A stretch of DNA of 59,928 nt from Anaerolinea sp. (GTDB taxonomy: Bacteria > Chloroflexota > Anaerolineae > Anaerolineales > Anaerolineaceae), in contig DYEC01000006.1 in the NCBI GenBank assembly GCA_020725865.1, positions 1 through 59,928 of the forward strand, written 5' to 3'. This document shows positions 1 to 59,928 of the stretch, in pieces. The notes beneath the pieces were generated by a model. The model saw only the letters and a list, made by a program, of their open reading frames with translations, was not told the origin of the DNA and made no database searches. The position numbers and the translations under genes were made by a program. Within the stretch, counting starts at the first letter, position 1. Each line of letters opens with the position of its first letter.

Positions 1-61
1 AGTAGGTCATTGCCAAGAGACTTTTTTGCTTTAAAAATCCCCTTGTTGTTTATGCCTGCTG

Positions 62-67
62 TATAAT
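62..67 (+). promoter_or_regulatory. -10 box upstream of the kinase/WD40 gene
   Basis: A perfect TATAAT lies 38 bases before the ATG of the following gene. No good -35 box is seen at 16-18 bp, so activator dependence or an unusual -35 is possible. Confidence 0.5.
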
Positions 68-105
68 GAGTTCAGTACGGTAGGTTATTTTCTGGAGTAG
101 TCTAG

Positions 106-2217
106 ATGACGACAGAGCCGACCGGACAGGTGGTCGGACGGTATCAAATTCTAGAGGAACTGGGGCGTGGGGGGATGGCTTTTGTGTTTAAAGCGCTGGA
201 TACCCGTCTTAATCGTCCAGTAGCCATTAAAATCATCCGCCGTACAGCTTTTCTAGAAGACCATTACGAGGCGATGATTCGCCGCTTTGAACGTGAAGCC
301 AGGTCACTCGCCAGCCTGGATCATCCGAATATTGTTAAAGTATTTGATTATGGTGAACAAGAAGGTTCGCCGTATCTCGTCATGCAATATCTTGCCGGAG
401 GATCCTTAAGAGGGCTGATCAGCGCAGATCAGGGCGCGTTGGACTGGCGTAAGGCAGTTCGCTTGATAATTCCTATAGCGCGGGCGCTGGCTTATGCACA
501 TTGTCAAGGTATCGTGCACCGTGATGTCAAGCCTGCCAACATCTTGCTTACCACGCAGGGCGAACCAATGCTCTCGGATTTTGGCATAGCTAAGATTCTG
601 CATACAGGTGAAAGCGCCCTGACCGCCAGTGGGGCTGGTATTGGCACACCGGAATACATGGCACCAGAACAGGCAATGGGTGATGTTGTTGCTCAGTCGG
701 ATATATATGCGCTGGGAATTGTGCTTTTTGAGCTTGTTACCGGCCAAAGGCCCTTTGTGGCCGATACTCCAATGGCGGTGATGCTCAAACACATCAATGA
801 ACCTTTGCCTGACCCGCGGACGCTCAATCCGGCGTTACCGGACGAATTGGGACAAATTCTAGCGAAAGCCTGCGCCAAGCAGCCTGAAACGCGTTTCGCC
901 AGCGCGGATGAATTCGCCAAGGCACTGGAAGATCTGGTTTCCGGTGCTGGAACCGTCCAACAGGTTATGGTGACCGGAGGACTTGAACAAGAAACTGTTA
1001 CCGTTAAGATTCCTGCGCCTGCCCCATCCGTTGTACCTGCCAGTTCGCTTTCCAAGAGCTGGCGCCGCTTTGCATTGCCAGCGGGTTCGGCGGTCATCCT
1101 GTTGCTTTTCGCTGCTTTTCTTGCAATAAGAGGATTATCTGATGGCAAACCAGAATTCCCCCCCACGCTCACCATTGGCGTTCAGGCAATAGCGATGGAT
1201 AATGCTTCTCCAACCTCGCCGCCAGCGACAGCAACCCGCTCCCCCACTGTAACTCTGACACCCACACAGGTTGCCCAAACTGTGCGGATAGACCTTCCCA
1301 TACCGGAAACACGGACAAAGATTACCGTCTTGAATGCCAGTCTGGTCAAAGAGTTGACTTCCATGACTATTGGGCACATCTATCAGCTTGAATTTAGCCC
1401 TGATGGACGTCATCTTGCACTGATTGTGCCGGAAGGTATTTACCTGTATAACATTAGCACAAAAGAAGTGCGTTTCATCCGTGTTGCAAACCAAGTTTCC
1501 TTTCTAACCTTCTCTCCGGGAAACACACAGCTTCTGACTGCAGGGACGAACAATGGCATATTGAGTTTCTGGTGGGTAGAAGATGGCAGTCTGGCGGCTG
1601 AAGTGGACACCGATAGCGAAGGCGTGCGCGCGGTTGCCTACTCACCGGATAGTACAATGATTGCTGTTTCAACTGCTGATCATACCATTCAGCTTTACGC
1701 GCCATATAACCGCCAACGGGTGACGACCATTAAGGGACATCGAGACAACGTTTGGGGGCTGGCGTTTTCGCCCGATGGTTCGCGGCTGGCTTCTGCTTCG
1801 GATGATAAAACTGTACGCTTGTGGAGTGTTCCAGAGGGTGCACCCTTATTGACGATGACGGGTCACAAGGATGCCGTTGTGGACGTTGCTTATTCGCCGG
1901 ACGGTACAAAGTTGGCATCTGCTTCCTGGGATAACACAGTGAGGTTGTGGAATGTTCCTCAGGGCAGTCTGGCTCATTTTCTGACAGGGCATCGTGATTG
2001 GGTGCGCAGTGTGGCTTTTTCACCAGACGGCTCTCTGCTTGTTTCGGGCGGGGATGATAATACGATTCGCCTCTGGTCGGTCGGTGATGGAGCGTTGCTG
2101 ATGACGCTGGAAGGTCATCGTAATGGCGTCCACAGCGTTGCGTTTTCACCTGATGGTGCATTGCTGGTTTCTACCTCGCTGGATGGCACGATCCGCATGT
2201 GGGGAATTGGCAGATAA
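106..2217 (+). CDS. Ser/Thr protein kinase with C-terminal WD40 repeats
   Basis: This is a transmembrane Hanks-type kinase. The kinase domain spans about residues 12-275, with a Gly-rich loop (GRGGMAFVF), Lys42, the catalytic loop HRDVKPAN (Asp140) and DFG at 158-160, so it should be active. A Ser/Pro/Thr-rich juxtamembrane part and one membrane helix (about 323-343) follow. A Thr/Pro-rich linker then leads into about seven WD40 blades (about 410-703) with the usual GH...FSPDG...LWSV pattern. By topology the propeller should be outside the cell and the kinase inside, which suggests a surface ligand sensor. It ends 3 bases before a convergent gene. The family is common in Chloroflexota and Planctomycetes. 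The substrate is unknown. Confidence 0.93.
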   Translation: MTTEPTGQVVGRYQILEELGRGGMAFVFKALDTRLNRPVAIKIIRRTAFLEDHYEAMIRRFEREARSLASLDHPNIVKVFDYGEQEGSPYLVMQYLAGGSLRGLISADQGALDWRKAVRLIIPIARALAYAHCQGIVHRDVKPANILLTTQGEPMLSDFGIAKILHTGESALTASGAGIGTPEYMAPEQAMGDVVAQSDIYALGIVLFELVTGQRPFVADTPMAVMLKHINEPLPDPRTLNPALPDELGQILAKACAKQPETRFASADEFAKALEDLVSGAGTVQQVMVTGGLEQETVTVKIPAPAPSVVPASSLSKSWRRFALPAGSAVILLLFAAFLAIRGLSDGKPEFPPTLTIGVQAIAMDNASPTSPPATATRSPTVTLTPTQVAQTVRIDLPIPETRTKITVLNASLVKELTSMTIGHIYQLEFSPDGRHLALIVPEGIYLYNISTKEVRFIRVANQVSFLTFSPGNTQLLTAGTNNGILSFWWVEDGSLAAEVDTDSEGVRAVAYSPDSTMIAVSTADHTIQLYAPYNRQRVTTIKGHRDNVWGLAFSPDGSRLASASDDKTVRLWSVPEGAPLLTMTGHKDAVVDVAYSPDGTKLASASWDNTVRLWNVPQGSLAHFLTGHRDWVRSVAFSPDGSLLVSGGDDNTIRLWSVGDGALLMTLEGHRNGVHSVAFSPDGALLVSTSLDGTIRMWGIGR

Positions 2218-2220
2218 GGT

Positions 2221-2706
2221 TCAGCATGAACCGCAGTGTCTGTCTTTCGGGGATGCGGTTTTTCGCAGGAACACCAGGTTTTTCAAAATTAGATAGTTGA
2301 TGAAGTACAATACTCCTTCGGTCAGCATCTTTGCGCCGATGACTGAGATGCTTAACCACTCCATCCATCTAGGAATCATCAGTGATGCAATGACACCGGA
2401 AACCGCTACCAGCATAATATAGCGCGGAAAGGTGTGCAGAATGTGTTCACGGTTGCCAAACACTGCCATGCGGAGCAACAGATAATTGATCAGCACCGAA
2501 GCGGCGCGTGCCAGGAATATACTTGCCGGAATGTTCTGCAACAGGGGGTAGCTGAAGAAAAAAACCAGATAATCCGTTGCCGCCGTAACCAGCGAGGAAG
2601 CCATATAGCGCAGCAAGAGAAACGCTTCGCGTACAGATGCCTTTCGCCGGTGCCATGCAGGCGGAGGAGCAGTAGTGGAACGAATGGGATGCTCTATCCC
2701 TTTCAT
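2221..2706 (-). CDS. GtrA family membrane protein
   Basis: A 161-residue protein with four predicted membrane helices, typical of GtrA/DPMS-like proteins that help move polyprenyl-linked sugars or assist glycosyltransferases. The N-terminal 25 residues are polar and cytoplasmic; the hydrophobic core starts near residue 28 (FLLLRYMASSLVTAATDYLV). Its start overlaps the stop of the large GT-C-like gene upstream by 4 bases, so the two are probably cotranslated. This pairing suggests that GtrA serves the neighbouring glycosyltransferase. The substrate cannot be read from the sequence. Confidence 0.85.
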   Translation of the reverse strand: MKGIEHPIRSTTAPPPAWHRRKASVREAFLLLRYMASSLVTAATDYLVFFFSYPLLQNIPASIFLARAASVLINYLLLRMAVFGNREHILHTFPRYIMLVAVSGVIASLMIPRWMEWLSISVIGAKMLTEGVLYFINYLILKNLVFLRKTASPKDRHCGSC

Positions 2707-4559
2707 GGTGTTTTGTCTATTATGTGAATAAACCGATACCCCAGATACCCTTCATCTTCAAAGAGTAGCTCATATTGTCCGCTCCGGATGCGTTGCTCTA
2801 CGGCGCGTTGAATATCTTCGCTGGCGTTGAACGGCATCAGGATATAGTTGACGTCCGGGCGGCGGGTCAGCTCATCAAAGGATGCCAGATCGGTGAACCA
2901 ATATTCAAGCTGCGCGTTTTCCAGACCGGGCAGGTAAGCAACGGGGTAGTTAGTCAAGATACGGGGATTTTCTTCACCACTTTGTTCCAGATAATCATAC
3001 AGCTTTTCGTTGAGCGAGGGCGCAAAGATTTGCATTTGTAATTCGGTCTGACGCTGGATCAATTTGTCGTCGGGAAATAATTTGCTCAGCCCGATCAGCA
3101 GCGCACACCCCAGCAGAAACAGCCATGTCAGCTTCCAGCGCGCCGGCTTTAACCACCTGAAACCCCGCAGCAGCAGCTCTATTACCCCTTCCATTCCCAG
3201 CCCAGCAGTCAGCCCGAGAAATGGGAAAACCAGCGCAAGGTTGCGCGTATCATAGCTGAAGAAAAGCATCCAGACCACCGTGTAAGGCAGAACGACCAGC
3301 AACACCAACCAGCGGAAACGTTTTTGCAACAGGGGCAGGGCAGGGATCAGGAATAAGATCAGATAGCCATATTTCTCGAGCGTCCAAAAGGCGCTTTGCA
3401 TCCGTTCAGTGTAGGTCATCCCTTGAAAGATGCCCTGTGTCACCCAATTGACATTGGAAGAATCAAGCCCGCGCGCAATGGCGATATACTTATACCCGTA
3501 CCAGGAGAGCGCCAGCAATAACCCAACCCCGAAGGACAGCCAGAGATGACGCCACCGTTGAACCTTGTATTCCGGCTCATGGCTGGGGGCTTGGGGCTTT
3601 TCAACCAGCAGAAAAGCCAGCAGCGGATAAAGCAGCAAGACAAATCCTCCGGCTTGTTTGGTAAGCGCCGCTGCAGTGGCAAAAGCCGCACCCAGCCATA
3701 GCGCTAGATGATGTGTTCGGGTGTCATCCCCGGCGCGGATTTTCAGCAGGGTGTAGACTGCCAGAAATGCCAAAAAGGCGGCGGGGATATCGCTGTATCC
3801 CTCGGCGATAAACTCGCCGGTAAATTTTTTTGTGACTAACCGAGTAATGGTGACTGCCAGAAAGAAACCAAAGGTTTTCCCGTCCAATCCCAGATCGAAT
3901 AGCAGAAGAAAAATCCATAGTAGAAAGAGCGGTGCCAGCGATTTAGCGAAGAACTGCACTGCGGAGTTGTTCATTGCCACATAGGTTAGCGACCAATTTG
4001 CTGGCAAGAGCTGCGGGTAATAGCCGGTATCCGGCGGTATCTGGTTATCAGCCCAGGCAACTGCCCAGCGGTTCCAGGAGAGAATCGCATCCCATGAATT
4101 GAAAACTGTTCCCAAATTCAAGCGATAGACCTGCAACATCCACAGGATGCTGCCGACTGCCAGCGCCAACGCTGCCAGCAGGAAAATCAGACGGGTAATG
4201 TTTTTCAGCGTTTCGTTTCTATCTTCTTCGGCTATTACTTTCATTCGCAGCGAAATCAACCAATTGGTGAGTGCGCGCCAAGTCTTTTCCACTCCCTCAC
4301 CCAGCGGCAAGTATAAGACGTCCCGGTAAGCGCTGATGAGGAAGAACAATTCGCTGGCAATCAACATACCGAGCGTCAGACGGGTGTAAAGTTTCAGCGC
4401 AGCCAGCAGAAAGATGAGGACGTAATTGATCAATAGGCTCAAGCCAAAGGCATATGCTAGAAATTGCAGCACCCCTGCCCGCACTCTAAGCCAGCGAAGC
4501 ACCAGCATGCCCGGCAACAAGGTGATTTGCAGGATGGCAAGGATACCAGTGATAAACAT
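2703..4559 (-). CDS. GT39-like (GT-C) polytopic glycosyltransferase
   Basis: A 618-residue membrane protein with about 12 helices and a soluble C-terminal stretch of about 100 residues. A periplasm-facing loop after the third or fourth helix contains NSWDAILSWNRWAVAW, resembling the acidic first-loop motif of dolichyl-/undecaprenyl-phosphate mannosyltransferase and ArnT families. It is probably a GT-C enzyme using a polyprenyl-phosphate sugar donor to modify surface glycans or proteins. It overlaps the following GtrA gene. Donor and acceptor are unknown, and the family call rests on topology and the acidic loop only. Confidence 0.75.
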   Translation of the reverse strand: MFITGILAILQITLLPGMLVLRWLRVRAGVLQFLAYAFGLSLLINYVLIFLLAALKLYTRLTLGMLIASELFFLISAYRDVLYLPLGEGVEKTWRALTNWLISLRMKVIAEEDRNETLKNITRLIFLLAALALAVGSILWMLQVYRLNLGTVFNSWDAILSWNRWAVAWADNQIPPDTGYYPQLLPANWSLTYVAMNNSAVQFFAKSLAPLFLLWIFLLLFDLGLDGKTFGFFLAVTITRLVTKKFTGEFIAEGYSDIPAAFLAFLAVYTLLKIRAGDDTRTHHLALWLGAAFATAAALTKQAGGFVLLLYPLLAFLLVEKPQAPSHEPEYKVQRWRHLWLSFGVGLLLALSWYGYKYIAIARGLDSSNVNWVTQGIFQGMTYTERMQSAFWTLEKYGYLILFLIPALPLLQKRFRWLVLLVVLPYTVVWMLFFSYDTRNLALVFPFLGLTAGLGMEGVIELLLRGFRWLKPARWKLTWLFLLGCALLIGLSKLFPDDKLIQRQTELQMQIFAPSLNEKLYDYLEQSGEENPRILTNYPVAYLPGLENAQLEYWFTDLASFDELTRRPDVNYILMPFNASEDIQRAVEQRIRSGQYELLFEDEGYLGYRFIHIIDKTP

Positions 4560-4615
4560 GGGCTTTTCCTTCTCTTTGAAGGTCAGGGGGTCTTAAACCA
4601 GCATTCTCTCCGGGT

Positions 4616-5485
4616 TCAGAGACGGGTTCTTTGACGGATGATGGCATCGCTCATGCGCGCCACGCGCACCATAATCTCTACATCGTGCACGCGCACGATG
4701 TCCGCACCGCGGGCAATGCCGATAGCTACTGCTGCCGCAGTGCCTTCCACACGCTGATCGGGTGGCAGATCGAGGGTGTAACCAATGAAAGATTTGCGTG
4801 AAGGTCCCAGCAGAACCGGAAAACCCAGCGCACGGATTTCATCTAACCGGTTGAGCAATTCAAGGTTTTGTTCAACCGTCTTTCCAAATCCAATGCCCGG
4901 GTCAAGGATAATATGATGATCAGGAATGCCGGCGCGGCGGGCAATCTCCACGCTTTGCATCAATTCGCTCTTAATGTCCTCAATCAGGTTATCGTAAGCC
5001 ACGCCGATATAGCGTCCGCCCAGCCGTTCTTGCAGGGCGGCATTTGCCGGATTGCTGCGGTTATGCATCAGGATGATCGGTACGTTGCGCTCGGCAACGA
5101 GCGGTGCCAGCTCTGGATCGGCGCGCAATCCCCAGACATCGTTAACCCAATCGGCGCCAGCGTCCAGCGCGGCTTCAGCGACACTGGCTTTGTAGGTGTC
5201 CACTGAGATCAGTGCATTCAAACCCGCCTTGCGAATTGCTCGGATTACCGGCAGGACGCGCTCACATTCCTCTTCAACACTGATGGGTTGTGACCCGGGG
5301 CGGGTAGATTCCCCGCCAATATCAAGGATGTCTGCTCCGGCAGCGACAAAGCGTTGTGCTTGTTCCAGTGCAACCTCCAGCCCGCCCCTTGCCAGCAAGC
5401 CATCCCCTGAAAAGCTATCCGGGGTGATGTTCAAAATACCCATGATGTAAGTTCGCTCTCCCCAGACGGGTGGAAAGGTTAACAT
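4616..5485 (-). CDS. folP: Dihydropteroate synthase
   Basis: Condenses hydroxymethyl-dihydropterin diphosphate with p-aminobenzoate in folate synthesis. The signatures MGILNITPDSFSGDG and DIGGESTRPGS near the N-terminus are clear, as are the later pterin-site segments DPGIGFGKT and LLGPSRKSF. The end (VRVHDVEIMVRVARMSDAI) matches the family. An upstream GTG at 5503 is possible, but the ATG at 5485 has GGAGG about 11 bases before it, so I chose that. It directly follows folK, and the two form a folate unit. Confidence 0.93.
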   Translation of the reverse strand: MLTFPPVWGERTYIMGILNITPDSFSGDGLLARGGLEVALEQAQRFVAAGADILDIGGESTRPGSQPISVEEECERVLPVIRAIRKAGLNALISVDTYKASVAEAALDAGADWVNDVWGLRADPELAPLVAERNVPIILMHNRSNPANAALQERLGGRYIGVAYDNLIEDIKSELMQSVEIARRAGIPDHHIILDPGIGFGKTVEQNLELLNRLDEIRALGFPVLLGPSRKSFIGYTLDLPPDQRVEGTAAAVAIGIARGADIVRVHDVEIMVRVARMSDAIIRQRTRL

Positions 5486-5506
5486 TCGTCCAGTTTCCTC
5501 CACGAA

Positions 5507-6025
5507 TTATAAATCACCGCTTGTGTTTTGATACAGGTTGACATCCTCTGCAGAGATACCGTCAAGCAGCTCTTGAATCGTTTTACCCAGCTTTGGATGG
5601 CGGAAATCGGCTGCTAGTTCGGCTAATGGGACAAGCGTGAACGCCCGCTCATGCAGCATGGGATGCGGAATGGATAGATTGGGCAGTTCGATAATCTCGT
5701 TTCCATAAAACAGAATGTCAATGTCAATCAGGCGGGGACCGTAATGGATAACGGTATGTCGCCCCATACGTTTTTCGATTTCTTTGATATAAACTAGCAA
5801 TTCTGATGGTGTGAGGTCGGTTTCAGCCTCTAGTGCTTGGTTGAGGAAGTCCTCCTGTTCCAAATAACCCCAGGGTGCAGTTTGATAGACGCGCGAGACG
5901 CGCAAAACTTTTATCCGCGGCGATAAATGTTCAATGGCGGTTTGTAGATTTTTCGCCCGATTGCCCACATTGGTGCCCAGCAAAAGGTATATTCTGGTAG
6001 GTTGCCGCTTTTTTCCCAAAGTCAA
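5507..6025 (-). CDS. folK: 2-amino-4-hydroxy-6-hydroxymethyldihydropteridine diphosphokinase
   Basis: Transfers diphosphate from ATP to the pterin just before the FolP step. Family marks are YLLLGTNVGNRAKNL at the N-terminus, PWGYLEQEDFLNQ, and the metal/substrate motif GPRLIDIDILFYG. At 172 residues it is of normal length. The start codon is TTG, supported by GAGG 7 bases upstream; no ATG fits the frame. It lies between homoserine dehydrogenase and folP, with only a few bases between genes. Confidence 0.92.
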   Translation of the reverse strand: MTLGKKRQPTRIYLLLGTNVGNRAKNLQTAIEHLSPRIKVLRVSRVYQTAPWGYLEQEDFLNQALEAETDLTPSELLVYIKEIEKRMGRHTVIHYGPRLIDIDILFYGNEIIELPNLSIPHPMLHERAFTLVPLAELAADFRHPKLGKTIQELLDGISAEDVNLYQNTSGDL

Positions 6026-6044
6026 TTTGCGTCCTCTGATTATC

Positions 6045-7076
6045 TTAAACGCCGCGGATGATGTTCAGCCAATCCGCCAGCAGACCATAGGCGGTGGTCT
6101 CCGGTCCGGGGTCGCTTTCGACGATACCCAAACCGGGCAGAACGTCCAGCTCAAATTGGACGTAGGAACTGGTGCCATTGATGCTGTACAGCGGCGAGTC
6201 GGGTTTGACACGCTGGGGTCGGACGCTGGCAACAATGTTACCGTTTTCCAGCCGCGCGCGGCAGACCAGCTTCCAGCGCTCGCCTGCCCGCCGGGCTTCC
6301 TCGATCATCTGCGGTGTGATGTCGCGGATACCCTGCCGCTCAACCTGCTGTGGTTTGAGCGGAATACCCATTACTACGGTTGCCAGGGCGGCGACCTTGA
6401 TGGCAGCGTCCCAGCCGTCAATATCGGCGCTGGGGTCGGTTTCGGCGATTCCAATGGATTGAGCATAACGCACTGCTTCATCAAAGCTGTTGCCCTGCTC
6501 CATCAGTTCCAACAGCAGATTGGTACAAGAATTTAAGATACCGTGAAAACCCTTCAGTTCTGCTCCCGGCAGTGCAGCGCGCAGCAAGGAAAAAATCGGC
6601 GCTCCGTCCATCACGGTCGACTCATGCATGAAACGTAAGCCTTTAGAATGTGCCAGATCGGTCAACTCTCGATAAGCATGAACTACGGGTCCCTTGTTGG
6701 CGGTGACGGCATGCATTCCGCACTCCAGCGCGGTGCGCAGGTGGTCAACCGCCGGCTGGCCGGTCTCGTGGTTAACAGGAGTATTCTCAAATAGCACGTT
6801 AGCCGGACAAGAGCGGATAAAATCGAGCATAGAATTGGGTTTTGGTACTTTGGAGAGTTCATCCAGATTACCACCTTTGCGCACAATCTCGAGCGCACGT
6901 GGCAGGTTAATCCCCGCCGGGTCAATCGCCATGCCATGCCGCCCGGTAGCAATGCCGGTGACCTTAAAAGTCAACCCAAAATCTTTCTCCAATTCAGCTT
7001 GCTTACGCATAAGCAGGCGGGCAAACGCCTGTCCGACATTACCAAATCCGACCAGTGCGAGAGAATGTTCGATCAT
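6045..7076 (-). CDS. hom: Homoserine dehydrogenase
   Basis: Reduces aspartate semialdehyde to homoserine for Thr and Met synthesis. It has an N-terminal Rossmann motif (VGFGNVGQAFARLL), the NANKGP-like segment VTANKGPV, the catalytic-domain motif GILNSCTNLLLE, and DIDGWDAAIKVAALA with the conserved acidic and Lys residues. It is about 343 residues and lacks the C-terminal ACT domain, so classical threonine feedback control is not expected. The ATG at 7076 follows GAGGTG by 5 bases and is preferred to the upstream ATG at 7088. Confidence 0.92.
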   Translation of the reverse strand: MIEHSLALVGFGNVGQAFARLLMRKQAELEKDFGLTFKVTGIATGRHGMAIDPAGINLPRALEIVRKGGNLDELSKVPKPNSMLDFIRSCPANVLFENTPVNHETGQPAVDHLRTALECGMHAVTANKGPVVHAYRELTDLAHSKGLRFMHESTVMDGAPIFSLLRAALPGAELKGFHGILNSCTNLLLELMEQGNSFDEAVRYAQSIGIAETDPSADIDGWDAAIKVAALATVVMGIPLKPQQVERQGIRDITPQMIEEARRAGERWKLVCRARLENGNIVASVRPQRVKPDSPLYSINGTSSYVQFELDVLPGLGIVESDPGPETTAYGLLADWLNIIRGV

Positions 7077-7127
7077 GAGACACCTCATCGTGAATTAGAT
7101 TTGTGACGAATTTTACCCCAACTCTAT

Positions 7128-7862
7128 TCAAACCGGCGGCCAGGGATAGGAACGCCGGCCACTATCGGGGTGGGGAAATGTGCCCAAAGTGCGCAGCATA
7201 CGGCTGCGGCGTTGCAAGGCTTTGATTTCTGCCGGACTAAGTAGAGGTTTGAGGCTTTCGTAGCCCTGTTTTTTTTCTTCCAAAGTTTGCTCAAAACGCT
7301 TCAGGTCATCCAGCAAATGAGGAGGAATTGCTTCACCGGCAAAGTCCCAGATGACGGTGCGCAGTTTATGTTCAACATGAAAGCAAACGCCATGATCAAT
7401 CAGCCACAAATGATCATTGTTATCTACCAGAACGTGACCGCCTTTGCGGTCTGCGTTGTTGACGAGCAAGTCAAACAATACTACCGGACGCAAACGCTGG
7501 CGGTGCTGTAGGGAAAAATTGAAATAGTGATACTCGGGATTGTGATGAATATAGTATTGCAAAGAGCCGCTGCCCAAAGGGGTCTTTTGCCGTCGGTACA
7601 CAGTCGGCGGCACCAGTTCCCATCCCAGCGCCTCACTGACTATAAAAGCCGCAACCTCCCGTTTGGTTAATGTGCGGTCAGGAAAATCCCACAAGGGCCT
7701 TTGGCCGCGTGTTGGCTTATAAACTACTTCGAATTTTAAGTCTTCATAAGTCAACATTCCCAGGAAAGTGTAATTTGAGCTGTTGACGAATTGACCTTGC
7801 AGTTCAAAAGTCCCTTTCTGCAAGGCCGTCAGAATTCGATCTTTATCGGGTTCAGAGGTCAT
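7128..7862 (-). CDS. SCO1664 family protein (PI3/4-kinase-like fold)
   Basis: About 244 residues, related to the SCO1664 family of actinobacteria, which resembles phosphatidylinositol 3/4-kinase folds. Kinase-like elements are visible: EVVYKPTRGQRPLWDFP (Lys), LFDLLVNNADRKGGHVLVD (catalytic-loop-like Asn-Asp) and LWLIDHGVCFH (metal-binding DHG). The true substrate is not known. The open frame extends further upstream, but that part has no family similarity, and the ATG at 7862 begins the recognizable protein. It is adjacent to a DUF3090 gene, as in actinobacteria, so the two probably work together. Confidence 0.8.
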   Translation of the reverse strand: MTSEPDKDRILTALQKGTFELQGQFVNSSNYTFLGMLTYEDLKFEVVYKPTRGQRPLWDFPDRTLTKREVAAFIVSEALGWELVPPTVYRRQKTPLGSGSLQYYIHHNPEYHYFNFSLQHRQRLRPVVLFDLLVNNADRKGGHVLVDNNDHLWLIDHGVCFHVEHKLRTVIWDFAGEAIPPHLLDDLKRFEQTLEEKKQGYESLKPLLSPAEIKALQRRSRMLRTLGTFPHPDSGRRSYPWPPV

Positions 7863-7885
7863 AGCGGGAGAAACCGGACACCCCC

Positions 7886-8413
7886 CTAGTGTTTGTGCCC
7901 GTTTTTCTTGGGGCAAAAGTGTCCTTCCGGTTCCATGGGTTGACCACATTGCGGGCAAATCGGACGTCCGCGGCTGGCAACTTCCAGCCCCCAATTGCCC
8001 AAAGCGCGTAACTGGGAGCGTGTGCACCAAAAGCGTATGGTGCGGGCGTCTTCTGGAGACAGGTCATCAGTGAGGATTTCACGCGCAATCAGCACCACAA
8101 TGTCGCGGTCATTGTCATACGCCAGCCCGATTTCGCCTACACGGAAAACAGGGTCAACCGGTGGCTGAATGTGCATTTTGCTTTCATCGTATTCGCGAGA
8201 GGCTTCAGGCAGTTCTGGGAAGCGGGCGGAAAGCTCGGCAAGAAATTGTTCAATGCCAATCGCAAGCGATTGAACCTGTATTTTTTCTATCAGCAAAGTG
8301 TAGGAACGTTCATCTTGCCATGCTTGCAGGTAAAAGACCCGCTGTCCTGGCTGACCGATGGCGTCCACAGTAATGTGGGTGACGGGGTCAATGTCTATTT
8401 CGCGTTCCGTCAT
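7886..8413 (-). CDS. DUF3090 family protein with C-terminal zinc ribbon
   Basis: A 175-residue DUF3090 protein. The body contains the family-typical segments GQRVFYLQAW, FRVGEIGLAYD and EARTIRFWCTRSQLRAL. The C-terminus carries CPQCGQPMEPEGHFCP, a probable zinc ribbon and Gly/His-rich tail. The ATG at 8413 is preceded by AGGAGGG; the upstream TTG is less likely. The function is unknown. Family members are usually next to an SCO1664 gene, as here (23-base gap), so a two-protein unit is inferred. Confidence 0.82.
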   Translation of the reverse strand: MTEREIDIDPVTHITVDAIGQPGQRVFYLQAWQDERSYTLLIEKIQVQSLAIGIEQFLAELSARFPELPEASREYDESKMHIQPPVDPVFRVGEIGLAYDNDRDIVVLIAREILTDDLSPEDARTIRFWCTRSQLRALGNWGLEVASRGRPICPQCGQPMEPEGHFCPKKNGHKH

Positions 8414-8495
8414 GTGCAGTGGCCCTCCTGTAGCCTGAAGCAAGTATACCAGAATTTGATTGGGAAAGAGGGTGACCGAAAAGCAATGTTAGTTG

Positions 8496-9353
8496 TTATG
8501 GCTTCTCCAAAATCAATTGCTGATTGCCCCATCTTACCTGTTCGACCCGAGCGGCTTCAGTGTCGTTCATGAGCAGGCGCAACATGTGTTTGAATGTTCG
8601 CCGGTCTCCGCTGGTGAGAAAGCGCGGGCTGGCAGTGTTTTCCCCGTCACTGGTCAAGCCATATGCCGCCAATACGCGTCCAACCTGACGGGCAACCGCC
8701 GGCGCAGGGTCTATGACACGCACGGGGTGGCCGGCATAAGCATGGATAATTTCTTCAATCAGCGGGATGACAAAGGGGTAATGTGTGCAGCCCATAACAA
8801 TGGTATCCGCACCCCGCGCCAGCATAGGGTGGAGTGCGCGTGTCAGGATGGCACGGGTCTCCTCACCTTGCAGGTTTCCTTTTTCAATCTCGCTCACCAG
8901 ACCGGGACAGGTATCCTGCAGGATGGTTACGCCGCGTGCAAAACGTTCAACCACCGAGGCATACAAAGCACCTTGAAAAGTCGCAGGCGTTGCCAGAACA
9001 CCCACGATGCCGCTATGTGTCTGCTCGGCGGCAGGTTTGACTGCCGGTTCCATGCCAACGAAAGGAATCTCCGTGAAGGTTTCACGTAGATGCTTGAGTG
9101 CTGCGGCGGAGGCAGTGTTGCAGGCGACGACGATCAAGCGCGCGCCCTGCTCGAGCAGAAAGCGAGTGATGCTGATGCTGAACTGGCGCACTTCCTCCAG
9201 TGGACGCTGCCCATAGGGCACATGCGCCTGATCCGCCAGATAAATGACGGGGTAGCTTGGAAGCTGAGCGCGGATCTGACGTAGCACAGAAAGCCCGCCC
9301 ACGCCGGAGTCAAAGATACCGATCAACGGATTGCCGGTTTTCTTATTTTCCAT
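8496..9353 (-). CDS. murI: Glutamate racemase
   Basis: Makes D-glutamate for peptidoglycan by cofactor-free racemization. The paired catalytic cysteines are present in VVACNTASA and IVMGCTHYPF, and the N-terminal GIFDSGVGGLSVL motif is intact. At 285 residues it has normal family length. Its presence agrees with a peptidoglycan wall, as do the sortase, LysM and LCP proteins elsewhere in the window. Confidence 0.95.
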   Translation of the reverse strand: MENKKTGNPLIGIFDSGVGGLSVLRQIRAQLPSYPVIYLADQAHVPYGQRPLEEVRQFSISITRFLLEQGARLIVVACNTASAAALKHLRETFTEIPFVGMEPAVKPAAEQTHSGIVGVLATPATFQGALYASVVERFARGVTILQDTCPGLVSEIEKGNLQGEETRAILTRALHPMLARGADTIVMGCTHYPFVIPLIEEIIHAYAGHPVRVIDPAPAVARQVGRVLAAYGLTSDGENTASPRFLTSGDRRTFKHMLRLLMNDTEAARVEQVRWGNQQLILEKP

Positions 9354-9426
9354 CTGGAAATAGTTTTATCACGAATGGGGTAGAATGACAAACGAGAGGG
9401 GGTTGCCGGAGTATACACGGCGGTTT

Positions 9427-10179
9427 TCATTCCAATGTGCGCGGAAATCGGGCAGATCGCTGAGAAGCCGCATAAATGAGGGCGGAAAACAAAGCTTGCA
9501 TTTCAGGTATTGTCAACAGTTCTTCTGGATGCCACTGCACACCAATCCCAAAGGGGTGTCCGGGCAGTTCAACTGCTTCGATTAAACCGTCGGGTGCCCA
9601 GGCAGTTGCGTCGAGCAATGAAGCCAGCCGCTCGATGCCCTGATGATGCAGACTGTTGACTTTTAGCTCTGCAGCCGCAAGGATTTTTGATAGCTGGCAG
9701 TGGTTTGTCAGTGTCACTGAATGTGCCAATAGATCGCGCGGATAACCGGGGTAATAATCATGCTTCAGACTATTGTTGAATTGGTCGGCAAGGTCTGTGT
9801 ATAAGGTACCGCCCAGGGCAACATTGATAACCTGAATGCCACGGCAGATGCCGAGAAATGGCCAGCCACTGCATGCTGCTAGCTGCACCAAGCTGATTTC
9901 AAGCTGATCGCGTTCAGGATTGACCCCATAAACGCGCGGATGGGATTGCCCTTTGAAGCGCGACGGATCAACGTCTGCTCCACCGGTCAGTAACAAGCCA
10001 TCCAAATGTTGCCGCAGTTCCTCCAGTTTTTGCAGGGGAAAGTTACCCGGAATCAGCACCGGAAGCCCGCCAGCCAGTTCAACTGCCCTGCTGTAAGCGC
10101 AACCAAGCTGGTAAAGCTGGCGCTCTTCGTTTGTAGCGGTGTCAACTGTGATACCGATCAGGGGTGGTGTTTTGTGCAT
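9427..10179 (-). CDS. Class I glutamine amidotransferase-like gamma-glutamyl hydrolase (PuuD-type)
   Basis: Belongs to the peptidase C26 / gamma-glutamyl-GABA hydrolase family. The nucleophile elbow FLGICRGIQ holds the catalytic Cys, GVQWHPEELL holds the His-Glu pair, and LLTGGADVDPSRF is typical of PuuD-like enzymes. The frame is open further upstream (to 10227), but that region is occupied by the rplS terminator; the ATG at 10179 has AAGG upstream and starts the family-like KTPPLIGITVD. The specific substrate is not evident and no putrescine genes are nearby. Confidence 0.87.
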   Translation of the reverse strand: MHKTPPLIGITVDTATNEERQLYQLGCAYSRAVELAGGLPVLIPGNFPLQKLEELRQHLDGLLLTGGADVDPSRFKGQSHPRVYGVNPERDQLEISLVQLAACSGWPFLGICRGIQVINVALGGTLYTDLADQFNNSLKHDYYPGYPRDLLAHSVTLTNHCQLSKILAAAELKVNSLHHQGIERLASLLDATAWAPDGLIEAVELPGHPFGIGVQWHPEELLTIPEMQALFSALIYAASQRSARFPRTLE

Positions 10180-10194
10180 GTCCGCCTTATCATA

Positions 10195-10231
10195 AACTAA
10201 AAAGGGTACAACCTGTTGCGGTTGCACCCTT
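10195..10231 (-). terminator. Rho-independent terminator of rplS
   Basis: On the minus strand, a 12-bp stem (AAGGGTGCAACC with GGTTGTACCCTT, one G:U pair) with a 6-base loop is followed by TTTTT. It lies between the rplS stop and the next minus-strand gene and helps set that gene's start. Confidence 0.88.
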
Positions 10232-10250
10232 CAATCAAATACCTGAGGAT

Positions 10251-10595
10251 TTAAAATTTTTGTTTGAGGCGTGCCTGCTTGCCAGTGCGTTCACGTAAGA
10301 AAAACAAACGGGCGCGGCGGACTTTGCTATGCCGCTCAACTACAACTTTCTCAATGCGCGGAGATCGCATGGGGAAAGTACGCTCGACGCCAATCCCATT
10401 GCTGGCAACACGCCGCACGGTGAAGGTGGAATTTGCGCCGTTGCGGTGAACGTACAGCACGGTACCCTTAAATTCCTGAATACGTTCGCGCCCGCCTTCT
10501 TTGATTTTTACATGTACGCTAACGCCATCACCCGGATGCAATTCCGGGATTTGCTCATTGACCGGAGCTTCTATAGACTTTAACAAATCGTTCAT
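10251..10595 (-). CDS. rplS: 50S ribosomal protein L19
   Basis: A 114-residue large-subunit protein at the 30S-50S interface. Family segments are clear: HPGDGVSVHVKIKEGGRERI, EFKGTVLY and RRARLFFLRERTGKQARLK. It is a single gene with its own promoter and a strong terminator directly after it. The usual bacterial partners (rpsP, rimM, trmD) are absent, which is a mild departure from the common gene order. Confidence 0.97.
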   Translation of the reverse strand: MNDLLKSIEAPVNEQIPELHPGDGVSVHVKIKEGGRERIQEFKGTVLYVHRNGANSTFTVRRVASNGIGVERTFPMRSPRIEKVVVERHSKVRRARLFFLRERTGKQARLKQKF

Positions 10596-10652
10596 CGCTA
10601 CTAATCCTTGCTGATGATTGCAGTCTTAATGCGTCCTTTGACGCGGAAGTGG

Positions 10653-10681
10653 ATTATATCACTATCTATGGAAAGCGTAAA
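10653..10681 (-). promoter_or_regulatory. rplS promoter and short leader hairpin
   Basis: On the minus strand, TGATATAAT gives an extended -10 (TATAAT at 10653-10658) with a weak TTTACG about 17 bases upstream. The leader that follows contains the perfect hairpin GCGTC-AAAG-GACGC before the ribosome-binding site. It might serve autogenous control, but this is not shown. Confidence 0.55.
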
Positions 10682-10837
10682 GTCTTTTAGGGAATCGAAT
10701 TTGTCAGACATTACACGGAGCTTTCAAACTTTGCGATAAAAATAGGGGAAACGCGTGCTCAACATGCAATGTAACGGATATTGTGAGGTGCAGCATTTAT
10801 ACGTCCAGCCAGCATCTGAAACGCTGCAATTTTGGAG

Positions 10838-10843
10838 TATAAT
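10838..10843 (+). promoter_or_regulatory. -10 box for the sortase gene
   Basis: Perfect TATAAT 40 bases before the proposed TTG start at 10884. The -35 region (near 10815) is weak. Confidence 0.45.
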
Positions 10844-10883
10844 CCTGCGCGAGTTATCTTATATCCGACAGGAAGCTGATTTT

Positions 10884-11795
10884 TTGACTCGTTTGCGTTC
10901 GCCAGAAGATCTTTCAGTTGAAGAGCTGCGCCGTCTGTTGATTGAGAAACGGCGTGCAGAACGTCGGGCGCGCCTGGAGCGCTTCCGTCGTAGCGGGCGG
11001 GTAATCCCGCTGCCGCAGGAAAAAAGTCAGGCGCAGCAACAGGCTGATACAGCAGAAGAGCCGCTTTTTGGTGAAGTGGAATTACAGCATCGCCGGCGCG
11101 CCAAAACTGATCACCGCGCAACGATGGATCGGGTGTTATTCTACGTTGAAGTCATCGCAGTTGTTGGGTTGATTTTGGTGTTATTCAGTGGTTTTAGTCT
11201 GTGGCGCAATTTAAACCGTGAGGTAGCTTCGGCGCTGGCACAACCAACGCTGACACCAACCCCCCTGATCATGGCAGTCGTGTTGCCCTCCGGACATACA
11301 CCGCCCAATTCTCCCGGTGGTGTAAGGTTTAATGAAGCTGAAATTCCGGAGCATTTGCGCCCGCTGGTACAGACACTGGCAAACCTGCCGGTGCCCACCC
11401 CAGGACCGGAACAGGCTGTGCGCATCCAGATTCCGGCGATCAACGTGGATGCGCCGGTGGTTCAGGGTGATGGTTGGGAGCAGTTGAAAAAAGGAGTTGG
11501 GCAGCACATCGGCACACCCAATCCCGGCCAGACGGGGAATATTGTGCTTTCGGCGCATAATGATGTTTTTGGTGAGATTTTCCGTGACCTCGACCGATTG
11601 AAGAAGGGTGATCAGGTGGTGCTTTTTACCAGTCAGCGCACGTATACTTATATCGTCCAACGGGTGCAGATTGTAGAGCCTACTTATGTTGAGGTCATGT
11701 CGCCCAGTCAGGAGCCGATTGTTACCTTGATCTCATGCTATCCTTACATGAAAAATGACAAGCGCATTGTGGTCAGTGCGGTGTTACAACAGTAA
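10884..11795 (+). CDS. Sortase (class D/E-like) with N-terminal cytoplasmic helix and membrane anchor
   Basis: A cysteine transpeptidase for surface proteins. A basic charged N-terminus (Arg-rich helix) is followed by one membrane helix (VEVIAVVGLILVLFSGFSLW), a Pro/Thr linker, and a sortase domain with catalytic His in VLSAHND, Cys in TLISCYPY and Arg in NDKRIVV. I set the start at TTG 10884, which has AGGAAG 8 bases upstream and lies after a TATAAT at 10838-10843; the open frame reaches 10755, but that part has no protein-like character. An LPQTG protein about 9 kb downstream is a candidate substrate. Confidence 0.87.
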   Translation: MTRLRSPEDLSVEELRRLLIEKRRAERRARLERFRRSGRVIPLPQEKSQAQQQADTAEEPLFGEVELQHRRRAKTDHRATMDRVLFYVEVIAVVGLILVLFSGFSLWRNLNREVASALAQPTLTPTPLIMAVVLPSGHTPPNSPGGVRFNEAEIPEHLRPLVQTLANLPVPTPGPEQAVRIQIPAINVDAPVVQGDGWEQLKKGVGQHIGTPNPGQTGNIVLSAHNDVFGEIFRDLDRLKKGDQVVLFTSQRTYTYIVQRVQIVEPTYVEVMSPSQEPIVTLISCYPYMKNDKRIVVSAVLQQ

Positions 11796-11826
11796 TCATG
11801 CAATTTATTTAAGGAGATTGGTTTCA

Positions 11827-12057
11827 ATGTCTAAAAAAAGCAAACAACGTTCGACCAGTCAGCGGCGAGTGGTATCGCCTTCGCCCGTCCCAACAGAGAC
11901 GGCGGCATCTGCTCCGGCAAAACCCGCTGCGATTCGTTCATCCAGCCAGGAATTTAATCCGGATTATTCATATGTCATTTCAGATTTAAAGCGGATTGGC
12001 GTTCTGGCGGCGAGTTTTATCGCTGTTCTGGTGGTGTTATCATTTATTTTGAAGTAA
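11827..12057 (+). CDS. Small single-pass membrane protein
   Basis: 76 residues. The N-terminal half is basic (SKKSKQRSTSQRR) and Ala/Pro-rich; the C-terminus is a membrane helix (IGVLAASFIAVLVVLSFILK), giving a tail-anchored layout. AAGGAG 10 bases upstream supports the ATG at 11827. It follows the sortase by 31 bases and is probably cotranscribed with it. I do not recognise the family. Confidence 0.7.
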   Translation: MSKKSKQRSTSQRRVVSPSPVPTETAASAPAKPAAIRSSSQEFNPDYSYVISDLKRIGVLAASFIAVLVVLSFILK

Positions 12058-12095
12058 CTCGAGGTAATCGCACCTTCTTTTGACAAGCCGGTTTT

Positions 12096-12407
12096 TTATG
12101 GGACCCATCTGCCGATTTCTGCCCAGCAATATTCCAGATGGGCAATAAGTGTTTTTCCCAGACGATTTTTGATTTTGTCATGGACGTACAGCATTAGTTC
12201 TAACCCGCCCAGCTCATCCAGCCGTGCGCCGATTTGGCGGGCGCGGATGTGGCGGCATTGCATATTGAAAGGGTGACCAGGGCGCTCGGAGAGGAAATCA
12301 TCCGTCTCGCCAATATGAATTAGCTCCTGAATCAGGCGATTCACCTCGTCACGGTTTTGAGGGGGATAAGGTGGTTTGCGGAAAATACCCTGTAAAAAAT
12401 CAAACAT
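12096..12407 (-). CDS. Conserved hypothetical protein
   Basis: A 103-residue soluble protein starting MFDFLQGIFRKPPYPP. It has Cys and His residues (NMQCRHIRARQIG; HLEYCWAEIGRW) and a helical C-terminus. The ATG at 12407 has GGAGG 7-8 bases upstream; an upstream start at 12461 is less likely. It is convergent with the sortase unit and divergent from the following plus-strand operon. The function is unknown. Confidence 0.65.
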   Translation of the reverse strand: MFDFLQGIFRKPPYPPQNRDEVNRLIQELIHIGETDDFLSERPGHPFNMQCRHIRARQIGARLDELGGLELMLYVHDKIKNRLGKTLIAHLEYCWAEIGRWVP

Positions 12408-12479
12408 CCCTGTCCTCCGTTTACACAGTTCCAAATTATCAGGTTTCAGATAGTCTATCATGTAAATCTATTTCTGTGC

Positions 12480-12485
12480 TATACT
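12480..12485 (+). promoter_or_regulatory. -10 box placing transcription start at the ATG (leaderless)
   Basis: TATACT ends 7 bases before the ATG at 12493. A normal start site would fall on or next to the ATG, so the first gene of the downstream operon is probably translated from a leaderless mRNA. No ribosome-binding site is visible. Confidence 0.5.
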
Positions 12486-12492
12486 CAAATTA

Positions 12493-12744
12493 ATGCAAGA
12501 ACATTCATTCTGGTCCTCTTGGGCTCATTTCTTGCACCGTTGGGGGTTAAGCGAGCCAGCGGCGACCCTGCTTGAGGCTGCTGGACCCCTCCCGGTACTG
12601 CTGGCACAAGTGTTGTATGTTGCCCAGCCTTTTGGGGGTGGGCAACAACCCGGCAGTCAATGGCAGGCTCTGGCTGAAATGCTGGAGGATGGAGAGCAGC
12701 GCCGCGTGTTTGCGCAGTTTCTGCGCGAGGAGGGTAGTTCTTGA
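12493..12744 (+). CDS. Small hypothetical protein, first gene of the DUF6754 operon
   Basis: 83 residues, helical, no membrane segment (starts MQEHSFWSSWAHFLHRW). The stop codon overlaps the TTG start of the next gene, indicating translational coupling. It is probably read from a leaderless transcript. The family is not recognised, but its position at the head of a tightly coupled operon supports it being real. Confidence 0.65.
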   Translation: MQEHSFWSSWAHFLHRWGLSEPAATLLEAAGPLPVLLAQVLYVAQPFGGGQQPGSQWQALAEMLEDGEQRRVFAQFLREEGSS

Positions 12745-13508
12745 ATATCAACGCTGTCATTGGACTGGTCTTCCTTGTTCTTGGTGTCGGGCTGATGTTA
12801 ATCTTTTTCTTTGTCAGGCGCAACCAACCCGTTCGCGCGCTGCGTTCAATTTCCGCCTTTCAGCATCTGAGACGGGCTTTGGGTCTGGCAGTTGAGGATG
12901 GCAAACGGCTGCACGTCTCATTGGGACAGGCAAACATTTTGAACAGCAATGGTGCTTCAGCGCTGGTTGGCTTGAGCACGCTGGAGCGCGTGGCACAGTT
13001 GAGCAGTCTGGGCGACCGCCCGCCGGTGGCAACCAGCGGCGACGGTACGCTGGCAATCCTCAGCCAGGATACCTTGCGTTCAACCTATCGCCGCATAGGT
13101 GCCTTTGAAATGTATAACCCTGATCGGGGGCGTCTGGCGGGACCAACGCCCTTTGCTTATATCGCCGGCACACTTCCGGTCATTTCGCGTGAGCAAGTAT
13201 CGGCAAATCTTCTAATTGGCAACTTTGGACCGGAGGGGGCACTGCTTTGTGAACGAGCAGAACAACAATCGGCTTTCACACTTGCCGCCAGCGATGCACT
13301 ACCGGCGCAGGCTGCCCTTTACGCTTCAGCTCAAGAACCCTTAATCGGTGAAGAATTGTTCGCCGTTCCTGCGTACTTGCAAGGAACCCCAGTGTATCAG
13401 GTCAGTTTGCATGTTCAGGATATTCTCCGCTGGGTGGTGGTTGGAGTACTGGTGATCGGCGCAATCTTTCAGTTTATTATGCCGTTGTTGGGGGGAGGGG
13501 CACCGTGA
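12741..13508 (+). CDS. DUF6754-like bitopic membrane protein
   Basis: 255 residues with an N-terminal helix (AVIGLVFLVLGVGLMLIFFF), a soluble domain of about 190 residues and a C-terminal helix (ILRWVVVGVLVIGAIFQFI). It resembles proteins labelled DUF6754. The middle domain has repeated Gly/Ser-rich segments (ISAFQHLRRALGLAVEDGKRL; NGASALVGLSTLERVAQL). The TTG start overlaps the preceding stop and its own stop overlaps the next GTG. The function is unknown; it is probably a core part of the envelope complex encoded here. Confidence 0.8.
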   Translation: MNINAVIGLVFLVLGVGLMLIFFFVRRNQPVRALRSISAFQHLRRALGLAVEDGKRLHVSLGQANILNSNGASALVGLSTLERVAQLSSLGDRPPVATSGDGTLAILSQDTLRSTYRRIGAFEMYNPDRGRLAGPTPFAYIAGTLPVISREQVSANLLIGNFGPEGALLCERAEQQSAFTLAASDALPAQAALYASAQEPLIGEELFAVPAYLQGTPVYQVSLHVQDILRWVVVGVLVIGAIFQFIMPLLGGGAP

Positions 13509-14155
13509 GAGCGCCATTTTCGACTGCATTGGCGATTGCTTTCGGCCTGGTTGTTTTGCTGGGATATTTTATCCCGGCACCCTGTGATCCGGCGAACCCT
13601 GGTTTATCCTGTACCTTTTTGGGCATTCGGGTTGTACTTCTGGACTGGGGTGCCACCCTGGCAGGGGTTGCAATGCTGGTGGGAATTGTAAACCTGGCGC
13701 TGGTTCACTGGCGCAAAGTACGAGCGTCAGGCAAGGAACGAGACCTGTTGAGCGCCGTGTTTTTGCTGGCTTTTTTGATCACGCTGGCAGCGGGTTTGTG
13801 GTTTACGCCGGCGGATGTGCGTTTTCAGCGGGCGGTGCTCGGTATTCAAACACCGGTGGAAATTAGTCTGATGGCTTTGTTGGTTGTCACGCTGGCTTAT
13901 GCCAGCCTGCGTTTGCTTCAGCGGCGCAGTGGTTTGATGGCTGTGTCCTTTGTCATCAGTGCGCTGGTGTTTCTGCTCTTGATGAGCGGGTTGTCAGGGT
14001 TGTTTCAACAGGTTCCTCTTCTGCGGGAACCAGTTAATGTCATCAACCGCCTGCCACTGGCTGGGGCGCGGGGTATTTTGCTTGGGATTGCTTTGGGCAG
14101 TTTGACTGCCGGTTTACGCATTCTTTTGGGCGCTGACCGTCCATATAGCGGATGA
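13505..14155 (+). CDS. Polytopic membrane protein (unknown)
   Basis: 216 residues with about six membrane helices. A GTG start overlaps the stop of the DUF6754-like gene (GTGA), and its own stop overlaps the next ATG (ATGA). An early loop contains two Cys residues (PCDPANPGLSCTF) that could form a disulfide outside the cell. No family is recognised. Tight coupling suggests a fixed-ratio subunit of the same membrane complex. Confidence 0.75.
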   Translation: MRAPFSTALAIAFGLVVLLGYFIPAPCDPANPGLSCTFLGIRVVLLDWGATLAGVAMLVGIVNLALVHWRKVRASGKERDLLSAVFLLAFLITLAAGLWFTPADVRFQRAVLGIQTPVEISLMALLVVTLAYASLRLLQRRSGLMAVSFVISALVFLLLMSGLSGLFQQVPLLREPVNVINRLPLAGARGILLGIALGSLTAGLRILLGADRPYSG

Positions 14156-16797
14156 GTATGGCTGAGAACCGTTGTCCAATGTGTGGCAAGTCTAATCCGG
14201 AAGAGGCACAACGTTGTGTCTTTTGTCAGGCACAGCTTAAGCCTCTGACAGGTGGTGAGGAACTGCCGCAACCCTCCTTTTCATCTTCCGATGAAACGGA
14301 GTGGCTGAAGAGCTTGCGTCACACCATGGGCGAAGAGCCCTCATCTGCAGGGGAAACAGGTCAGGAGGAGGAACCGGACTGGCTGGCACGTATCCGTCAG
14401 CGCGCTCAAACGGAACGCCAATCTACGGATGAAGATAAAAATCAGCTCTCATCCTGGCTGGGTGATACCGGTAAGGAGACCTCTGGGGCAGGGGAGGAAG
14501 ATTGGTTAAATCAGTTGCGCGCGGTGACGGGTGTTCCTCAGGAATCCCCCGAAGAACCTTCACCGCCTTCTCAGGAAGAGCGGCGAATGACTACCGGTGA
14601 ACTGCGCGATGTAAGGGATCGGCTGAGCCGTATCGCAGGTGAACCGGTTGACTTATCCGCAGGCGTACCGCCCGCACCTCAACCAGCCGAAACAACGCCG
14701 CCTTCTGCTGAAGCGGAGCAACCGCCTCAAGTAACGGCTGGTGAAACATCAGATTTGGCAGAATGGCTGCGTTCTTTGGAATACGCAGGGATGGAAAAGC
14801 CGGCTGAGAAAACGGAGTTCAGTATCCCGCTGGAACAAAGTGCCGAGCAGCCTTATGGTGATCTGGCAGAATTTACTGGAGAGAGTGAGCTGGGTGGTCC
14901 GCCGGAGGGTGAACAGCCGGACTGGTTGAAGGCTTTTGAAGAAGTTCCGCCTGTGGAAGAAGCGCCGTCTGCGCCAGAACCACTGGCTGCGCCGGTAAGC
15001 GGTGAGGAAACGCCGGACTGGTTAAAGGCTTTTGAAGAAGTTCCGCCTGTGGAAGAAGCGCCGTCTGCGCCAGAACCACTGGCTGCGCCGGTAAGCGGTG
15101 AGGAAACGCCGGACTGGTTAAAGGCTTTTGAAGAAGTTCCGCCTGTGGAAGAAGCGCCGGCCGCGCCAGAACCGCCGGCTGCGCCGGTAAGCGGTGAGGA
15201 AACGCCGGACTGGTTACTGGAACTGGCTCAGACGTTTACCTCCGAAACACCGGGCGTACAACCTTCACCTGTTGAGGTTCCAGTTTCACCATTTGTGGAA
15301 GAGGTTTCCCCTCAGGCAGAGCACCCCGAAGGTGTGACAATGCCTGTGGAGGAATTTTTAGAGGAAGCTGTACAGCCCGAACAGACCGCCGAGACCACCC
15401 CGGTGAAAGGTGTGGATTTGACTGATTGGCTGGCTGAACTGGAAGAAGAGGCAGTTGACAAAGAGGCAATCTCCAGAGCATTTATCCTTGAGGAAGAACA
15501 GCCGCCTTCTGAGGAACTTCCCGCCGCCAGTTATCCTTTTGCCGGGATTGATGCGGATTTACTCGGTGCTGAGGAAGCGGAAACACCAAAAGAAACAGGC
15601 ATAGAAGGGCTGGAGGGTTTGGCTCCCGCTTTATTACCCGACTGGTTACAGGCTTTGCGGCCGGTTGAAGCGGTGATTGGCGAAACTCCAACAGGGGTAG
15701 AAGAAGAAACTCAGGTAGAACGTGCCGGCCCACTGGCGGGTTTGCGCGGTGTGCTTCCTGCTGATCGGCTGGTGATTCAATATCGCAAACCACCCGTTTA
15801 TTCGATTAAACTGCGTGTCACCGAAAAACAGCGCCAGCACATTGAAGTATTGGACGATCTGATCAAAGCAGAAGGCAAACCGGCGGCGGTTAAGCGGGAA
15901 GATTTACAGGTGCCGCGGCGATTGTTGCGCTTGACCCTGGCGTTGATCCTGATTCTTGTCGTATTGATTCCTTTGCTGGTTAGTTCTCCCTCAGTTGTTC
16001 CAACAGGACTGGTGCCGGATGAGAATGTGCGCGGGTTTTATTCTCAAATGAATTTACTGGTGCCAGATCGTCCCGTATTGCTGGTAGTGGATTATGATGT
16101 CGGCTATCTGGGGGAGATGCGTTTTGCGGCGACCGGCGTCATCGAAAATCTGATGCTCAAACGGCAGCGATTGGCTATTGTCTCCACCGTTCCCACAGGG
16201 CCGCTGTTGGCAAATGACTTGCTTGAACGGGCGCAACTCAAACTGACGCAAGTGGAACCCGCGATTCGTCAGGGCTACGCCTTGCCGGATCGGACGGTAA
16301 ATCTAGGGTATCTGCCGGGTGGCACTACCTCTTTGCAGGAATTTGCCACGTTTCCCCGTCAGGCAGTCTTTGCCGGGCTGGGCAGTGTTCCGGGCGAACC
16401 ACAAAACGTCTGGGGGCATGTTGTGGTGCAAAATATTAACCGGTTGAGTGATTTTGCTGGTTTGCTTTTAATTACTGACCGGGTGGATACGGCGCGCGCC
16501 TGGATTGAACAGGTAGAACCGGCGCTCGAGGGACGCCCTCTGCTGGTGGTTACCAGCGCACAGGTTGCTCCAATGCTGACACCCTATGTGGACTCTGGGC
16601 AGATTGAGGGAATGATCTGGGGGATTACTGGCGGCATGGCGTATGAACGGCTTGCCGGTGTTCCACCTCATGCGGCGGCTTACTGGAATGCTTATCGGTA
16701 CGGCATGTATGTGGGGTTTGCTTTCATCCTTTCCGGTGTCTTGCTGCGCAGTATTACGGATGTCTTTTCGCGCCGCAGGACGAAACATGAGGCATAA
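14152..16797 (+). CDS. Zinc-ribbon protein with DWL motif array, tandem repeats and C-terminal membrane domain
   Basis: 881 residues. It starts with a zinc ribbon (CPMCGKSNPEEAQRCVFC) and continues with about 480 acidic, Pro/Glu-rich, probably disordered residues. These hold about ten copies of a short [DE]WL motif (EWLKSLR, DWLARIR, DWLNQLR, EWLRSLE, DWLKAFE three times, DWLLELA, DWLAELE, DWLQALR). Three of these lie in exact 96-base tandem repeats. The C-terminal third has a membrane helix (about 588-607), an extracytoplasmic domain and a last helix near 855-872. The layout suggests a cytoplasmic multivalent scaffold tied to a membrane complex. Confidence 0.85.
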   Translation: MSMAENRCPMCGKSNPEEAQRCVFCQAQLKPLTGGEELPQPSFSSSDETEWLKSLRHTMGEEPSSAGETGQEEEPDWLARIRQRAQTERQSTDEDKNQLSSWLGDTGKETSGAGEEDWLNQLRAVTGVPQESPEEPSPPSQEERRMTTGELRDVRDRLSRIAGEPVDLSAGVPPAPQPAETTPPSAEAEQPPQVTAGETSDLAEWLRSLEYAGMEKPAEKTEFSIPLEQSAEQPYGDLAEFTGESELGGPPEGEQPDWLKAFEEVPPVEEAPSAPEPLAAPVSGEETPDWLKAFEEVPPVEEAPSAPEPLAAPVSGEETPDWLKAFEEVPPVEEAPAAPEPPAAPVSGEETPDWLLELAQTFTSETPGVQPSPVEVPVSPFVEEVSPQAEHPEGVTMPVEEFLEEAVQPEQTAETTPVKGVDLTDWLAELEEEAVDKEAISRAFILEEEQPPSEELPAASYPFAGIDADLLGAEEAETPKETGIEGLEGLAPALLPDWLQALRPVEAVIGETPTGVEEETQVERAGPLAGLRGVLPADRLVIQYRKPPVYSIKLRVTEKQRQHIEVLDDLIKAEGKPAAVKREDLQVPRRLLRLTLALILILVVLIPLLVSSPSVVPTGLVPDENVRGFYSQMNLLVPDRPVLLVVDYDVGYLGEMRFAATGVIENLMLKRQRLAIVSTVPTGPLLANDLLERAQLKLTQVEPAIRQGYALPDRTVNLGYLPGGTTSLQEFATFPRQAVFAGLGSVPGEPQNVWGHVVVQNINRLSDFAGLLLITDRVDTARAWIEQVEPALEGRPLLVVTSAQVAPMLTPYVDSGQIEGMIWGITGGMAYERLAGVPPHAAAYWNAYRYGMYVGFAFILSGVLLRSITDVFSRRRTKHEA
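14919..15214 (+). repeat. Coding tandem repeat, 96-bp period, three copies
   Basis: Each unit encodes 32 residues starting at the DWLKAFEEVPPVEEAP segment. The first two units are nearly identical at DNA level and the third differs by a few bases. The short span and near identity indicate recent slippage or recombination expansion. Confidence 0.9.
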
Positions 16798-16800
16798 CAG

Positions 16801-17484
16801 ATGATGCAGGGTGATTTGATCTGGACACTGGTAGGTTTTATTTTGACGTTGCTGGTGTTCAGCTATTTATTTGGCGACAATGTCCTGTTTCGCTTGGCGG
16901 TGTACGTCTTTGTCGGCGTTACATCCGGATATGTGGTCGTTTTGCTGGTAGATCAGGTGCTGGTACCACGTTTGGTCACCCCGTTGATGCAGGGTTCTAT
17001 CGAGCAACGTCTGTTGCTTGTTATCCCATTGATCTTAAGCATTTTGCTTGTAACCAAGCTTTTCCCCCGTTTGGCGGCGTTTGGCAATCTTTCGCTGGGT
17101 GTGATGGTGGGAATCGGTGCCGCGGTGATTGTGGGTGGTGCACTTCAAGGAACACTCGCAAGCCAGATCACTGCGGCGGTTACAGATTTTAATTTGCAGT
17201 CTGGTGTTCTCAAGGGTCGCGATCCCGTGTTGAAACTAATTGAAGCGCTGATTTTACTGGTAGGGACAATCAGCACACTGGTCTACTTCCAGTTTGGAGC
17301 AACCGCCAAACCGAACCAGCCACCTCGCCGTCCGCGCTGGGTCGAGATGCTGGCTGGCATGGGTCAAATTTTTATTGGTATCACATTGGGGTCATTGTTT
17401 GCGGGTGTATTCGCTGCGGCTTTAACGGCGCTGATTGACCGATTGGATTTTATTACGCTGGTTATCTACGATATTCTCTTCTGA
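16801..17484 (+). CDS. Polytopic membrane protein (unknown)
   Basis: 227 residues with about six hydrophobic helices, including LIWTLVGFILTLLVFSYLFG at the start and a Gly-rich pair (LSLGVMVGIGAAVIVGGAL). It begins 3 bases after the zinc-ribbon gene and ends 9 bases before the MutL-like gene. There is no recognised family. It is probably another membrane subunit of the same complex. Confidence 0.75.
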   Translation: MMQGDLIWTLVGFILTLLVFSYLFGDNVLFRLAVYVFVGVTSGYVVVLLVDQVLVPRLVTPLMQGSIEQRLLLVIPLILSILLVTKLFPRLAAFGNLSLGVMVGIGAAVIVGGALQGTLASQITAAVTDFNLQSGVLKGRDPVLKLIEALILLVGTISTLVYFQFGATAKPNQPPRRPRWVEMLAGMGQIFIGITLGSLFAGVFAAALTALIDRLDFITLVIYDILF

Positions 17485-17493
17485 CAGGTCGCC

Positions 17494-19221
17494 ATGCCCA
17501 CTTCTGTCGTTGATGTTGAAACCATTCTCGCCGTTGACTTGGGGTCGGTGTATACTCGTGTAGCTTTGTTTGATGTGGTCAATGGGCAGTACCATTTCAT
17601 TGCCAGCGCCAGCGCACCCACCACAGTGAATGCTCCGTACCGCGATGTAACTGAAAGCGTGCATGTAGCGCTTGATCAGCTTACTGTAATTACAGGGCGA
17701 AAATTCGTTGATGAAGAACATCGCCTGATCCTGCCCAGCCAATCGGATAATAGCGGTGTTGACCGTCTGGTGGTTACTTATTCTTGCGGTCCAGAGTTGC
17801 GCATTGTTGTTGCCGGCTTGCTTTCCGATGTGTCGCTGGAAAGTGCCCGGCATTTGGTGGAAACACTTTTTGGCCGGGTGGTGGAAGCAATTGGCTTGAA
17901 CGATCGCCGACGCAGCGAGGCGCAACTGGATGCAGTGATCAAGGCGCGGCCTGATCTGATCATTTTAGCAGGTGGAACGGAAGGCGGTGCAAGCCGTTCG
18001 ATTGCCAAACTGGTCGAGTTGCTCATTATGGTCTGCCGTCTTTTGCCGCAAGATAAACGTCCAGCCGTGTTGTATGCGGGCAACCAGGTGTTGGCGGCAA
18101 AAGTCAAGGAAGTGTTGAGCAAATGGACGACCACCTACACAACGCTGAATATACGCCCTACGATTGATGATGAAGACCTGGAACCGGCGCGCACCACACT
18201 GAATCAGGTGATTGGCAATATTCGGATGCGTCAGGTGGGGGGACTGGAACAGCTTGCGGCTTTTTCCAGTGTGGCGCCTTTACCTTTTTCTTATGCTTTC
18301 GGGCGCATGATTCGGTTTATCGGCAAGGTTTCCGAGTCTTCCAAAGGGGTTCTGGGGATTGATCTCGGCGCCGGTCATACCCTTTTTACCGCGGTCGAAG
18401 GTGAAAAGCAGTATCTGAAAATGTTGTCCCTCGGTATGGGAGGGGGGATTACAAACCTGCTGAACAACAGTCCGCTGGAAAGCGTGATGCAGTGGTTGCC
18501 CGTGCATGTTGCTCCGGAAGTCGTCAGAGACTATTTGTGGAATAAAAGTCTCTATCCTTCAACAATACCGGTTACGCAGGAAAGTCTAGCGATTGAACAG
18601 GCGGCGGCACGGCAAGTCTTGCGTTTGGCAACACAGGAACTGATGGCAGATTATCCCGGCTTCTATCCGGCTTTTGAACCAATTGTGGTGAGCGGGAGTA
18701 TGTTCAGCCACACCTCGAATGCTGCACAGGCGCTGCTGCTTCTGCTGGATGGTGTTCAACCGGTTGGAATATCTACGGTTATCCTTGATCCCTATCATCT
18801 GCTGGCAAGTTTGGGAGCTATAGCGCAAGTGAACGCTATCGCCGCGGTGCAATTGCTTGAGTCAAACGCTTTTCTTAATTTGGGAACAATTATTTGCCCT
18901 GTCAGCACTGCAAAATACGGTACACCGATTTTGCGAGTGCGTGTAGAATACGAAAAAGGCAGTCCAAACCAATTAGAGGTGCGTCAGGGATCGCTGGTTT
19001 CGTTGCCGCTTCAGCCCTTCCATACGGCGAACGTCCATTTGGAAGCCCTGCATCACAGCGAAATTGATCCGTTATTTGGCAAACGTTCTGGCAGTTTTAA
19101 GATTGTCGGAGGTGTGTGCGGTGCAGTGATTGATGCGCGCGGACGTCCTCTTGTGCTTCCGAAAGATGCCGCTCGGCGTCGTGAATTGATTAAAAAGTGG
19201 CGCGCGGTGCTTGGCGGATGA
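17494..19221 (+). CDS. Glutamate mutase MutL-like ASKHA ATPase
   Basis: 575 residues of the MutL family (PF13941), which has an actin/Hsp70/sugar-kinase ATPase fold. Phosphate-1 motif: ILAVDLGSVYTRVALFD. Second phosphate/adenosine motif: GVLGIDLGAGHTLFTAVEG, followed by SLGMGGGITNLL. It is longer than classical MutL proteins. No glutamate mutase (GlmS/GlmE) genes lie nearby, so the name reflects family only. In this operon it is more likely the nucleotide-driven motor or regulator of a membrane complex. Confidence 0.83.
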   Translation: MPTSVVDVETILAVDLGSVYTRVALFDVVNGQYHFIASASAPTTVNAPYRDVTESVHVALDQLTVITGRKFVDEEHRLILPSQSDNSGVDRLVVTYSCGPELRIVVAGLLSDVSLESARHLVETLFGRVVEAIGLNDRRRSEAQLDAVIKARPDLIILAGGTEGGASRSIAKLVELLIMVCRLLPQDKRPAVLYAGNQVLAAKVKEVLSKWTTTYTTLNIRPTIDDEDLEPARTTLNQVIGNIRMRQVGGLEQLAAFSSVAPLPFSYAFGRMIRFIGKVSESSKGVLGIDLGAGHTLFTAVEGEKQYLKMLSLGMGGGITNLLNNSPLESVMQWLPVHVAPEVVRDYLWNKSLYPSTIPVTQESLAIEQAAARQVLRLATQELMADYPGFYPAFEPIVVSGSMFSHTSNAAQALLLLLDGVQPVGISTVILDPYHLLASLGAIAQVNAIAAVQLLESNAFLNLGTIICPVSTAKYGTPILRVRVEYEKGSPNQLEVRQGSLVSLPLQPFHTANVHLEALHHSEIDPLFGKRSGSFKIVGGVCGAVIDARGRPLVLPKDAARRRELIKKWRAVLGG

Positions 19222-19263
19222 GATTTCTGGCATCAAACTTGCATCAGCCTAGGTGAGTGGCTT

Positions 19264-20316
19264 ATGACATATGCGGTGACACATTTCACGCCATTAACTT
19301 ATCTGCGCCGGGCACGCTTATTGCCTGTTGCCGGACGTGTTCAGGTGCGCCAAGGGCAGCGGGTGGTGGCAACAGATGTCATCGCCAGCGCGGATTTAAA
19401 CAACGAGCATGTTTTCATTGATGTTCGTCGTGCCCTGCACCTTGCACGCACAGAGCAGGCGGAAGCCTTAATTGAGTATAAGGTGGGCGAAAAACTGCAA
19501 GCCGGTGACATTATTGCCCAGACTGGCGGTCTTTTCAAGCGCATTGTGCGCGCTCCAGTAGATGGTATTGTTGTGGCAATTTCGAAAGGACAGGTCACCT
19601 TAGAGGTTCCAAAAACGCCTTTTGATCTGCTGGCTGGACTGGAAGGCACGGTGATGGAGGTGATCCCGGAGCGCGGGGCGATTCTCGAAACACACGGTGC
19701 CCTTGTACAGGGAATTTGGGGAAATGGTAAGATCAATCAGGGAGTTTTATTGCCTCTGGCGGAATCACCTGAGGATGCTTTGACAGTTGACCGGTTGGAT
19801 GTGAGTATGCGCGGCGGTGTGGTTCTTGCAGGCACATGCTCCAGCGCGGAAGCGATTAAGGCCGCCGGAGATTTGCCGCTGCGCGGGTTGATCCTGGGCA
19901 GTATGACGGCTGATTTGATACCGCTGGCAATGGATGCGCCCTGTCCTATCATTTTGACCGATGGTTTTGGTCTAATGGGCATGAATACCCAGGCATTCAG
20001 GATTCTTGCCACGAATGCAAAGCGCGACGTGTGTTTGAATGCCTGCAAGTATGACCCCTTTGTTGGTGAACGGCCGGAGGTGGTTATCCCGCTGCCGGCA
20101 CAGGGCAAAGCGGCGGCGGAGGTTTCAGAACTGAAGCCCGGTCTGTCAGTACGCTTACTAGGTGCCCCTTATCATGGAAAAATTGGGACATTTTTGGAAT
20201 TGTTGCCCGGCTTAACCGAATTATCTAATCATCTGCGGGTGCCAGCGGCACGTGTGCGTTTGGAAAATGAGATGCTGGTGACTGTACCCGTGATGAACCT
20301 GGATGTGCTAGAATAA
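19264..20316 (+). CDS. Lipoyl-like/KOW-like protein linked to the MutL-like ATPase
   Basis: 350 residues without a signal peptide. Residues about 70-125 look like a biotinyl/lipoyl barrel (VGEKLQAGDIIAQTGG; RIVRAPVDGIVVAISKGQVTLEV) with no obvious lipoylated Lys. The middle (about 180-250) has an alpha/beta segment (GVVLAGTCSSAEAIKAA; PCPIILTDGFGLMGM). The C-terminal end (ELKPGLSVRLLGAPYHGKIG) looks like a KOW element. It is 42 bases after the ATPase gene. The function is unknown; an adaptor role is inferred from context. Confidence 0.75.
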   Translation: MTYAVTHFTPLTYLRRARLLPVAGRVQVRQGQRVVATDVIASADLNNEHVFIDVRRALHLARTEQAEALIEYKVGEKLQAGDIIAQTGGLFKRIVRAPVDGIVVAISKGQVTLEVPKTPFDLLAGLEGTVMEVIPERGAILETHGALVQGIWGNGKINQGVLLPLAESPEDALTVDRLDVSMRGGVVLAGTCSSAEAIKAAGDLPLRGLILGSMTADLIPLAMDAPCPIILTDGFGLMGMNTQAFRILATNAKRDVCLNACKYDPFVGERPEVVIPLPAQGKAAAEVSELKPGLSVRLLGAPYHGKIGTFLELLPGLTELSNHLRVPAARVRLENEMLVTVPVMNLDVLE

Positions 20317-20356
20317 ATATCATGTAAGGAAGATCGTTCGCAGAGGAGAGAGACCT

Positions 20357-21004
20357 ATGTCCGACATGAATAATGATGAACTGTTCGAGGGGTTTGATGA
20401 GGAGGCTATAATTGGGGGAGAACCCGAAGAGAAGCGCAAGCCATCAAACCGCAATTTTTTGATTGCCATTGGCGTGATTGGGGCGATCTTCCTGATAGCG
20501 CTGATCGGGCTGGCAGTCTTTGCGGCTGTGGTCTTACCCCAGCGTAGCGCACAGCGCCAGCAGGAAGCCGCGGAGATCAACGCCCGAAATACAGCCACCG
20601 CGCTGGCTGCAACGCAAATCGCCTTTGCTCAGCAGGAACTGTTGACTCCAAGCCCAACGGCGATACCCACGAATACACCATTACCCAGTCCCACCCCGGT
20701 TGTCATTAATGCTACGGCGACGCCAATTCTGGCTGAGACCACCACACCTGCCGCTCAAGGGGCGGCCGGAACGCCTGCCGCTGCTGGTCCGGCGTCAGAC
20801 TTGCTGGCGCGCACACAAACAGTGGCGGCTTTGCTGACACAGGCGGCTGGAGGATTTGGCACGGCTGTTGCCACGCTTGGTCCAACCCAGTTACCACAGA
20901 CTGGCTTTATGGATGAGGTTGGACTTCCGAGTATGATTGGCATAGCGGTACTTCTGATTGTGGTGATCGTGGTGGCGCGCCGCCTGCGTCTGTCCAGCAC
21001 CTGA
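20357..21004 (+). CDS. LPQTG surface-anchor protein with an added N-terminal membrane helix
   Basis: 215 residues. An acidic N-terminus is followed by a membrane helix (FLIAIGVIGAIFLIALIGLAV), a Thr/Pro/Ala-rich extracellular stretch, and a C-terminal sorting signal: LPQTG near residue 179, then a hydrophobic helix (IGIAVLLIVVIVVARR) and basic residues. The protein should be a sortase substrate, cut between Thr and Gly. The N-terminal helix follows about 30 charged residues, so it may remain as an anchor rather than be removed. It is last in the operon; a terminator follows. Confidence 0.83.
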   Translation: MSDMNNDELFEGFDEEAIIGGEPEEKRKPSNRNFLIAIGVIGAIFLIALIGLAVFAAVVLPQRSAQRQQEAAEINARNTATALAATQIAFAQQELLTPSPTAIPTNTPLPSPTPVVINATATPILAETTTPAAQGAAGTPAAAGPASDLLARTQTVAALLTQAAGGFGTAVATLGPTQLPQTGFMDEVGLPSMIGIAVLLIVVIVVARRLRLSST

Positions 21005-21047
21005 TCTTTCTGCACTTTGCGCTGCCAAGCTGGCACACAGTGACATG

Positions 21048-21099
21048 CCAGCCTTCCTGTTTACTCTAACAAGGTAAATGCGAAGGCTGGATGTTTTTT
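21048..21099 (+). terminator. Rho-independent terminator after the LPQTG gene
   Basis: A 9-bp perfect stem (CCAGCCTTC / GAAGGCTGG) with a 25-base loop is followed by ATG and TTTTTT. It closes the operon that starts at 12493. Confidence 0.8.
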
Positions 21100-21119
21100 A
21101 ATTCGCCCATAATTTCGTA

Positions 21120-21149
21120 TTGGATTTTTAAGCCAAATATCCTTATAAT
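21120..21149 (+). promoter_or_regulatory. Promoter of the tetR-ABC exporter operon
   Basis: TTGGAT (21120-21125), 18-base spacer, TATAAT (21144-21149). The expected start site is near 21156, inside the operator. Confidence 0.65.
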
Positions 21150-21154
21150 AAAAA

Positions 21155-21166
21155 ACGAACGTTCAT
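21155..21166 (+). promoter_or_regulatory. TetR-type operator
   Basis: The palindrome GAACGTTC (21157-21164), with near-symmetric flanks (AC..AT), lies over the predicted transcription start. Its placement is typical of autorepression by the TetR protein encoded just downstream. Confidence 0.65.
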
Positions 21167-21192
21167 TATTTTTATCTTCAAAAAATTTTCAT

Positions 21193-21816
21193 ATGGATCA
21201 GCCGAATATCTCGAAAAAAGCACAGAATAGCCGCGCCAGAATCGTCGAAGCGGCATATCAGTTATTCCTTAGGCAAGGCTACCACCGCACTTCAATGCGC
21301 CAGATAAGCGCAGAGGCGGGTCTCACGGTCGGTGCGATCTATAACCATTTTGTCAACAAAGAAGCGATCTGGGAAGCGGTGTTCATGGCAAAACATCCTT
21401 ATCGAGAGATCATGCCGCTGCTGAAGTCTGTGGATAGCCCCACCATTGCTGGTTTTGTGCGGCAGTCTGCCAGCCACCTGGTGACGGAATTGAGCCGGCG
21501 CAGTGATTTGCTCAATCTCATGTTTATCGAACTGGTCGAATTTGGCGGCAAGCATATCCCGGTCTTGTTTCAGGCAATCTTTCCTGAGGCGGTGCAGTTG
21601 GGGGAAACGCTTGCGCGCAAAGCCGGCAACCTGCGCCCGATTCCCAATCTGGTTTTGCTGCGTTCTTTTATGGGATTGTTTTTTTCCTATTACATAACGG
21701 AAATCATGCTGCCTGAAGAAATCCGCCGCCAAATGGGAAGCGAGGCGCTGGATACATTTATCGATATATATTTGTATGGTGTGCTGGACGAGCCGATGAG
21801 AGAGCGCAATGATTAA
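21193..21816 (+). CDS. TetR/AcrR family repressor
   Basis: 207 residues. The N-terminal HTH covers about 15-60 (SRARIVEAAYQLFLRQGYHRTSMRQISAEAGLTVGAIYNHF, read in pieces), followed by a helical ligand-binding domain. The frame extends upstream to 21091, but that overlaps the terminator and promoter; ATG 21193 fits. Its stop overlaps the permease start by 8 bases. It is likely a repressor of its own exporter operon, released by an exported compound. Confidence 0.9.
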   Translation: MDQPNISKKAQNSRARIVEAAYQLFLRQGYHRTSMRQISAEAGLTVGAIYNHFVNKEAIWEAVFMAKHPYREIMPLLKSVDSPTIAGFVRQSASHLVTELSRRSDLLNLMFIELVEFGGKHIPVLFQAIFPEAVQLGETLARKAGNLRPIPNLVLLRSFMGLFFSYYITEIMLPEEIRRQMGSEALDTFIDIYLYGVLDEPMRERND

Positions 21817-22939
21817 TCGTCTGATCAGTTTGATACGCAAGGAGTTTATCCAGATTGTGCGCGACCCGCGCGCGCTGGCAATCACTTTTCTTATGCCCGT
21901 GATGATGCTGATTTTGCTGGGATATGCGGCGACCAATGATGTGCGCAATATTGCATTGGCGGTTCTAGATCAGGATCAATCGCCGGCTTCACGTGCGCTG
22001 ATTGCCGCATACCGTGCGGCAGATTACTTTCAACTGGCGTATGTGGTTTCTTCTGAAGAAGAGATGCGCCAGCTGATTGATAACAACTCGGCGCGTGCCG
22101 GTTTGATTATTCCGCCGGATTACAGCGAGCAGGTGAACAGCGGACGTTCTGCGCAGGTGGCGTTTGTGCTGGACGGTTCTGATCCCACGGTGGCAAATAC
22201 GGCGCTTTCTGCGGCGATACTGATCGGGCAGTCGCAATCCACCCGCATTGTCACGCAGAGGCTGGAGCGGCTGGGTATGAGCCGCGCGGCACTCTCACCG
22301 ATTGATGTGCGGACGCAGGTCTGGTACAACCCCGGTATGGTCAGCGCGTATTACATGATTCCGGCATTGATCGGTCAAATCTTGCAGTTTCTGACTACCC
22401 TATTGACGGCTACTTCGATTGTGCGCGAGCGGGAGCGCGGCACAATCGAGCAGTTAATCGTCACCCCGCTTCGCCCTTGGGAGTTGGTGCTGGGCAAGCT
22501 GGCACCGTATGTCATCATCTCTTTTATTGATATGCTGGAAGTGCTGATTGCAGGGACGATTTTATTCAGAGTCCCGATTAACGGAAGCCTGATTTTGCTG
22601 CTCACCATGTCGGCACTGTTTCTGGTAACAACACTGGGAATTGGGTTGTTAATTTCCACAGTTGCCAACACTCAGCAGGAAGCAATGCTTACCACAATGT
22701 TAACCCTACTCCCGTCCATTTTTCTTTCCGGGTTCTTTTTCCCGCTGGCGGCGATGCCCGTCTGGCTTCGGGCGATCAGTTACTTGATTCCGTTGCGTTA
22801 CTTCTTAATCATCGCCCGCGGTATTATTCTGAAAGGAGTGGGCATTGCATCGCTGTGGAGCGAAATTGTAGCCCTGATCATTTTTGCCGTGCTGGTGATG
22901 AGCGCAGCAGCTTCACGTTTTCGCAAAAGTCTGGATTAG
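21809..22939 (+). CDS. ABC-2 type permease
   Basis: 376 residues of the YbhR/YhiI-like ABC-2 family. An N-terminal helix (ALAITFLMPVMMLILLGYAA) precedes a large extracytoplasmic domain (about 50-170), then five C-terminal helices with RERERGTIEQLIVTPLRPWELVLGK, the coupling segment of the family. It is the only permease gene in the unit, so a homodimer is expected. Confidence 0.92.
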   Translation: MINRLISLIRKEFIQIVRDPRALAITFLMPVMMLILLGYAATNDVRNIALAVLDQDQSPASRALIAAYRAADYFQLAYVVSSEEEMRQLIDNNSARAGLIIPPDYSEQVNSGRSAQVAFVLDGSDPTVANTALSAAILIGQSQSTRIVTQRLERLGMSRAALSPIDVRTQVWYNPGMVSAYYMIPALIGQILQFLTTLLTATSIVRERERGTIEQLIVTPLRPWELVLGKLAPYVIISFIDMLEVLIAGTILFRVPINGSLILLLTMSALFLVTTLGIGLLISTVANTQQEAMLTTMLTLLPSIFLSGFFFPLAAMPVWLRAISYLIPLRYFLIIARGIILKGVGIASLWSEIVALIIFAVLVMSAAASRFRKSLD

Positions 22940-22952
22940 GAGACAATTCACT

Positions 22953-23621
22953 ATGTTAAACCGCGTTAAATCTCATCTTGAAGAACTCCGCAGCCGCGTG
23001 CGTCAAAATCCCCGTCTGATTGCTCCATTGGTGATCGTCCTTATCGTGCTGATTGGCGGAGGGTATTATTTTCTGCGCACAGTTTTTGGCGGAAATGAAT
23101 TGATTTTTTCGGGAACCATTGAGGCGGTTGAAATACATCTTGGCACCGAAATAGGGGGGCGGGTGGAATATGTCGGCGTAGAGGAAGGCGAGCAGGTGAA
23201 AGTCAATCAGTCGCTGGTTGAACTGCGCCGGCTGAATGCCGGCATGGAGAGGGTGCGCTCGCCGATTGACGGGGTTGTGATGGAGCGCCTGGTTGAACCT
23301 GGGGAAGTGGTTTCTCCTGGAGGGACACTTTTAATACTGGGCAATCTGGATGAGCTGACTTTGACCGTGTATGTCCCTGAGGATAAGTATGGTCAGATTA
23401 CACTGGGACAGGTTTGCTGGGTGATGGTGGATTCGTTTCCGGGCGAGATGTTTGTAGGCAGGGTCAGTCATATTGCCGACCGGGCGGAATTTACTCCGCG
23501 CAATGTTCAAACAGTCGAGGGCCGCAAGACAACCGTGTTTGCTGTCCGTTTGGATGTTGAACCGGCGGGAGGTCGGCTCAAACCGGGGATGCCGGCGGAT
23601 GTCAATTGTTTTTTGAAATAG
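22953..23621 (+). CDS. Short HlyD-family adaptor lacking the coiled-coil hairpin
   Basis: 222 residues. A membrane helix (IAPLVIVLIVLIGGGYYFL) is followed by a split lipoyl domain: IGGRVEYVGVEEGEQVKVNQSLVEL and SPIDGVVMERLVEPGEVVSPGG. The long alpha-hairpin that normally separates the halves is reduced to about 10 residues. The adaptor beta-barrel follows. Such short forms fit a cell without an outer-membrane channel to reach, consistent with a monoderm envelope. It sits between permease and ATPase genes. Confidence 0.85.
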   Translation: MLNRVKSHLEELRSRVRQNPRLIAPLVIVLIVLIGGGYYFLRTVFGGNELIFSGTIEAVEIHLGTEIGGRVEYVGVEEGEQVKVNQSLVELRRLNAGMERVRSPIDGVVMERLVEPGEVVSPGGTLLILGNLDELTLTVYVPEDKYGQITLGQVCWVMVDSFPGEMFVGRVSHIADRAEFTPRNVQTVEGRKTTVFAVRLDVEPAGGRLKPGMPADVNCFLK

Positions 23622-23630
23622 CAGAATGGG

Positions 23631-24572
23631 ATGTTGCCAGCGATGACGGAAACGCTGATCCGGGTGAGCGGGATTACAAAAAACTTTGGGGTTGTCCGGG
23701 CGCTCGCGGGGGTGAGCCTTTGGGTAAAAGAAGGTGAGATTTACGGATTAGTCGGTCCGGACGGTGCCGGTAAAACCACCCTGATCCGCTTGATTTGCGG
23801 CGCGCTGAGGTTGCAAGCGGGGAGGATCTCGCTTTGCGGTTTTGACGTGGCAGATGAGACGGAGCGCGCCCGTGAACAGATCGGCTATCTGGCACAACGC
23901 TCGGCTGTCTATGAGGATTTAACGGTATTGGAGAACTTAAAATTCTTTGCCGAAGTGCGCGGTTTACCGAAAGAGGAATGGGCGGAACGCTGCCGCTGGC
24001 TACTGGAGTTTGTTGGTTTGGCAGAATTTACCGGGCGCAGGGCGGGACAACTTTCTGGAGGGATGAAGCAGAAGCTGGCGCTGGCAGTGGCGTTGATTCA
24101 CCGTCCGCGCGTGCTGCTTTTGGATGAACCAACCACAGGGGTAGACCCGCTGACGCGGTTGGATTTCTGGCGATTAATCATCCGTTTGGTGCGCGGCGAG
24201 AAGCTGACGGTATTGTTGAGCACACCCTACATGGATGAAGCGGCTCGCTGTACGCGGGTAGGCTTCTTACATAAGGGACATCTGATATGCGAAGGGACAC
24301 CGCGCGAGCTGCGTAGCCGGCTGGCAGGTCGGATTTTGGAATTGATCGGCGAACCTGCATCCCTCTTGATTGACCTTTCTAGAGCTGACCGGCAGGTGGA
24401 GGATGTACAACGTTTTGGTAACTCTTTGCATTTACGGGTACAGGAGGGACAGGCTGAGATGGTCATCCGGCGTTTGAATGAAGCAATCCGCAAAGCCGGC
24501 GGCAGGGTGCATCGCTTGCAATTGGTTGAACCACTTCTGGAGGATGTATTCATTGTCTTATCGGAAGGTTAG
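23631..24572 (+). CDS. ABC transporter ATP-binding protein (first of two)
   Basis: 313 residues (or 309 from ATG 23643). Walker A GPDGAGKTT, Q-loop region, signature LSGGMKQK, Walker B VLLLDEPTTGVDP and D-loop are present; the switch-II His is replaced in LLSTPYMDEAARC (usual TTHYMDEAE), so this subunit may be a degenerate NBD. The second ATPase gene follows directly, which suggests a heterodimeric NBD pair as in YbhF-like fused proteins. Confidence 0.9.
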   Translation: MLPAMTETLIRVSGITKNFGVVRALAGVSLWVKEGEIYGLVGPDGAGKTTLIRLICGALRLQAGRISLCGFDVADETERAREQIGYLAQRSAVYEDLTVLENLKFFAEVRGLPKEEWAERCRWLLEFVGLAEFTGRRAGQLSGGMKQKLALAVALIHRPRVLLLDEPTTGVDPLTRLDFWRLIIRLVRGEKLTVLLSTPYMDEAARCTRVGFLHKGHLICEGTPRELRSRLAGRILELIGEPASLLIDLSRADRQVEDVQRFGNSLHLRVQEGQAEMVIRRLNEAIRKAGGRVHRLQLVEPLLEDVFIVLSEG

Positions 24573-25472
24573 ATGATTTCAGCAATTTTTGCAGAAAACC
24601 TTACGCGCCGTTTTGGCCAGTTTGTTGCTGTTGACCACATCAGTTTTGAGGTTCCGGCAGGCCAGATTCTGGGTTATTTAGGACCCAACGGTTCGGGCAA
24701 GACCACCACCATCCGCATGTTGCTGGGAATCTTGCACCCTTCAGAGGGACGGGCGCAGGTGTTGGGGTACGATGTAGTTTCTCAATCAGAACAGGTACGT
24801 GCCAGCACGGGGGATATGTCGCAAAAATTTGCCCTGTATCATGACCTGACCGTGTGGGAAAATCTGACGTTTTATGCTGGTATGTATGGGGTGAGGGAAG
24901 AAAGGCGGGTCAGAGAAGTCCTGTATGAGCTTGGATTGGATGAAGTTCAAACCCAGATGGCGCAAACCCTCTCCACAGGCTGGCGGCAGCGGCTGGCGCT
25001 AGCAACCGCTATCGTTCACCGCCCGAAGCTGCTCTTTTTGGATGAACCCACCAGTGGTGTGGACCCTCTGGCACGGCGGGCTTTCTGGGATCTCATCTAC
25101 AGTCTGGCGGCACAGGGAATTACCGTGATGGTGACCACGCATTATATGGACGAGGCGGAGTATTGCTCGCTGATTGGTATTATGCGGGCGGGGAAACTGC
25201 TGGCGCTGGATGAACCGCAACGGCTGAAAGATTCGCTCCCCGGACAGGTCTGGGAGGTATATGTTGACCCTCTGCTGCCAGCGCTGGAAATGATCGAAAA
25301 CCACCCGGCTGTTCGTCATGTGGGTTTGGCAAGCGATCATCTTCGGGTGATCACTACAGAGGGTGAGCCAATAGCAATCGTTACCAAAGCTTTAAGCGAG
25401 AAAAATTTTCAGGTGCGGACAGCTCAGCCCGGCATTGCAACGATAGAAGATGTTTTCATTGCCCTGCAGTGA
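24573..25472 (+). CDS. ABC transporter ATP-binding protein (second of two)
   Basis: 299 residues with Walker A GPNGSGKTTT, signature variant LSTGWRQRLALA, Walker B LLFLDEPTSGVDP and an intact H-loop (VTTHYMDEAEYC). It starts right after the first ATPase (TAGATG). The signature deviates from LSGGQ while the H-loop is canonical, the reverse of its partner, so asymmetric hydrolysis is plausible. Its end overlaps the convergent MFS gene by 17 bases. Confidence 0.9.
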   Translation: MISAIFAENLTRRFGQFVAVDHISFEVPAGQILGYLGPNGSGKTTTIRMLLGILHPSEGRAQVLGYDVVSQSEQVRASTGDMSQKFALYHDLTVWENLTFYAGMYGVREERRVREVLYELGLDEVQTQMAQTLSTGWRQRLALATAIVHRPKLLFLDEPTSGVDPLARRAFWDLIYSLAAQGITVMVTTHYMDEAEYCSLIGIMRAGKLLALDEPQRLKDSLPGQVWEVYVDPLLPALEMIENHPAVRHVGLASDHLRVITTEGEPIAIVTKALSEKNFQVRTAQPGIATIEDVFIALQ

Positions 25473-26667
25473 CTCGCTTTGTTGAAATCAACGGGAAAAC
25501 GAACAGCGCGGCGATTTCGATGAGCACGATATAGACCATCAGCCATGGGAGAGAATAATCGTACAGCAAACCCAGCACAGCCCCGCTGACAAACCAGGCC
25601 GCCCCGTACAACGTATTGAAAATCCCATAAGCAAACGCCCGCCCCTCGCCGGGAACGAGGTCGGCAATTGCCGCGCGCATGATTGTTTCATGGATCGCCA
25701 TAGCAATCCCCCACAAAACCGCACTGGCAACAGCTAATTCGTATTTTTGTGAGAATGCCAGGAAAGGTATCGGCAGGGATACCAGCGGGATGATGAGCAG
25801 GGATTTGAGCCCGATGGCATCATACGTTTTTCCTACGACCAGCGCCGCAAGCGCATCTACGCCCATCGCCACAGCATACAAGACCGCAATCTGCTCTGCC
25901 GGAACAACGGCACGGGTTGCCCAGTGATAAGAAATGATTTGAAAACCGGCAAAACCAGCCACGCTTAAGAAGGTGAAAATTGCATAAACCCAGAAAACGG
26001 GAGGTAGTTTGGGTTTACCCTGTGCACGGGGCGAATCCTGCCCGGCGGGGTTGTTTTCCAGTTTTTCCGGCGCAGGGACACGCAGGCGGGCAACAATCAG
26101 TACAAGCACACACAGGATCGCCGGTATCCACAAAATATTGAACCCATCGCGATAGCTGTTGCGCTGTACAAACACGGCGGTAAAAATCAGCGGACCGATC
26201 ACCGCACCCACCTGATCCATTGCCTCGTGGATGGCAAATCCCCAGCCCCTGCCGATCTGGTAGGTGGCATGAGAAAGCATGGTATCTTTTGCCGGCGAGC
26301 GAATGGCTTTGCCAATGCGTTCTAGAATCAAAAGCACAACGGCAATTTCCCAGCGGTTGGTCAAAGCCAATAAGGGAATGCTGATGAGCAAGCCATAGCC
26401 GATAAAGGTGGCGACCCAATAGGCGCGGGTGCGCGAAGCCAGATAGCCCGAAACCAGCCGCAGGGCATAGCCGAGAAACTCGCCCAGCCCGGAAGCCACG
26501 CCGATGGCTGCCGCACTGGCACCCAGAAAAGCCAGATATGGCCCGCTGACGCCGCGTCCGGTTTCATACGTGATGTCGCCGAGTGCGCTGACCAATCCAA
26601 AGAGAAGGATAAATTCGAGCGCCAGTTTCTGTGTTGTTTTGGGTTGAGTGTTTGGATTTGTCCGCAT
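25456..26667 (-). CDS. MFS transporter
   Basis: About 403 residues and 12 membrane helices. It matches MFS proteins with N-terminal LVSALGDITYETGRGVSGPYL and a loop 2-3 GYLASRTRAYW. The substrate is unknown. The start is uncertain: ATG 26667 or 26682 are both possible, and the track-length frame to 26784 has no support. Its 3' end overlaps the convergent ABC ATPase gene by 17 bases. It is not clearly linked to the exporter operon. Confidence 0.85.
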   Translation of the reverse strand: MRTNPNTQPKTTQKLALEFILLFGLVSALGDITYETGRGVSGPYLAFLGASAAAIGVASGLGEFLGYALRLVSGYLASRTRAYWVATFIGYGLLISIPLLALTNRWEIAVVLLILERIGKAIRSPAKDTMLSHATYQIGRGWGFAIHEAMDQVGAVIGPLIFTAVFVQRNSYRDGFNILWIPAILCVLVLIVARLRVPAPEKLENNPAGQDSPRAQGKPKLPPVFWVYAIFTFLSVAGFAGFQIISYHWATRAVVPAEQIAVLYAVAMGVDALAALVVGKTYDAIGLKSLLIIPLVSLPIPFLAFSQKYELAVASAVLWGIAMAIHETIMRAAIADLVPGEGRAFAYGIFNTLYGAAWFVSGAVLGLLYDYSLPWLMVYIVLIEIAALFVFPLISTKRVTAGQ

Positions 26668-26877
26668 GTTTTTTTGAAGCATCCTTTCGCTTTGAAGTGG
26701 AAAGAACGTTGGGTTCTTTTGGGAGTTATCCCGATGTGGATACTGCAGAAATATCAGGATGCGGCGCCTTGATGGGCTTGGCATCCTGATAGATGAATTT
26801 TTGTGTGCTGAAACGGCTCATCAGAACCGCAAGATACCTTGTCTGTGTAAACGTATTATGTCCTTATATCGGTTTTG

Positions 26878-27267
26878 CCCCAGGCCGGTCTGTAAGCCGC
26901 ATTCTGTCCAGCAGGAGGGTATCCTTACGGACGACTCCCGCCTGGGTGACCATCTCTCTGGGCTGACCGTCGCCGGTCAGCTCGTGCAGCCTACCCGGGG
27001 CTCCAGGGAGACGGGCAGTCTCCCGTCCGCACGCGGCGAACTTTGCCCCTGCTTGGCCTTGCTCCGGATGGGGGTTGCCTGGCCGCGACATTACTGCCGC
27101 GCCGGTGGTCTCTTACACCACCTTTTCACCCTTGCCAGTTACGGCGGTCTGTTTCTGTGGCCCTGTCCGGCGGTTACCCGCCCCGGGCGTTACCCGGCAT
27201 CCTGCCCTGCGGAGTGCGGACTTTCCTCGGCGGTTTGACCCGCCGCGGTCACCCGACCAGCCTGAGG
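26878..27267 (-). ncRNA. rnpB: RNase P RNA, bacterial class A
   Basis: The minus strand carries the conserved core: GAGGAAAGTCCGCACTCC near the 5' side, AGGGTGAAAAGGT and GTAAGAGACCACCG in the middle, and GGACAGAATGCGGCTTACAG near the 3' end. P1 closes exactly: the first 13 bases pair with the last 13 through two G:U pairs. About 390 bases. It is the catalytic RNA that matures tRNA 5' ends. Open frames across it are artefacts. Confidence 0.96.
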
Positions 27268-27274
27268 TATTTTC

Positions 27275-27303
27275 ATGATAACTGGTTTATCTTTTTCCGT
27301 CAA
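27275..27303 (-). promoter_or_regulatory. rnpB promoter
   Basis: On the minus strand TTGACG (27298-27303), a 17-base spacer and TATCAT (27275-27280) place the start about 7 bases downstream, right at the P1 5' end. It is the best-matching sigma70-type promoter in the window. Confidence 0.85.
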
Positions 27304-27435
27304 CAGTCGCTGTTATTCGCCGGTTGAAGTCGGAAGAATTTCTGTAACTTTTTTCCGGGTTCGGGGGGGATGTTTTTGCCGTTGAGCAAACCCTGGCCTT
27401 GAGATTGCTTAGCATGTTCACTTTCCGGGTGCTGG

Positions 27436-27441
27436 TATAAT
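27436..27441 (+). promoter_or_regulatory. -10 box of mutL
   Basis: TGGTATAAT; perfect TATAAT 18 bases before ATG 27460. The predicted start site is near 27448, giving only a very short leader with GAGG in it. Confidence 0.5.
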
Positions 27442-27459
27442 CGAACTTGAGGAATGATG

Positions 27460-29196
27460 ATGCCCATTCGAATCTTATCGGAAGAAGTCGCTTCGCAGAT
27501 TGCCGCTGGTGAAGTGGTGGAACGCCCGGCTTCGGTGGTTAAGGAACTGATGGAAAACGCGCTGGATGCAGGGGCATCTCAGGTGGTCATCCGCATCGAA
27601 AAAGCCGGCAGGCGGCTGGTGGAGGTGGCTGATGATGGCGTGGGCATCCCTAGAGAAGAGATACGATTGGCGGTACAGCGTCATGCCACCAGCAAGCTCG
27701 AAACCGCAGACGATTTGTTCCACATAAGAACACTGGGCTTTCGCGGTGAGGCGCTGGCTTCGATCGGCTCGGTTTCTCGCCTGACGCTGACCTCGCGCTC
27801 GGCGAAGGACAAAAGTGGTATGCGGTTGATCATGGAGGGCGGGCAAATCAAAACAGTGGAGGAAACAGGCGCGCCTGCGGGGACGGTGGTGCGGGTTGAG
27901 GACTTGTTTTATAACGTGCCGGCACGATTGAAGTTTTTAAAGCGGGACTTGACCGAACGCCAGCAGATTGACGCACTGGTGACACGTTACGCAGTGGCAT
28001 ATCCCGAAAGACGTTTTCAACTTTATCATGACGGTCAGGTAACTTTACAGACTGCCGGCAGTGGTGACCGCCGCGAGGTGCTGGCGACTTTGTATGGCAT
28101 CGAGCTGGCTCGCCAGATGCTGGAAATCACGCTGGAAGATGGGGATATGCGTATCAACGGCTTTATCAGCCCGGTTTCACTGACCCGCTCGAACCGCCGC
28201 GAGATGACCTTTTTTATCAATGGGCGCTGGGTTCAGGATGTCATGTTGAGTTCTTCGGTGCTACAGGGCTATCACACCCTCTTGATGGTTGGCAGATACC
28301 CATTTACGGTTTTGTTTATCTCTCTACCGCCCGAAGAAGTGGATGTCAATGTGCATCCGGCAAAGGCGGAGGTGCGTTTCCGCCAGCCGGATCGGGTGTT
28401 TGGTGCGGTACAGCGTGCCGTGCGGCGCGGACTGCTGGCGTATTCTGCACCCCCGCCCATAACGACAACGGTTTGGCGGGGTTCTCCTCGGCAGTCTGCC
28501 GCTGTGCCGCCGATGATTGACCCGGCATGGGAGATGGCGGCTGAGACAAAGACGGCGCAGAGAGAAGTAAGCACTGTTCCGTCTGTTACACAGCCCAACC
28601 TGCCCAGCGGACAGGTGCCTTTGCTGCGTTTGCTGGGTCAGATTGGCGCCACCTATCTGGTGGCAGAGGGCCCGGATGGTCTGTATCTGATTGACCAGCA
28701 TGCCGCACATGAACGGGTCTTGTTTGAAAAACTGTTGTCTCAGAGCCGCGGCGACGTCCCCACGCAGATATTACTGGAGCCGGTCGTTTTTCAGCTTCCA
28801 CCGCATGGGGCGCAGTTGCTTACGGAGCAGCTTCCGCTTCTAACGCGGCTGGGGTTTGATGTGGAGCCGTTTGGTATGAACACCTTCCGTGTGCGCGCTC
28901 TGCCGGCATTGCTAACGAAAAGCGATCCGGTGGCGGCGGTGCGCGCGGTGGTGGAAGATTTTGAAGAAGATGAAACTCCTTTACAGGCGGAACAGGAAGC
29001 CAGATTGATCGCCCGGGTGTGCAAGCGCGCCGCTGTTAAGGCTGGTCAGGCATTGACACCGGAGGAACAGTCGGCGCTCTTGCGCGACCTTGAAGCCTGT
29101 CAGTCGCCGCGCACCTGCCCGCATGGGCGCCCGACAATGATTCACCTTTCGGTGGATTTACTGGAACGTCAGTTTGGACGGCGGGGCAGCCGCTGA
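27460..29196 (+). CDS. mutL: DNA mismatch repair protein MutL (endonuclease type)
   Basis: About 578 residues. GHKL ATPase motifs: ENALDAGA, VADDGVGI and GFRGEALASIGSV. The C-terminal domain has the nicking endonuclease motif DQHAAHERVLFE, plus CKRAAVKAGQAL and CPHGRPT, so it belongs to the endonuclease-active class that lacks MutH. Three successive ATGs occur; the third (27460) has GAGG 7 bases upstream. No mutS is in the window. It is unrelated to the glutamate mutase MutL-like gene at 17494. Confidence 0.96.
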   Translation: MPIRILSEEVASQIAAGEVVERPASVVKELMENALDAGASQVVIRIEKAGRRLVEVADDGVGIPREEIRLAVQRHATSKLETADDLFHIRTLGFRGEALASIGSVSRLTLTSRSAKDKSGMRLIMEGGQIKTVEETGAPAGTVVRVEDLFYNVPARLKFLKRDLTERQQIDALVTRYAVAYPERRFQLYHDGQVTLQTAGSGDRREVLATLYGIELARQMLEITLEDGDMRINGFISPVSLTRSNRREMTFFINGRWVQDVMLSSSVLQGYHTLLMVGRYPFTVLFISLPPEEVDVNVHPAKAEVRFRQPDRVFGAVQRAVRRGLLAYSAPPPITTTVWRGSPRQSAAVPPMIDPAWEMAAETKTAQREVSTVPSVTQPNLPSGQVPLLRLLGQIGATYLVAEGPDGLYLIDQHAAHERVLFEKLLSQSRGDVPTQILLEPVVFQLPPHGAQLLTEQLPLLTRLGFDVEPFGMNTFRVRALPALLTKSDPVAAVRAVVEDFEEDETPLQAEQEARLIARVCKRAAVKAGQALTPEEQSALLRDLEACQSPRTCPHGRPTMIHLSVDLLERQFGRRGSR

Positions 29197-29220
29197 TATT
29201 TATACCTAGAGGTAATTGGA

Positions 29221-30096
29221 ATGCAAGTTGTTACCGATTGGGGAGCCGATTTATCCCCCGAACTTTCGAAGGACTTGAAAATTCATTACATTCCCCTGCC
29301 TGTAACCATGAGCGGGGTTACCTATGAGCAGGATGGCGATTTGGATAAAGAACAGTTTTACAAAGTGTTATCTGAATCGAATGTATTGCCAACCACTTCT
29401 GCACCTTCGGTGGGCAGTCTGGTTAATCTTTACCGTACACTAGCGAAAGAGGACCGGGATATTCTTTCCATCCATGTTTCTTCCGGTTTGAGCGGCACAT
29501 ATAATGTAGCAAAGCTTGCTGTCCAGCAGGTGCCGGAGGCAAATATTGTTGTTGTGGATTCGAAAGTGCTTTCCTGTCTTCAGGGCTGGCAGGTGGAGGC
29601 CGCCGCGCGCGCCGTCAGGGCAGGCTGGCCGCTTACGCGGATACTGGCGCTATTGGAGCGCATCCGTACGCTGGCGGATGGTGCTTTTACTGTGCAGTCG
29701 CTGAATTATTTGATCCACAGCGGGCGGTTGGGGCATCTGAAGGGGCTACTGGCATCCATGTTAAATATCAAACCGGTAATTGGAATTGAAAAAGTCGGCG
29801 GTACAATGATTTCGTATGGCAAAGAGATGACGATTGGTCGCGCTTTGGACCGAATGGTGAATCTGATCACACAGTTTTGTCCCAAAAGGATACCACTGCG
29901 TGTGCAGCCAGTTCATGGAAACAACCTGGAGGTGGTAAACCTGCTGGTTGAAAAAATTCGTCAGCGCTTTGTCTGTCAGATAGACCCGCCGCTTTCTGTT
30001 GCGCCCGTACTCGGTGCCCATGCCGGTCCCAGTGTGGTGGGCTTTGGTGTGGTTCCCTTACAAGTGTTCAGGGAATTGGGAACAGCAGGTTGCTGA
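29221..30096 (+). CDS. DegV family fatty-acid-binding protein
   Basis: 291 residues with the DegV layout: N-terminal VTDWGADLSPELS, the TSAPSVGSLVNLYRTL segment, ILSIHVSSGLSGTYN and LNYLIHSGRLG. Members bind a fatty acid and may present it to a fatty-acid kinase (FakB-like). No FakA gene is nearby. A GAGGTAATTGG run precedes the ATG. It is convergent with the histidine kinase gene, 6 bases apart. Confidence 0.92.
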   Translation: MQVVTDWGADLSPELSKDLKIHYIPLPVTMSGVTYEQDGDLDKEQFYKVLSESNVLPTTSAPSVGSLVNLYRTLAKEDRDILSIHVSSGLSGTYNVAKLAVQQVPEANIVVVDSKVLSCLQGWQVEAAARAVRAGWPLTRILALLERIRTLADGAFTVQSLNYLIHSGRLGHLKGLLASMLNIKPVIGIEKVGGTMISYGKEMTIGRALDRMVNLITQFCPKRIPLRVQPVHGNNLEVVNLLVEKIRQRFVCQIDPPLSVAPVLGAHAGPSVVGFGVVPLQVFRELGTAGC

Positions 30097-30102
30097 AGAC
30101 TT

Positions 30103-31302
30103 TCAGCCTTTGTGCTGAGCAGGCAGATACAGGGTGAAGGTTGTCCCTTCGCCCAGTTTGCTTTTAACCGTGATCTCTCCACCGTGGCTGTCAATGATGC
30201 GTTTGGTAATTGAAAGGCCCAAGCCTGTACCGGAGGCAACATGCTCGGTGGTTTGAACGCGGTAAAAACGCTGAAAGATGTGCTTTAGGCTGTCTTCTGG
30301 AATGCCCACACCGCTGTCCTGCACGCTGACCCAGACTTTGCCAGTGTCCTTCCAGGTTCGAATATTCACAAAGCCGTTCGGTCGGTTATATTTAACGGCG
30401 TTGCTCAACAGGTTAAGGATCGCCTGTTTGATTTTGTCGCGGTCGGCTTCGAGGAGTACTTCATCCTTCGGCATCTCCGTCTGTAACCGGATGTTGTTTT
30501 CAGAGGCTTTGGGCTCGATGATTTGGCTGCATTCAATTAGTAGCTCGCACAGGTTAAAGGCAGTTATATGAAAGGTCATCCGCCCCGATTCAAGGCGAGC
30601 CAGATCGAGGAACGCAGTAGTCAGCTCGTTCAATCTTTGGGCTTCACTTTGGATCATCTGACAAAACGACAGCCGTTGTTCCTGTGTAATGTTGGGGCGC
30701 TGCATCAGATAGGTCATCGTATTGATGGAGGATAACGGAGTGCGTAACTCATGCACCAGTTCGGCGATCAAATCAGATTGATGAAACAGCCGGCTGTTCT
30801 CAATCGCAACCGCGGCTTGTGCGCCAAGCACGAGAAGAATTTCCTGATCCTGATCGTTGAACGTGCCTTCGCGCTTGTTCAGCACTTCCAGCACACCAAT
30901 CAATTTATCTTGTGCAACCAGCGGAACGGCAATGAGCGAACGAGTCTGGAATTGCAAGGTTTTGCTGACAGAGCCAAACCAGCGTTCGTCTTTTTCCACA
31001 TCCGGGACAATCACTGGCTGGCGGTGGAGTGCCACCCAGCCGGCGATGCTTTCTTTTGGCACGACAATTGAACTGATGATGCGTTCATTAACACGGTTCG
31101 TGGTGGCACGAAAGAAAAGTTCTTTTTTGGCGTCGTCATACAACAGGATGGATGCTTCTTCTGCGTGGCTTAGTTCGGTTGCCACGCGGATGATGCGCCG
31201 CAGTAGCGTATCAAGGTCAAAAGTGCTGGCGAGGTCGCGAGAAATCTCGATCAGCCTTCGGTAAGCCTGCGTGGGGTATGGGGGTTCGCGTTCGGTTAAC
31301 AT
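30103..31302 (-). CDS. GAF-domain sensor histidine kinase
   Basis: 399 residues without membrane helices. GAF domain about 25-180, DHp with phospho-acceptor His in AELVHELRTPLSSIN near residue 190, then HATPase with N-box LLSNAVKYNRPNG, G1 VQDSGVGIPED and G2 GTGLGLSITKRI. It is a cytoplasmic sensor. It overlaps the sirtuin gene by 7 bases and is the third gene of a response regulator/sirtuin/kinase unit, so the REC protein at 32054 is its probable partner. Confidence 0.92.
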   Translation of the reverse strand: MLTEREPPYPTQAYRRLIEISRDLASTFDLDTLLRRIIRVATELSHAEEASILLYDDAKKELFFRATTNRVNERIISSIVVPKESIAGWVALHRQPVIVPDVEKDERWFGSVSKTLQFQTRSLIAVPLVAQDKLIGVLEVLNKREGTFNDQDQEILLVLGAQAAVAIENSRLFHQSDLIAELVHELRTPLSSINTMTYLMQRPNITQEQRLSFCQMIQSEAQRLNELTTAFLDLARLESGRMTFHITAFNLCELLIECSQIIEPKASENNIRLQTEMPKDEVLLEADRDKIKQAILNLLSNAVKYNRPNGFVNIRTWKDTGKVWVSVQDSGVGIPEDSLKHIFQRFYRVQTTEHVASGTGLGLSITKRIIDSHGGEITVKSKLGEGTTFTLYLPAQHKG

Positions 31303-32057
31303 TGTGCCGCTATCTGAGGCAATATCTGAGCGACATCACCCGTCAAGAGCACATCGGCTTCGCTATCCAATGGCGTGGGCGAAAAGTTGTTGATAATCAG
31401 GTGAGCGCCGTTCTGGATGGCATACCATGGCAGCGAACCGGCGGGCATGACTTCCAGCGATGAACCTGCGACGAGAATCACATCCGCGCGGTTGCAATGC
31501 CATTCTGCCTTCGACCAGACATCTGGCGGCAAGATTTCTTCAAAGAGGACGATGTCCGGTTTGAGTGTTCGACCGCAGTTAGGGCAGAGGGGCAGCTTTC
31601 CGCTTTTTACAACCTCAATGAACTGTTTGCTGGAGAAATGCCGGTCGCAGGAAAGGCAGATCATGTCTTCCAGTGTGCCATGTACGGGGAAGATATTTTT
31701 TGAACCGGCTTGCTGGTGTAAATCATCAATATTCTGGGTGATCAGTGCTTTAAGGATGCCCTTCTTTTCCAACTCTGCCAGTGCGTAATGCGCCGGGTTG
31801 GGGCGTGCCTGTGTAATAGTATCCAGCAGAGGGCGAAGCCAGTTGAAAAATCGGTCTGGGTGGTATAGAAAAGCGCTCAGCGAGGCGACCTGCATGGGAT
31901 CGTTTTTGGTCCACAGACCGGTATCGGCAGAACGAAAGTCGGGTATCCCTGAAGGGGTGGAAATCCCTGCACCGGTCAAAGCGACGGCATGGCGGGCGTT
32001 CCGTAATAGTTCGCTGGCGCGGCTAATTTTTTCCTGCAAAGGCTCAAGAACGTTCAT
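31296..32057 (-). CDS. Sir2-type NAD-dependent deacylase
   Basis: 253 residues. NAD-binding GAGISTPSGIPDFR, TQNIDDLHQQAG, catalytic His in VHGTLEDM, and four zinc Cys (CLSCDRHF, LCPNCGR) are all present. C-terminal GSSLEVMPAG and the second NAD segment INNFSPTPLD are intact, so activity is expected. It overlaps the response regulator stop/start by 4 bases upstream and the kinase by 7 bases downstream. A deacylase inside a two-component operon is unusual. Confidence 0.93.
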   Translation of the reverse strand: MNVLEPLQEKISRASELLRNARHAVALTGAGISTPSGIPDFRSADTGLWTKNDPMQVASLSAFLYHPDRFFNWLRPLLDTITQARPNPAHYALAELEKKGILKALITQNIDDLHQQAGSKNIFPVHGTLEDMICLSCDRHFSSKQFIEVVKSGKLPLCPNCGRTLKPDIVLFEEILPPDVWSKAEWHCNRADVILVAGSSLEVMPAGSLPWYAIQNGAHLIINNFSPTPLDSEADVLLTGDVAQILPQIAAQC

Positions 32058-33202
32058 ATCTGGACGCGCTCAAGAATACTGCTTGCCAGATGATTCAGTT
32101 GTTGTGCCAGCAAGCCTTCTGGTTGCACGTAGATGAGCGGGACGTTGCGCAAAGCAGCCTGAAAAGCCATCTCCGGTGTGGGCGGGATGACCTGAGTGAT
32201 AGACATCCCCAACGCTTCCTGAATTTGGGTCAGGGAAAGCGTCACATCGGCGCGCACGCGGTTGACCACCACCAGGTTGAGGAATTTGGATTTGCCAAAG
32301 CCTTTTTCGTTCAGTTCTTCAATCAGGAGCTTGGTGTGATGTAAACTTCCCGGGTTTGGTTCAGTAACCAGCAAGACTTCCTGACAATAGTTAATCAATC
32401 TATCAAAGCCGTGCAGCAGGTTATCCCCGATATCCAGCAGCACAAGCGGGGAGAGCAAAGGCAAGGTTTGCAGGATGGCTTCCATTTGGGCGATGTTCGC
32501 CGTCAGCTCAACATCTTTCTTTCTGACGGATGCCATCAGCAGGCGGACGCCAAAGGTGGTGCGCAGCAATTCCTCTTGCACCATGCTGGCATTAATGTCC
32601 TGCGGTTTTGTCGTGAGAAGGCGGTTGAGTCCATCTGGACTGGCGAAGCCCAGTTCGAGCGCCCATGTCCCATGCCCGGGGCGCAGCTCTGCCGCCAGTA
32701 TGTCGGCCTTGGTTTTTTGATGGATCACAATTGCCAGATTCAAGACCAGCGTCGAGACACCCATGCCGCCTTTGGGCGCCAGAACGCCAATGGTATGACC
32801 ACGCGTCTTGGGGGTGGGTTCGACCCGGCTTCTGCCCCGCGCCAGCAAGGCTTTAATCCTGGCAACCAGCTCGGCTGGATGGATAGGTTTGGTCAGATAG
32901 TCATCTGCGCCGGCGTCATAGCCAGCCACTTTATCATCCACCTGACTTTTAGCGGTGAACATTAAGATTAAAATGCCGGCCGTCGCCGGGTTTTGTCGCA
33001 GCCGGCGAGTGACTTCATACCCATCCATATCGGGCATCATAACGTCAAGCAGGATCATATCCGGCTGTTCTTTTTGTGCCAGTGTTAACGCCTGAGCACC
33101 ATTATTTGCGGCGACAATTTGAAACCCCTGCCGTTGTAACATCAGACCAACCAGCCGCAGGGTTTCCAGATCATCATCTACAATCAAAAGTTTTGCAGAC
33201 AT
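32054..33202 (-). CDS. Receiver domain fused to a CpaE/MinD-like ATPase
   Basis: 382 residues. REC domain 1-125 with acidic pair at 10-11, phospho-Asp53 (LLDVMMPDMDG) and Lys near 105 (YLTKPIHP). Residues about 135-380 form a P-loop domain of the CpaE/TadZ group with a deviant Walker A (PKGGMGVSTLVLNL) lacking the usual GK[ST] lysine. CpaE-like proteins position pilus or other polar machines. It is the first gene of the operon with sirtuin and kinase. Confidence 0.88.
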   Translation of the reverse strand: MSAKLLIVDDDLETLRLVGLMLQRQGFQIVAANNGAQALTLAQKEQPDMILLDVMMPDMDGYEVTRRLRQNPATAGILILMFTAKSQVDDKVAGYDAGADDYLTKPIHPAELVARIKALLARGRSRVEPTPKTRGHTIGVLAPKGGMGVSTLVLNLAIVIHQKTKADILAAELRPGHGTWALELGFASPDGLNRLLTTKPQDINASMVQEELLRTTFGVRLLMASVRKKDVELTANIAQMEAILQTLPLLSPLVLLDIGDNLLHGFDRLINYCQEVLLVTEPNPGSLHHTKLLIEELNEKGFGKSKFLNLVVVNRVRADVTLSLTQIQEALGMSITQVIPPTPEMAFQAALRNVPLIYVQPEGLLAQQLNHLASSILERVQI

Positions 33203-33323
33203 CGCCCTCCCAGTAAATATCCGTGAGAGTTCGTTTCTGTCAGTTTAGCACAAGCCTTTGACGCGTGCAAGTGTGAAAATGCGTGATTTTTATTGAGTTG
33301 GTTTGTGAGGTATGGGTTGATTG

Positions 33324-33329
33324 TATAAT
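33324..33329 (+). promoter_or_regulatory. -10 box of tilS (leaderless arrangement)
   Basis: TATAAT ends 6 bases before the GTG at 33336, so transcription would begin at the start codon. The frame technically opens at TTG 33321, inside this box, which argues against that start. Confidence 0.55.
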
Positions 33330-33335
33330 GGAAGT

Positions 33336-34775
33336 GTGGATTTACAAGATGTTGCCCGTGTTCTGTCTTCAGAGTGCAGATTAAACAAGACGCAGCCGCT
33401 GGTGGTCGGGGTTTCCGGCGGTCCGGATAGTTTGTGCCTGCTGGACGTGCTGATTCGTTTGGGTTATCCGGTGATTGTGGCACATCTCGATCACGCGCTG
33501 CGGGCGGAATCTGCTGTGGAAGCCCGCCGGGTGGAAGCGTTTGCCCGCAGCCGCCAGGTGCCGTGTGTCATTGAGCGGGAAGAGGTGGGCGAGATTGCCA
33601 AACGCGAGCGGCTTTCGATTGAGGAAGCCGCTCGTCTGGTTCGTTACCGCTTTTTGTTTGCGCAGGCAGAACGCTTTAGTGCACAGGCGGTCGCAGTAGC
33701 GCATACGGCGGATGATCAGGTGGAGACGGTCTTGATGCACCTTCTGCGCGGTGCAGGGCTGGCAGGGTTGTGCGGGATGAGTTACCGCAGTGAGCCGGGT
33801 CTTTGGGGTGGAAAACAGCCGCTGGTACGGCCTTTGCTGGGCGTTTGGCGCAGTGAGGTGCTGGAATATTGCCATCAGCAGGGCTTACAGCCCTCTTTCG
33901 ACCTTTCCAATCAAGATACAACCTTTTTCCGCAACCGGCTGCGGCTTGAGTTGATCCCTTATCTGACCACATATAACCCGCAGGTGAAAGAGGTTTTATG
34001 GCGCATGGCGCAGGCTTTGCGCGGGGATTATGAGGTGTTGCAGGAAGTAACGCGCAGCGTCTGGGAGCGCTGTTGTCTGCGTTTTCGAGAGGATTTTGTT
34101 TGTCTTTCTTTTCCAGAATTGCGGCGGTTGAGCGCTGGTTTACAGCGCAGTGTGCTGCGGAAGGCGATTGCTCATCTGCGTCCCGGTCTGCGCGATATTG
34201 ATTTCCGGGTGGCTGAAAAAGGGTTGTCTTTTCTTGCACAGCCTGTGAATGCGCGAGCAGTGGACTGGGCGGCGGGATTGCGGCTTTATCTTGAGGATGA
34301 ACGGCTGTTCGTGGTTGCCGGGAACAGATTGCCTGTCGAAGAGGACTGGCCGCAAGTTGCGCAGGGGGTTGAGCTTTCTTTGCAGGTGCCGGGACGGCTT
34401 TCCCTGCTTCAGGGTTGGGTGGTGGAGGCGCAGTCGCTGGAGGTGAAAGGAGGGAGTGAATTACTGGCGGGCGCGGGTAAGGATGCTTATCAGGCGTGGC
34501 TGGATGCGGATTGCCTGACAATGCCGCTGGTGGTGCGCAGCCGGCGGGCAGGCGACCGCTTTGAACCGCTGGGGCTGGGGGGACATACGATGAAGTTATC
34601 GGATTTCTGGATTAATGCCGCCCTCTCCCCACGGGCGCGTCCGGGCTGGCCGCTGGTTGTATCAGGGGAAAAAATTGCCTGGATTCCCGGGTTTCGGCCG
34701 GCTCATTTCTGCCGCCTGACCGAGCAAACGCGGCGCGTAGTTCATCTGATTTGCCATCGGGAGATAGGCGGCTAA
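33336..34775 (+). CDS. tilS: tRNA(Ile)-lysidine synthase
   Basis: About 479 residues. It converts C34 of tRNA-Ile(CAU) to lysidine, required for AUA decoding. The PP-loop motif VVGVSGGPDSLCLLDVL is near the N-terminus, then HLDHALR, AVAHTADDQVETVLMHLLRG and RPLLG, with a C-terminal TilS domain (VVRSRRAGDRFEPLGLGG). The GTG start at 33336 is chosen because the -10 box occupies the upstream bases. It overlaps the convergent gene end by 4 bases. Confidence 0.93.
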   Translation: MDLQDVARVLSSECRLNKTQPLVVGVSGGPDSLCLLDVLIRLGYPVIVAHLDHALRAESAVEARRVEAFARSRQVPCVIEREEVGEIAKRERLSIEEAARLVRYRFLFAQAERFSAQAVAVAHTADDQVETVLMHLLRGAGLAGLCGMSYRSEPGLWGGKQPLVRPLLGVWRSEVLEYCHQQGLQPSFDLSNQDTTFFRNRLRLELIPYLTTYNPQVKEVLWRMAQALRGDYEVLQEVTRSVWERCCLRFREDFVCLSFPELRRLSAGLQRSVLRKAIAHLRPGLRDIDFRVAEKGLSFLAQPVNARAVDWAAGLRLYLEDERLFVVAGNRLPVEEDWPQVAQGVELSLQVPGRLSLLQGWVVEAQSLEVKGGSELLAGAGKDAYQAWLDADCLTMPLVVRSRRAGDRFEPLGLGGHTMKLSDFWINAALSPRARPGWPLVVSGEKIAWIPGFRPAHFCRLTEQTRRVVHLICHREIGG

Positions 34776-35668
34776 AGTTCGCCTGCGAGCTGGCGCAATT
34801 TCATGCTGATTTCCCGCCACTGGATTTTTGAAATACCCAGTTTCTGGCGGATGGCGTCTCGTTCCATCCCACGCTTCCAGTCGTTGAGGGCACAGGTCCA
34901 GCGGCACATGGCAAAGGACAGATGTTTGCTCAAACCCGCCTTGTTGCCGATCTCTTCCAGCAGATATTCCAGCCGGCGCGGCGACCAGGGGAAAATATGG
35001 TCGGCTGGCTGATACTGTGCCAGATATTCGTGGTAACTTTCCACCCATTCGGGCGGCAGTTCGATTTTGCGCTCTTTGTAGCGGTTTTGGGGGTTGGGAT
35101 AGCGGACAAAAAGGACAGGCGCAGAGGACGTCTCAAGGTCAATGTGGTTGGGGGTGAGGGTCAGGCATTCGCTTTTCTTAATGCCGGTCGCCAGCAGAAG
35201 GACAAGTAGCGTGTACGGGCGGGCATCAGGTTTGCTGGCGGTGCGGTAGGCGGCGGCAGCTTCGAGGGCGCTTTTTTCTTCTTCCGGGGTCAGCACTTCG
35301 GGTAGTGGGCTGAGCACCGAGTGCTGGAGCACTTTCTCAGCTGGATCAACCAGAACGACGCCATGTTTATGCAGCCAGCGGAAGAAGGACTTAATTGAGG
35401 TGATGCGGCGCGCCAGACTTTTAGGACTGCAAGGAACGCCGCGCCCGCTTTGCAGCCATTGCAGGAAACGGTTGAGGTCATCGGTGGTGATTGCGCCGAT
35501 GGAACGGTCGGGCGGCAGGTATCGGGCAAGAAGCTGCAGGTCGCCGGAAAAGGATTTAATCGTATAGGGGGAGCGTCCCTGATCCTGAAGGTAAATTTCC
35601 CAGCTTCGAATGACAGGCAGCAGTGCAGACTGGGGGGTAATATGAACAGCAGGCAAAGTTGTGGACAT
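34772..35668 (-). CDS. Tyrosine-recombinase-like protein with degenerate active site
   Basis: 298 residues with an XerC/D-like layout: N-terminal SAM-like core-binding domain (about 18-110; SPYTIKSFSGDLQLLARYL) and a catalytic-domain fold (about 125-290). The first active-site Arg is Lys (ATGIKKSECLTL instead of TG.R.SE), the HxxR box reads SFAMCRW, the LGHSS box reads LGISK, and no Tyr follows at the end. It is probably not a recombinase but a DNA-binding derivative. It is not flanked by mobile-element signs. Confidence 0.8.
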   Translation of the reverse strand: MSTTLPAVHITPQSALLPVIRSWEIYLQDQGRSPYTIKSFSGDLQLLARYLPPDRSIGAITTDDLNRFLQWLQSGRGVPCSPKSLARRITSIKSFFRWLHKHGVVLVDPAEKVLQHSVLSPLPEVLTPEEEKSALEAAAAYRTASKPDARPYTLLVLLLATGIKKSECLTLTPNHIDLETSSAPVLFVRYPNPQNRYKERKIELPPEWVESYHEYLAQYQPADHIFPWSPRRLEYLLEEIGNKAGLSKHLSFAMCRWTCALNDWKRGMERDAIRQKLGISKIQWREISMKLRQLAGEL

Positions 35669-35792
35669 GTTTCCGTCCTTTCATACAATCTTCGTATAGC
35701 CCGTTATCAGTGTAGTATATTGAGGGGAAATTGTCAAATGCATTCGCTGGACAACTTTTCTTTCTGCCCGGCACTCTTAAGCGCGAAACTAT

Positions 35793-36848
35793 CTACGGCG
35801 CGGTCACAGCCTGCATGATGATTTGCTGGATGGCGGGCTGGTTAGGCCAGAGCACCCATGCCCCGCCGGGGGCAATGTACGGCCAGGCTTCCTGAGGCCC
35901 AATTGAGAAGCGGAAGAGATGTCCTGACCTGACAAATTTGGGCAAGAGGGGCGCAAACGGCAGAATGTCCTCGGCGCTCATGTCGGTTTCCACGCTGTCT
36001 TTGAGGATATCATAAAGGTATGGGGCGTTCATGACCGCATCCTGCGAAACCAGACGCTTCAGAATTGCCAGCATGACTTCCTGTTCACGGCGCAGACGGT
36101 CAAAGTCCCCGGTATTTTGGCGTGCCCGGACGTACCAGAGCGCCATTTTGCCGTCCATGCGCACGGTGCCGGAGTCAACGGTGCAGATGCCGTTTCCGGT
36201 CAGGTCGCATGGGTTGGAAAAGGGTTGTTCGACTTCAACATAAATACCATCCAGCGTGTCTATGATGTCAATAAACCCCTGAAAGTTGGTCATAATGTAA
36301 TGCTGGGGGCGGATGCCGAAGTTGTATTTCATGGTATCGGCAAGCAGGTTAAAGCCGCCGTAGCGCATGGCGGTGTTGATTCGCTCGTATCCCCAGCCGG
36401 GCAGCAGGACGTATAAATCGCGCGGGAAGGACACCACGCTGATGGAAGCTTGCTGAGGTTTGACAATCGCCAGCATGATGACATCGGTGCGGAAGCCGCT
36501 GTCCTGACGCTGGTCTGATCCCAGTATCATCAGGCTCATCTCATCCTGCGGCAGTTCAAGGTCGCGGTACCATGCGGTGGAAGTCGGCTTTGGAGTTTGC
36601 GTCTGGGTCGCGACGGGTGTGACGGTGGGCAGGGGAGTAGCGGTTATCGTAGCGGTTGCGGTTGGAGGGATCGGTTGAAAAGGCGTGAGCGTGGCGGTGG
36701 CATTGGGATCTGAGTTGAGCGGCAGGAATTGAACCGCAGAGGATGCGGGGGGAATGTTGATCAGCTGATTGAATATCTGCTGGGCATCTGCGCAGCCGGA
36801 TATCAAAAAGCAAAACAGAAACAAAAGAGCAGAGACGCGGAGTTTCAT
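35793..36848 (-). CDS. LytR-CpsA-Psr (LCP) family lipoprotein
   Basis: 351 residues. LCP enzymes attach glycopolymers to peptidoglycan. The lipobox LISGC puts the lipidated Cys at residue 19, followed by a Thr/Pro-rich linker and the LCP domain (about 105-340) with SFPRDLYV, RINTAMRYGG, DTLDGIYVEV and LWYVRARQNTGDFDRLRRE. A lipoprotein anchor instead of a membrane helix is less usual for this family. It ends an operon with a LysM protein and a kinase-like protein. Confidence 0.92.
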   Translation of the reverse strand: MKLRVSALLFLFCFLISGCADAQQIFNQLINIPPASSAVQFLPLNSDPNATATLTPFQPIPPTATATITATPLPTVTPVATQTQTPKPTSTAWYRDLELPQDEMSLMILGSDQRQDSGFRTDVIMLAIVKPQQASISVVSFPRDLYVLLPGWGYERINTAMRYGGFNLLADTMKYNFGIRPQHYIMTNFQGFIDIIDTLDGIYVEVEQPFSNPCDLTGNGICTVDSGTVRMDGKMALWYVRARQNTGDFDRLRREQEVMLAILKRLVSQDAVMNAPYLYDILKDSVETDMSAEDILPFAPLLPKFVRSGHLFRFSIGPQEAWPYIAPGGAWVLWPNQPAIQQIIMQAVTAP

Positions 36849-36856
36849 AAACCGGT

Positions 36857-37714
36857 TTATGGTGTTGCCTGAGCAGTCAGGGTTTGGGCGTTAGCGGTTT
36901 CTTGAGCTGCTGCCGTAGCGGTCAAATCTTCGGTTGGAGCGGGAGGAGCTTCGGTGGTTGATGTCGGTGGTGCAGTAGTTGGCGGGGGTGCGGTTGCGCT
37001 AGGCGGTGGCGGGGCAAGTGTTTTGGTCTTGGTGGGTGGCACACTGGTTGGAGGCTGTGAAGTTGGAGTGAGTGTGCGGGTTGGGGTGATGCGCGGGGGA
37101 ACGTTTGGCACAAAAATCACCGATCCGGCATAGATCAAGGTTGAATTTCCAAGACAATTGGCTGCCTGCAATTGGGGAACACTGACGCCGTACATCAGGC
37201 TGATTTTAAAGAGGGTATCACCTTTTTGAACGATGTACCTGATCCAACCCGGGGGAGGTCCGCAGGGGGCGGGCGTCAGGGTGGGGAAGGTGACCGGCGT
37301 AGGGGAGGATGGGGCGGAGGTATTCTGCTGGACGGGCGGCAGGTAAAGCAGTGTGCCGGGCAGCAGTTTCTCGCTGATCAGACAGTTAGCTTTCTTCAGG
37401 TCTTTGACACTGGTGTTGTGCTTCTGTGCCAGGCTTTCCAGGCTATCGCCGCTCTGGATGGTGTAAGTCACCCAGTTTTTCGGCACAGGGCAGGTGGTTG
37501 GAACAGGAGTGGGAGAGGCGGTTGCCTGAGGAAGTGTTTGCTGGGGGGCAATAGTGGGCTGCAGGACAACCGCCGCAGAAGTTGGTGAAGGTGATTGTGT
37601 TGGGAGGACATTTATTTTTCCTTCACTGATAGAAAAAGCCAGCGCGCCAACGACGACCAATACGGAAGCCAGAGCGGTAAGCAGTCCGGTGAACAGTTCA
37701 CGCAGTGTTTTCAT
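36857..37714 (-). CDS. Membrane-anchored protein with two LysM domains
   Basis: About 285 residues. N-terminal membrane helix (LLTALASVLVVVGALAFSI), a Ser/Thr/Pro linker, LysM 1 (VTYTIQSGDSLESLAQKHN, near 85-130), LysM 2 (IRYIVQKGDTLFKISLMYG, near 165-210), and a Pro/Thr-rich tail. LysM domains bind peptidoglycan. The ATG at 37714 overlaps the upstream gene's stop; the longer frame to 37825 has no support. Part of the envelope operon with LCP. Confidence 0.9.
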   Translation of the reverse strand: MKTLRELFTGLLTALASVLVVVGALAFSISEGKINVLPTQSPSPTSAAVVLQPTIAPQQTLPQATASPTPVPTTCPVPKNWVTYTIQSGDSLESLAQKHNTSVKDLKKANCLISEKLLPGTLLYLPPVQQNTSAPSSPTPVTFPTLTPAPCGPPPGWIRYIVQKGDTLFKISLMYGVSVPQLQAANCLGNSTLIYAGSVIFVPNVPPRITPTRTLTPTSQPPTSVPPTKTKTLAPPPPSATAPPPTTAPPTSTTEAPPAPTEDLTATAAAQETANAQTLTAQATP

Positions 37715-40067
37715 CCCCGCTTGCAATCTCCATTTCCGTTTTGCCGTGATCGGGTTGTACCGGTAGAAGCACGCTGAAAGTGGAGGAACTGCCGGGTTTA
37801 CTATCCACCCAGATGCGACCGCCATGGGCTTCGGTCAGCGTCTTGGCAATAACCAGCCCATAGCCTGTATTGCCAATGCCGTGAACCGGCATATTATCGG
37901 GACGGCGTTGTTTTGAAAAAACGAGCGGGATGTCCTCAGGGGCAATGCCGCCTCCCTGATCGGTCACCTGAAAGAGCAAATAGGGTTGCTCATTGTCATC
38001 GTGCTCAACAGAAGCGCATAAACCGATTTCGCCTTCGGCAGGTGTGACCGCACCGGCGTTTTCCAGCAGGTGGAACAAAATCTGTTGCAGGCTTTCGCTG
38101 TCGGCTCGCAATGGCGGCAGCGATTCGGGCAGTACAAGGTTCAGGGCGATATTTTTCTCCTGCAGTTCTGGGGTGATGCTGGCAACAGCCTGATCTATTA
38201 CAGTGTTGACATCCACACTTTGCTGCAATGTTTCAGCAGATACGTCTTGCAGTACGGCAATATGGATCAAGTCATCCAGCAGTTTGTTCATGCGTTCGGT
38301 GGAAGTGGCGATGCGCTCCATGAATTTGCGCTGCATACTGCCGAGAATACCAACTGCTTCGGAAAGCAGCAGGTCGGTGTAGCCTGTGATGAAGGACAGG
38401 GATTGCCGCAGTTGCTGGACAATGGCAGAGAGCAGTTCATGCTGTTCAGAAACCAGCGCATCATTGCGTTTTGTTTGCATTTCCAGCGTCAGAATCTTCA
38501 TGTTGGCGCCAGCCAGTGCGTTCTGCAGGCGGGCGACCTCTTCCAATGCCAGACGCAGTTCTTTTTCCAGATACTCCTGCCCTTCTGTTCCCTCTTCTCT
38601 GGCTTCGGTTTGCGCAGGCTGATCAAGCCGGGCGCGCAATTGTTCGTTTTCTGTCTGCAAGGTTTTGATCAATTCTTCTGCTTCGCGCTGAAGCGTTAAC
38701 AGCGCGTCGGTGTCTGATGCACGCCGCAGGCTCTCGATCTCGACCAGCAGTTTTTGGTTTTCCTGCCGGAGCTGTTCGAGCTGGGTATCCATAGCCTTGG
38801 CATCAATCGCTTGAACTTCAACGGGTTGTGTGTGCTGTTCGCTCTGTTTGAGAATTTGCGCCAGCGTTTCAAAAGCAGTTTGCAAATAGGTTTGGTCTTC
38901 AGCTTCCCAGTTGCGGCTGGAATATGGGGCTAATAAGAGCGCTCCTCCCCAGCTTTCTTTTTCATTTGCCAGCGGGAGCAGCAGGGCACTGCCGGGATGG
39001 TCCAGTCCGATAGCTTCTGCCAGCGAAGTCAGCTCAGAGAGTGCCGGATCATCGGCGTTCATGCGCAAGGAGCGGCTGCGCTGCAAGGCACTGATCAAGG
39101 TGGGGGTCTGGCTCTTGTTCAATGTGACGGGCGGCAAATCTTCTTCGCGAATGATGTCATAGCCGCCTGTTAACATCAATTCATTGCCTTTTTCGGGAAG
39201 TTTAATCAGGTAACACAGTTCTCCCCGCAGGGTTTGGGCGATGGCGCGTGCAGCGACTTGATAGATTTTCTCGGGCTGGTTCTGCGCGGCAAGCTGTATC
39301 CAGGCATGAACGGCGCGCGCATCTGCCAGAGAGCGGCGCGGCGGCTGGATGGTTTCCTCTCCGGCAGGTTTTTCTTCCCTTGCGGTCGGCGCGGGGTAGG
39401 CAGTGCGCGCCAGGGAGGGCAGCAGCGGATAAGCGCATAATTGTGCCAGACGCACCATGCCAGAAAAGTCGCCGCTAACAGGCGTCCAGAGTAAATGAGC
39501 AAGGTGCCCCAGCAGATTCAGACCGATGACTGCCAGCCCCGTTCCCCAGCCTACCGGCTGCCAGAGCAGCAGAATCAGTATGCCCAGTCCGCTGACAAAG
39601 ACGGAAAAGATTTGCCAACCCAGGTCCTGCCAACTGCCGTTGAAGGCGGCAAGGGTGTTGGCGTTGCGCCATTCGATATAGGTGATGATGAAAAGGATGG
39701 CGGTGATAAGAATAAAGATGCCGTTGGTGATGTCTGCCAGACGAGAGCGGGCTGGAAATGCCCACAGCCAGACGATCCAAACCAGGCAAAATGCTGCAAC
39801 AGCGCGGTCTAGGACTGGAGGGCTGGTATGGGCGCTGGCAATTCCCTGCCAGACCAGACCGCTATCTAAAAAGAGCGCCAGCTGGCTGAGCAACAGCACG
39901 CCGAGACCGATCAGCTTGCGGCGGGTTTGCGGGGATGGGGCATTTTGCCGGGCGGTCATCACTGCTTGAATGGCAGCCATGATAGAAAACGCCAGCGCCA
40001 GGTGATAGATGAGATTACCGGGCGGCGTGGTCAAGAGCGAGAAAACCTGTTCAATAAAACCCGTCAT
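37698..40067 (-). CDS. Membrane sensor kinase-like protein without phospho-acceptor His
   Basis: 789 residues. About six or seven N-terminal helices (to about 220), a GAF-like region (about 250-390), a long coiled coil (about 400-530) and HisKA/HATPase-like domains. The H-box position reads IVQQLRQSLSF, with Gln where the His of HELRTPL should be. The ATP lid is conserved (HLLENAGAVTP; VTDQGGGIAPED; GNTGYGLVIAKTL). It may bind ATP but cannot autophosphorylate in the normal way. First gene of the LysM/LCP operon. Confidence 0.85.
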   Translation of the reverse strand: MTGFIEQVFSLLTTPPGNLIYHLALAFSIMAAIQAVMTARQNAPSPQTRRKLIGLGVLLLSQLALFLDSGLVWQGIASAHTSPPVLDRAVAAFCLVWIVWLWAFPARSRLADITNGIFILITAILFIITYIEWRNANTLAAFNGSWQDLGWQIFSVFVSGLGILILLLWQPVGWGTGLAVIGLNLLGHLAHLLWTPVSGDFSGMVRLAQLCAYPLLPSLARTAYPAPTAREEKPAGEETIQPPRRSLADARAVHAWIQLAAQNQPEKIYQVAARAIAQTLRGELCYLIKLPEKGNELMLTGGYDIIREEDLPPVTLNKSQTPTLISALQRSRSLRMNADDPALSELTSLAEAIGLDHPGSALLLPLANEKESWGGALLLAPYSSRNWEAEDQTYLQTAFETLAQILKQSEQHTQPVEVQAIDAKAMDTQLEQLRQENQKLLVEIESLRRASDTDALLTLQREAEELIKTLQTENEQLRARLDQPAQTEAREEGTEGQEYLEKELRLALEEVARLQNALAGANMKILTLEMQTKRNDALVSEQHELLSAIVQQLRQSLSFITGYTDLLLSEAVGILGSMQRKFMERIATSTERMNKLLDDLIHIAVLQDVSAETLQQSVDVNTVIDQAVASITPELQEKNIALNLVLPESLPPLRADSESLQQILFHLLENAGAVTPAEGEIGLCASVEHDDNEQPYLLFQVTDQGGGIAPEDIPLVFSKQRRPDNMPVHGIGNTGYGLVIAKTLTEAHGGRIWVDSKPGSSSTFSVLLPVQPDHGKTEMEIASGDENTA

Positions 40068-40085
40068 ATCGCTACCCTGTATTTC

Positions 40086-40116
40086 ATTATACACGGGTTT
40101 TTTGCAAGTGTATAAT
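40086..40116. promoter_or_regulatory. Divergent promoter built on a perfect inverted repeat
   Basis: ATTATACAC (40086-40094) and GTGTATAAT (40108-40116) form a 9-bp perfect inverted repeat with a 13-base spacer. Each arm contains TATAAT, one reading toward the kinase-like/LysM/LCP operon and the other toward the SUMF1-type lipoprotein. The two -10 boxes face outward, so one regulator could control both. Confidence 0.65.
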
Positions 40117-40221
40117 TGCGTGAAATTACAATCCGATTTTGCCTGCTGGAATCATAAGCGTAATATTGCGGATACGCCGGATGGGCTCAGGTTCATTTTC
40201 GGTGATTTTGGGGAACGGCTG

Positions 40222-41115
40222 GTGAGGCTACAAAGATTGGCTTACCTGATTCTGCTGGTGTTGGGCTGGGCGGCGTGCGTTCCTTCGCTGGGCATTGGTT
40301 CGGTTTGGGAGCGTCCTTCAGATAAAATGAAGATGATGTATGTGCCAGCCGGTGAGTTCTGGATGGGGCGCAGACAAGGCGGGGGTCTTAAGGATCAATA
40401 TCCGCTTCATAAGGTCCAGCTCGATGCGTACTGGATAGACCGCACGGAGATTACCAATGCGATGTTTGCGGCGTTTTTGAATGCCAATTTTGCTGAGTTG
40501 TCTGTTGTTCATGATGTGGTGTATAGAAAAAATGAACCGTTGATTTCTCTTGCTTGCCGCACTCCTAATTGTGTAGTGGGCGCGGAACACGGCTTTGACC
40601 GTATCCTTTGGAAGGGTTCTCGCTTTGAGGTTAACCCTTATTACCCGGAGCATCCGGTGGTTCTGGTGAGCTGGCATGGGGCACAAGCCTATTGTCAGTG
40701 GGCGGGTGCACGTCTGCCGACTGAAGCGGAGTGGGAAAAAGCCGCGCGTGGAACGGATGGGCGCACATACCCGTGGGGTGAGGAATTGGATTGCAGCCGG
40801 GCAAATTTTGATGGCTGCGTTCGCAATACAACTGCGGTGGACAGCTATCCGGCTGGCGTCAGTCCGTATGGGGTGCTGGATATGGCAGGCAATGCTCTGG
40901 AATGGGTGGCAGACTGGTATGCCCCAGATTATTACAGCCGGTCACCGATTGACAATCCGGCTGGACCTGCGATAGGAAAGAAACGTTTAGTGCGCGGCGG
41001 CGCTTGGCGGATGTATGATCCTGCGCTGCGGGCAGATTCACGCATGGCGCTGAATCCTAACTTTATGGATACGGTCACCGGCTTTCGTTGTGCGCTTGCC
41101 GTAACGGAACGGTGA
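40222..41115 (+). CDS. Formylglycine-generating/SUMF1-domain lipoprotein
   Basis: About 297 residues from GTG 40222 (GGGGA upstream). The signal peptide ends in LGWAAC, a plausible lipobox with Cys19. The FGE-sulfatase fold follows: MMYVPAGEFWMGRR, YWIDRTEITNAMFAAF, HPVVLVSWHGAQAYCQWAGARLPTEAEWE (read in parts), GNALEWVADWY, LVRGGAW and GFRCA. The frame is open to 40009 but the upstream part crosses the promoter. No sulfatase is nearby; many such domains are ligand-binding only. Confidence 0.82.
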   Translation: MRLQRLAYLILLVLGWAACVPSLGIGSVWERPSDKMKMMYVPAGEFWMGRRQGGGLKDQYPLHKVQLDAYWIDRTEITNAMFAAFLNANFAELSVVHDVVYRKNEPLISLACRTPNCVVGAEHGFDRILWKGSRFEVNPYYPEHPVVLVSWHGAQAYCQWAGARLPTEAEWEKAARGTDGRTYPWGEELDCSRANFDGCVRNTTAVDSYPAGVSPYGVLDMAGNALEWVADWYAPDYYSRSPIDNPAGPAIGKKRLVRGGAWRMYDPALRADSRMALNPNFMDTVTGFRCALAVTER

Positions 41116-41438
41116 GAGACAGATTTTCTGCTATACGAAAAACACTGCTCGTTTTTAACCGCTTGTCATCACGCCAAAAAGATTGTACGATAACAGCAGT
41201 TTGGAATGGATCGGATCTTTTCCAGGCGTACCGGTCGCCATTGCAGTTAACTGCATTCAATTTACTTGAGGGCATCCTGTAGCCGATTTGCCCGTTCCTC
41301 TGTGCTTCGGGGTCTTCACGCTGCACTGCGTTTGCAGCCTGCCGGACAGAGAGGTTTACCTTGGCGCGCCTGTCTTGTGCCGTTTAGGGTTGTGGATTTT
41401 TGCGTGATGTTGTCTGACTGCAGATTCTTGCAGTTGCC
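41116..41438. other. Non-coding stretch left of the TGATCA block
   Basis: No frame looks protein-like, and no tRNA or clear promoter is seen. The stretch lies between the stop of the SUMF1-type gene and the GATC-rich block. Confidence 0.4.
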
Positions 41439-41599
41439 TGATCAATATGATCATTGATCATATTTGATCAGAAGAAGAGGAAGAAGAATCTTCTTCCTTC
41501 TGATCAATGATCAATTGATCAGAATGATCATGATCATATGATCATGAGGAAGAGGAGGAAGAATCCTCCTCCTTTATGATCAATTGATCATATTGATCA
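41439..41599. repeat. Block of 13 TGATCA palindromes with two purine/pyrimidine hairpins
   Basis: TGATCA occurs 13 times in 161 bases, in clusters of 4, 6 and 3. Between clusters lie two hairpins: GGAAGAAGA-A-TCTTCTTCC (9-bp stem) at about 41479-41497, and GAGGAGGA-AGAA-TCCTCCTC (8-bp stem) at 41552-41571. The whole segment is nearly self-complementary at several scales and could extrude cruciforms. No coding potential. Confidence 0.9.
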
Positions 41600-41647
41600 T
41601 GCAGTACTAAAATGCAAAACTTTGCAAACTTTTTGTGCGTTTTATGC

Positions 41648-41688
41648 AAAAAAGCCCCCACGGGCTGTGAGAAGCACCTGAGGGCTTT
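41648..41688 (-). terminator. Terminator of the small-gene unit after the type III locus
   Basis: On the minus strand the stem AAAGCCC / GGGCTTT (with an alternative inner AGCCC/GGGCT hairpin) is followed by a T run. It lies 24 bases beyond the stop of the acidic zinc-ribbon gene. Confidence 0.75.
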
Positions 41689-41711
41689 GGGTATGGTATC
41701 AGGCGACTGTT

Positions 41712-42059
41712 TTACATTTCACCCCAGTAATCACTATCTTCGTCAATCCCCATCCATTCGGTATCGTAAGCGTCGCTGTCATCTTCATCCATAAAATCCT
41801 CAAAATCTAAATCTTCGAGGCAGTATAAAAAATTTTGGGGTGAGTACTGGGCTGGGGGTTCGGAATAGCGTTGTTTTAAGAGCCTCGTTTGGTTGTCCAG
41901 CTCGGCTTCGTACTCAGCCCAGTATTGATCCAGCAGAGAGGTTTTCTTGTGTTCTTCTTTCTGCGGCGAGGGATTGATGGGATCAAACCGTCTTCGACAG
42001 TGCCAGCAAAACATTGCATCATCGTGATTATCTCTGGCGCAGGATGGACATTTTTTCAT
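41712..42059 (-). CDS. Small zinc-ribbon protein with acidic tail
   Basis: 115 residues. N-terminal zinc ribbon with two CxxC pairs (CPSCARDNHDDAMFCWHC), a basic segment, a helix (LLDQYWAEYEAELDNQ) and a strongly acidic C-terminus (DFMDEDDSDAYDTEW). AGGGAG precedes the ATG. It follows the small membrane-protein gene by about 110 bases and precedes a terminator. The family is not recognised. Its position suggests it belongs to the CRISPR-linked unit. Confidence 0.7.
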   Translation of the reverse strand: MKKCPSCARDNHDDAMFCWHCRRRFDPINPSPQKEEHKKTSLLDQYWAEYEAELDNQTRLLKQRYSEPPAQYSPQNFLYCLEDLDFEDFMDEDDSDAYDTEWMGIDEDSDYWGEM

Positions 42060-42172
42060 TTTTTCTCCCTATGGTAGATTGAGGTGATATACCAAGAAAG
42101 AACACGAAGGTTTGCTGTGCAGGTGATGAAAAACTTATCGGGTGGCTGAAAAACTTTCTTCTGCTTGGCTCT

Positions 42173-42457
42173 TTAGGACAGGTTGTTAATGATTTGAAGA
42201 ATAAACAAAATTACAAACCAAACGACAAAGCCCACTGGGATAGAGGCAATCAGCCATTTAAAACTCAAATTGATCATGGAGCCTATGGACATATTTATAT
42301 CAGTGATTCTAGTGCGAACCTGAGGGGAGGTTGCATTATCTGCCTGCAAGCTATTCTTAATTAAGGCTTGAATATTTTCCAATACCTCATTTTGTTTTTG
42401 TAATAACTCCAGAATATCTTGCACTGAGGCCGATTGAATCTCAAATTGGTTTGCCAT
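42173..42457 (-). CDS. Small coiled-coil membrane protein under a cas10-like promoter
   Basis: 94 residues: a helical, probably coiled-coil N-terminus (VQDILELLQKQNEVLENIQALI), a polar linker and a C-terminal membrane helix (WLIASIPVGFVVWFVILFIL). No CARF or known effector domain. Its promoter shares a 27-bp element with the cas10 promoter. A membrane effector or accessory role in type III immunity is inferred from that and from proximity, not from homology. Confidence 0.7.
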   Translation of the reverse strand: MANQFEIQSASVQDILELLQKQNEVLENIQALIKNSLQADNATSPQVRTRITDINMSIGSMINLSFKWLIASIPVGFVVWFVILFILQIINNLS

Positions 42458-42544
42458 AAGGGTTTTTCCTTTCGTTATATGAGGTTTTGATATTCATAAT
42501 AGAAATATAAAGATCGCTTTTCGCCCGGTTACTCAGACGGAGGA

Positions 42545-42594
42545 AATATACACAAATCCCCCTTTCATGTCATGCGGGTTTTCCCCTATTTATG
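42545..42594 (-). promoter_or_regulatory. Promoter and shared activator-like element before the small membrane gene
   Basis: Minus strand: -35 ATGACA (42568-42573), 17-base spacer, -10 TATATT (42545-42550). The 27-bp element at 42568-42594 contains AAATAGGGGAAAA and CCGCATGACA, covers the -35, and extends upstream. It matches the cas10 promoter element at 25 of 27 positions. Confidence 0.75.
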
Positions 42595-42625
42595 TAGATT
42601 GTTTCAGGTTATTTTGTGCTTATTA

Positions 42626-43480
42626 TCAATCCCCGCTCTCAACAGCGCGGGGCGGCAGAGGGCGGCATTGTCCCATCCCGGCTGAGGTTTGTACGCCGAC
42701 GCCGCTGAAGAGCGAGAAAGCCGCCAGGGCGTGTATCTGCCCCAGCCAGTAACGGTCAAAATTGAGCGTGGTGAAGACAACTTCACCAATGAACCCCACG
42801 CGCAGCCCGCCTTCTTTGTAGGGCACAGCGCGGCTTTCGATGCGGAAGCGCTGTACCGCCAGACATTCCTTCGCATAGCGGCGCAGTTCCTGCGGGAAAG
42901 CCAGCGGCGAGAAAGCATTCCAGCGCTGTAACAGGCTGCCAAAGACCAGTTCGGGCAGGGGCAGCGGCTGGGTGCGTTCTTCGGAGTGGAAGGCGGTCGG
43001 ACTGGTGAATTGCAGGGCGATGTGCCGCGAGGGCGGTTCGCTGGTGAGCAGGTGACGGGCGGAGAGTTCCTGAAAACTGCTGGCGGCTGCCCATTCCTGT
43101 TCTTCGGGCTGAGCAGTGACGGCTTGAACGATAAAAGGCAGGTAGTCCAGCTCAATCGTTGTTCCCGGTGCAAGCGCGCCGCCCGGCTGAATGGCTTCCA
43201 TCAAACGGGTGCAGACTGGCATGGTGAGGGCGGTGATGCGCAGGCGGTAATCTCCCTGCAAATCCAGACTGCGTTGCGGAAAGCGCCCCATCAGGGTCGA
43301 GGCAGTCAAGGGGCGTGGACCCTGCTCATCGTGCAGGGCGGCTGCCAGTTCGGGGTCGCTTTTTGCCAGCGCGCTCAACACCATTGCCTGTGCCGCCCGT
43401 CCCCACCAGGCGGGAAGCGGGCGCTGGGGGTCTGCAGGCGCGCAAGGGCGCAGAGTAAAGACAAGTGAAAGCAGGTCCAT
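42626..43480 (-). CDS. cas6: CRISPR repeat endoribonuclease Cas6
   Basis: 284 residues with the Cas6 double-ferredoxin pattern and C-terminal Gly-rich segment (LFSGVGVQTSAGMGQCR). Cas6 cuts pre-crRNA within the repeat. A His near 30-70 typical of the family is not certain. The ATG overlaps the csx15 stop by one base. It is the last gene of the type III operon, and no array is adjacent, so crRNAs must come from elsewhere in the genome. Confidence 0.88.
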   Translation of the reverse strand: MDLLSLVFTLRPCAPADPQRPLPAWWGRAAQAMVLSALAKSDPELAAALHDEQGPRPLTASTLMGRFPQRSLDLQGDYRLRITALTMPVCTRLMEAIQPGGALAPGTTIELDYLPFIVQAVTAQPEEQEWAAASSFQELSARHLLTSEPPSRHIALQFTSPTAFHSEERTQPLPLPELVFGSLLQRWNAFSPLAFPQELRRYAKECLAVQRFRIESRAVPYKEGGLRVGFIGEVVFTTLNFDRYWLGQIHALAAFSLFSGVGVQTSAGMGQCRPLPPRAVESGD

Positions 43481-43863
43481 TAATACCTCCGCTTGCGGGC
43501 TGTTTCGCGCACGGCGTGCAGATTGAGGATTTCTGCCACTTCATAGACTGGCGGGACGACGCCGGGGCGCGGGCACAGGCGGAGGATGGGCGGGAAGTAG
43601 CCCATGCGTCCGTGCAGTTCCGCGAGTAATAGCGCAGCAATGTAATTAAGCGAAGGCAGGTTGACCAGAATCTGCCCGGTTTGCAGTTCTGTTGCGCTGA
43701 GCGGCAGGGTTTGCATCAGCGCTTCAAGCTGTGGCAGGTAGGACTGTTCATTTTCAAACTGCACGGGCAGATCAAAGACTCGCTCAACGGTTTGCCCGCT
43801 GAGCTGTTCGATTTGCGTGATTTGTTCTCTGGTGAGTGGGTGAGAGAAGTTGAGGATGAGCAT
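43480..43863 (-). CDS. csx15: CRISPR-associated protein Csx15
   Basis: 127 residues, matching Csx15-like small Rossmann-like proteins: MLILNFSHPLTREQITQIEQ, LVNLPSLNYIAALLLAELHGRMGYFP. Csx15-type proteins have been reported or proposed as cyclic-oligoadenylate ring nucleases, which would switch off signalling. The frame extends to 43932, but that overlaps the upstream gene; ATG 43863 fits. It lies between the Can2-like nuclease and cas6. Confidence 0.8.
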   Translation of the reverse strand: MLILNFSHPLTREQITQIEQLSGQTVERVFDLPVQFENEQSYLPQLEALMQTLPLSATELQTGQILVNLPSLNYIAALLLAELHGRMGYFPPILRLCPRPGVVPPVYEVAEILNLHAVRETARKRRY

Positions 43864-43870
43864 AGGGTTA

Positions 43871-44782
43871 TCACCGGTATTCGGGATTGAGATGTGGGGA
43901 ATGCTCCGGCTCGCGCTCGCCCAGCACGGCATCCAGCGCCTGAGCCAGCTGAGTTTTTGAGTCGGCTGTCAGCCGAAAGCGTCCGGCATGTTGTTCGAGG
44001 CGGACGACGACTATCTTGATCTGGTAAGCGGCAGCCAGTTCCCATAGCTGTTGACCGGGCTTTCTTGAGGTGACCCAGATGCGTCCGGTGTAGGTGCCGA
44101 GATACTCGCGTCCGGTAATGGTCGTGAGCTGGTCAATGGCTTCTCGCTTCCGCCTAGCCTTGCTTAAACCGCTTTTGGCTTCAATAACGGCTGTCTGATT
44201 GCCGCGCTGGATGAAAAAGTCAATCTCAAACGCGGGATACTTCAGATTGTGTAAACATTGATCACAATGCTCAGCTAAAAAGTGATAGACCGCAACCTCT
44301 TGCGGGTTGACCAGCGGGTTGGATGGCAGCGCATCCAGCCCGTGCGCTTGCAAGTAATCTTCCAGCGTGATCAGGCGGGGCAACTGCTCGGATTGTTGAA
44401 AGAGCCTGCCGTCCTGAAAACGGAAGCGGTAGAGGGTGGACTTTTTCCCCTCGCTTTGCAGATAGACAAAATCTGCCCGCTGGCGAAGCGCAATCTCATA
44501 GCCAGCCCATGCCATGGGCTTGGTGCCGCCGGTGAGGTTGAAGACGGTATCGGGAGTGGATTCCTGCTGGAAACGCCGGGCAATGTCTGCCAGTTGATAG
44601 GCGTTGGGAATAGGGCGCAGCTCGGAATGGGGAAGCAGAGCGTGCAACTGCCGGGCAACGGCTTCGGTTTTATCGGTACAAACCAGCAGATGCCGCTCCG
44701 GCTTCAGCGCCCGATGCACCAGCAGAATGGGAATGGGTTGTTCACCAACAAGGGAGAGAAGGAGCATGGGGAGTTTCCTCAA
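43871..44782 (-). CDS. Can2/Card1-like CARF nuclease (DUF1887)
   Basis: 303 residues. N-terminal CARF domain (1-140) with the motif NLTGGTKPMAWAG at 82-94, and a C-terminal PD-(D/E)xK nuclease domain: Asp188 in FEIDFF, Glu201 and Lys203 in VIEAKSG. This arrangement is that of cOA-activated DNA/RNA nucleases of the Card1/Can2 group. It starts 4 bases inside the end of the csx2 gene. Active-site residues look intact. Confidence 0.87.
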   Translation of the reverse strand: MRKLPMLLLSLVGEQPIPILLVHRALKPERHLLVCTDKTEAVARQLHALLPHSELRPIPNAYQLADIARRFQQESTPDTVFNLTGGTKPMAWAGYEIALRQRADFVYLQSEGKKSTLYRFRFQDGRLFQQSEQLPRLITLEDYLQAHGLDALPSNPLVNPQEVAVYHFLAEHCDQCLHNLKYPAFEIDFFIQRGNQTAVIEAKSGLSKARRKREAIDQLTTITGREYLGTYTGRIWVTSRKPGQQLWELAAAYQIKIVVVRLEQHAGRFRLTADSKTQLAQALDAVLGEREPEHSPHLNPEYR

Positions 44783-45969
44783 GTTATTTTCCAGAGGGCT
44801 GCTAGAGCTTGTAGTTGCTTCTGAATTTCATTAATGTTCTTTCTAATAGTTTTCAGCTTCATTGAGTCTTTTTGGTGTTCAGCATGATCAAAACTATTGC
44901 GAACGCTAGAAAGCGTATCCCAGAATTTGCACAGGTCTCCTTTTTCTGGCCAACCCTGCAATTTTCGAGCAACCTCATTAGGATTAACTTGTTCTTCCGA
45001 TTGATCCGCTCTGCCCAGTCGTGCTAATCCTGATATGCCCCGTTCCATTATCTCCCGATCCGTCGTCTCGAGACTCCATGGATACCCGAGCTTCCAAGTG
45101 ATGACATCAATCAGCCATTCCCGTGCTAATGTAACCGCTTGAACGATTTGGCTCTTCTCCAAATACCATAAAATCATTTGATACTCTTTTTTGACGGCCT
45201 CTTCCAGGTTACTCGGCTTGGCAGCAAATTGTGAGTAAGTGGATACGACGCGTTCTTGCAGGATGCTAAAAGGGATCGTCCTTTGTTCAGATTGCTTCCC
45301 CCCAATATTAACATCCATGTTGAGTGTTTCTGCGCTTTCCATTAGCTTGAACGGTTGACACCATAACGCTGCTTGTGAAACCTCGATGAGTTTCTCTGCG
45401 GCTTTTGAAAGCTCTCTATTACGCCCACTGTTGATGAGATTGGCCAATCGCTGGGCATTCCCTGTTTGAATAAACTGATCGGTTGCAACCAGCCAGTCAA
45501 GCATGGCCACGAAATCCGTCAGTTCGAGCACAGGTGCGATATCACTATCTTTTAGTTCTAATGCCCCGTAGTAAATTGCCTTGATTTTTGCCTGACGAGC
45601 AAATTGCAGGTATGCGGCAAACAGGAAAACAAGAAAAGGCAGGGATCGCAGCCCATGAGTTATATCGAAAATGACCTCATCATCTTCTTTTACATAAGGC
45701 AAAATTCGCTCGAAGATTTGCCACATTTCTTCTGGATTACGACCCTCCGGGATAGGAATTTCCAGGATGCGTTCATCCTGCAGTTCTTCTACGACATGCC
45801 AGCACTCATTATGTGCTTGCTCCGTTGCACAGACCAGCATTTGGTCGAAATGGATTAATTGATGCAGGGCTTTGGCAAATACTTCTCCCTCCCCAATTTT
45901 ATCCTGGAGTTTATATTGGGTTAGTTTCGGCCGGACACCCAGAAATGTGATCACAACGGTTCTATCCAT
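44779..45969 (-). CDS. csx2: Csx2-family CARF-HEPN ribonuclease
   Basis: 396 residues, TIGR02221-like. N-terminal CARF domain with FDITHGLRSLPFLVF and a C-terminal HEPN domain with R357-N-S-F-D-H362 (RxxxxH), the RNase site. On cOA binding such proteins cut RNA and cause dormancy. It overlaps the Can2-like gene by 4 bases. AT content is visibly higher than in the neighbouring cas6/csx15/can2 genes. Confidence 0.88.
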   Translation of the reverse strand: MDRTVVITFLGVRPKLTQYKLQDKIGEGEVFAKALHQLIHFDQMLVCATEQAHNECWHVVEELQDERILEIPIPEGRNPEEMWQIFERILPYVKEDDEVIFDITHGLRSLPFLVFLFAAYLQFARQAKIKAIYYGALELKDSDIAPVLELTDFVAMLDWLVATDQFIQTGNAQRLANLINSGRNRELSKAAEKLIEVSQAALWCQPFKLMESAETLNMDVNIGGKQSEQRTIPFSILQERVVSTYSQFAAKPSNLEEAVKKEYQMILWYLEKSQIVQAVTLAREWLIDVITWKLGYPWSLETTDREIMERGISGLARLGRADQSEEQVNPNEVARKLQGWPEKGDLCKFWDTLSSVRNSFDHAEHQKDSMKLKTIRKNINEIQKQLQALAALWKIT

Positions 45970-45993
45970 ATCTCTTTTATCCCATAAGCGTGT

Positions 45994-47631
45994 TTATTTT
46001 TCCACTTGACATTTGACTAACCAAAAATTCTTTTGATGGGGGTCTTGTTCTATTGAAATAACCTCACAAATTAACGACTGAGTTTCTCGATACTTTTTTC
46101 CGAAAGCATGTTCAGGGCTAATTACACCCAGGGCTTGATCATCAGGTGATAAGCCGGGTAGTTCAAGGTAAACTGAGCCATTATCCTCAACATACATGAC
46201 CGTAGCCTGAAATCGGTCGCCCGGCTGTGGTAATTTCGTGAATTTCCGAATAATTGGTTTAGCTTCGGGCACAATGGGTGGTTTTGGTTGGGGCGGTGTT
46301 GCATTGTGGGCGGGCGCTACGGACTTCGCTTGTGGCCTCGACACGCTCGCCGGTTGGGCTGGAGGTGAGACCGGAGTGGGTTTCTGATTCGCTATTTCCT
46401 GCTGGGCCTGTGCTAGCCAGTCCTGGGTGTTTTCTGGTGGTACAAGGCGCATCGCAACCCAACCAAGTGGCAATAAAGAACCATCCGCCACAGCTACTTT
46501 GCGTGATTTCGGCGAGTCAAGAGGACCAAGCCATCTGGCGCCTGGGTTTCTCCCAGGTTTTCCTAAGCCTGCGGTGTTTTTGAAAGATTTGACAACAAAC
46601 TCAAACGTTTCCTGAGCTAGCAAATCTGTAATCGTTTTTGCGTCATATCCACTACCCCAACCAAGCGGCAGGATAAAAATATCACCATTTGTTGCCATCT
46701 TTTCAAGTTGCTTGTCAAACCATGCCGCTAGCTCAGCTTGCTTGTGTCTTTGGTAAAAATCCCGCTCTTGAGAAAGCAAATGCACCGAGGTGCGGCGGCA
46801 GTATTCTGGCAGAAAAATAAACAGGTCTCGGATTTTCTGAAAGCCAAGCATGCTGGCTGGCTGAGTTAAAAGCTGTGTTTGCCAGACAATCTCATGATGC
46901 CACTGAGTATTTGGCTTGATAGTTTCTACATACAGGATCATCTCCCGTTCGTTGAAGGGCTTTTTCTTAAACCCTAGCGTGCCATCTTTCTGGATTGAAA
47001 GAATCTTGACTTGTATCACGGCAAGTGTGTTTGGAACTAGTGAGATGCTATCTCGAATAACAAGCAAGCGGTTAATGTCATAGTTGGGGCGTTTGGAGAC
47101 TTTTGGAGCGGCCGGCACAAATACGGCAGCTTCAATCTCATTGCTGTTGGTGGTTTTTTTCCTGCCTCCTACGCCCTCATTAATCAATTTCTCTGTTTGC
47201 TTTAGTAAGGCGTCGTTGTCTATCATCCTGCCGCGCAATAATGCACTGCGTAGTGTCCCTTTAATAGAGGTGCCGGGTAAATATGGCTGTTCGCCTGCGG
47301 TTTTGATAAAAGACAAAATTTCCTTGGGTTTGAAGGTGCAAGGCAAAGTGTAAGCGGAAATTTGGGTTGGGTCGCTTTTGAAATTTGCATTGAGGAATGA
47401 ACCGATCCCTTTACCGGTTGCCGCCAGGTCGCTAACCAGCAAAGAAATCAGCTTTTCCACATTGTTTTGCTGAATAAGCCAGGAGGTTAATTTATTTTCA
47501 GCGATCACATAGAGCTGTCCGGCTTGTACTAGAAAATCCGCCTGGCTGGTCAGCTTCATTCCACTGCCAATGTGAAGCGGACTGAGCGCAGTAACCTCGA
47601 GTTTATAAGGCTCTAAAAATGTCTGGCTCAC
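45994..47631 (-). CDS. csm5: Csm5 RAMP protein with C-terminal OB/S1-like domain
   Basis: 545 residues, well above the usual 350-400. Residues 1-405 are Csm5: VTALSPLHIGSGM, LPGTSIKGTLRSALL and the Gly-rich TAGLGKPGRNPGARW. A Pro-rich linker (413-462) then leads to an OB-fold/S1-like domain (463-545) with PGDRFQATVMYVEDNGSVYLEL and LGVISPEH. Csm5 caps the type III-A complex at the crRNA 3' end. The added domain may bind crRNA or recruit a nuclease; this is inference. Confidence 0.87.
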   Translation of the reverse strand: MSQTFLEPYKLEVTALSPLHIGSGMKLTSQADFLVQAGQLYVIAENKLTSWLIQQNNVEKLISLLVSDLAATGKGIGSFLNANFKSDPTQISAYTLPCTFKPKEILSFIKTAGEQPYLPGTSIKGTLRSALLRGRMIDNDALLKQTEKLINEGVGGRKKTTNSNEIEAAVFVPAAPKVSKRPNYDINRLLVIRDSISLVPNTLAVIQVKILSIQKDGTLGFKKKPFNEREMILYVETIKPNTQWHHEIVWQTQLLTQPASMLGFQKIRDLFIFLPEYCRRTSVHLLSQERDFYQRHKQAELAAWFDKQLEKMATNGDIFILPLGWGSGYDAKTITDLLAQETFEFVVKSFKNTAGLGKPGRNPGARWLGPLDSPKSRKVAVADGSLLPLGWVAMRLVPPENTQDWLAQAQQEIANQKPTPVSPPAQPASVSRPQAKSVAPAHNATPPQPKPPIVPEAKPIIRKFTKLPQPGDRFQATVMYVEDNGSVYLELPGLSPDDQALGVISPEHAFGKKYRETQSLICEVISIEQDPHQKNFWLVKCQVEK

Positions 47632-47633
47632 GG

Positions 47634-48719
47634 TTAACCTCCTCCCAAATAAATCATCAACGCTGCCCCGCTTTGATAGACCGGTTCTTGATCCAACGGC
47701 GTCAGGCGCTTCAATTGTCCATAGATATCCTTATGTGTGGTGAATGGAAAGACCGACCCCGGAACAAAAACGGGCATCTCTTGCTTATAGATTGGCGAAC
47801 TCCTCATACCTTCAGGAAGCGGACGGGGGAATTTATGACTGCGTTTGGGGCGCAGGATCTTGAGGGTATACATGAATGGGCTACCTGACAGGTTCAACTC
47901 ACCTTCTGCAGGCAGGTAGTGCGAAACGGTCATCATCGCTTGCGGTTTTTCAGAAATAGGCGGCGAAAACGCCTCGCTCACCTGAATCTCAAAATGTCCT
48001 TTGCCAGTAGAAGTGTCTGCACCAAAGCCGGTATCGCCAAGCAGACGCAAGGCAGGGTGGATATATTGACGGAAAACCTCCTCCGAAGTACGCAACAGTG
48101 CCCATAAACCACAATTCGGTGCAAAGTGGGTCTCGTCTGAATAAAACAGTAGCCCTTCAGCCGTAGCACCGCGCACGCGGTCTATCTGGTTGTGCTGTAC
48201 CGCTTCGGTCTGATATAATCTGGGCGGCAAAAGCACCGCTTCTTCCGGTTTGCACAGTAAAGTTTTATTGCTCTGACCGGCAGCCAGCATCTTGCAGGCA
48301 TCCAGGGCAGACAATTGGCCTTGAATGATTTCGATTAAGACCGCCTCGCTTACATAAGCCAGTTTCTTAAAATGTTTTATTTGTATTGTTGCCTCAACTA
48401 CCGCCAGCTTTCGAGTTTTAGAACGCTGTTGCTCTTCTGCCGCCAAAGCCTCTAAGTCTTGAAAGGCAAGTTGAAATGACAACGGGCGCGGGTAAAAGCG
48501 GATGGGGCTGCAGTCTGGCGAGTAAAAAGCAGGAAAGGCATGGCTAAAAGCAAACGGTGGACTAGCACGGTTATCCTCTAACCATTGTTCGAGCTGCGCG
48601 TCGTTCATCAGTCCCAGTATACGGATACCCCAGCAGACTGCGCCAAAAAGCGTATCGGAAGCGAGCGGCCAGCTTGCCAGGGGACCGCGGGGTTTGAAAT
48701 ACACTGCAAAGGTGTTCAT
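47634..48719 (-). CDS. csm4: Csm4 RAMP protein
   Basis: 361 residues. N-terminal FKPRGPLASWPLASDTLFGAV and Gly-rich loop GDTGFGADTSTGKGHFEI are typical of Csm4, which binds the crRNA 5' tag and Cas10. It overlaps none of its neighbours, with 2 bases to csm5 and 11 bases to csm3. Confidence 0.9.
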   Translation of the reverse strand: MNTFAVYFKPRGPLASWPLASDTLFGAVCWGIRILGLMNDAQLEQWLEDNRASPPFAFSHAFPAFYSPDCSPIRFYPRPLSFQLAFQDLEALAAEEQQRSKTRKLAVVEATIQIKHFKKLAYVSEAVLIEIIQGQLSALDACKMLAAGQSNKTLLCKPEEAVLLPPRLYQTEAVQHNQIDRVRGATAEGLLFYSDETHFAPNCGLWALLRTSEEVFRQYIHPALRLLGDTGFGADTSTGKGHFEIQVSEAFSPPISEKPQAMMTVSHYLPAEGELNLSGSPFMYTLKILRPKRSHKFPRPLPEGMRSSPIYKQEMPVFVPGSVFPFTTHKDIYGQLKRLTPLDQEPVYQSGAALMIYLGGG

Positions 48720-48730
48720 AGGAATTGCTC

Positions 48731-49537
48731 CTATGTCTGCGGCCAGCTAATTTTGTCAAATTGTCCCAGAATCTCTTGCACTTTGCTGCCGGGTAGTTCA
48801 ACCTTACTGCCGGCTTGTCCTTTCGCATAGTCTTCTGCGGAACGCCAGGTTAGTTCTAGGTCTTCAAAAGCAATCTGACCGCTACCGCGCGAACCGCCGC
48901 CGCCCAGTGAGCTGTGTTCCAGCAAGGACATGGAGGTAAAGAGTAACCGGAAGAGTTTGTGGTCGTCCTGCTCATAGCAATCCACTATCAGGCTGATATT
49001 AAAATCTGCCCCCGCCGGGACACGTTCTATCGGCCGCGGGTTGGCTTCAGAAGTTACGCGGTCAATAGCATTTTCGGTTTTCACTTCGGTGAAAGAACCT
49101 TTACCCAAGTTATCCTCCAGGCTTTGCTTTGCTGATGGTGTTAGATATGCGTCGCGCACAGTCAGACGAGTTGGCCCAGCAGTTTCTCTTACTTCAGAGT
49201 CGTCTGTGGCTGGACCGAAGAGACGGGCTAGTTGTAGAACTCGTTCGCGTTTCTGTTGATCCCCGGATGAGTTTTTTAGGTCTTCGCATGCATAAGCCTG
49301 ATAGCCGTTGTGTTTCGGGTGTTTTTTAATCAGACCAAGATACCATTCTGCCAGCGAACGCAATTTGCCTTTGAGCGAAGAGCCGGGAATAACGGGTTCG
49401 TCAGTAAGCGGGTCTTTGATGACCGGATTGTCTATCCCGCCAATTTCCAGACCGGCCGCAGAGCCGCCGATATGCAAGCCGGTTACACAGACAATGCGCC
49501 CATTCAGTTGATATTTTCCAAGGAGTTTAGTTGCCAT
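48731..49537 (-). CDS. csm3: Csm3 RAMP protein, target-RNA nuclease subunit
   Basis: 268 residues. Csm3 forms the filament backbone and cuts target RNA at 6-nt steps. The catalytic Asp is Asp36 in EIGGIDNPVIKD; GSSLKGKLRSLAEW and the Gly-rich SSLGGGGSRGSGQIAF are intact. It therefore should keep target cleavage activity, which is what ends signalling. Confidence 0.92.
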   Translation of the reverse strand: MATKLLGKYQLNGRIVCVTGLHIGGSAAGLEIGGIDNPVIKDPLTDEPVIPGSSLKGKLRSLAEWYLGLIKKHPKHNGYQAYACEDLKNSSGDQQKRERVLQLARLFGPATDDSEVRETAGPTRLTVRDAYLTPSAKQSLEDNLGKGSFTEVKTENAIDRVTSEANPRPIERVPAGADFNISLIVDCYEQDDHKLFRLLFTSMSLLEHSSLGGGGSRGSGQIAFEDLELTWRSAEDYAKGQAGSKVELPGSKVQEILGQFDKISWPQT

Positions 49538-49566
49538 TTCTTATTTTCTCCCTTCTGTGTTTGTCA

Positions 49567-49980
49567 TTATGCTTGTCTATCGTGATACTTGTGATATGCC
49601 ATGATGGCTTCCAGAAAATTTGCAACGCTTTCAAAATCTTGTGATGTTTTACATTTGGTTAGCATTGTAGTAAGCAGCTCATAGAATGCTTCCGTGATAA
49701 GATTTCGTCCTACGGCGTATGCCAAAGTTGGCATAATCAAGGCAACTTTGGCGCGGTTGAAGTTCCCTTGATCCTTAAATTCCCGTTTTAACGACTTGAC
49801 ATAATGGAAAATTTTGCGAAGCTGGGTGGCTTTAAGTTTGCTTTTTTGATCTATAACAACGCTTTCTGCCCAACCACCCCTTCCAGCATAATCTTCCGGA
49901 TTCAAGCTAGCCATCGTGGGTAATTTTTCAATTTTGGACTTCACTTCTTGTGTTTTCATCCTGTTTTCTTGTGTGTTCAT
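49567..49980 (-). CDS. csm2: Csm2 small subunit
   Basis: 137 residues, all-helical, Lys-rich: KLKATQLRKIFHYVKSLKREF and an end FLEAIMAYHKYHD fit Csm2. It contacts target RNA along the filament. It is 6 bases downstream of cas10. Confidence 0.88.
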   Translation of the reverse strand: MNTQENRMKTQEVKSKIEKLPTMASLNPEDYAGRGGWAESVVIDQKSKLKATQLRKIFHYVKSLKREFKDQGNFNRAKVALIMPTLAYAVGRNLITEAFYELLTTMLTKCKTSQDFESVANFLEAIMAYHKYHDRQA

Positions 49981-49986
49981 CCTGTT

Positions 49987-52440
49987 TTACTCCTTTCTGG
50001 TGTATAAGCTGGCAATCGAAACCGGCACCAGCACTTTCTGACTAATGATTGTCTGAACCATTGTATTTTCATATTTTTTGCGCAGGTCAGGTTTCATTCT
50101 TCTCGCCAGTGTGTAATACAGGCGCGGCGTCCACATGGGAGTAAGCTTTTTTCCTTTTTTGTCTATGTGCTGGCGGAAAATGGCACCTAGATCATAAATC
50201 AGCCCGCTGGATAACTGCTTGTTTTCAATATCTTGTGCCCATTCCATTGCTTGAGCGAGTGCCCATTCAAAACTGATCTGAGTGCTTTTATTGGAAAGGT
50301 CGTTATCTGTCCACGCCAGAGCCGTTTCAAAAGCAGCAATCCGGTTGCGTTCCTCCTTTGCCAGTTTTTCTTGTTCATCCACAAGGCTGGCGAATTTCTG
50401 TGTTGGATAGCGAGGCTTGACCTGTACGTAACCGGCAGAGAGGGTGAGGTTGCGGTTGTGTCCACAAAACTCTGAAAACTGTTTGCAGATTTCCAATGCC
50501 AGATTGAGTACCTGATCCCAGGGTCCGACAACAAACAGATCATCACCTCCGGAATATAAAATGTAAAACAAATTATCTACCTTTGGTTTCTTATTGGCAT
50601 TCTCCTCTTGTTGCATCCACTGGTCATAAACTTCACGGCAAATACGATTGAGATGCCCGGCAAAGAACAGATCGAGCATGCGGCTGAGCGCAGCAAAACG
50701 TGAAAAGGTTGGTCGCCAGAGCGATTGAGGACTCTTTCCGGGGTCATCTTCCACCAGTCCTTCACTCATGACCAAGCCAAGTAAATCCACATCTGCTTTG
50801 AGTATCCCAATACGTTTTGCGCCTTTACTGAGTTTAGCCATAGCTTCAAAATGCAGCACATCCCCTTCTTCAATGGGTTGTTCGTCATCTTCATGATGCT
50901 TTTTCAGCGCTTTGGGCGCTGTATTGGCAAGGAAACGAAACGCAGTAGGCAGAGGCGGCATAATAAAATCCACAGTTTGGTTGATAGCGAACAATTTGAC
51001 ATTGTCTTTGTAGCGTTTCAATATTCCTAGGTCCCTTTCATCCCGCACCAGCGCCACCCGAACACCGAATTGGCTGAAATTAATCATCTGCTTTTGGTCA
51101 AACTCTGGGACGTCACAGTAGCAGTATGCTAAATAACGTGTGTGCGGTAGATGCTTGCCAATGTTGGCATGAAGCTCACAAAGCACACAGATTTGCCCCG
51201 AATCTTCCATCGGGGTTAGCTGGCAGACTGAGCAAACATGCCACAGGTTTTGCCCACCCCGGGAAACATGCTGATTACCGGAAGGAAGTCCAAGCAAATT
51301 ATTAAGTCGGTGCAGCCATTTTTGACGTTTGAGCGTTTCCAGCTTCTCGTCCAAGCGTCTGAAAATTGCACGCGTGTCCTCAAAGTCTTGTGGCACGGCC
51401 GGCTCTGCTGCAATGAGCAAGGCGATTTCAGCTTGAAATTCTTCCAGTAACCAATCTGAAAGCTGAGTTTTGAGCTTTTCTAATTCATCTTGGGCTTTTA
51501 AAGGAAGCAGCAAGTCAAATTTTCCGCCTCCAACAAAGATTGCACAGCTTTCCGGCAAGCCAACTGTCCGAAGGATCCAATCAACAACGACCTCGATCAG
51601 CAATTGCAGGTAGAACGACCGCCCGCGCAGGCGTTTGGCAATGTGTTCTGTCTCGGCTTGGGGACGGTTTAGACGGTAAATAAAATCCTGAATGCCGGAT
51701 ACATCTCCACGCACCAACAGGGCAACATGTTCGTTGCCGTTCTCATCAGGAAGAGAGTTATCGAAAGCTATGCAAGCAGCGATGGCAGAAGTCACGCGGT
51801 TATGATCATATAAAGAAACATCCGGCCAGTTGCGCTTTGGCTTTTCCTGCTCGTCTTTTTGCCAGGGTGTTGCTGACGGGACGCACCAGAGATACTTTTG
51901 GAAAATTGCTTGCAGGGTGAAGAAATACTTTTCCGCAGACAGCTTATGCCATTCTTCCCCCATATTTTCCTGCCATTTTTCCAGCTCCTTCTTCATTTGT
52001 TCCCATAATGCTCTGTAATCACCCTCTTTGCCCTCAACAGGGTAAGTATCTTTGTTCACAATCGATAAGGGCGCAAGACAATGCCTTACACCTTTGCGGG
52101 GTTTGGTCTTAAGCTGGACATTTGCCAGGATAGAAAGCAGGCGTGCTTCTTTGGGGTCCTCTGTTTCCTCTGCTCCCGTCCGACGTTCTTTAGCTGCCAG
52201 GTGATCGGCGATTTGGATTCGACGGCTGGCATCATCTTGAGGGGCATGATGCGCCAGCACACCGAAAAGCCCCTTTTGTAGATGTTTCGGCACGAATTGT
52301 TTGACAAACTCGTCACTCAGTATGGCATGAGCTTTGTATTCGCTATCTTTTGAACTAGAGGATTCTCCTGCCCTCTGTGCCAGCTTGCCGATATCGTGCA
52401 GAAGACCTGCCAGTGCAGCCTGGATAACTTCGTCTCTCAT
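49987..52440 (-). CDS. cas10: Cas10/Csm1, cyclic oligoadenylate synthase
   Basis: 817 residues. N-terminal HD nuclease domain with His15-Asp16 (LLHDIGKLAQ), a zinc-binding Cys cluster (CSVCQLTPM ... CVLC) in the middle, and a palm domain with GGDD at 631-634 (LYSGGDDLFVVG). Both the DNase and cOA synthase sites look intact. The ATG follows AAAGGAGG by 4 bases. Overlap with the HD motif and effector genes supports an active signalling system. Confidence 0.96.
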   Translation of the reverse strand: MRDEVIQAALAGLLHDIGKLAQRAGESSSSKDSEYKAHAILSDEFVKQFVPKHLQKGLFGVLAHHAPQDDASRRIQIADHLAAKERRTGAEETEDPKEARLLSILANVQLKTKPRKGVRHCLAPLSIVNKDTYPVEGKEGDYRALWEQMKKELEKWQENMGEEWHKLSAEKYFFTLQAIFQKYLWCVPSATPWQKDEQEKPKRNWPDVSLYDHNRVTSAIAACIAFDNSLPDENGNEHVALLVRGDVSGIQDFIYRLNRPQAETEHIAKRLRGRSFYLQLLIEVVVDWILRTVGLPESCAIFVGGGKFDLLLPLKAQDELEKLKTQLSDWLLEEFQAEIALLIAAEPAVPQDFEDTRAIFRRLDEKLETLKRQKWLHRLNNLLGLPSGNQHVSRGGQNLWHVCSVCQLTPMEDSGQICVLCELHANIGKHLPHTRYLAYCYCDVPEFDQKQMINFSQFGVRVALVRDERDLGILKRYKDNVKLFAINQTVDFIMPPLPTAFRFLANTAPKALKKHHEDDEQPIEEGDVLHFEAMAKLSKGAKRIGILKADVDLLGLVMSEGLVEDDPGKSPQSLWRPTFSRFAALSRMLDLFFAGHLNRICREVYDQWMQQEENANKKPKVDNLFYILYSGGDDLFVVGPWDQVLNLALEICKQFSEFCGHNRNLTLSAGYVQVKPRYPTQKFASLVDEQEKLAKEERNRIAAFETALAWTDNDLSNKSTQISFEWALAQAMEWAQDIENKQLSSGLIYDLGAIFRQHIDKKGKKLTPMWTPRLYYTLARRMKPDLRKKYENTMVQTIISQKVLVPVSIASLYTRKE

Positions 52441-52530
52441 TCAGCCTCCTTTCGATTTTTCCACTGAACGGTGATCCGCCAGCCGGGGTTGCTCCATGAA
52501 TTCCCCCAGCCCGGCTGAGCAGACAGGTTG
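52441..52530 (-). other. cas10 leader with hairpin
   Basis: From the predicted start near 52524 to the ATG the leader is about 84 bases. It holds an 8-bp perfect stem CAGCCGGG / CCCGGCTG (52480-52487 with 52510-52517). An 18-codon frame (52441-52497) ends one base from the cas10 start. Confidence 0.5.
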
Positions 52531-52580
52531 AGTGTAGTTTGTTTTTCTTGCTTTGTCATGCGGATTTTCCCCTATTTTTG
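52531..52580 (-). promoter_or_regulatory. cas10 promoter with shared activator-like element
   Basis: Minus strand: -35 ATGACA (52554-52559), 17-base spacer, -10 TACACT (52531-52536). The 27-bp element at 52554-52580 (AAATAGGGGAAAA...CCGCATGACA) overlaps the -35 and matches the one at 42568-42594. Its upstream end lies in the last codons of the CARF-LuxR gene. Confidence 0.75.
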
Positions 52581-53456
52581 CGGCGTTTCTGCGCCGCTCA
52601 TGGTGTAATAAATACCCAGCAGGGCAACCAGTTGGGCGCGGTTGACATCTTCCAGCTCCCAGTGCGCCGCCGCTTTGCTGTATGCCGAACGCAGTTGCTG
52701 TTCCACCGTGCGCGGTGAGAGATGCAGCCGCGCGGCAATTTCCTGATCGCTCAACCCTTCTGAAACCAGCAGTGCCACCGCCCGCTGTTCGGCTGGCGTC
52801 AGCACTTTCTGCACAAAAGCGCGGCATTGCGCCAGCCTCCGTTCCAGATTGAGGTGCTGAAAATGCGCCAGCGCCCGATCGGCATCCTCAAAACGGCTCA
52901 ACTCCGCCAGCGCCGGCGAAATGTAACTGCGCAGCAGCACCGGCACCTCGCGCAGGCTCACCTGATCCTCCGGCAGCGGATGCAGGCGCCGGCTGGTCAG
53001 AAAATCCCCTGCCGAGTACAAATGCCACAGCTTATCGCGCTCATCGAAAAGCAACTGCGCCGCTACCATGCCGTAGATCGCCATCGTCTTGCGTCCGCCG
53101 GCAATGCACAGATGCACCTGCTCGCCGGCTTGTTTGGCTTTGTGAATCAGGCGGTAAAACATCTGAAACGCCGCCGCGCTTTCCTCTGGCGTTTCTACAT
53201 CTGCCAGCGGGCGGTCGTTTAAGTAAAGCTGTTCAAAGGTGAACTGAACCGGTTTGGGGTAAATGTGGCTTTCCGCATCTGCCCGCAATGCATCCAGCGA
53301 ACGGGCAATCGCACTGCCGGGCAGCGGCGCAGTGTGTACAACGCAAACATGATGAAGGTCAACTCCCTGATGGAATAGCAAATCTATCGTTGCGGTGATT
53401 ACCTGCGGCTCGCTCCCCAAACCCGCAATCAAACAAGCAGATACGTTGTGCCCCAT
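52572..53456 (-). CDS. CARF (Cas_NE0113/Csm6-like) protein fused to a LuxR-type HTH
   Basis: 294 residues. Residues 1-175 resemble the Cas_NE0113/TIGR02584 CARF group, with the ligand motif CIAGGRKTMAIYG at 117-129. Residues 215-283 are a GerE/LuxR HTH: LTPAEQRAVALLVSEGLSDQ, IAARLHLSPRTVEQQL. No HEPN or nuclease motif is seen. It is likely a cOA-responsive transcription factor, and possibly a ring nuclease. It directly precedes cas10 and has its own promoter. Family assignment moderate, HTH assignment strong. Confidence 0.85.
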   Translation of the reverse strand: MGHNVSACLIAGLGSEPQVITATIDLLFHQGVDLHHVCVVHTAPLPGSAIARSLDALRADAESHIYPKPVQFTFEQLYLNDRPLADVETPEESAAAFQMFYRLIHKAKQAGEQVHLCIAGGRKTMAIYGMVAAQLLFDERDKLWHLYSAGDFLTSRRLHPLPEDQVSLREVPVLLRSYISPALAELSRFEDADRALAHFQHLNLERRLAQCRAFVQKVLTPAEQRAVALLVSEGLSDQEIAARLHLSPRTVEQQLRSAYSKAAAHWELEDVNRAQLVALLGIYYTMSGAETPQK

Positions 53457-53466
53457 CCTTTCCCCG

Positions 53467-53530
53467 CTTCTAGGATGAAATTCCTCGTTATTGTTACCGT
53501 CATTACAAGACTTTCACCCTTCCCTAGAAG
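53467..53530 (-). repeat. Inverted repeat in the CARF-LuxR leader
   Basis: CTTCTAGG (53467-53474) and CCTAGAAG (53523-53530) are perfect 8-bp arms 48 bases apart, one at the predicted transcription start and the other near the ATG. It could be an RNA stem or a pair of regulator sites. Confidence 0.45.
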
Positions 53531-53534
53531 ACAT

Positions 53535-53562
53535 TCTATAACAAAGTGCTGGTAAAAGTCAA
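53535..53562 (-). promoter_or_regulatory. Promoter of the CARF-LuxR gene
   Basis: Minus strand: -35 TTGACT (53557-53562), 16-base spacer, -10 TATAGA (53535-53540). Unlike the cas10 promoter, it matches consensus well at -35 and lacks the 27-bp element. Confidence 0.65.
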
Positions 53563-53603
53563 ATTGAAAACGGGGGTGAAAATTTAACAAATCTGTAAGG
53601 TCT

Positions 53604-53636
53604 CTTCATAAAACCTTCACACTCGCCTGATATATT
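53604..53636 (+). promoter_or_regulatory. Direct-repeat regulated promoter before the zinc-ribbon membrane gene
   Basis: CTTCA at 53604-53608 and 53615-53619 are 11 bases apart (one helical turn), in the pattern CTTCATAAAACCTTCAC, followed by TATATT (53631-53636). This resembles OmpR/PhoB-type tandem sites that replace the -35 box. Confidence 0.5.
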
Positions 53637-53671
53637 CAGAGCATCAGAGAATTTGTTGAATGGAGGCTGCT

Positions 53672-54031
53672 ATGAAAACGGTTTGGAAATGGATCCTCGG
53701 AATACTGGCTGTCGTCCTGCTGGCATTTGTGGTGCTGTTGCCGTTTCTCGGCAGGGCTTGGTTCGGCTGGGCGCCGATGATGGGGTATGGCGTGCGCCCC
53801 ACGCACCCGTTTTGGGGTTGGACTCCTTTTATGGGATGGATGATGGCGGGCAGATTTTTGTTACCCTTGGTTGTGATTGGTTTGCTCATCTGGGCTGGGG
53901 TGACGCTGATCCGCAGTGCTGGCGCTAAGACCGCCCCGCCTGCGCCCCCGCAGACGGCATCCTGTACCCATTGCGGTCAGCCGCTGCAGGTGGGCTGGGT
54001 TGCCTGTCCGTATTGCGGTGAAAAAATCTAA
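53672..54031 (+). CDS. Small membrane protein with C-terminal zinc ribbon
   Basis: 119 residues. Two membrane helices (ILGILAVVLLAFVVLLPFL; LLPLVVIGLLIWAGVTL) separated by a Trp/Gly-rich loop, then a zinc ribbon CTHCGQPLQVGWVACPYCG. The ATG at 53672 has TGGAGG 6 bases upstream; a weaker ATG lies at 53660. The function is unknown. Its promoter carries OmpR-type direct repeats, so stress control is possible. Confidence 0.75.
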   Translation: MKTVWKWILGILAVVLLAFVVLLPFLGRAWFGWAPMMGYGVRPTHPFWGWTPFMGWMMAGRFLLPLVVIGLLIWAGVTLIRSAGAKTAPPAPPQTASCTHCGQPLQVGWVACPYCGEKI

Positions 54032-54073
54032 TCTGGTGAGCGTTGTCGGCTTACCCTGTGCGGCTGGCGCCTC

Positions 54074-55681
54074 TTATTCTGCGCCGGCCGCTTTCTCATC
54101 CCCATATACCATCACACAGTTGCCCCCATGCAGTTTGGCATTGTACAGCGCATAATCGGCGGCGCGTATCAGTTCCTCCGATGTTACGCCGTGTTGCGGA
54201 AACAAAGATACCCCCAACGAAACTTTCGCTTCCAGACGCAGCGCATGATAGGTCAGGCTGATCTGTTCAAATTCCCGCCGCAATTGCTCGGCGCGTTGCG
54301 TGGCGTTCTCCTCGGTAATGTCTGGAAGTACCACTAGAAATTCTTCTCCCCCGAGTCGGCAGGCGATATCGCCTGCGCGGATATTCGCCCTAAGCATTTC
54401 GGCTATTGCTTGCAGTAATCGGTCTCCCGCTTCATGACCATAAGTATCATTAAAGTATTTGAAATGGTCAATATCCAGCATGATGAAAGCGATGGGATAA
54501 GCGTAGCGGACTGCGCGTGCCAGCTCACGCGGCAGAGCTTCTTCCAGAAAGCGGCGGTTATGCAAGTCTGTTAGGGGGTCGCGCAGTGCCTGCTCGCGCA
54601 ATTGTTCCTGTAGAGTTTTATTTTCTTCCAGTTGTATTTGCAAACGCTCATTCAGTTCCTGCAAAGCGATGTAAGCCTGTTCCAGCTCGGTTAAATCCCG
54701 AAGAACGATTAATCGCCCAATTTGCCGTTTTTTATTATCTAATAAGGAGGTAATATGGCAGTTTACAGAGCGTTGTGCACCGTTTGCGGTTGGGATTAAT
54801 AACTTATTGCTTTCCTTTGCATCAATATCTGCCCATTGCGGCAACAGTTCCCAGATTGGTGCACCGTAGGAGATCCGCCGATTAATGTTCAGCAGGGCAC
54901 ACGCGGCGGGGTTGTAGTCTATCACCCGATTTTGCTGGTCCAACACCAGCACCCCGTCGCGCATGGATTCAATCAAAACGGCACGCGCTACTGGCACGAT
55001 CAGCAAAAGTTGGTGATGGAACAAACCGTAGGCAAAGATCGAACTGCTAAACACGAAGACAATGGGCGTCAGATCAAGCTCCGGCAAGGGCTGAAAACCC
55101 AAAAGGGATATCAGATTAATCCCCACCGGCAAAAATGCACCTAGCAGGATGACGCTGGTCTGGCTGCGCGCCAGAATGGTTGATTGCAGATACTGGATAA
55201 CAAGAAAAACCACCGAGATTAGAATCAAGCCATACGAGTAAAAAATGTTGATGTAAAACCAGAATCCGCCTCGATAAATGGTGGTTGAGCCGGGAAGGCG
55301 CTGACCCCCAAAAAACCAGCCGTGCCAAGAATCGGTCCACAATAGAATCAGTGTCAATAGCGGTTCGATCAACAGCGCAACAATCAGCCAACGTTTTAAC
55401 CAGTTTCCCCGATTGGTGATTTGCAGGGTCAGGACAAATAAAGCTGTTGGAGCGATAACCACTCCCAGATAGGTAGCATCCAGCCAGAAAAACGGCTGCG
55501 GCTGATTGGGGCTGAGCCAATGCAATGCATATGTCCCTGCCCAGAACACCATTGCCAGCGCCAATATCATCAGTGGCATCGCGCCGGGCGCGTTACGCCG
55601 CTCCCAAGCAACAATCGCGATGACCAAAGCTACGATTGCGGAAACAACCAGCAACGAGGCGTACAAATAAGCTTGTCCCAC
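54074..55681 (-). CDS. Diguanylate cyclase with 7TM input and PAS domain
   Basis: 535 residues. N-terminal seven-helix His-kinase-N-type sensor (about 1-225), PAS domain (about 240-340; VLVLDQQNRVIDYNPAAC), coiled coil, and GGDEF domain with RLGGEEFLVV. An RAGD inhibitory site lies five residues before GGEEF, so product inhibition is expected. It makes c-di-GMP in response to an unknown membrane signal. No EAL protein is in the window. Confidence 0.93.
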   Translation of the reverse strand: MGQAYLYASLLVVSAIVALVIAIVAWERRNAPGAMPLMILALAMVFWAGTYALHWLSPNQPQPFFWLDATYLGVVIAPTALFVLTLQITNRGNWLKRWLIVALLIEPLLTLILLWTDSWHGWFFGGQRLPGSTTIYRGGFWFYINIFYSYGLILISVVFLVIQYLQSTILARSQTSVILLGAFLPVGINLISLLGFQPLPELDLTPIVFVFSSSIFAYGLFHHQLLLIVPVARAVLIESMRDGVLVLDQQNRVIDYNPAACALLNINRRISYGAPIWELLPQWADIDAKESNKLLIPTANGAQRSVNCHITSLLDNKKRQIGRLIVLRDLTELEQAYIALQELNERLQIQLEENKTLQEQLREQALRDPLTDLHNRRFLEEALPRELARAVRYAYPIAFIMLDIDHFKYFNDTYGHEAGDRLLQAIAEMLRANIRAGDIACRLGGEEFLVVLPDITEENATQRAEQLRREFEQISLTYHALRLEAKVSLGVSLFPQHGVTSEELIRAADYALYNAKLHGGNCVMVYGDEKAAGAE

Positions 55682-55780
55682 CAGGAATCGCCTCCAAATA
55701 AAAGCTCATATCTAAGAGTGACTCTAATTGTAACAAAAAATATTAAGAACGTCTTGCTTTTTGGGAGTTGAATAGACAGG

Positions 55781-55786
55781 TATAAT
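55781..55786 (+). promoter_or_regulatory. -10 box of the MOSC gene
   Basis: TATAAT 41 bases before the ATG at 55828, after a GG dinucleotide. No clear -35 at standard spacing. Confidence 0.4.
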
Positions 55787-55827
55787 AAACATCAGGTAAA
55801 TCTTTGAACGACTGGGAGATTACACCC

Positions 55828-56421
55828 ATGAAAATTGCCGCCAGCGGTAAGGTTGAAGGTGTCTATTTGGGACTAGACAAAACCGATCTGACCAGTACAC
55901 CGCAGAACAAAGCCGAAGCCACCTTTGAGGGTTTCGGCGGCGACCGTCACAGCGGAATCACGCGCCCATCGGATGGACATGTCTCTTATTATCCGCGCGG
56001 CACGCTGATTCGCAATTTTCGTCAGGTCTCGATAGTTTCTGTTGAAGAGCTAGCGGAGATTGCCACAGCGGTTGGGATGAAAGAGATTAAACCCGAGTGG
56101 GTGGGCGCAAACCTGTGCCTCAGCGGCATTCCCCGTCTGACTACCTTACCGCCGGTGACACGCCTGTTCTTTCCCAGCGGCGCTGTCATCACGGTAGAAG
56201 GCGAGAACCTGCCCTGTGCCGCAATGGCACAATCCATCCAACGGCATTGCCCTGACTGGAAGGGGGAACCCGATGCAATTATACGGGCAGCCTTACGGCG
56301 GCGCGGACTGGTGGGATGGGTTGAACGCCCCGGCGTTATTCACGCCGGTGACGAAGTGCAAATCGGCTTTCGTTCTGAAGAACTATACGAATTCTGGCGG
56401 CGTTTCTTCACTGTCGCCTGA
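55828..56421 (+). CDS. MOSC domain protein
   Basis: About 197 residues. MOSC domains bind molybdenum cofactor or handle sulfur/N-hydroxylated substrates. Recognisable parts are GVYLGLDKTDL, EGFGGDRHSGI, WVGANLCLSGIPRL and the conserved Cys in ENLPCAAMAQSI. The frame opens at a TTG at 55804, but ATG 55828 has GGGAG upstream. It stands alone, and no Moco genes are nearby. Confidence 0.87.
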   Translation: MKIAASGKVEGVYLGLDKTDLTSTPQNKAEATFEGFGGDRHSGITRPSDGHVSYYPRGTLIRNFRQVSIVSVEELAEIATAVGMKEIKPEWVGANLCLSGIPRLTTLPPVTRLFFPSGAVITVEGENLPCAAMAQSIQRHCPDWKGEPDAIIRAALRRRGLVGWVERPGVIHAGDEVQIGFRSEELYEFWRRFFTVA

Positions 56422-56472
56422 GGGCAGAAAGATATGACTACGCATCCATTCCTATTGGAACAAAACACGCTA

Positions 56473-56486
56473 TATTGACGTCAATA
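56473..56486. promoter_or_regulatory. 14-bp perfect palindrome upstream of the NBR1-like lipoprotein gene
   Basis: TATTGACGTCAATA reads the same on both strands, 64 bases before the ATG. It could be an operator; the regulator is unknown. Confidence 0.4.
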
Positions 56487-56549
56487 ATTACAAGTTCCTC
56501 AGGTGTTTTGTTTGACCAGTTTGATCTGAAGAGAGGAGTTGTCTGAAAA

Positions 56550-57608
56550 ATGAAAAAACGAACGTTGCTCTCTGCTTTCCTGTTAGTTGCCTTAATCTCT
56601 GTAGCATGTAACCTGACCGGGTTGCAGCCTTCCCCTGTACCCCAGCAAACGGGCGGGGATACGATTGGGACAGCGGTTGCCCAAACCTTAACCGCGGTAA
56701 TCAGACCCACCCTGAGCCTGAATACGCCAACGCAGGCTGTTGCTGGTGAAACTTCACAGCCGACCGTGCCGCCCACTCAACCGCCAACCAGCACACCGCC
56801 GCCAACACTGACTCCTATAATCCCCAGTCTGACCCCGGTTGTGCCAACTTCAACCCCGCCGCCGACATTAACGCCGGTTCCCTGTGACCGCGCGGCTTTT
56901 GTGGCAGATGTGACTGTACCAGATGGTACCAACTTTGCCCCCGGCACAACCTTCGTGAAGACCTGGCGGCTGAAAAATAACGGCTCCTGCACCTGGACAA
57001 CGGCTTATGCGCTGGTCTTTGATAGCGGCAACGCGATGGATGGTCCCGTAGAGGTAGCTTTGCCGGGCAGTGTGGCACCCGGCCAGCAGGTGGACCTTAG
57101 CGTGACCCTCAAAGCGCCGGGAACTGCCGGCACTTATCAGGGATACTGGAAATTGCGCAATGCCAGCGGGGCGCGCTTTGGCATCGGTGCTAATGCTTCT
57201 GGTTCCTTCTGGGTCAAGATCACTGTCGGCAATACTGCCACACCCGGACCCAGCCCAACTGCAACTTTTGTCACCAGCGGCCAGTGCCAGATTTTAGAAA
57301 CCAGTCCCACTTACGGCTCTTCTTTTCCAAAAGGTGCTTCCTTTGACTCGCGCTGGAAGGTCAAAAACGTCAGCAGCAGTGCCTGGTTGACTTCTGAAGT
57401 GGACTTCAAGTATTTGGGCGGTACAGCCATGTATGAAGGCAAAGACGCCTTTGATCTGAAACAGCAGGTGGACCCGAACGGGACAATTGACCTGATTGTA
57501 GATTCGATCGCTCCCTCCAGCGCCGGACTGTACACTATGACATGGGGGCTGGTGAAGAGCGGCACGACTCTGTGCAGTATGTCGGTCACCATCCGCGTCA
57601 CCAACTGA
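56550..57608 (+). CDS. Lipoprotein with NBR1-like Ig domains
   Basis: 352 residues. Signal peptide with lipobox ISVAC (Cys20), a Pro/Thr linker (about 60-110), an NBR1-central-domain-like Ig fold (about 112-225; FAPGTTFVKTWRLKNNGSCTW; GTYQGYWKLRN) and a second, divergent copy (about 245-350; FPKGASFDSRWKVKNVSSSAW). GAGAGGAG precedes the ATG. It is probably a surface-exposed binding protein. Such domains recur in Chloroflexota surface proteins; the ligand is unknown. Confidence 0.86.
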   Translation: MKKRTLLSAFLLVALISVACNLTGLQPSPVPQQTGGDTIGTAVAQTLTAVIRPTLSLNTPTQAVAGETSQPTVPPTQPPTSTPPPTLTPIIPSLTPVVPTSTPPPTLTPVPCDRAAFVADVTVPDGTNFAPGTTFVKTWRLKNNGSCTWTTAYALVFDSGNAMDGPVEVALPGSVAPGQQVDLSVTLKAPGTAGTYQGYWKLRNASGARFGIGANASGSFWVKITVGNTATPGPSPTATFVTSGQCQILETSPTYGSSFPKGASFDSRWKVKNVSSSAWLTSEVDFKYLGGTAMYEGKDAFDLKQQVDPNGTIDLIVDSIAPSSAGLYTMTWGLVKSGTTLCSMSVTIRVTN

Positions 57609-57913
57609 AGCGCTCAAAACGAGCCGCCCCAAAGATTAGAATTTCGTTTTTTGACGGAATCCTACTTGTCAAGCGGCTCGTTTTATGCTATTTTGTAATT
57701 GCATGAGCAGTTGCTGATTAACAATTCGGTTGGGGCGAACAATACCTCTCCGATAGAGCTGTAAGGCGGCTTCCGTAACTGTGTTAGGGATGACCGCGAA
57801 GAGGCGTCTAAGACGTCTCGGTGAAGATGACAGGCCGTACGCAGGACGGCTCCTGCCGCGGGCAGGATGGAATGTCAAGAATCTTCCATTAAGCTTCAGC
57901 ACTGCTCATGTTT
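57609..57913. other. Intergenic stretch with terminator-like repeat and hairpins
   Basis: Apart from the inverted repeat at 57616-57684 it contains GCAGGA-CGGC-TCCTGC and CCTGCC-GCG-GGCAGG hairpins near 57840-57867. A minus-strand GTG frame at 57669-57902 (77 codons, Arg-rich) has a plausible helical end (TEAALQLYRRGIVRPNRIVN), but no clear start or family, so it is not called. Confidence 0.4.
57616..57684. terminator. Bidirectional terminator-like 12-bp inverted repeat
   Basis: AAAACGAGCCGC (57616-57627) and GCGGCTCGTTTT (57673-57684) are perfect arms with T runs in both directions. A nested TTGAC/GTCAA stem lies inside. It follows the NBR1-like gene by 7 bases. The 45-base loop is long for a terminator, so a small inverted-repeat element is an alternative. 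Confidence 0.6.
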
Positions 57914-58579
57914 TTACTTTGAGGTGGTGGCGCTTATGCCGCCACCTTGTTTTTCCAGACGGGCAATTGGTGCAAAGGTTTTGCGGTGGATTGCGCAGGG
58001 TCCAAGTGTACCCAGCGCCTGCTTGTGTGTCGATGTGCCATAACCTTTATGATGGGAGAAGCCGTACCCCGGAAAGTCGTGCTCACAAGCAATCATCCAG
58101 GCATCCCGGCTGGTTTTTGCCAGCACAGAAGCCGCGGCGATGCTCAGAGAATAGCGGTCGCCTTTGATGATCGCTTCCTGCGGCAGGGATACTTCCGGCA
58201 GTCGTAAAGCATCCAGTAGAAGTTGCTGGGGTGTGATCGTCAGTTGTTCCAGTGCGCGCCGCATTGCCAGACGGGTGGCGTTCAGAATACCCAATACGTC
58301 AATCTCTTCCCAGGATGCCATGCCCACCCCCCATGCCAGGGCTTCCTGTTTGATTTTATCTGCCCAATGAGAGCGCTGACGCGGGGTCATCAGTTTTGAG
58401 TCGCGCACACCGGATAATCTCTGCAACAGGGTTTCGTCGGCGGGAAAGACCACTGCCGCTGCTGCCACCGGTCCCGCCCAGGCGCCGCGGCCGGCTTCAT
58501 CCAGACCTGCCAGGCAGGTCAAACCGGCGCGCCAGAAGCGCATCTCGATTGCCAGATCAGGAGTGATGCTCAGGGGCAT
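57914..58579 (-). CDS. rnhB: Ribonuclease HII
   Basis: 221 residues (209 if the second ATG at 58543 is used). Removes ribonucleotides from DNA. The DEDD motif parts are GLDEAGRGAWAGPV (Asp, Glu), LLLDALRLP (Asp) and AAASVLAKTSRDAW (Ser/Lys/Asp region). Its start overlaps the end of the glycosyltransferase gene by 23 bases, which is long; the second ATG would remove the overlap. Confidence 0.95.
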   Translation of the reverse strand: MPLSITPDLAIEMRFWRAGLTCLAGLDEAGRGAWAGPVAAAAVVFPADETLLQRLSGVRDSKLMTPRQRSHWADKIKQEALAWGVGMASWEEIDVLGILNATRLAMRRALEQLTITPQQLLLDALRLPEVSLPQEAIIKGDRYSLSIAAASVLAKTSRDAWMIACEHDFPGYGFSHHKGYGTSTHKQALGTLGPCAIHRKTFAPIARLEKQGGGISATTSK

Positions 58580-59309
58580 AGAAACCGCGTAAATGATTGC
58601 GGCGGATGGCGAGCAGGTCTAATGCCATCTGAAATGAGTCTTTCATCACCCGCACCTTGCTGTTGGCATCAAAATACCATGGGATGGGAATTTCTACGAT
58701 GCGATATCCGCGCAGGCGGGCAATGTAGAGCACTTCGACATCAAATGTCCAGCCGGAAATCGTCTGATAGGGGAAGATGTCTTCAGCGACGGCGGCGCGG
58801 AAACACTTAAATCCGCATTGCGTATCCTGCAATCCGGGCAGTGCCACCAGCCGCACCAGTGTATTGAATATCCTGCCGGTCAGGTGGCGATAGGGCGGCT
58901 CGTTATACCGCACTGCGCCAGGCGCTTCGCGCGAGGCGATGGCAACATCCAGCTCGGGCAACTGCGGCGGGATGAAACGGTTAATCTCTTCAATGGGCAT
59001 AGAAAAATCCACATCCGCAATAAAGCGGTATTCGCCTTTTGCCTCTAATATCCCGCGCTTGACCGCCAGCCCTTTGCCGCGCCGGTCCTCGTGGATCACG
59101 TGTAAATAGGGAATTTGCTGTGTGAAGGATTGTGCCAGCTCCAGCGTACGATCCTGACTCCCGTTCTCAACAACCACGATTTCAACCGAATAGCTCTGCT
59201 TTTGAAAAAAATCATAAGCCTGCGACAATGTTTTTGGCAGGCGGTGCTCTTCGTTATGAGCCGGGAGAATGAGGGAGAGAAAAGGTTTGGTCAAGGCAGG
59301 TTTTGGCAA
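58557..59309 (-). CDS. GT2 glycosyltransferase, dolichyl-phosphate glucosyltransferase-like
   Basis: 250 residues, soluble GT-A fold: LSLILPAHNEEHRLPKTL at the start, VVENGSQDRT, the metal-binding DVDFSM, and the acceptor-side QCGFKCFRA. It most resembles ALG5-type enzymes that make polyprenyl-phosphate sugars for membrane GT-C enzymes. No membrane helix, so it should work at the inner leaflet. Start ATG 59309. Confidence 0.88.
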   Translation of the reverse strand: MPKPALTKPFLSLILPAHNEEHRLPKTLSQAYDFFQKQSYSVEIVVVENGSQDRTLELAQSFTQQIPYLHVIHEDRRGKGLAVKRGILEAKGEYRFIADVDFSMPIEEINRFIPPQLPELDVAIASREAPGAVRYNEPPYRHLTGRIFNTLVRLVALPGLQDTQCGFKCFRAAVAEDIFPYQTISGWTFDVEVLYIARLRGYRIVEIPIPWYFDANSKVRVMKDSFQMALDLLAIRRNHLRGFYAPEHHS

Positions 59310-59342
59310 AGGTAGTAAAAGCCACCCCTGTAGTCAGTTGTA

Positions 59343-59657
59343 TCAGAATAACGGCGCGCCTTGCAGATCATCTCGGTCATTTGGATTGGTGACTTTCTCG
59401 GAAATGATCATTTCGCTGCCCTTAGGACCAAAAAGGCGCACCGGTGCTTTTAGCTGAAATGTACTTGCCAGATATGGCTGCCGTTCGCCAATCCAGACGC
59501 GTTGATTTGCACGCAGACGTTTCAGTAATTCCTGGCGGTCGATCAGGCGAAGGTCAGAATATGTTGGACCGCGCCGTTCGTACATCCGAACCAGTTTAAT
59601 GCGCCCCTGCGGGTCATAGCGCACTGCTTCAATGATGAGATCCGGTTTCCGATTCAT
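59343..59657 (-). CDS. Small conserved-looking hypothetical protein
   Basis: About 104 residues, soluble, basic: MNRKPDLIIEAVRYDPQGRI, KLVRMYERRGPTYSDL, VRLFGPKGSEMIISEK. The start is ATG 59657 or GTG 59669; neither has a good ribosome-binding site. The repeated strand-like segments suggest a small beta-rich fold. The function is unknown. A strong hairpin lies just upstream (59686-59705). Confidence 0.65.
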   Translation of the reverse strand: MNRKPDLIIEAVRYDPQGRIKLVRMYERRGPTYSDLRLIDRQELLKRLRANQRVWIGERQPYLASTFQLKAPVRLFGPKGSEMIISEKVTNPNDRDDLQGAPLF

Positions 59658-59685
59658 TCTGAAATTCACCGTTTTTCAAGAAGAA

Positions 59686-59705
59686 CCGCCGAGGTGTTTC
59701 GGCGG
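59686..59705. repeat. Perfect hairpin before the 78-bp repeats
   Basis: CCGCCGA - GGTGTT - TCGGCGG. The same CCGCC/GGCGG words recur in the 78-bp tandem repeats to the right. Confidence 0.7.
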
Positions 59706-59719
59706 ATTGCATATTATCC

Positions 59720-59928
59720 GGCGGATTTGCGTCAGTCCCTGTCAAGGGAAACCGCCGACCTGCTTTTACAGGTAACAACCGCCTTCCTGTCGGGGCGGGC
59801 GGATTTGCGTCAGTCCCTGTCAAGGGAAACCGCCGACCTGCTTTTACAGGTAACAACCGCCTTCCTGTCGGGGCGGGCGGATTTGCGTCAGTCCCTGTCA
59901 AGGGAAACCGCCGACCTGCTTTTACAGG
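59720..59928. repeat. 78-bp tandem repeat array, at least 2.6 copies, runs off the window
   Basis: GCGGATTTGCGTCAG starts at 59721, 59799 and 59877 (period 78). The copies are identical in the window. Each unit contains TCCCT-GTCA-AGGGA, CCTG-CTTTTA-CAGG and CCGCC...GGGCGG inverted repeats. No spacers, so it is not a CRISPR array. The frame across it is an artefact of the 26-codon period. Confidence 0.92.

Follow-up and report, generated by a model that had tools for sequence, protein, structure and literature searches.

The CRISPR locus and two matching predicted promoters

The window, meaning the whole stretch of 59,928 nucleotides that was analysed, carries a CRISPR operon on its minus strand. 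Csm1_B, TIGR01870 and TIGR02582 were matched above cut-off, which identifies it as a type III-A (Csm) system. The features of interest are as follows, in the direction of transcription, with the evidence in brackets.

52572-53456, minus strand: P0002, CARF (Cas_NE0113) domain plus LuxR/NarL-type HTH, proposed regulator (profile and structure matches)
52554-52580, minus strand: 27-bp element before cas10, with -35 box ATGACA at 52554-52559; overlaps the P0002 stop codon
52531-52536, minus strand: -10 box TACACT of the cas10 promoter, 17 bp after ATGACA
52479-52518, minus strand: predicted hairpin in the cas10 leader (folding; one G-run in the window's copy)
49987-52440, minus strand: cas10, with HD, Csm1_B and palm domains and a GGDD motif (domain profiles)
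49567-49980, minus strand: csm2 (profile match)
48731-49537, minus strand: csm3 (profile match)
47634-48719, minus strand: csm4 (gene order; weak RAMP and Csm4_C matches)
45994-47631, minus strand: csm5 (gene order; RAMP family match)
44779-45969, minus strand: Csx1/TM1812-type CARF-HEPN protein (profile, PADLOC)
43871-44782, minus strand: Card1-like CARF PD-(D/E)xK protein (profile, PADLOC)
43480-43932, minus strand: Csx15 (profile, PADLOC)
42626-43480, minus strand: cas6 (profile)
42568-42594, minus strand: 27-bp element before the 94-aa gene, putative operator dyad plus -35 box ATGACA at 42568-42573
42545-42550, minus strand: -10 box TATATT of the 94-aa gene promoter, 17 bp after ATGACA
42173-42457, minus strand: P0001, 94-aa protein with an N-terminal helix and one predicted C-terminal transmembrane (TM) segment (residues 69-87)
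41712-42059, minus strand: 115-aa protein with an N-terminal zinc-ribbon-like motif (sub-threshold DZR match), possibly co-transcribed with P0001

The P0002 gene directly precedes cas10 and its stop codon lies inside the upstream element. In some relatives, an ORF of 659-787 aa stands between cas10 and csm2 (L065:5830-7899, L066:4922-7285, L071:12154-14133); we take its start to resemble Schlafen/AlbA-type proteins. Elsewhere in the window, three direct repeats with 96-nt spacing and 94-97% identity lie at 14911-15216, inside an 881-aa ORF (14152-16797), and exact 78-bp tandem repeats occupy 59720-59928 at the contig end, possibly as an effect of assembly.

The TM segment of P0001 was predicted from hydropathy, and a single-sequence structure model of the protein was of low confidence (mean pLDDT 74). 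In Pfam and in the 2023 release of PADLOC, which may lack newer families, P0001 had no match below E=0.03; its best NCBIfam match had E=0.098. One weak homologue was found among 150 other genomes, a 119-aa protein in G052 with 33% identity over 75 residues, which supports P0001 being a real gene. Between P0001 and the zinc-ribbon gene no terminator-like site was detected, so that co-transcription of the two genes is possible. The first such sites were found inside and after the zinc-ribbon gene (3 sites versus 1.3 by shuffling). Further downstream, at 41495-41601, where long ORFs are absent, TGATCA-type palindromes form a cluster in two 38-nt copies.

The sequence-only reading of this DNA had started from the likeness of the two elements, and its description was borne out. 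The elements at 42568-42594 and 52554-52580 are identical at 25 of 27 positions. Read on the minus strand, both end in TAGGGGAAAAYCCGCATGACA, the ATGACA being followed by exactly 17 bases and then by TATATT or TACACT. The corresponding start codons, on the same strand, are located 111 nt (94-aa gene, ATG at 42457) and 114 nt (cas10, ATG at 52440) downstream of their element, within the claimed range of about 111-114. Both promoters were also found by a sigma-70 consensus scan, with 10 of 12 consensus bases for the 94-aa gene and 9 of 12 for cas10. Around the promoter of the 94-aa gene, the scan returned 3 promoter-like sites versus 2.1 expected from shuffling.

We then asked how often the element occurs. 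Allowing up to 3 mismatches to a degenerate 27-mer, 2 matches were obtained in the window, versus none in 100 shuffles, and the same two were the only ones across the 3.12-Mb genome (26 contigs, 99% complete), where the reversed-pattern control gave 0. With a 19-nt core and up to 2 mismatches, one extra place appeared in this genome; the reversed control also gave 1. A weight matrix built from 16 cas10 promoters, including that of the window and excluding the site of the 94-aa gene, scored the two sites at 67 and 42 bits; the next-best place in the window reached 8 bits and the best of 20 shuffles 6 bits. A general promoter motif, which should recur at many unrelated genes, was therefore rejected: the genome-wide search gave two copies in 3.12 Mb.

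The sequences flanking the two elements are identical at 9-15 of 30 positions. Since the flanks are this dissimilar, a long segmental duplication was also rejected. The starts of the two leaders, at 42520-42545 (GTCTGAGTAACCGGGC) and 52506-52531 (GTCTGCTCAGCCGGGC), are similar and share GTCTG...CCGGGC; possibly, promoter and leader start were duplicated together long ago.

Recurrence of the element beside CARF-HTH genes and before small membrane-protein ORFs

In many Anaerolineae, the element lies directly after a CARF-HTH gene and ahead of cas10; relatives of P0002 precede cas10 in 22 fetched loci. A 25-bp pattern, written after inspection of the loci (the model and the small-ORF test described below are likewise post hoc), was searched in 151 genomes and matched 19 places, spread over 15 of them, the reversed control giving 0. 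Fourteen of these places are where a CARF-HTH gene borders on cas10. All but one of the 15 matched genomes carry a CARF-HTH gene.

We also built a sequence-only model, R1, from 16 aligned cas10 promoters, the site of the 94-aa gene being left out. Applied to the 151 genomes, model R1, whose E-values are rough, returned the 16 training sites, the site of the 94-aa gene (E=4.2e-8) and a site in G003 (E=3.8e-7). These were followed by three matches between 1.6e-4 and 4.4e-4; matches from 0.002 upwards were taken as noise. The proposal of the sequence-only reading that the 94-aa gene probably belongs to the cas10-csm regulon is thus supported at the level of sequence: both genes have the same promoter-operator arrangement, and a model trained without the site of the 94-aa gene finds it.

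Some matches were set aside. One in G014 (contig C94; 2 mismatches, E=4e-4) overlaps the start codon of pyrG in a genome without CARF-HTH and was taken as chance. Weak matches with E of at least 0.01 (G000:C16, G020:C12, two in G065:C1, G030:C2) either fall within or across longer ORFs or come without a small TM ORF; they were considered noise. When the search was extended to 396 genomes of the class, model R1 added cas10 promoters beside CARF-HTH genes in G506 and G367, neither of them training records. Matches in G418 (E 6.5e-5) and G208 (E 2.9e-4) were set aside as well; their 3-kb loci showed no CARF-HTH gene.

A third set consisted of 79 named CARF-HTH loci (1.08 Mb), gathered by an alignment-based scan. 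Here model R1 gave 31 hits at E<=1, every one of them directly behind the CARF-HTH gene; judged by contig identity, 12 belong to training records and the remaining 19 come from other records. The other 48 loci had no hit at this threshold. Similarly, 9 of 27 genomes with CARF-HTH had no model match at E<=0.02. This set of 27 was made up of G367, G506 and 25 genomes drawn from 29 whose CARF-HTH match had E<=1e-20; the four others, G022, G036, G058 and G095, have distant CARF-HTH matches only and were left out. In only some of the genomes and loci without a model match could a diverged element be made out by eye; in G025, G119 and G140 its spacing is almost unchanged, and none was visible in G124. 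The missing matches thus suggest that the element diverges with the regulator.

The element was found to be an imperfect dyad, TASGGG-AAAA-YCCGCA, which overlaps the -35 box ATGACA and has its centre near -42.5. The axis is placed at -42.5 because the hexamers are taken as -35 and -10 boxes. Of 30 evaluable sites, 27 have a spacer of 17 bp between ATGACR and the best -10 box; ties were broken towards 17, and L150 was left out as its sequence ends before the -10 box. The dyad was tested on 29 distinct elements, namely 28 of the 31 locus elements plus those of the window and of G093, L139 and L162 being omitted as repeats of others and L173 as too diverged. Out of five axes, the one through the A/T tetrad was best, with 123 of 232 cells complementary as compared to 37/203, 60/203, 81/232 and 85/232 for the four others. 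The half-sites of the dyad covary weakly: three pairs have two complementary types and two pairs are invariant, the sole pair exceeding shuffles (G-C or T-A) doing so at p=0.02. As in LuxR/NarL class II activator sites, the inverted repeat lies near -42.5, counted from a deduced start site, and abuts the -35 box. LuxR-type class II activators sit near -42.5, and a fixed axis with a 17-bp spacer corresponds to their layout.

Across the 27 CARF-HTH genomes, four non-CRISPR sites were matched at E<1e-3: the site of the 94-aa gene and those in G003:C8 (Bellilinea caldifistulae GOMI-1), G150:C4 and G053:C17. In three of the four cases, a small membrane-protein ORF follows the site by 66-111 nt, encoding 94 aa with one TM segment in the window, 109 aa with two in G003 and, in G150, about 55 aa with two TM segments and TTG as start codon. 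The three ORFs are mutually unrelated. The same test, which was written after the cases had been seen, was passed by 37 of 7608 random intergenic positions of the fetched loci (0.5%). Two of the second sites are weak, with E of 1.6e-4 and 1.8e-4. The one in G053 (L060:2294-2321, E=1.6e-4) precedes hsp20 genes, the first about 416 nt away, and no small TM ORF was found after it. For the 109-aa protein, 150 other genomes yielded a single weak match, and Pfam and PADLOC yielded no family below E=0.03; for the 55-aa ORF there was no Pfam match below 0.09.

The cas10 leaders of the relatives were also inspected. They often contain a hairpin of unrelated stem sequence whose loop carries two runs of at least 4 G, typically AGGGGGA (examples at L132:10910-10982, L136:9632-9691 and L155:8409-8458). 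At least two such runs are present in 20 of 27 leaders (28 of 31 loci were taken and one was too short), versus a mean of 4.6 and a maximum of 10 in shuffles. Folding was applied to 18 of the 20 loci with two G-runs (25 examined); the best stem encloses at least two G-runs in 17 of the 18, in windows that were centred on the run pair and so favour enclosure. In 12 of the 18, no more than 1 of 40 shuffles equalled the best stem. A MAFFT alignment of the hairpins was too poor for covariation counts. Against Rfam, the window had no family at gathering score, and for five leader-bearing loci the matches were all sub-threshold and taken as chance. The hairpin is absent from the second-site leaders of the window's genome (G000) and of G003. 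The cas10 transcript possibly begins with a structured 5' leader.

P0002, a CARF-HTH protein encoded next to the element

The N-terminal domain of P0002 matches the CARF profile PF09623 at 107.6 bits (cut-off 23) and belongs to the NE0113/ring-nuclease type; the C-terminal HTH matches GerE at 26.5 bits (cut-off 23.5). By sequence, the closest solved relative is the HTH of ComA (E=7e-4). In PADLOC, P0002 falls under CARF3. The protein scored 13.2 bits with the Csa3 family profile TIGR01884, below the cut-off of 60.2, and 64.3 bits with Csx14 (TIGR03642), below 90.35, indicating a relative and not a full member of the latter family. In alignments of P0002 relatives, L063 was left out of A2, its coordinates spanning a stop, and 2 of 53 loci were left out of A3 for stops.

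An AlphaFold2 model computed from 52 sequences had a mean pLDDT of 93. In this model, the CARF domain matches the cA4 ring nuclease Sso2081 with a Z score of 19, and the cA4-bound CARF domain of Cad1 with a Z score of 18. The value of 19 reflects a shared fold, and the fold alone is no proof of cA4 cleavage as carried out by Crn1. Because its CARF domain resembles ring nucleases, P0002 might also destroy its ligand and so act as a timer.

A second CARF-HTH gene is present in the window's own genome (L057:8490-9463, contig C1), its product being 38% identical to P0002. It precedes apparent type III-B genes and is followed by a diverged element (ATTGCA, 17 bp, TACACT).

Proposed regulation and its significance

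The sequence-only reading had named neither a regulator nor a dyad; the present analysis adds P0002 as the likely regulator, a dyad near -42.5 and elements before small membrane-protein ORFs in other genomes. We consider it probable that P0002 is a cyclic-oligoadenylate-sensing activator of CARF-LuxR type, with the element as its operator, and that it drives both cas10-csm and the remote membrane-protein gene. Most likely, P0002 would bind TASGGG-AAAA-YCCGCA as a dimer, near -42.5 and over the -35 box ATGACA. Cas10 would make cyclic oligoadenylate on viral RNA, the CARF domain of P0002 would bind this messenger, and the ligand-bound protein would activate transcription, most likely in the class II manner. 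One target would be the cas10-csm-effector operon, a positive feedback since Cas10 makes the signal. The other would be the separate gene for the 94-aa single-pass membrane protein, perhaps together with the zinc-ribbon gene after it. Such an arrangement suggests that one CRISPR alarm sensor turns on immune genes and a membrane-protein gene upon virus attack, the membrane protein presumably having a defensive role. What the sequences themselves show is the element with its geometry, its confinement to two places in this genome, its conservation beside the CARF-HTH gene and its return ahead of other small membrane-protein ORFs; binding by P0002, the nature of the ligand, activation as opposed to repression and the part played by the membrane protein are deduced from these.

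The main rival is that P0002 is a repressor which occupies the dyad over the -35 box and is released by cyclic oligoadenylate, derepressing cas10-csm and the membrane-protein gene. The dyad does abut and overlap the -35 hexamer, and even by themselves the two hexamers match the consensus fairly well (9-10 of 12 bases); as ATGACA is already a fair -35 box, repression is possible. However, the axis fixed near -42.5 and the 17-bp spacer in 27 of 30 sites reproduce the LuxR-type class II layout described above. In addition, ComA, of the same HTH family, activates from inverted repeats with a 4-nt spacer (PMC4797271), and we regard repression as unlikely.

The activator reading presumes that P0002 is the protein that reads the element, and P0002 might merely adjoin an element read by a different regulator. 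We infer its binding, and the genome encodes other such HTH proteins (a weak HTH-only match in G000). Against this stand the 14 of 15 pattern-bearing genomes that have CARF-HTH, the 14 of 19 matches that touch the CARF-HTH gene, and the position of all 31 hits in the 79 CARF-HTH loci just after that gene; moreover, the own-genome paralogue has its diverged element at the same spacing. A different reader therefore appears very improbable. The promoter of the 94-aa gene could also be a duplicated cas10 promoter in front of a gene without a role in defence, and here P0001 being a near-orphan, with its one weak homologue among 150 other genomes, and the alike first transcribed bases of the two leaders (GTCTG...CCGGGC) are in favour. 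Yet element and -10 box were kept while the spacer and most of the flanks differ, and second sites ahead of unrelated small TM ORFs occur in two further genomes, so that we give this explanation little credit.

Activation by P0002 of two separate targets can be compared with known systems, within the portions of the cited papers that were available. The NE0113 CARF group was predicted in 2014 to regulate transcription (PMC4012209). P0002 belongs to this Cas_NE0113/Csx14 group by domain, and the available text of that account holds neither operator nor target. Csx14 has been grouped with the Crn1 ring nucleases (PMC12409355), and a 2022 review counts Csa3 as the only non-nuclease CARF effector characterised to its date (PMC9704534). 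Archaeal Csa3 likewise joins a CARF to a DNA-binding domain, and its presumed site CAPPa is a CRISPR-promoter palindrome largely absent elsewhere; in contrast to the LuxR/NarL-type HTH of P0002, Csa3 has a winged HTH (PMC8699464). CAPPa, found in Sulfolobales, reads TCCC-N8-GGGA and lies at acquisition genes and CRISPR leaders; it is the closest known operator, and in vitro Csa3a bound it non-specifically only (PMC8699464). Both elements of the window read GGG-N4-YCC and, unlike CAPPa, the dyad has the form GGG-N4-CCC and belongs to a bacterial sigma-70 promoter, that of cas10.

Other CARF-type proteins reported to affect transcription are MM_0565 of Methanosarcina, which acts at an archaeal casposon cas1 gene, and RtcR, a sigma-54 activator of RNA repair; unlike P0002, neither is placed at type III operons of this kind in the text available (PMC7465815, PMC7790460). 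ComA of Bacillus subtilis shares the HTH family and a two-hexamer inverted repeat with a 4-nt spacer, but it is a response regulator and its hexamer is TTGCGG (PMC4797271). In the CalpL/T/S sigma response, a type III second messenger also leads to transcription, although CalpL works by proteolysis (PMC11229360). Cam1, Csx23 and CorA are type III effectors acting at the membrane that bind the messenger themselves, (PMC11229360). In the membrane proteins described here no sensor domain is seen, and it is at transcription that they would be gated. The same 2024 survey of type III effectors put transcription factors off for later (PMC11229360). Our literature search, consisting mostly of titles and abstract starts with subscription journals thinly covered, yielded no paper recognised as describing the operator.

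Tentatively, and with somewhat less than even confidence, we propose that type III CRISPR immunity in Anaerolineae includes a membrane arm that is gated by transcription. On sensing cyclic oligoadenylate, a CARF-LuxR protein would amplify cas10-csm and turn on small orphan membrane proteins whose genes lie outside the operon. The slot would be filled by unrelated proteins in different genomes, with 94 aa in the window, 109 aa in Bellilinea caldifistulae and about 55 aa in a third genome, acting as effectors or protectors. If this is true, such proteins could hardly be linked to CRISPR by CARF-, neighbourhood- or homology-based searches. The known accounts consulted give, in their available parts, no bacterial operator for NE0113-group CARF proteins (PMC4012209). 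For a bacterial CARF-LuxR regulator, the sequence here reveals a probable binding site, promoter geometry and targets, so that direct tests become easy. The operator would also offer a route to CRISPR-linked effectors, one that does not depend on gene neighbourhood and that points at orphan membrane proteins in which no sensor domain is seen, possibly far from the CRISPR locus.
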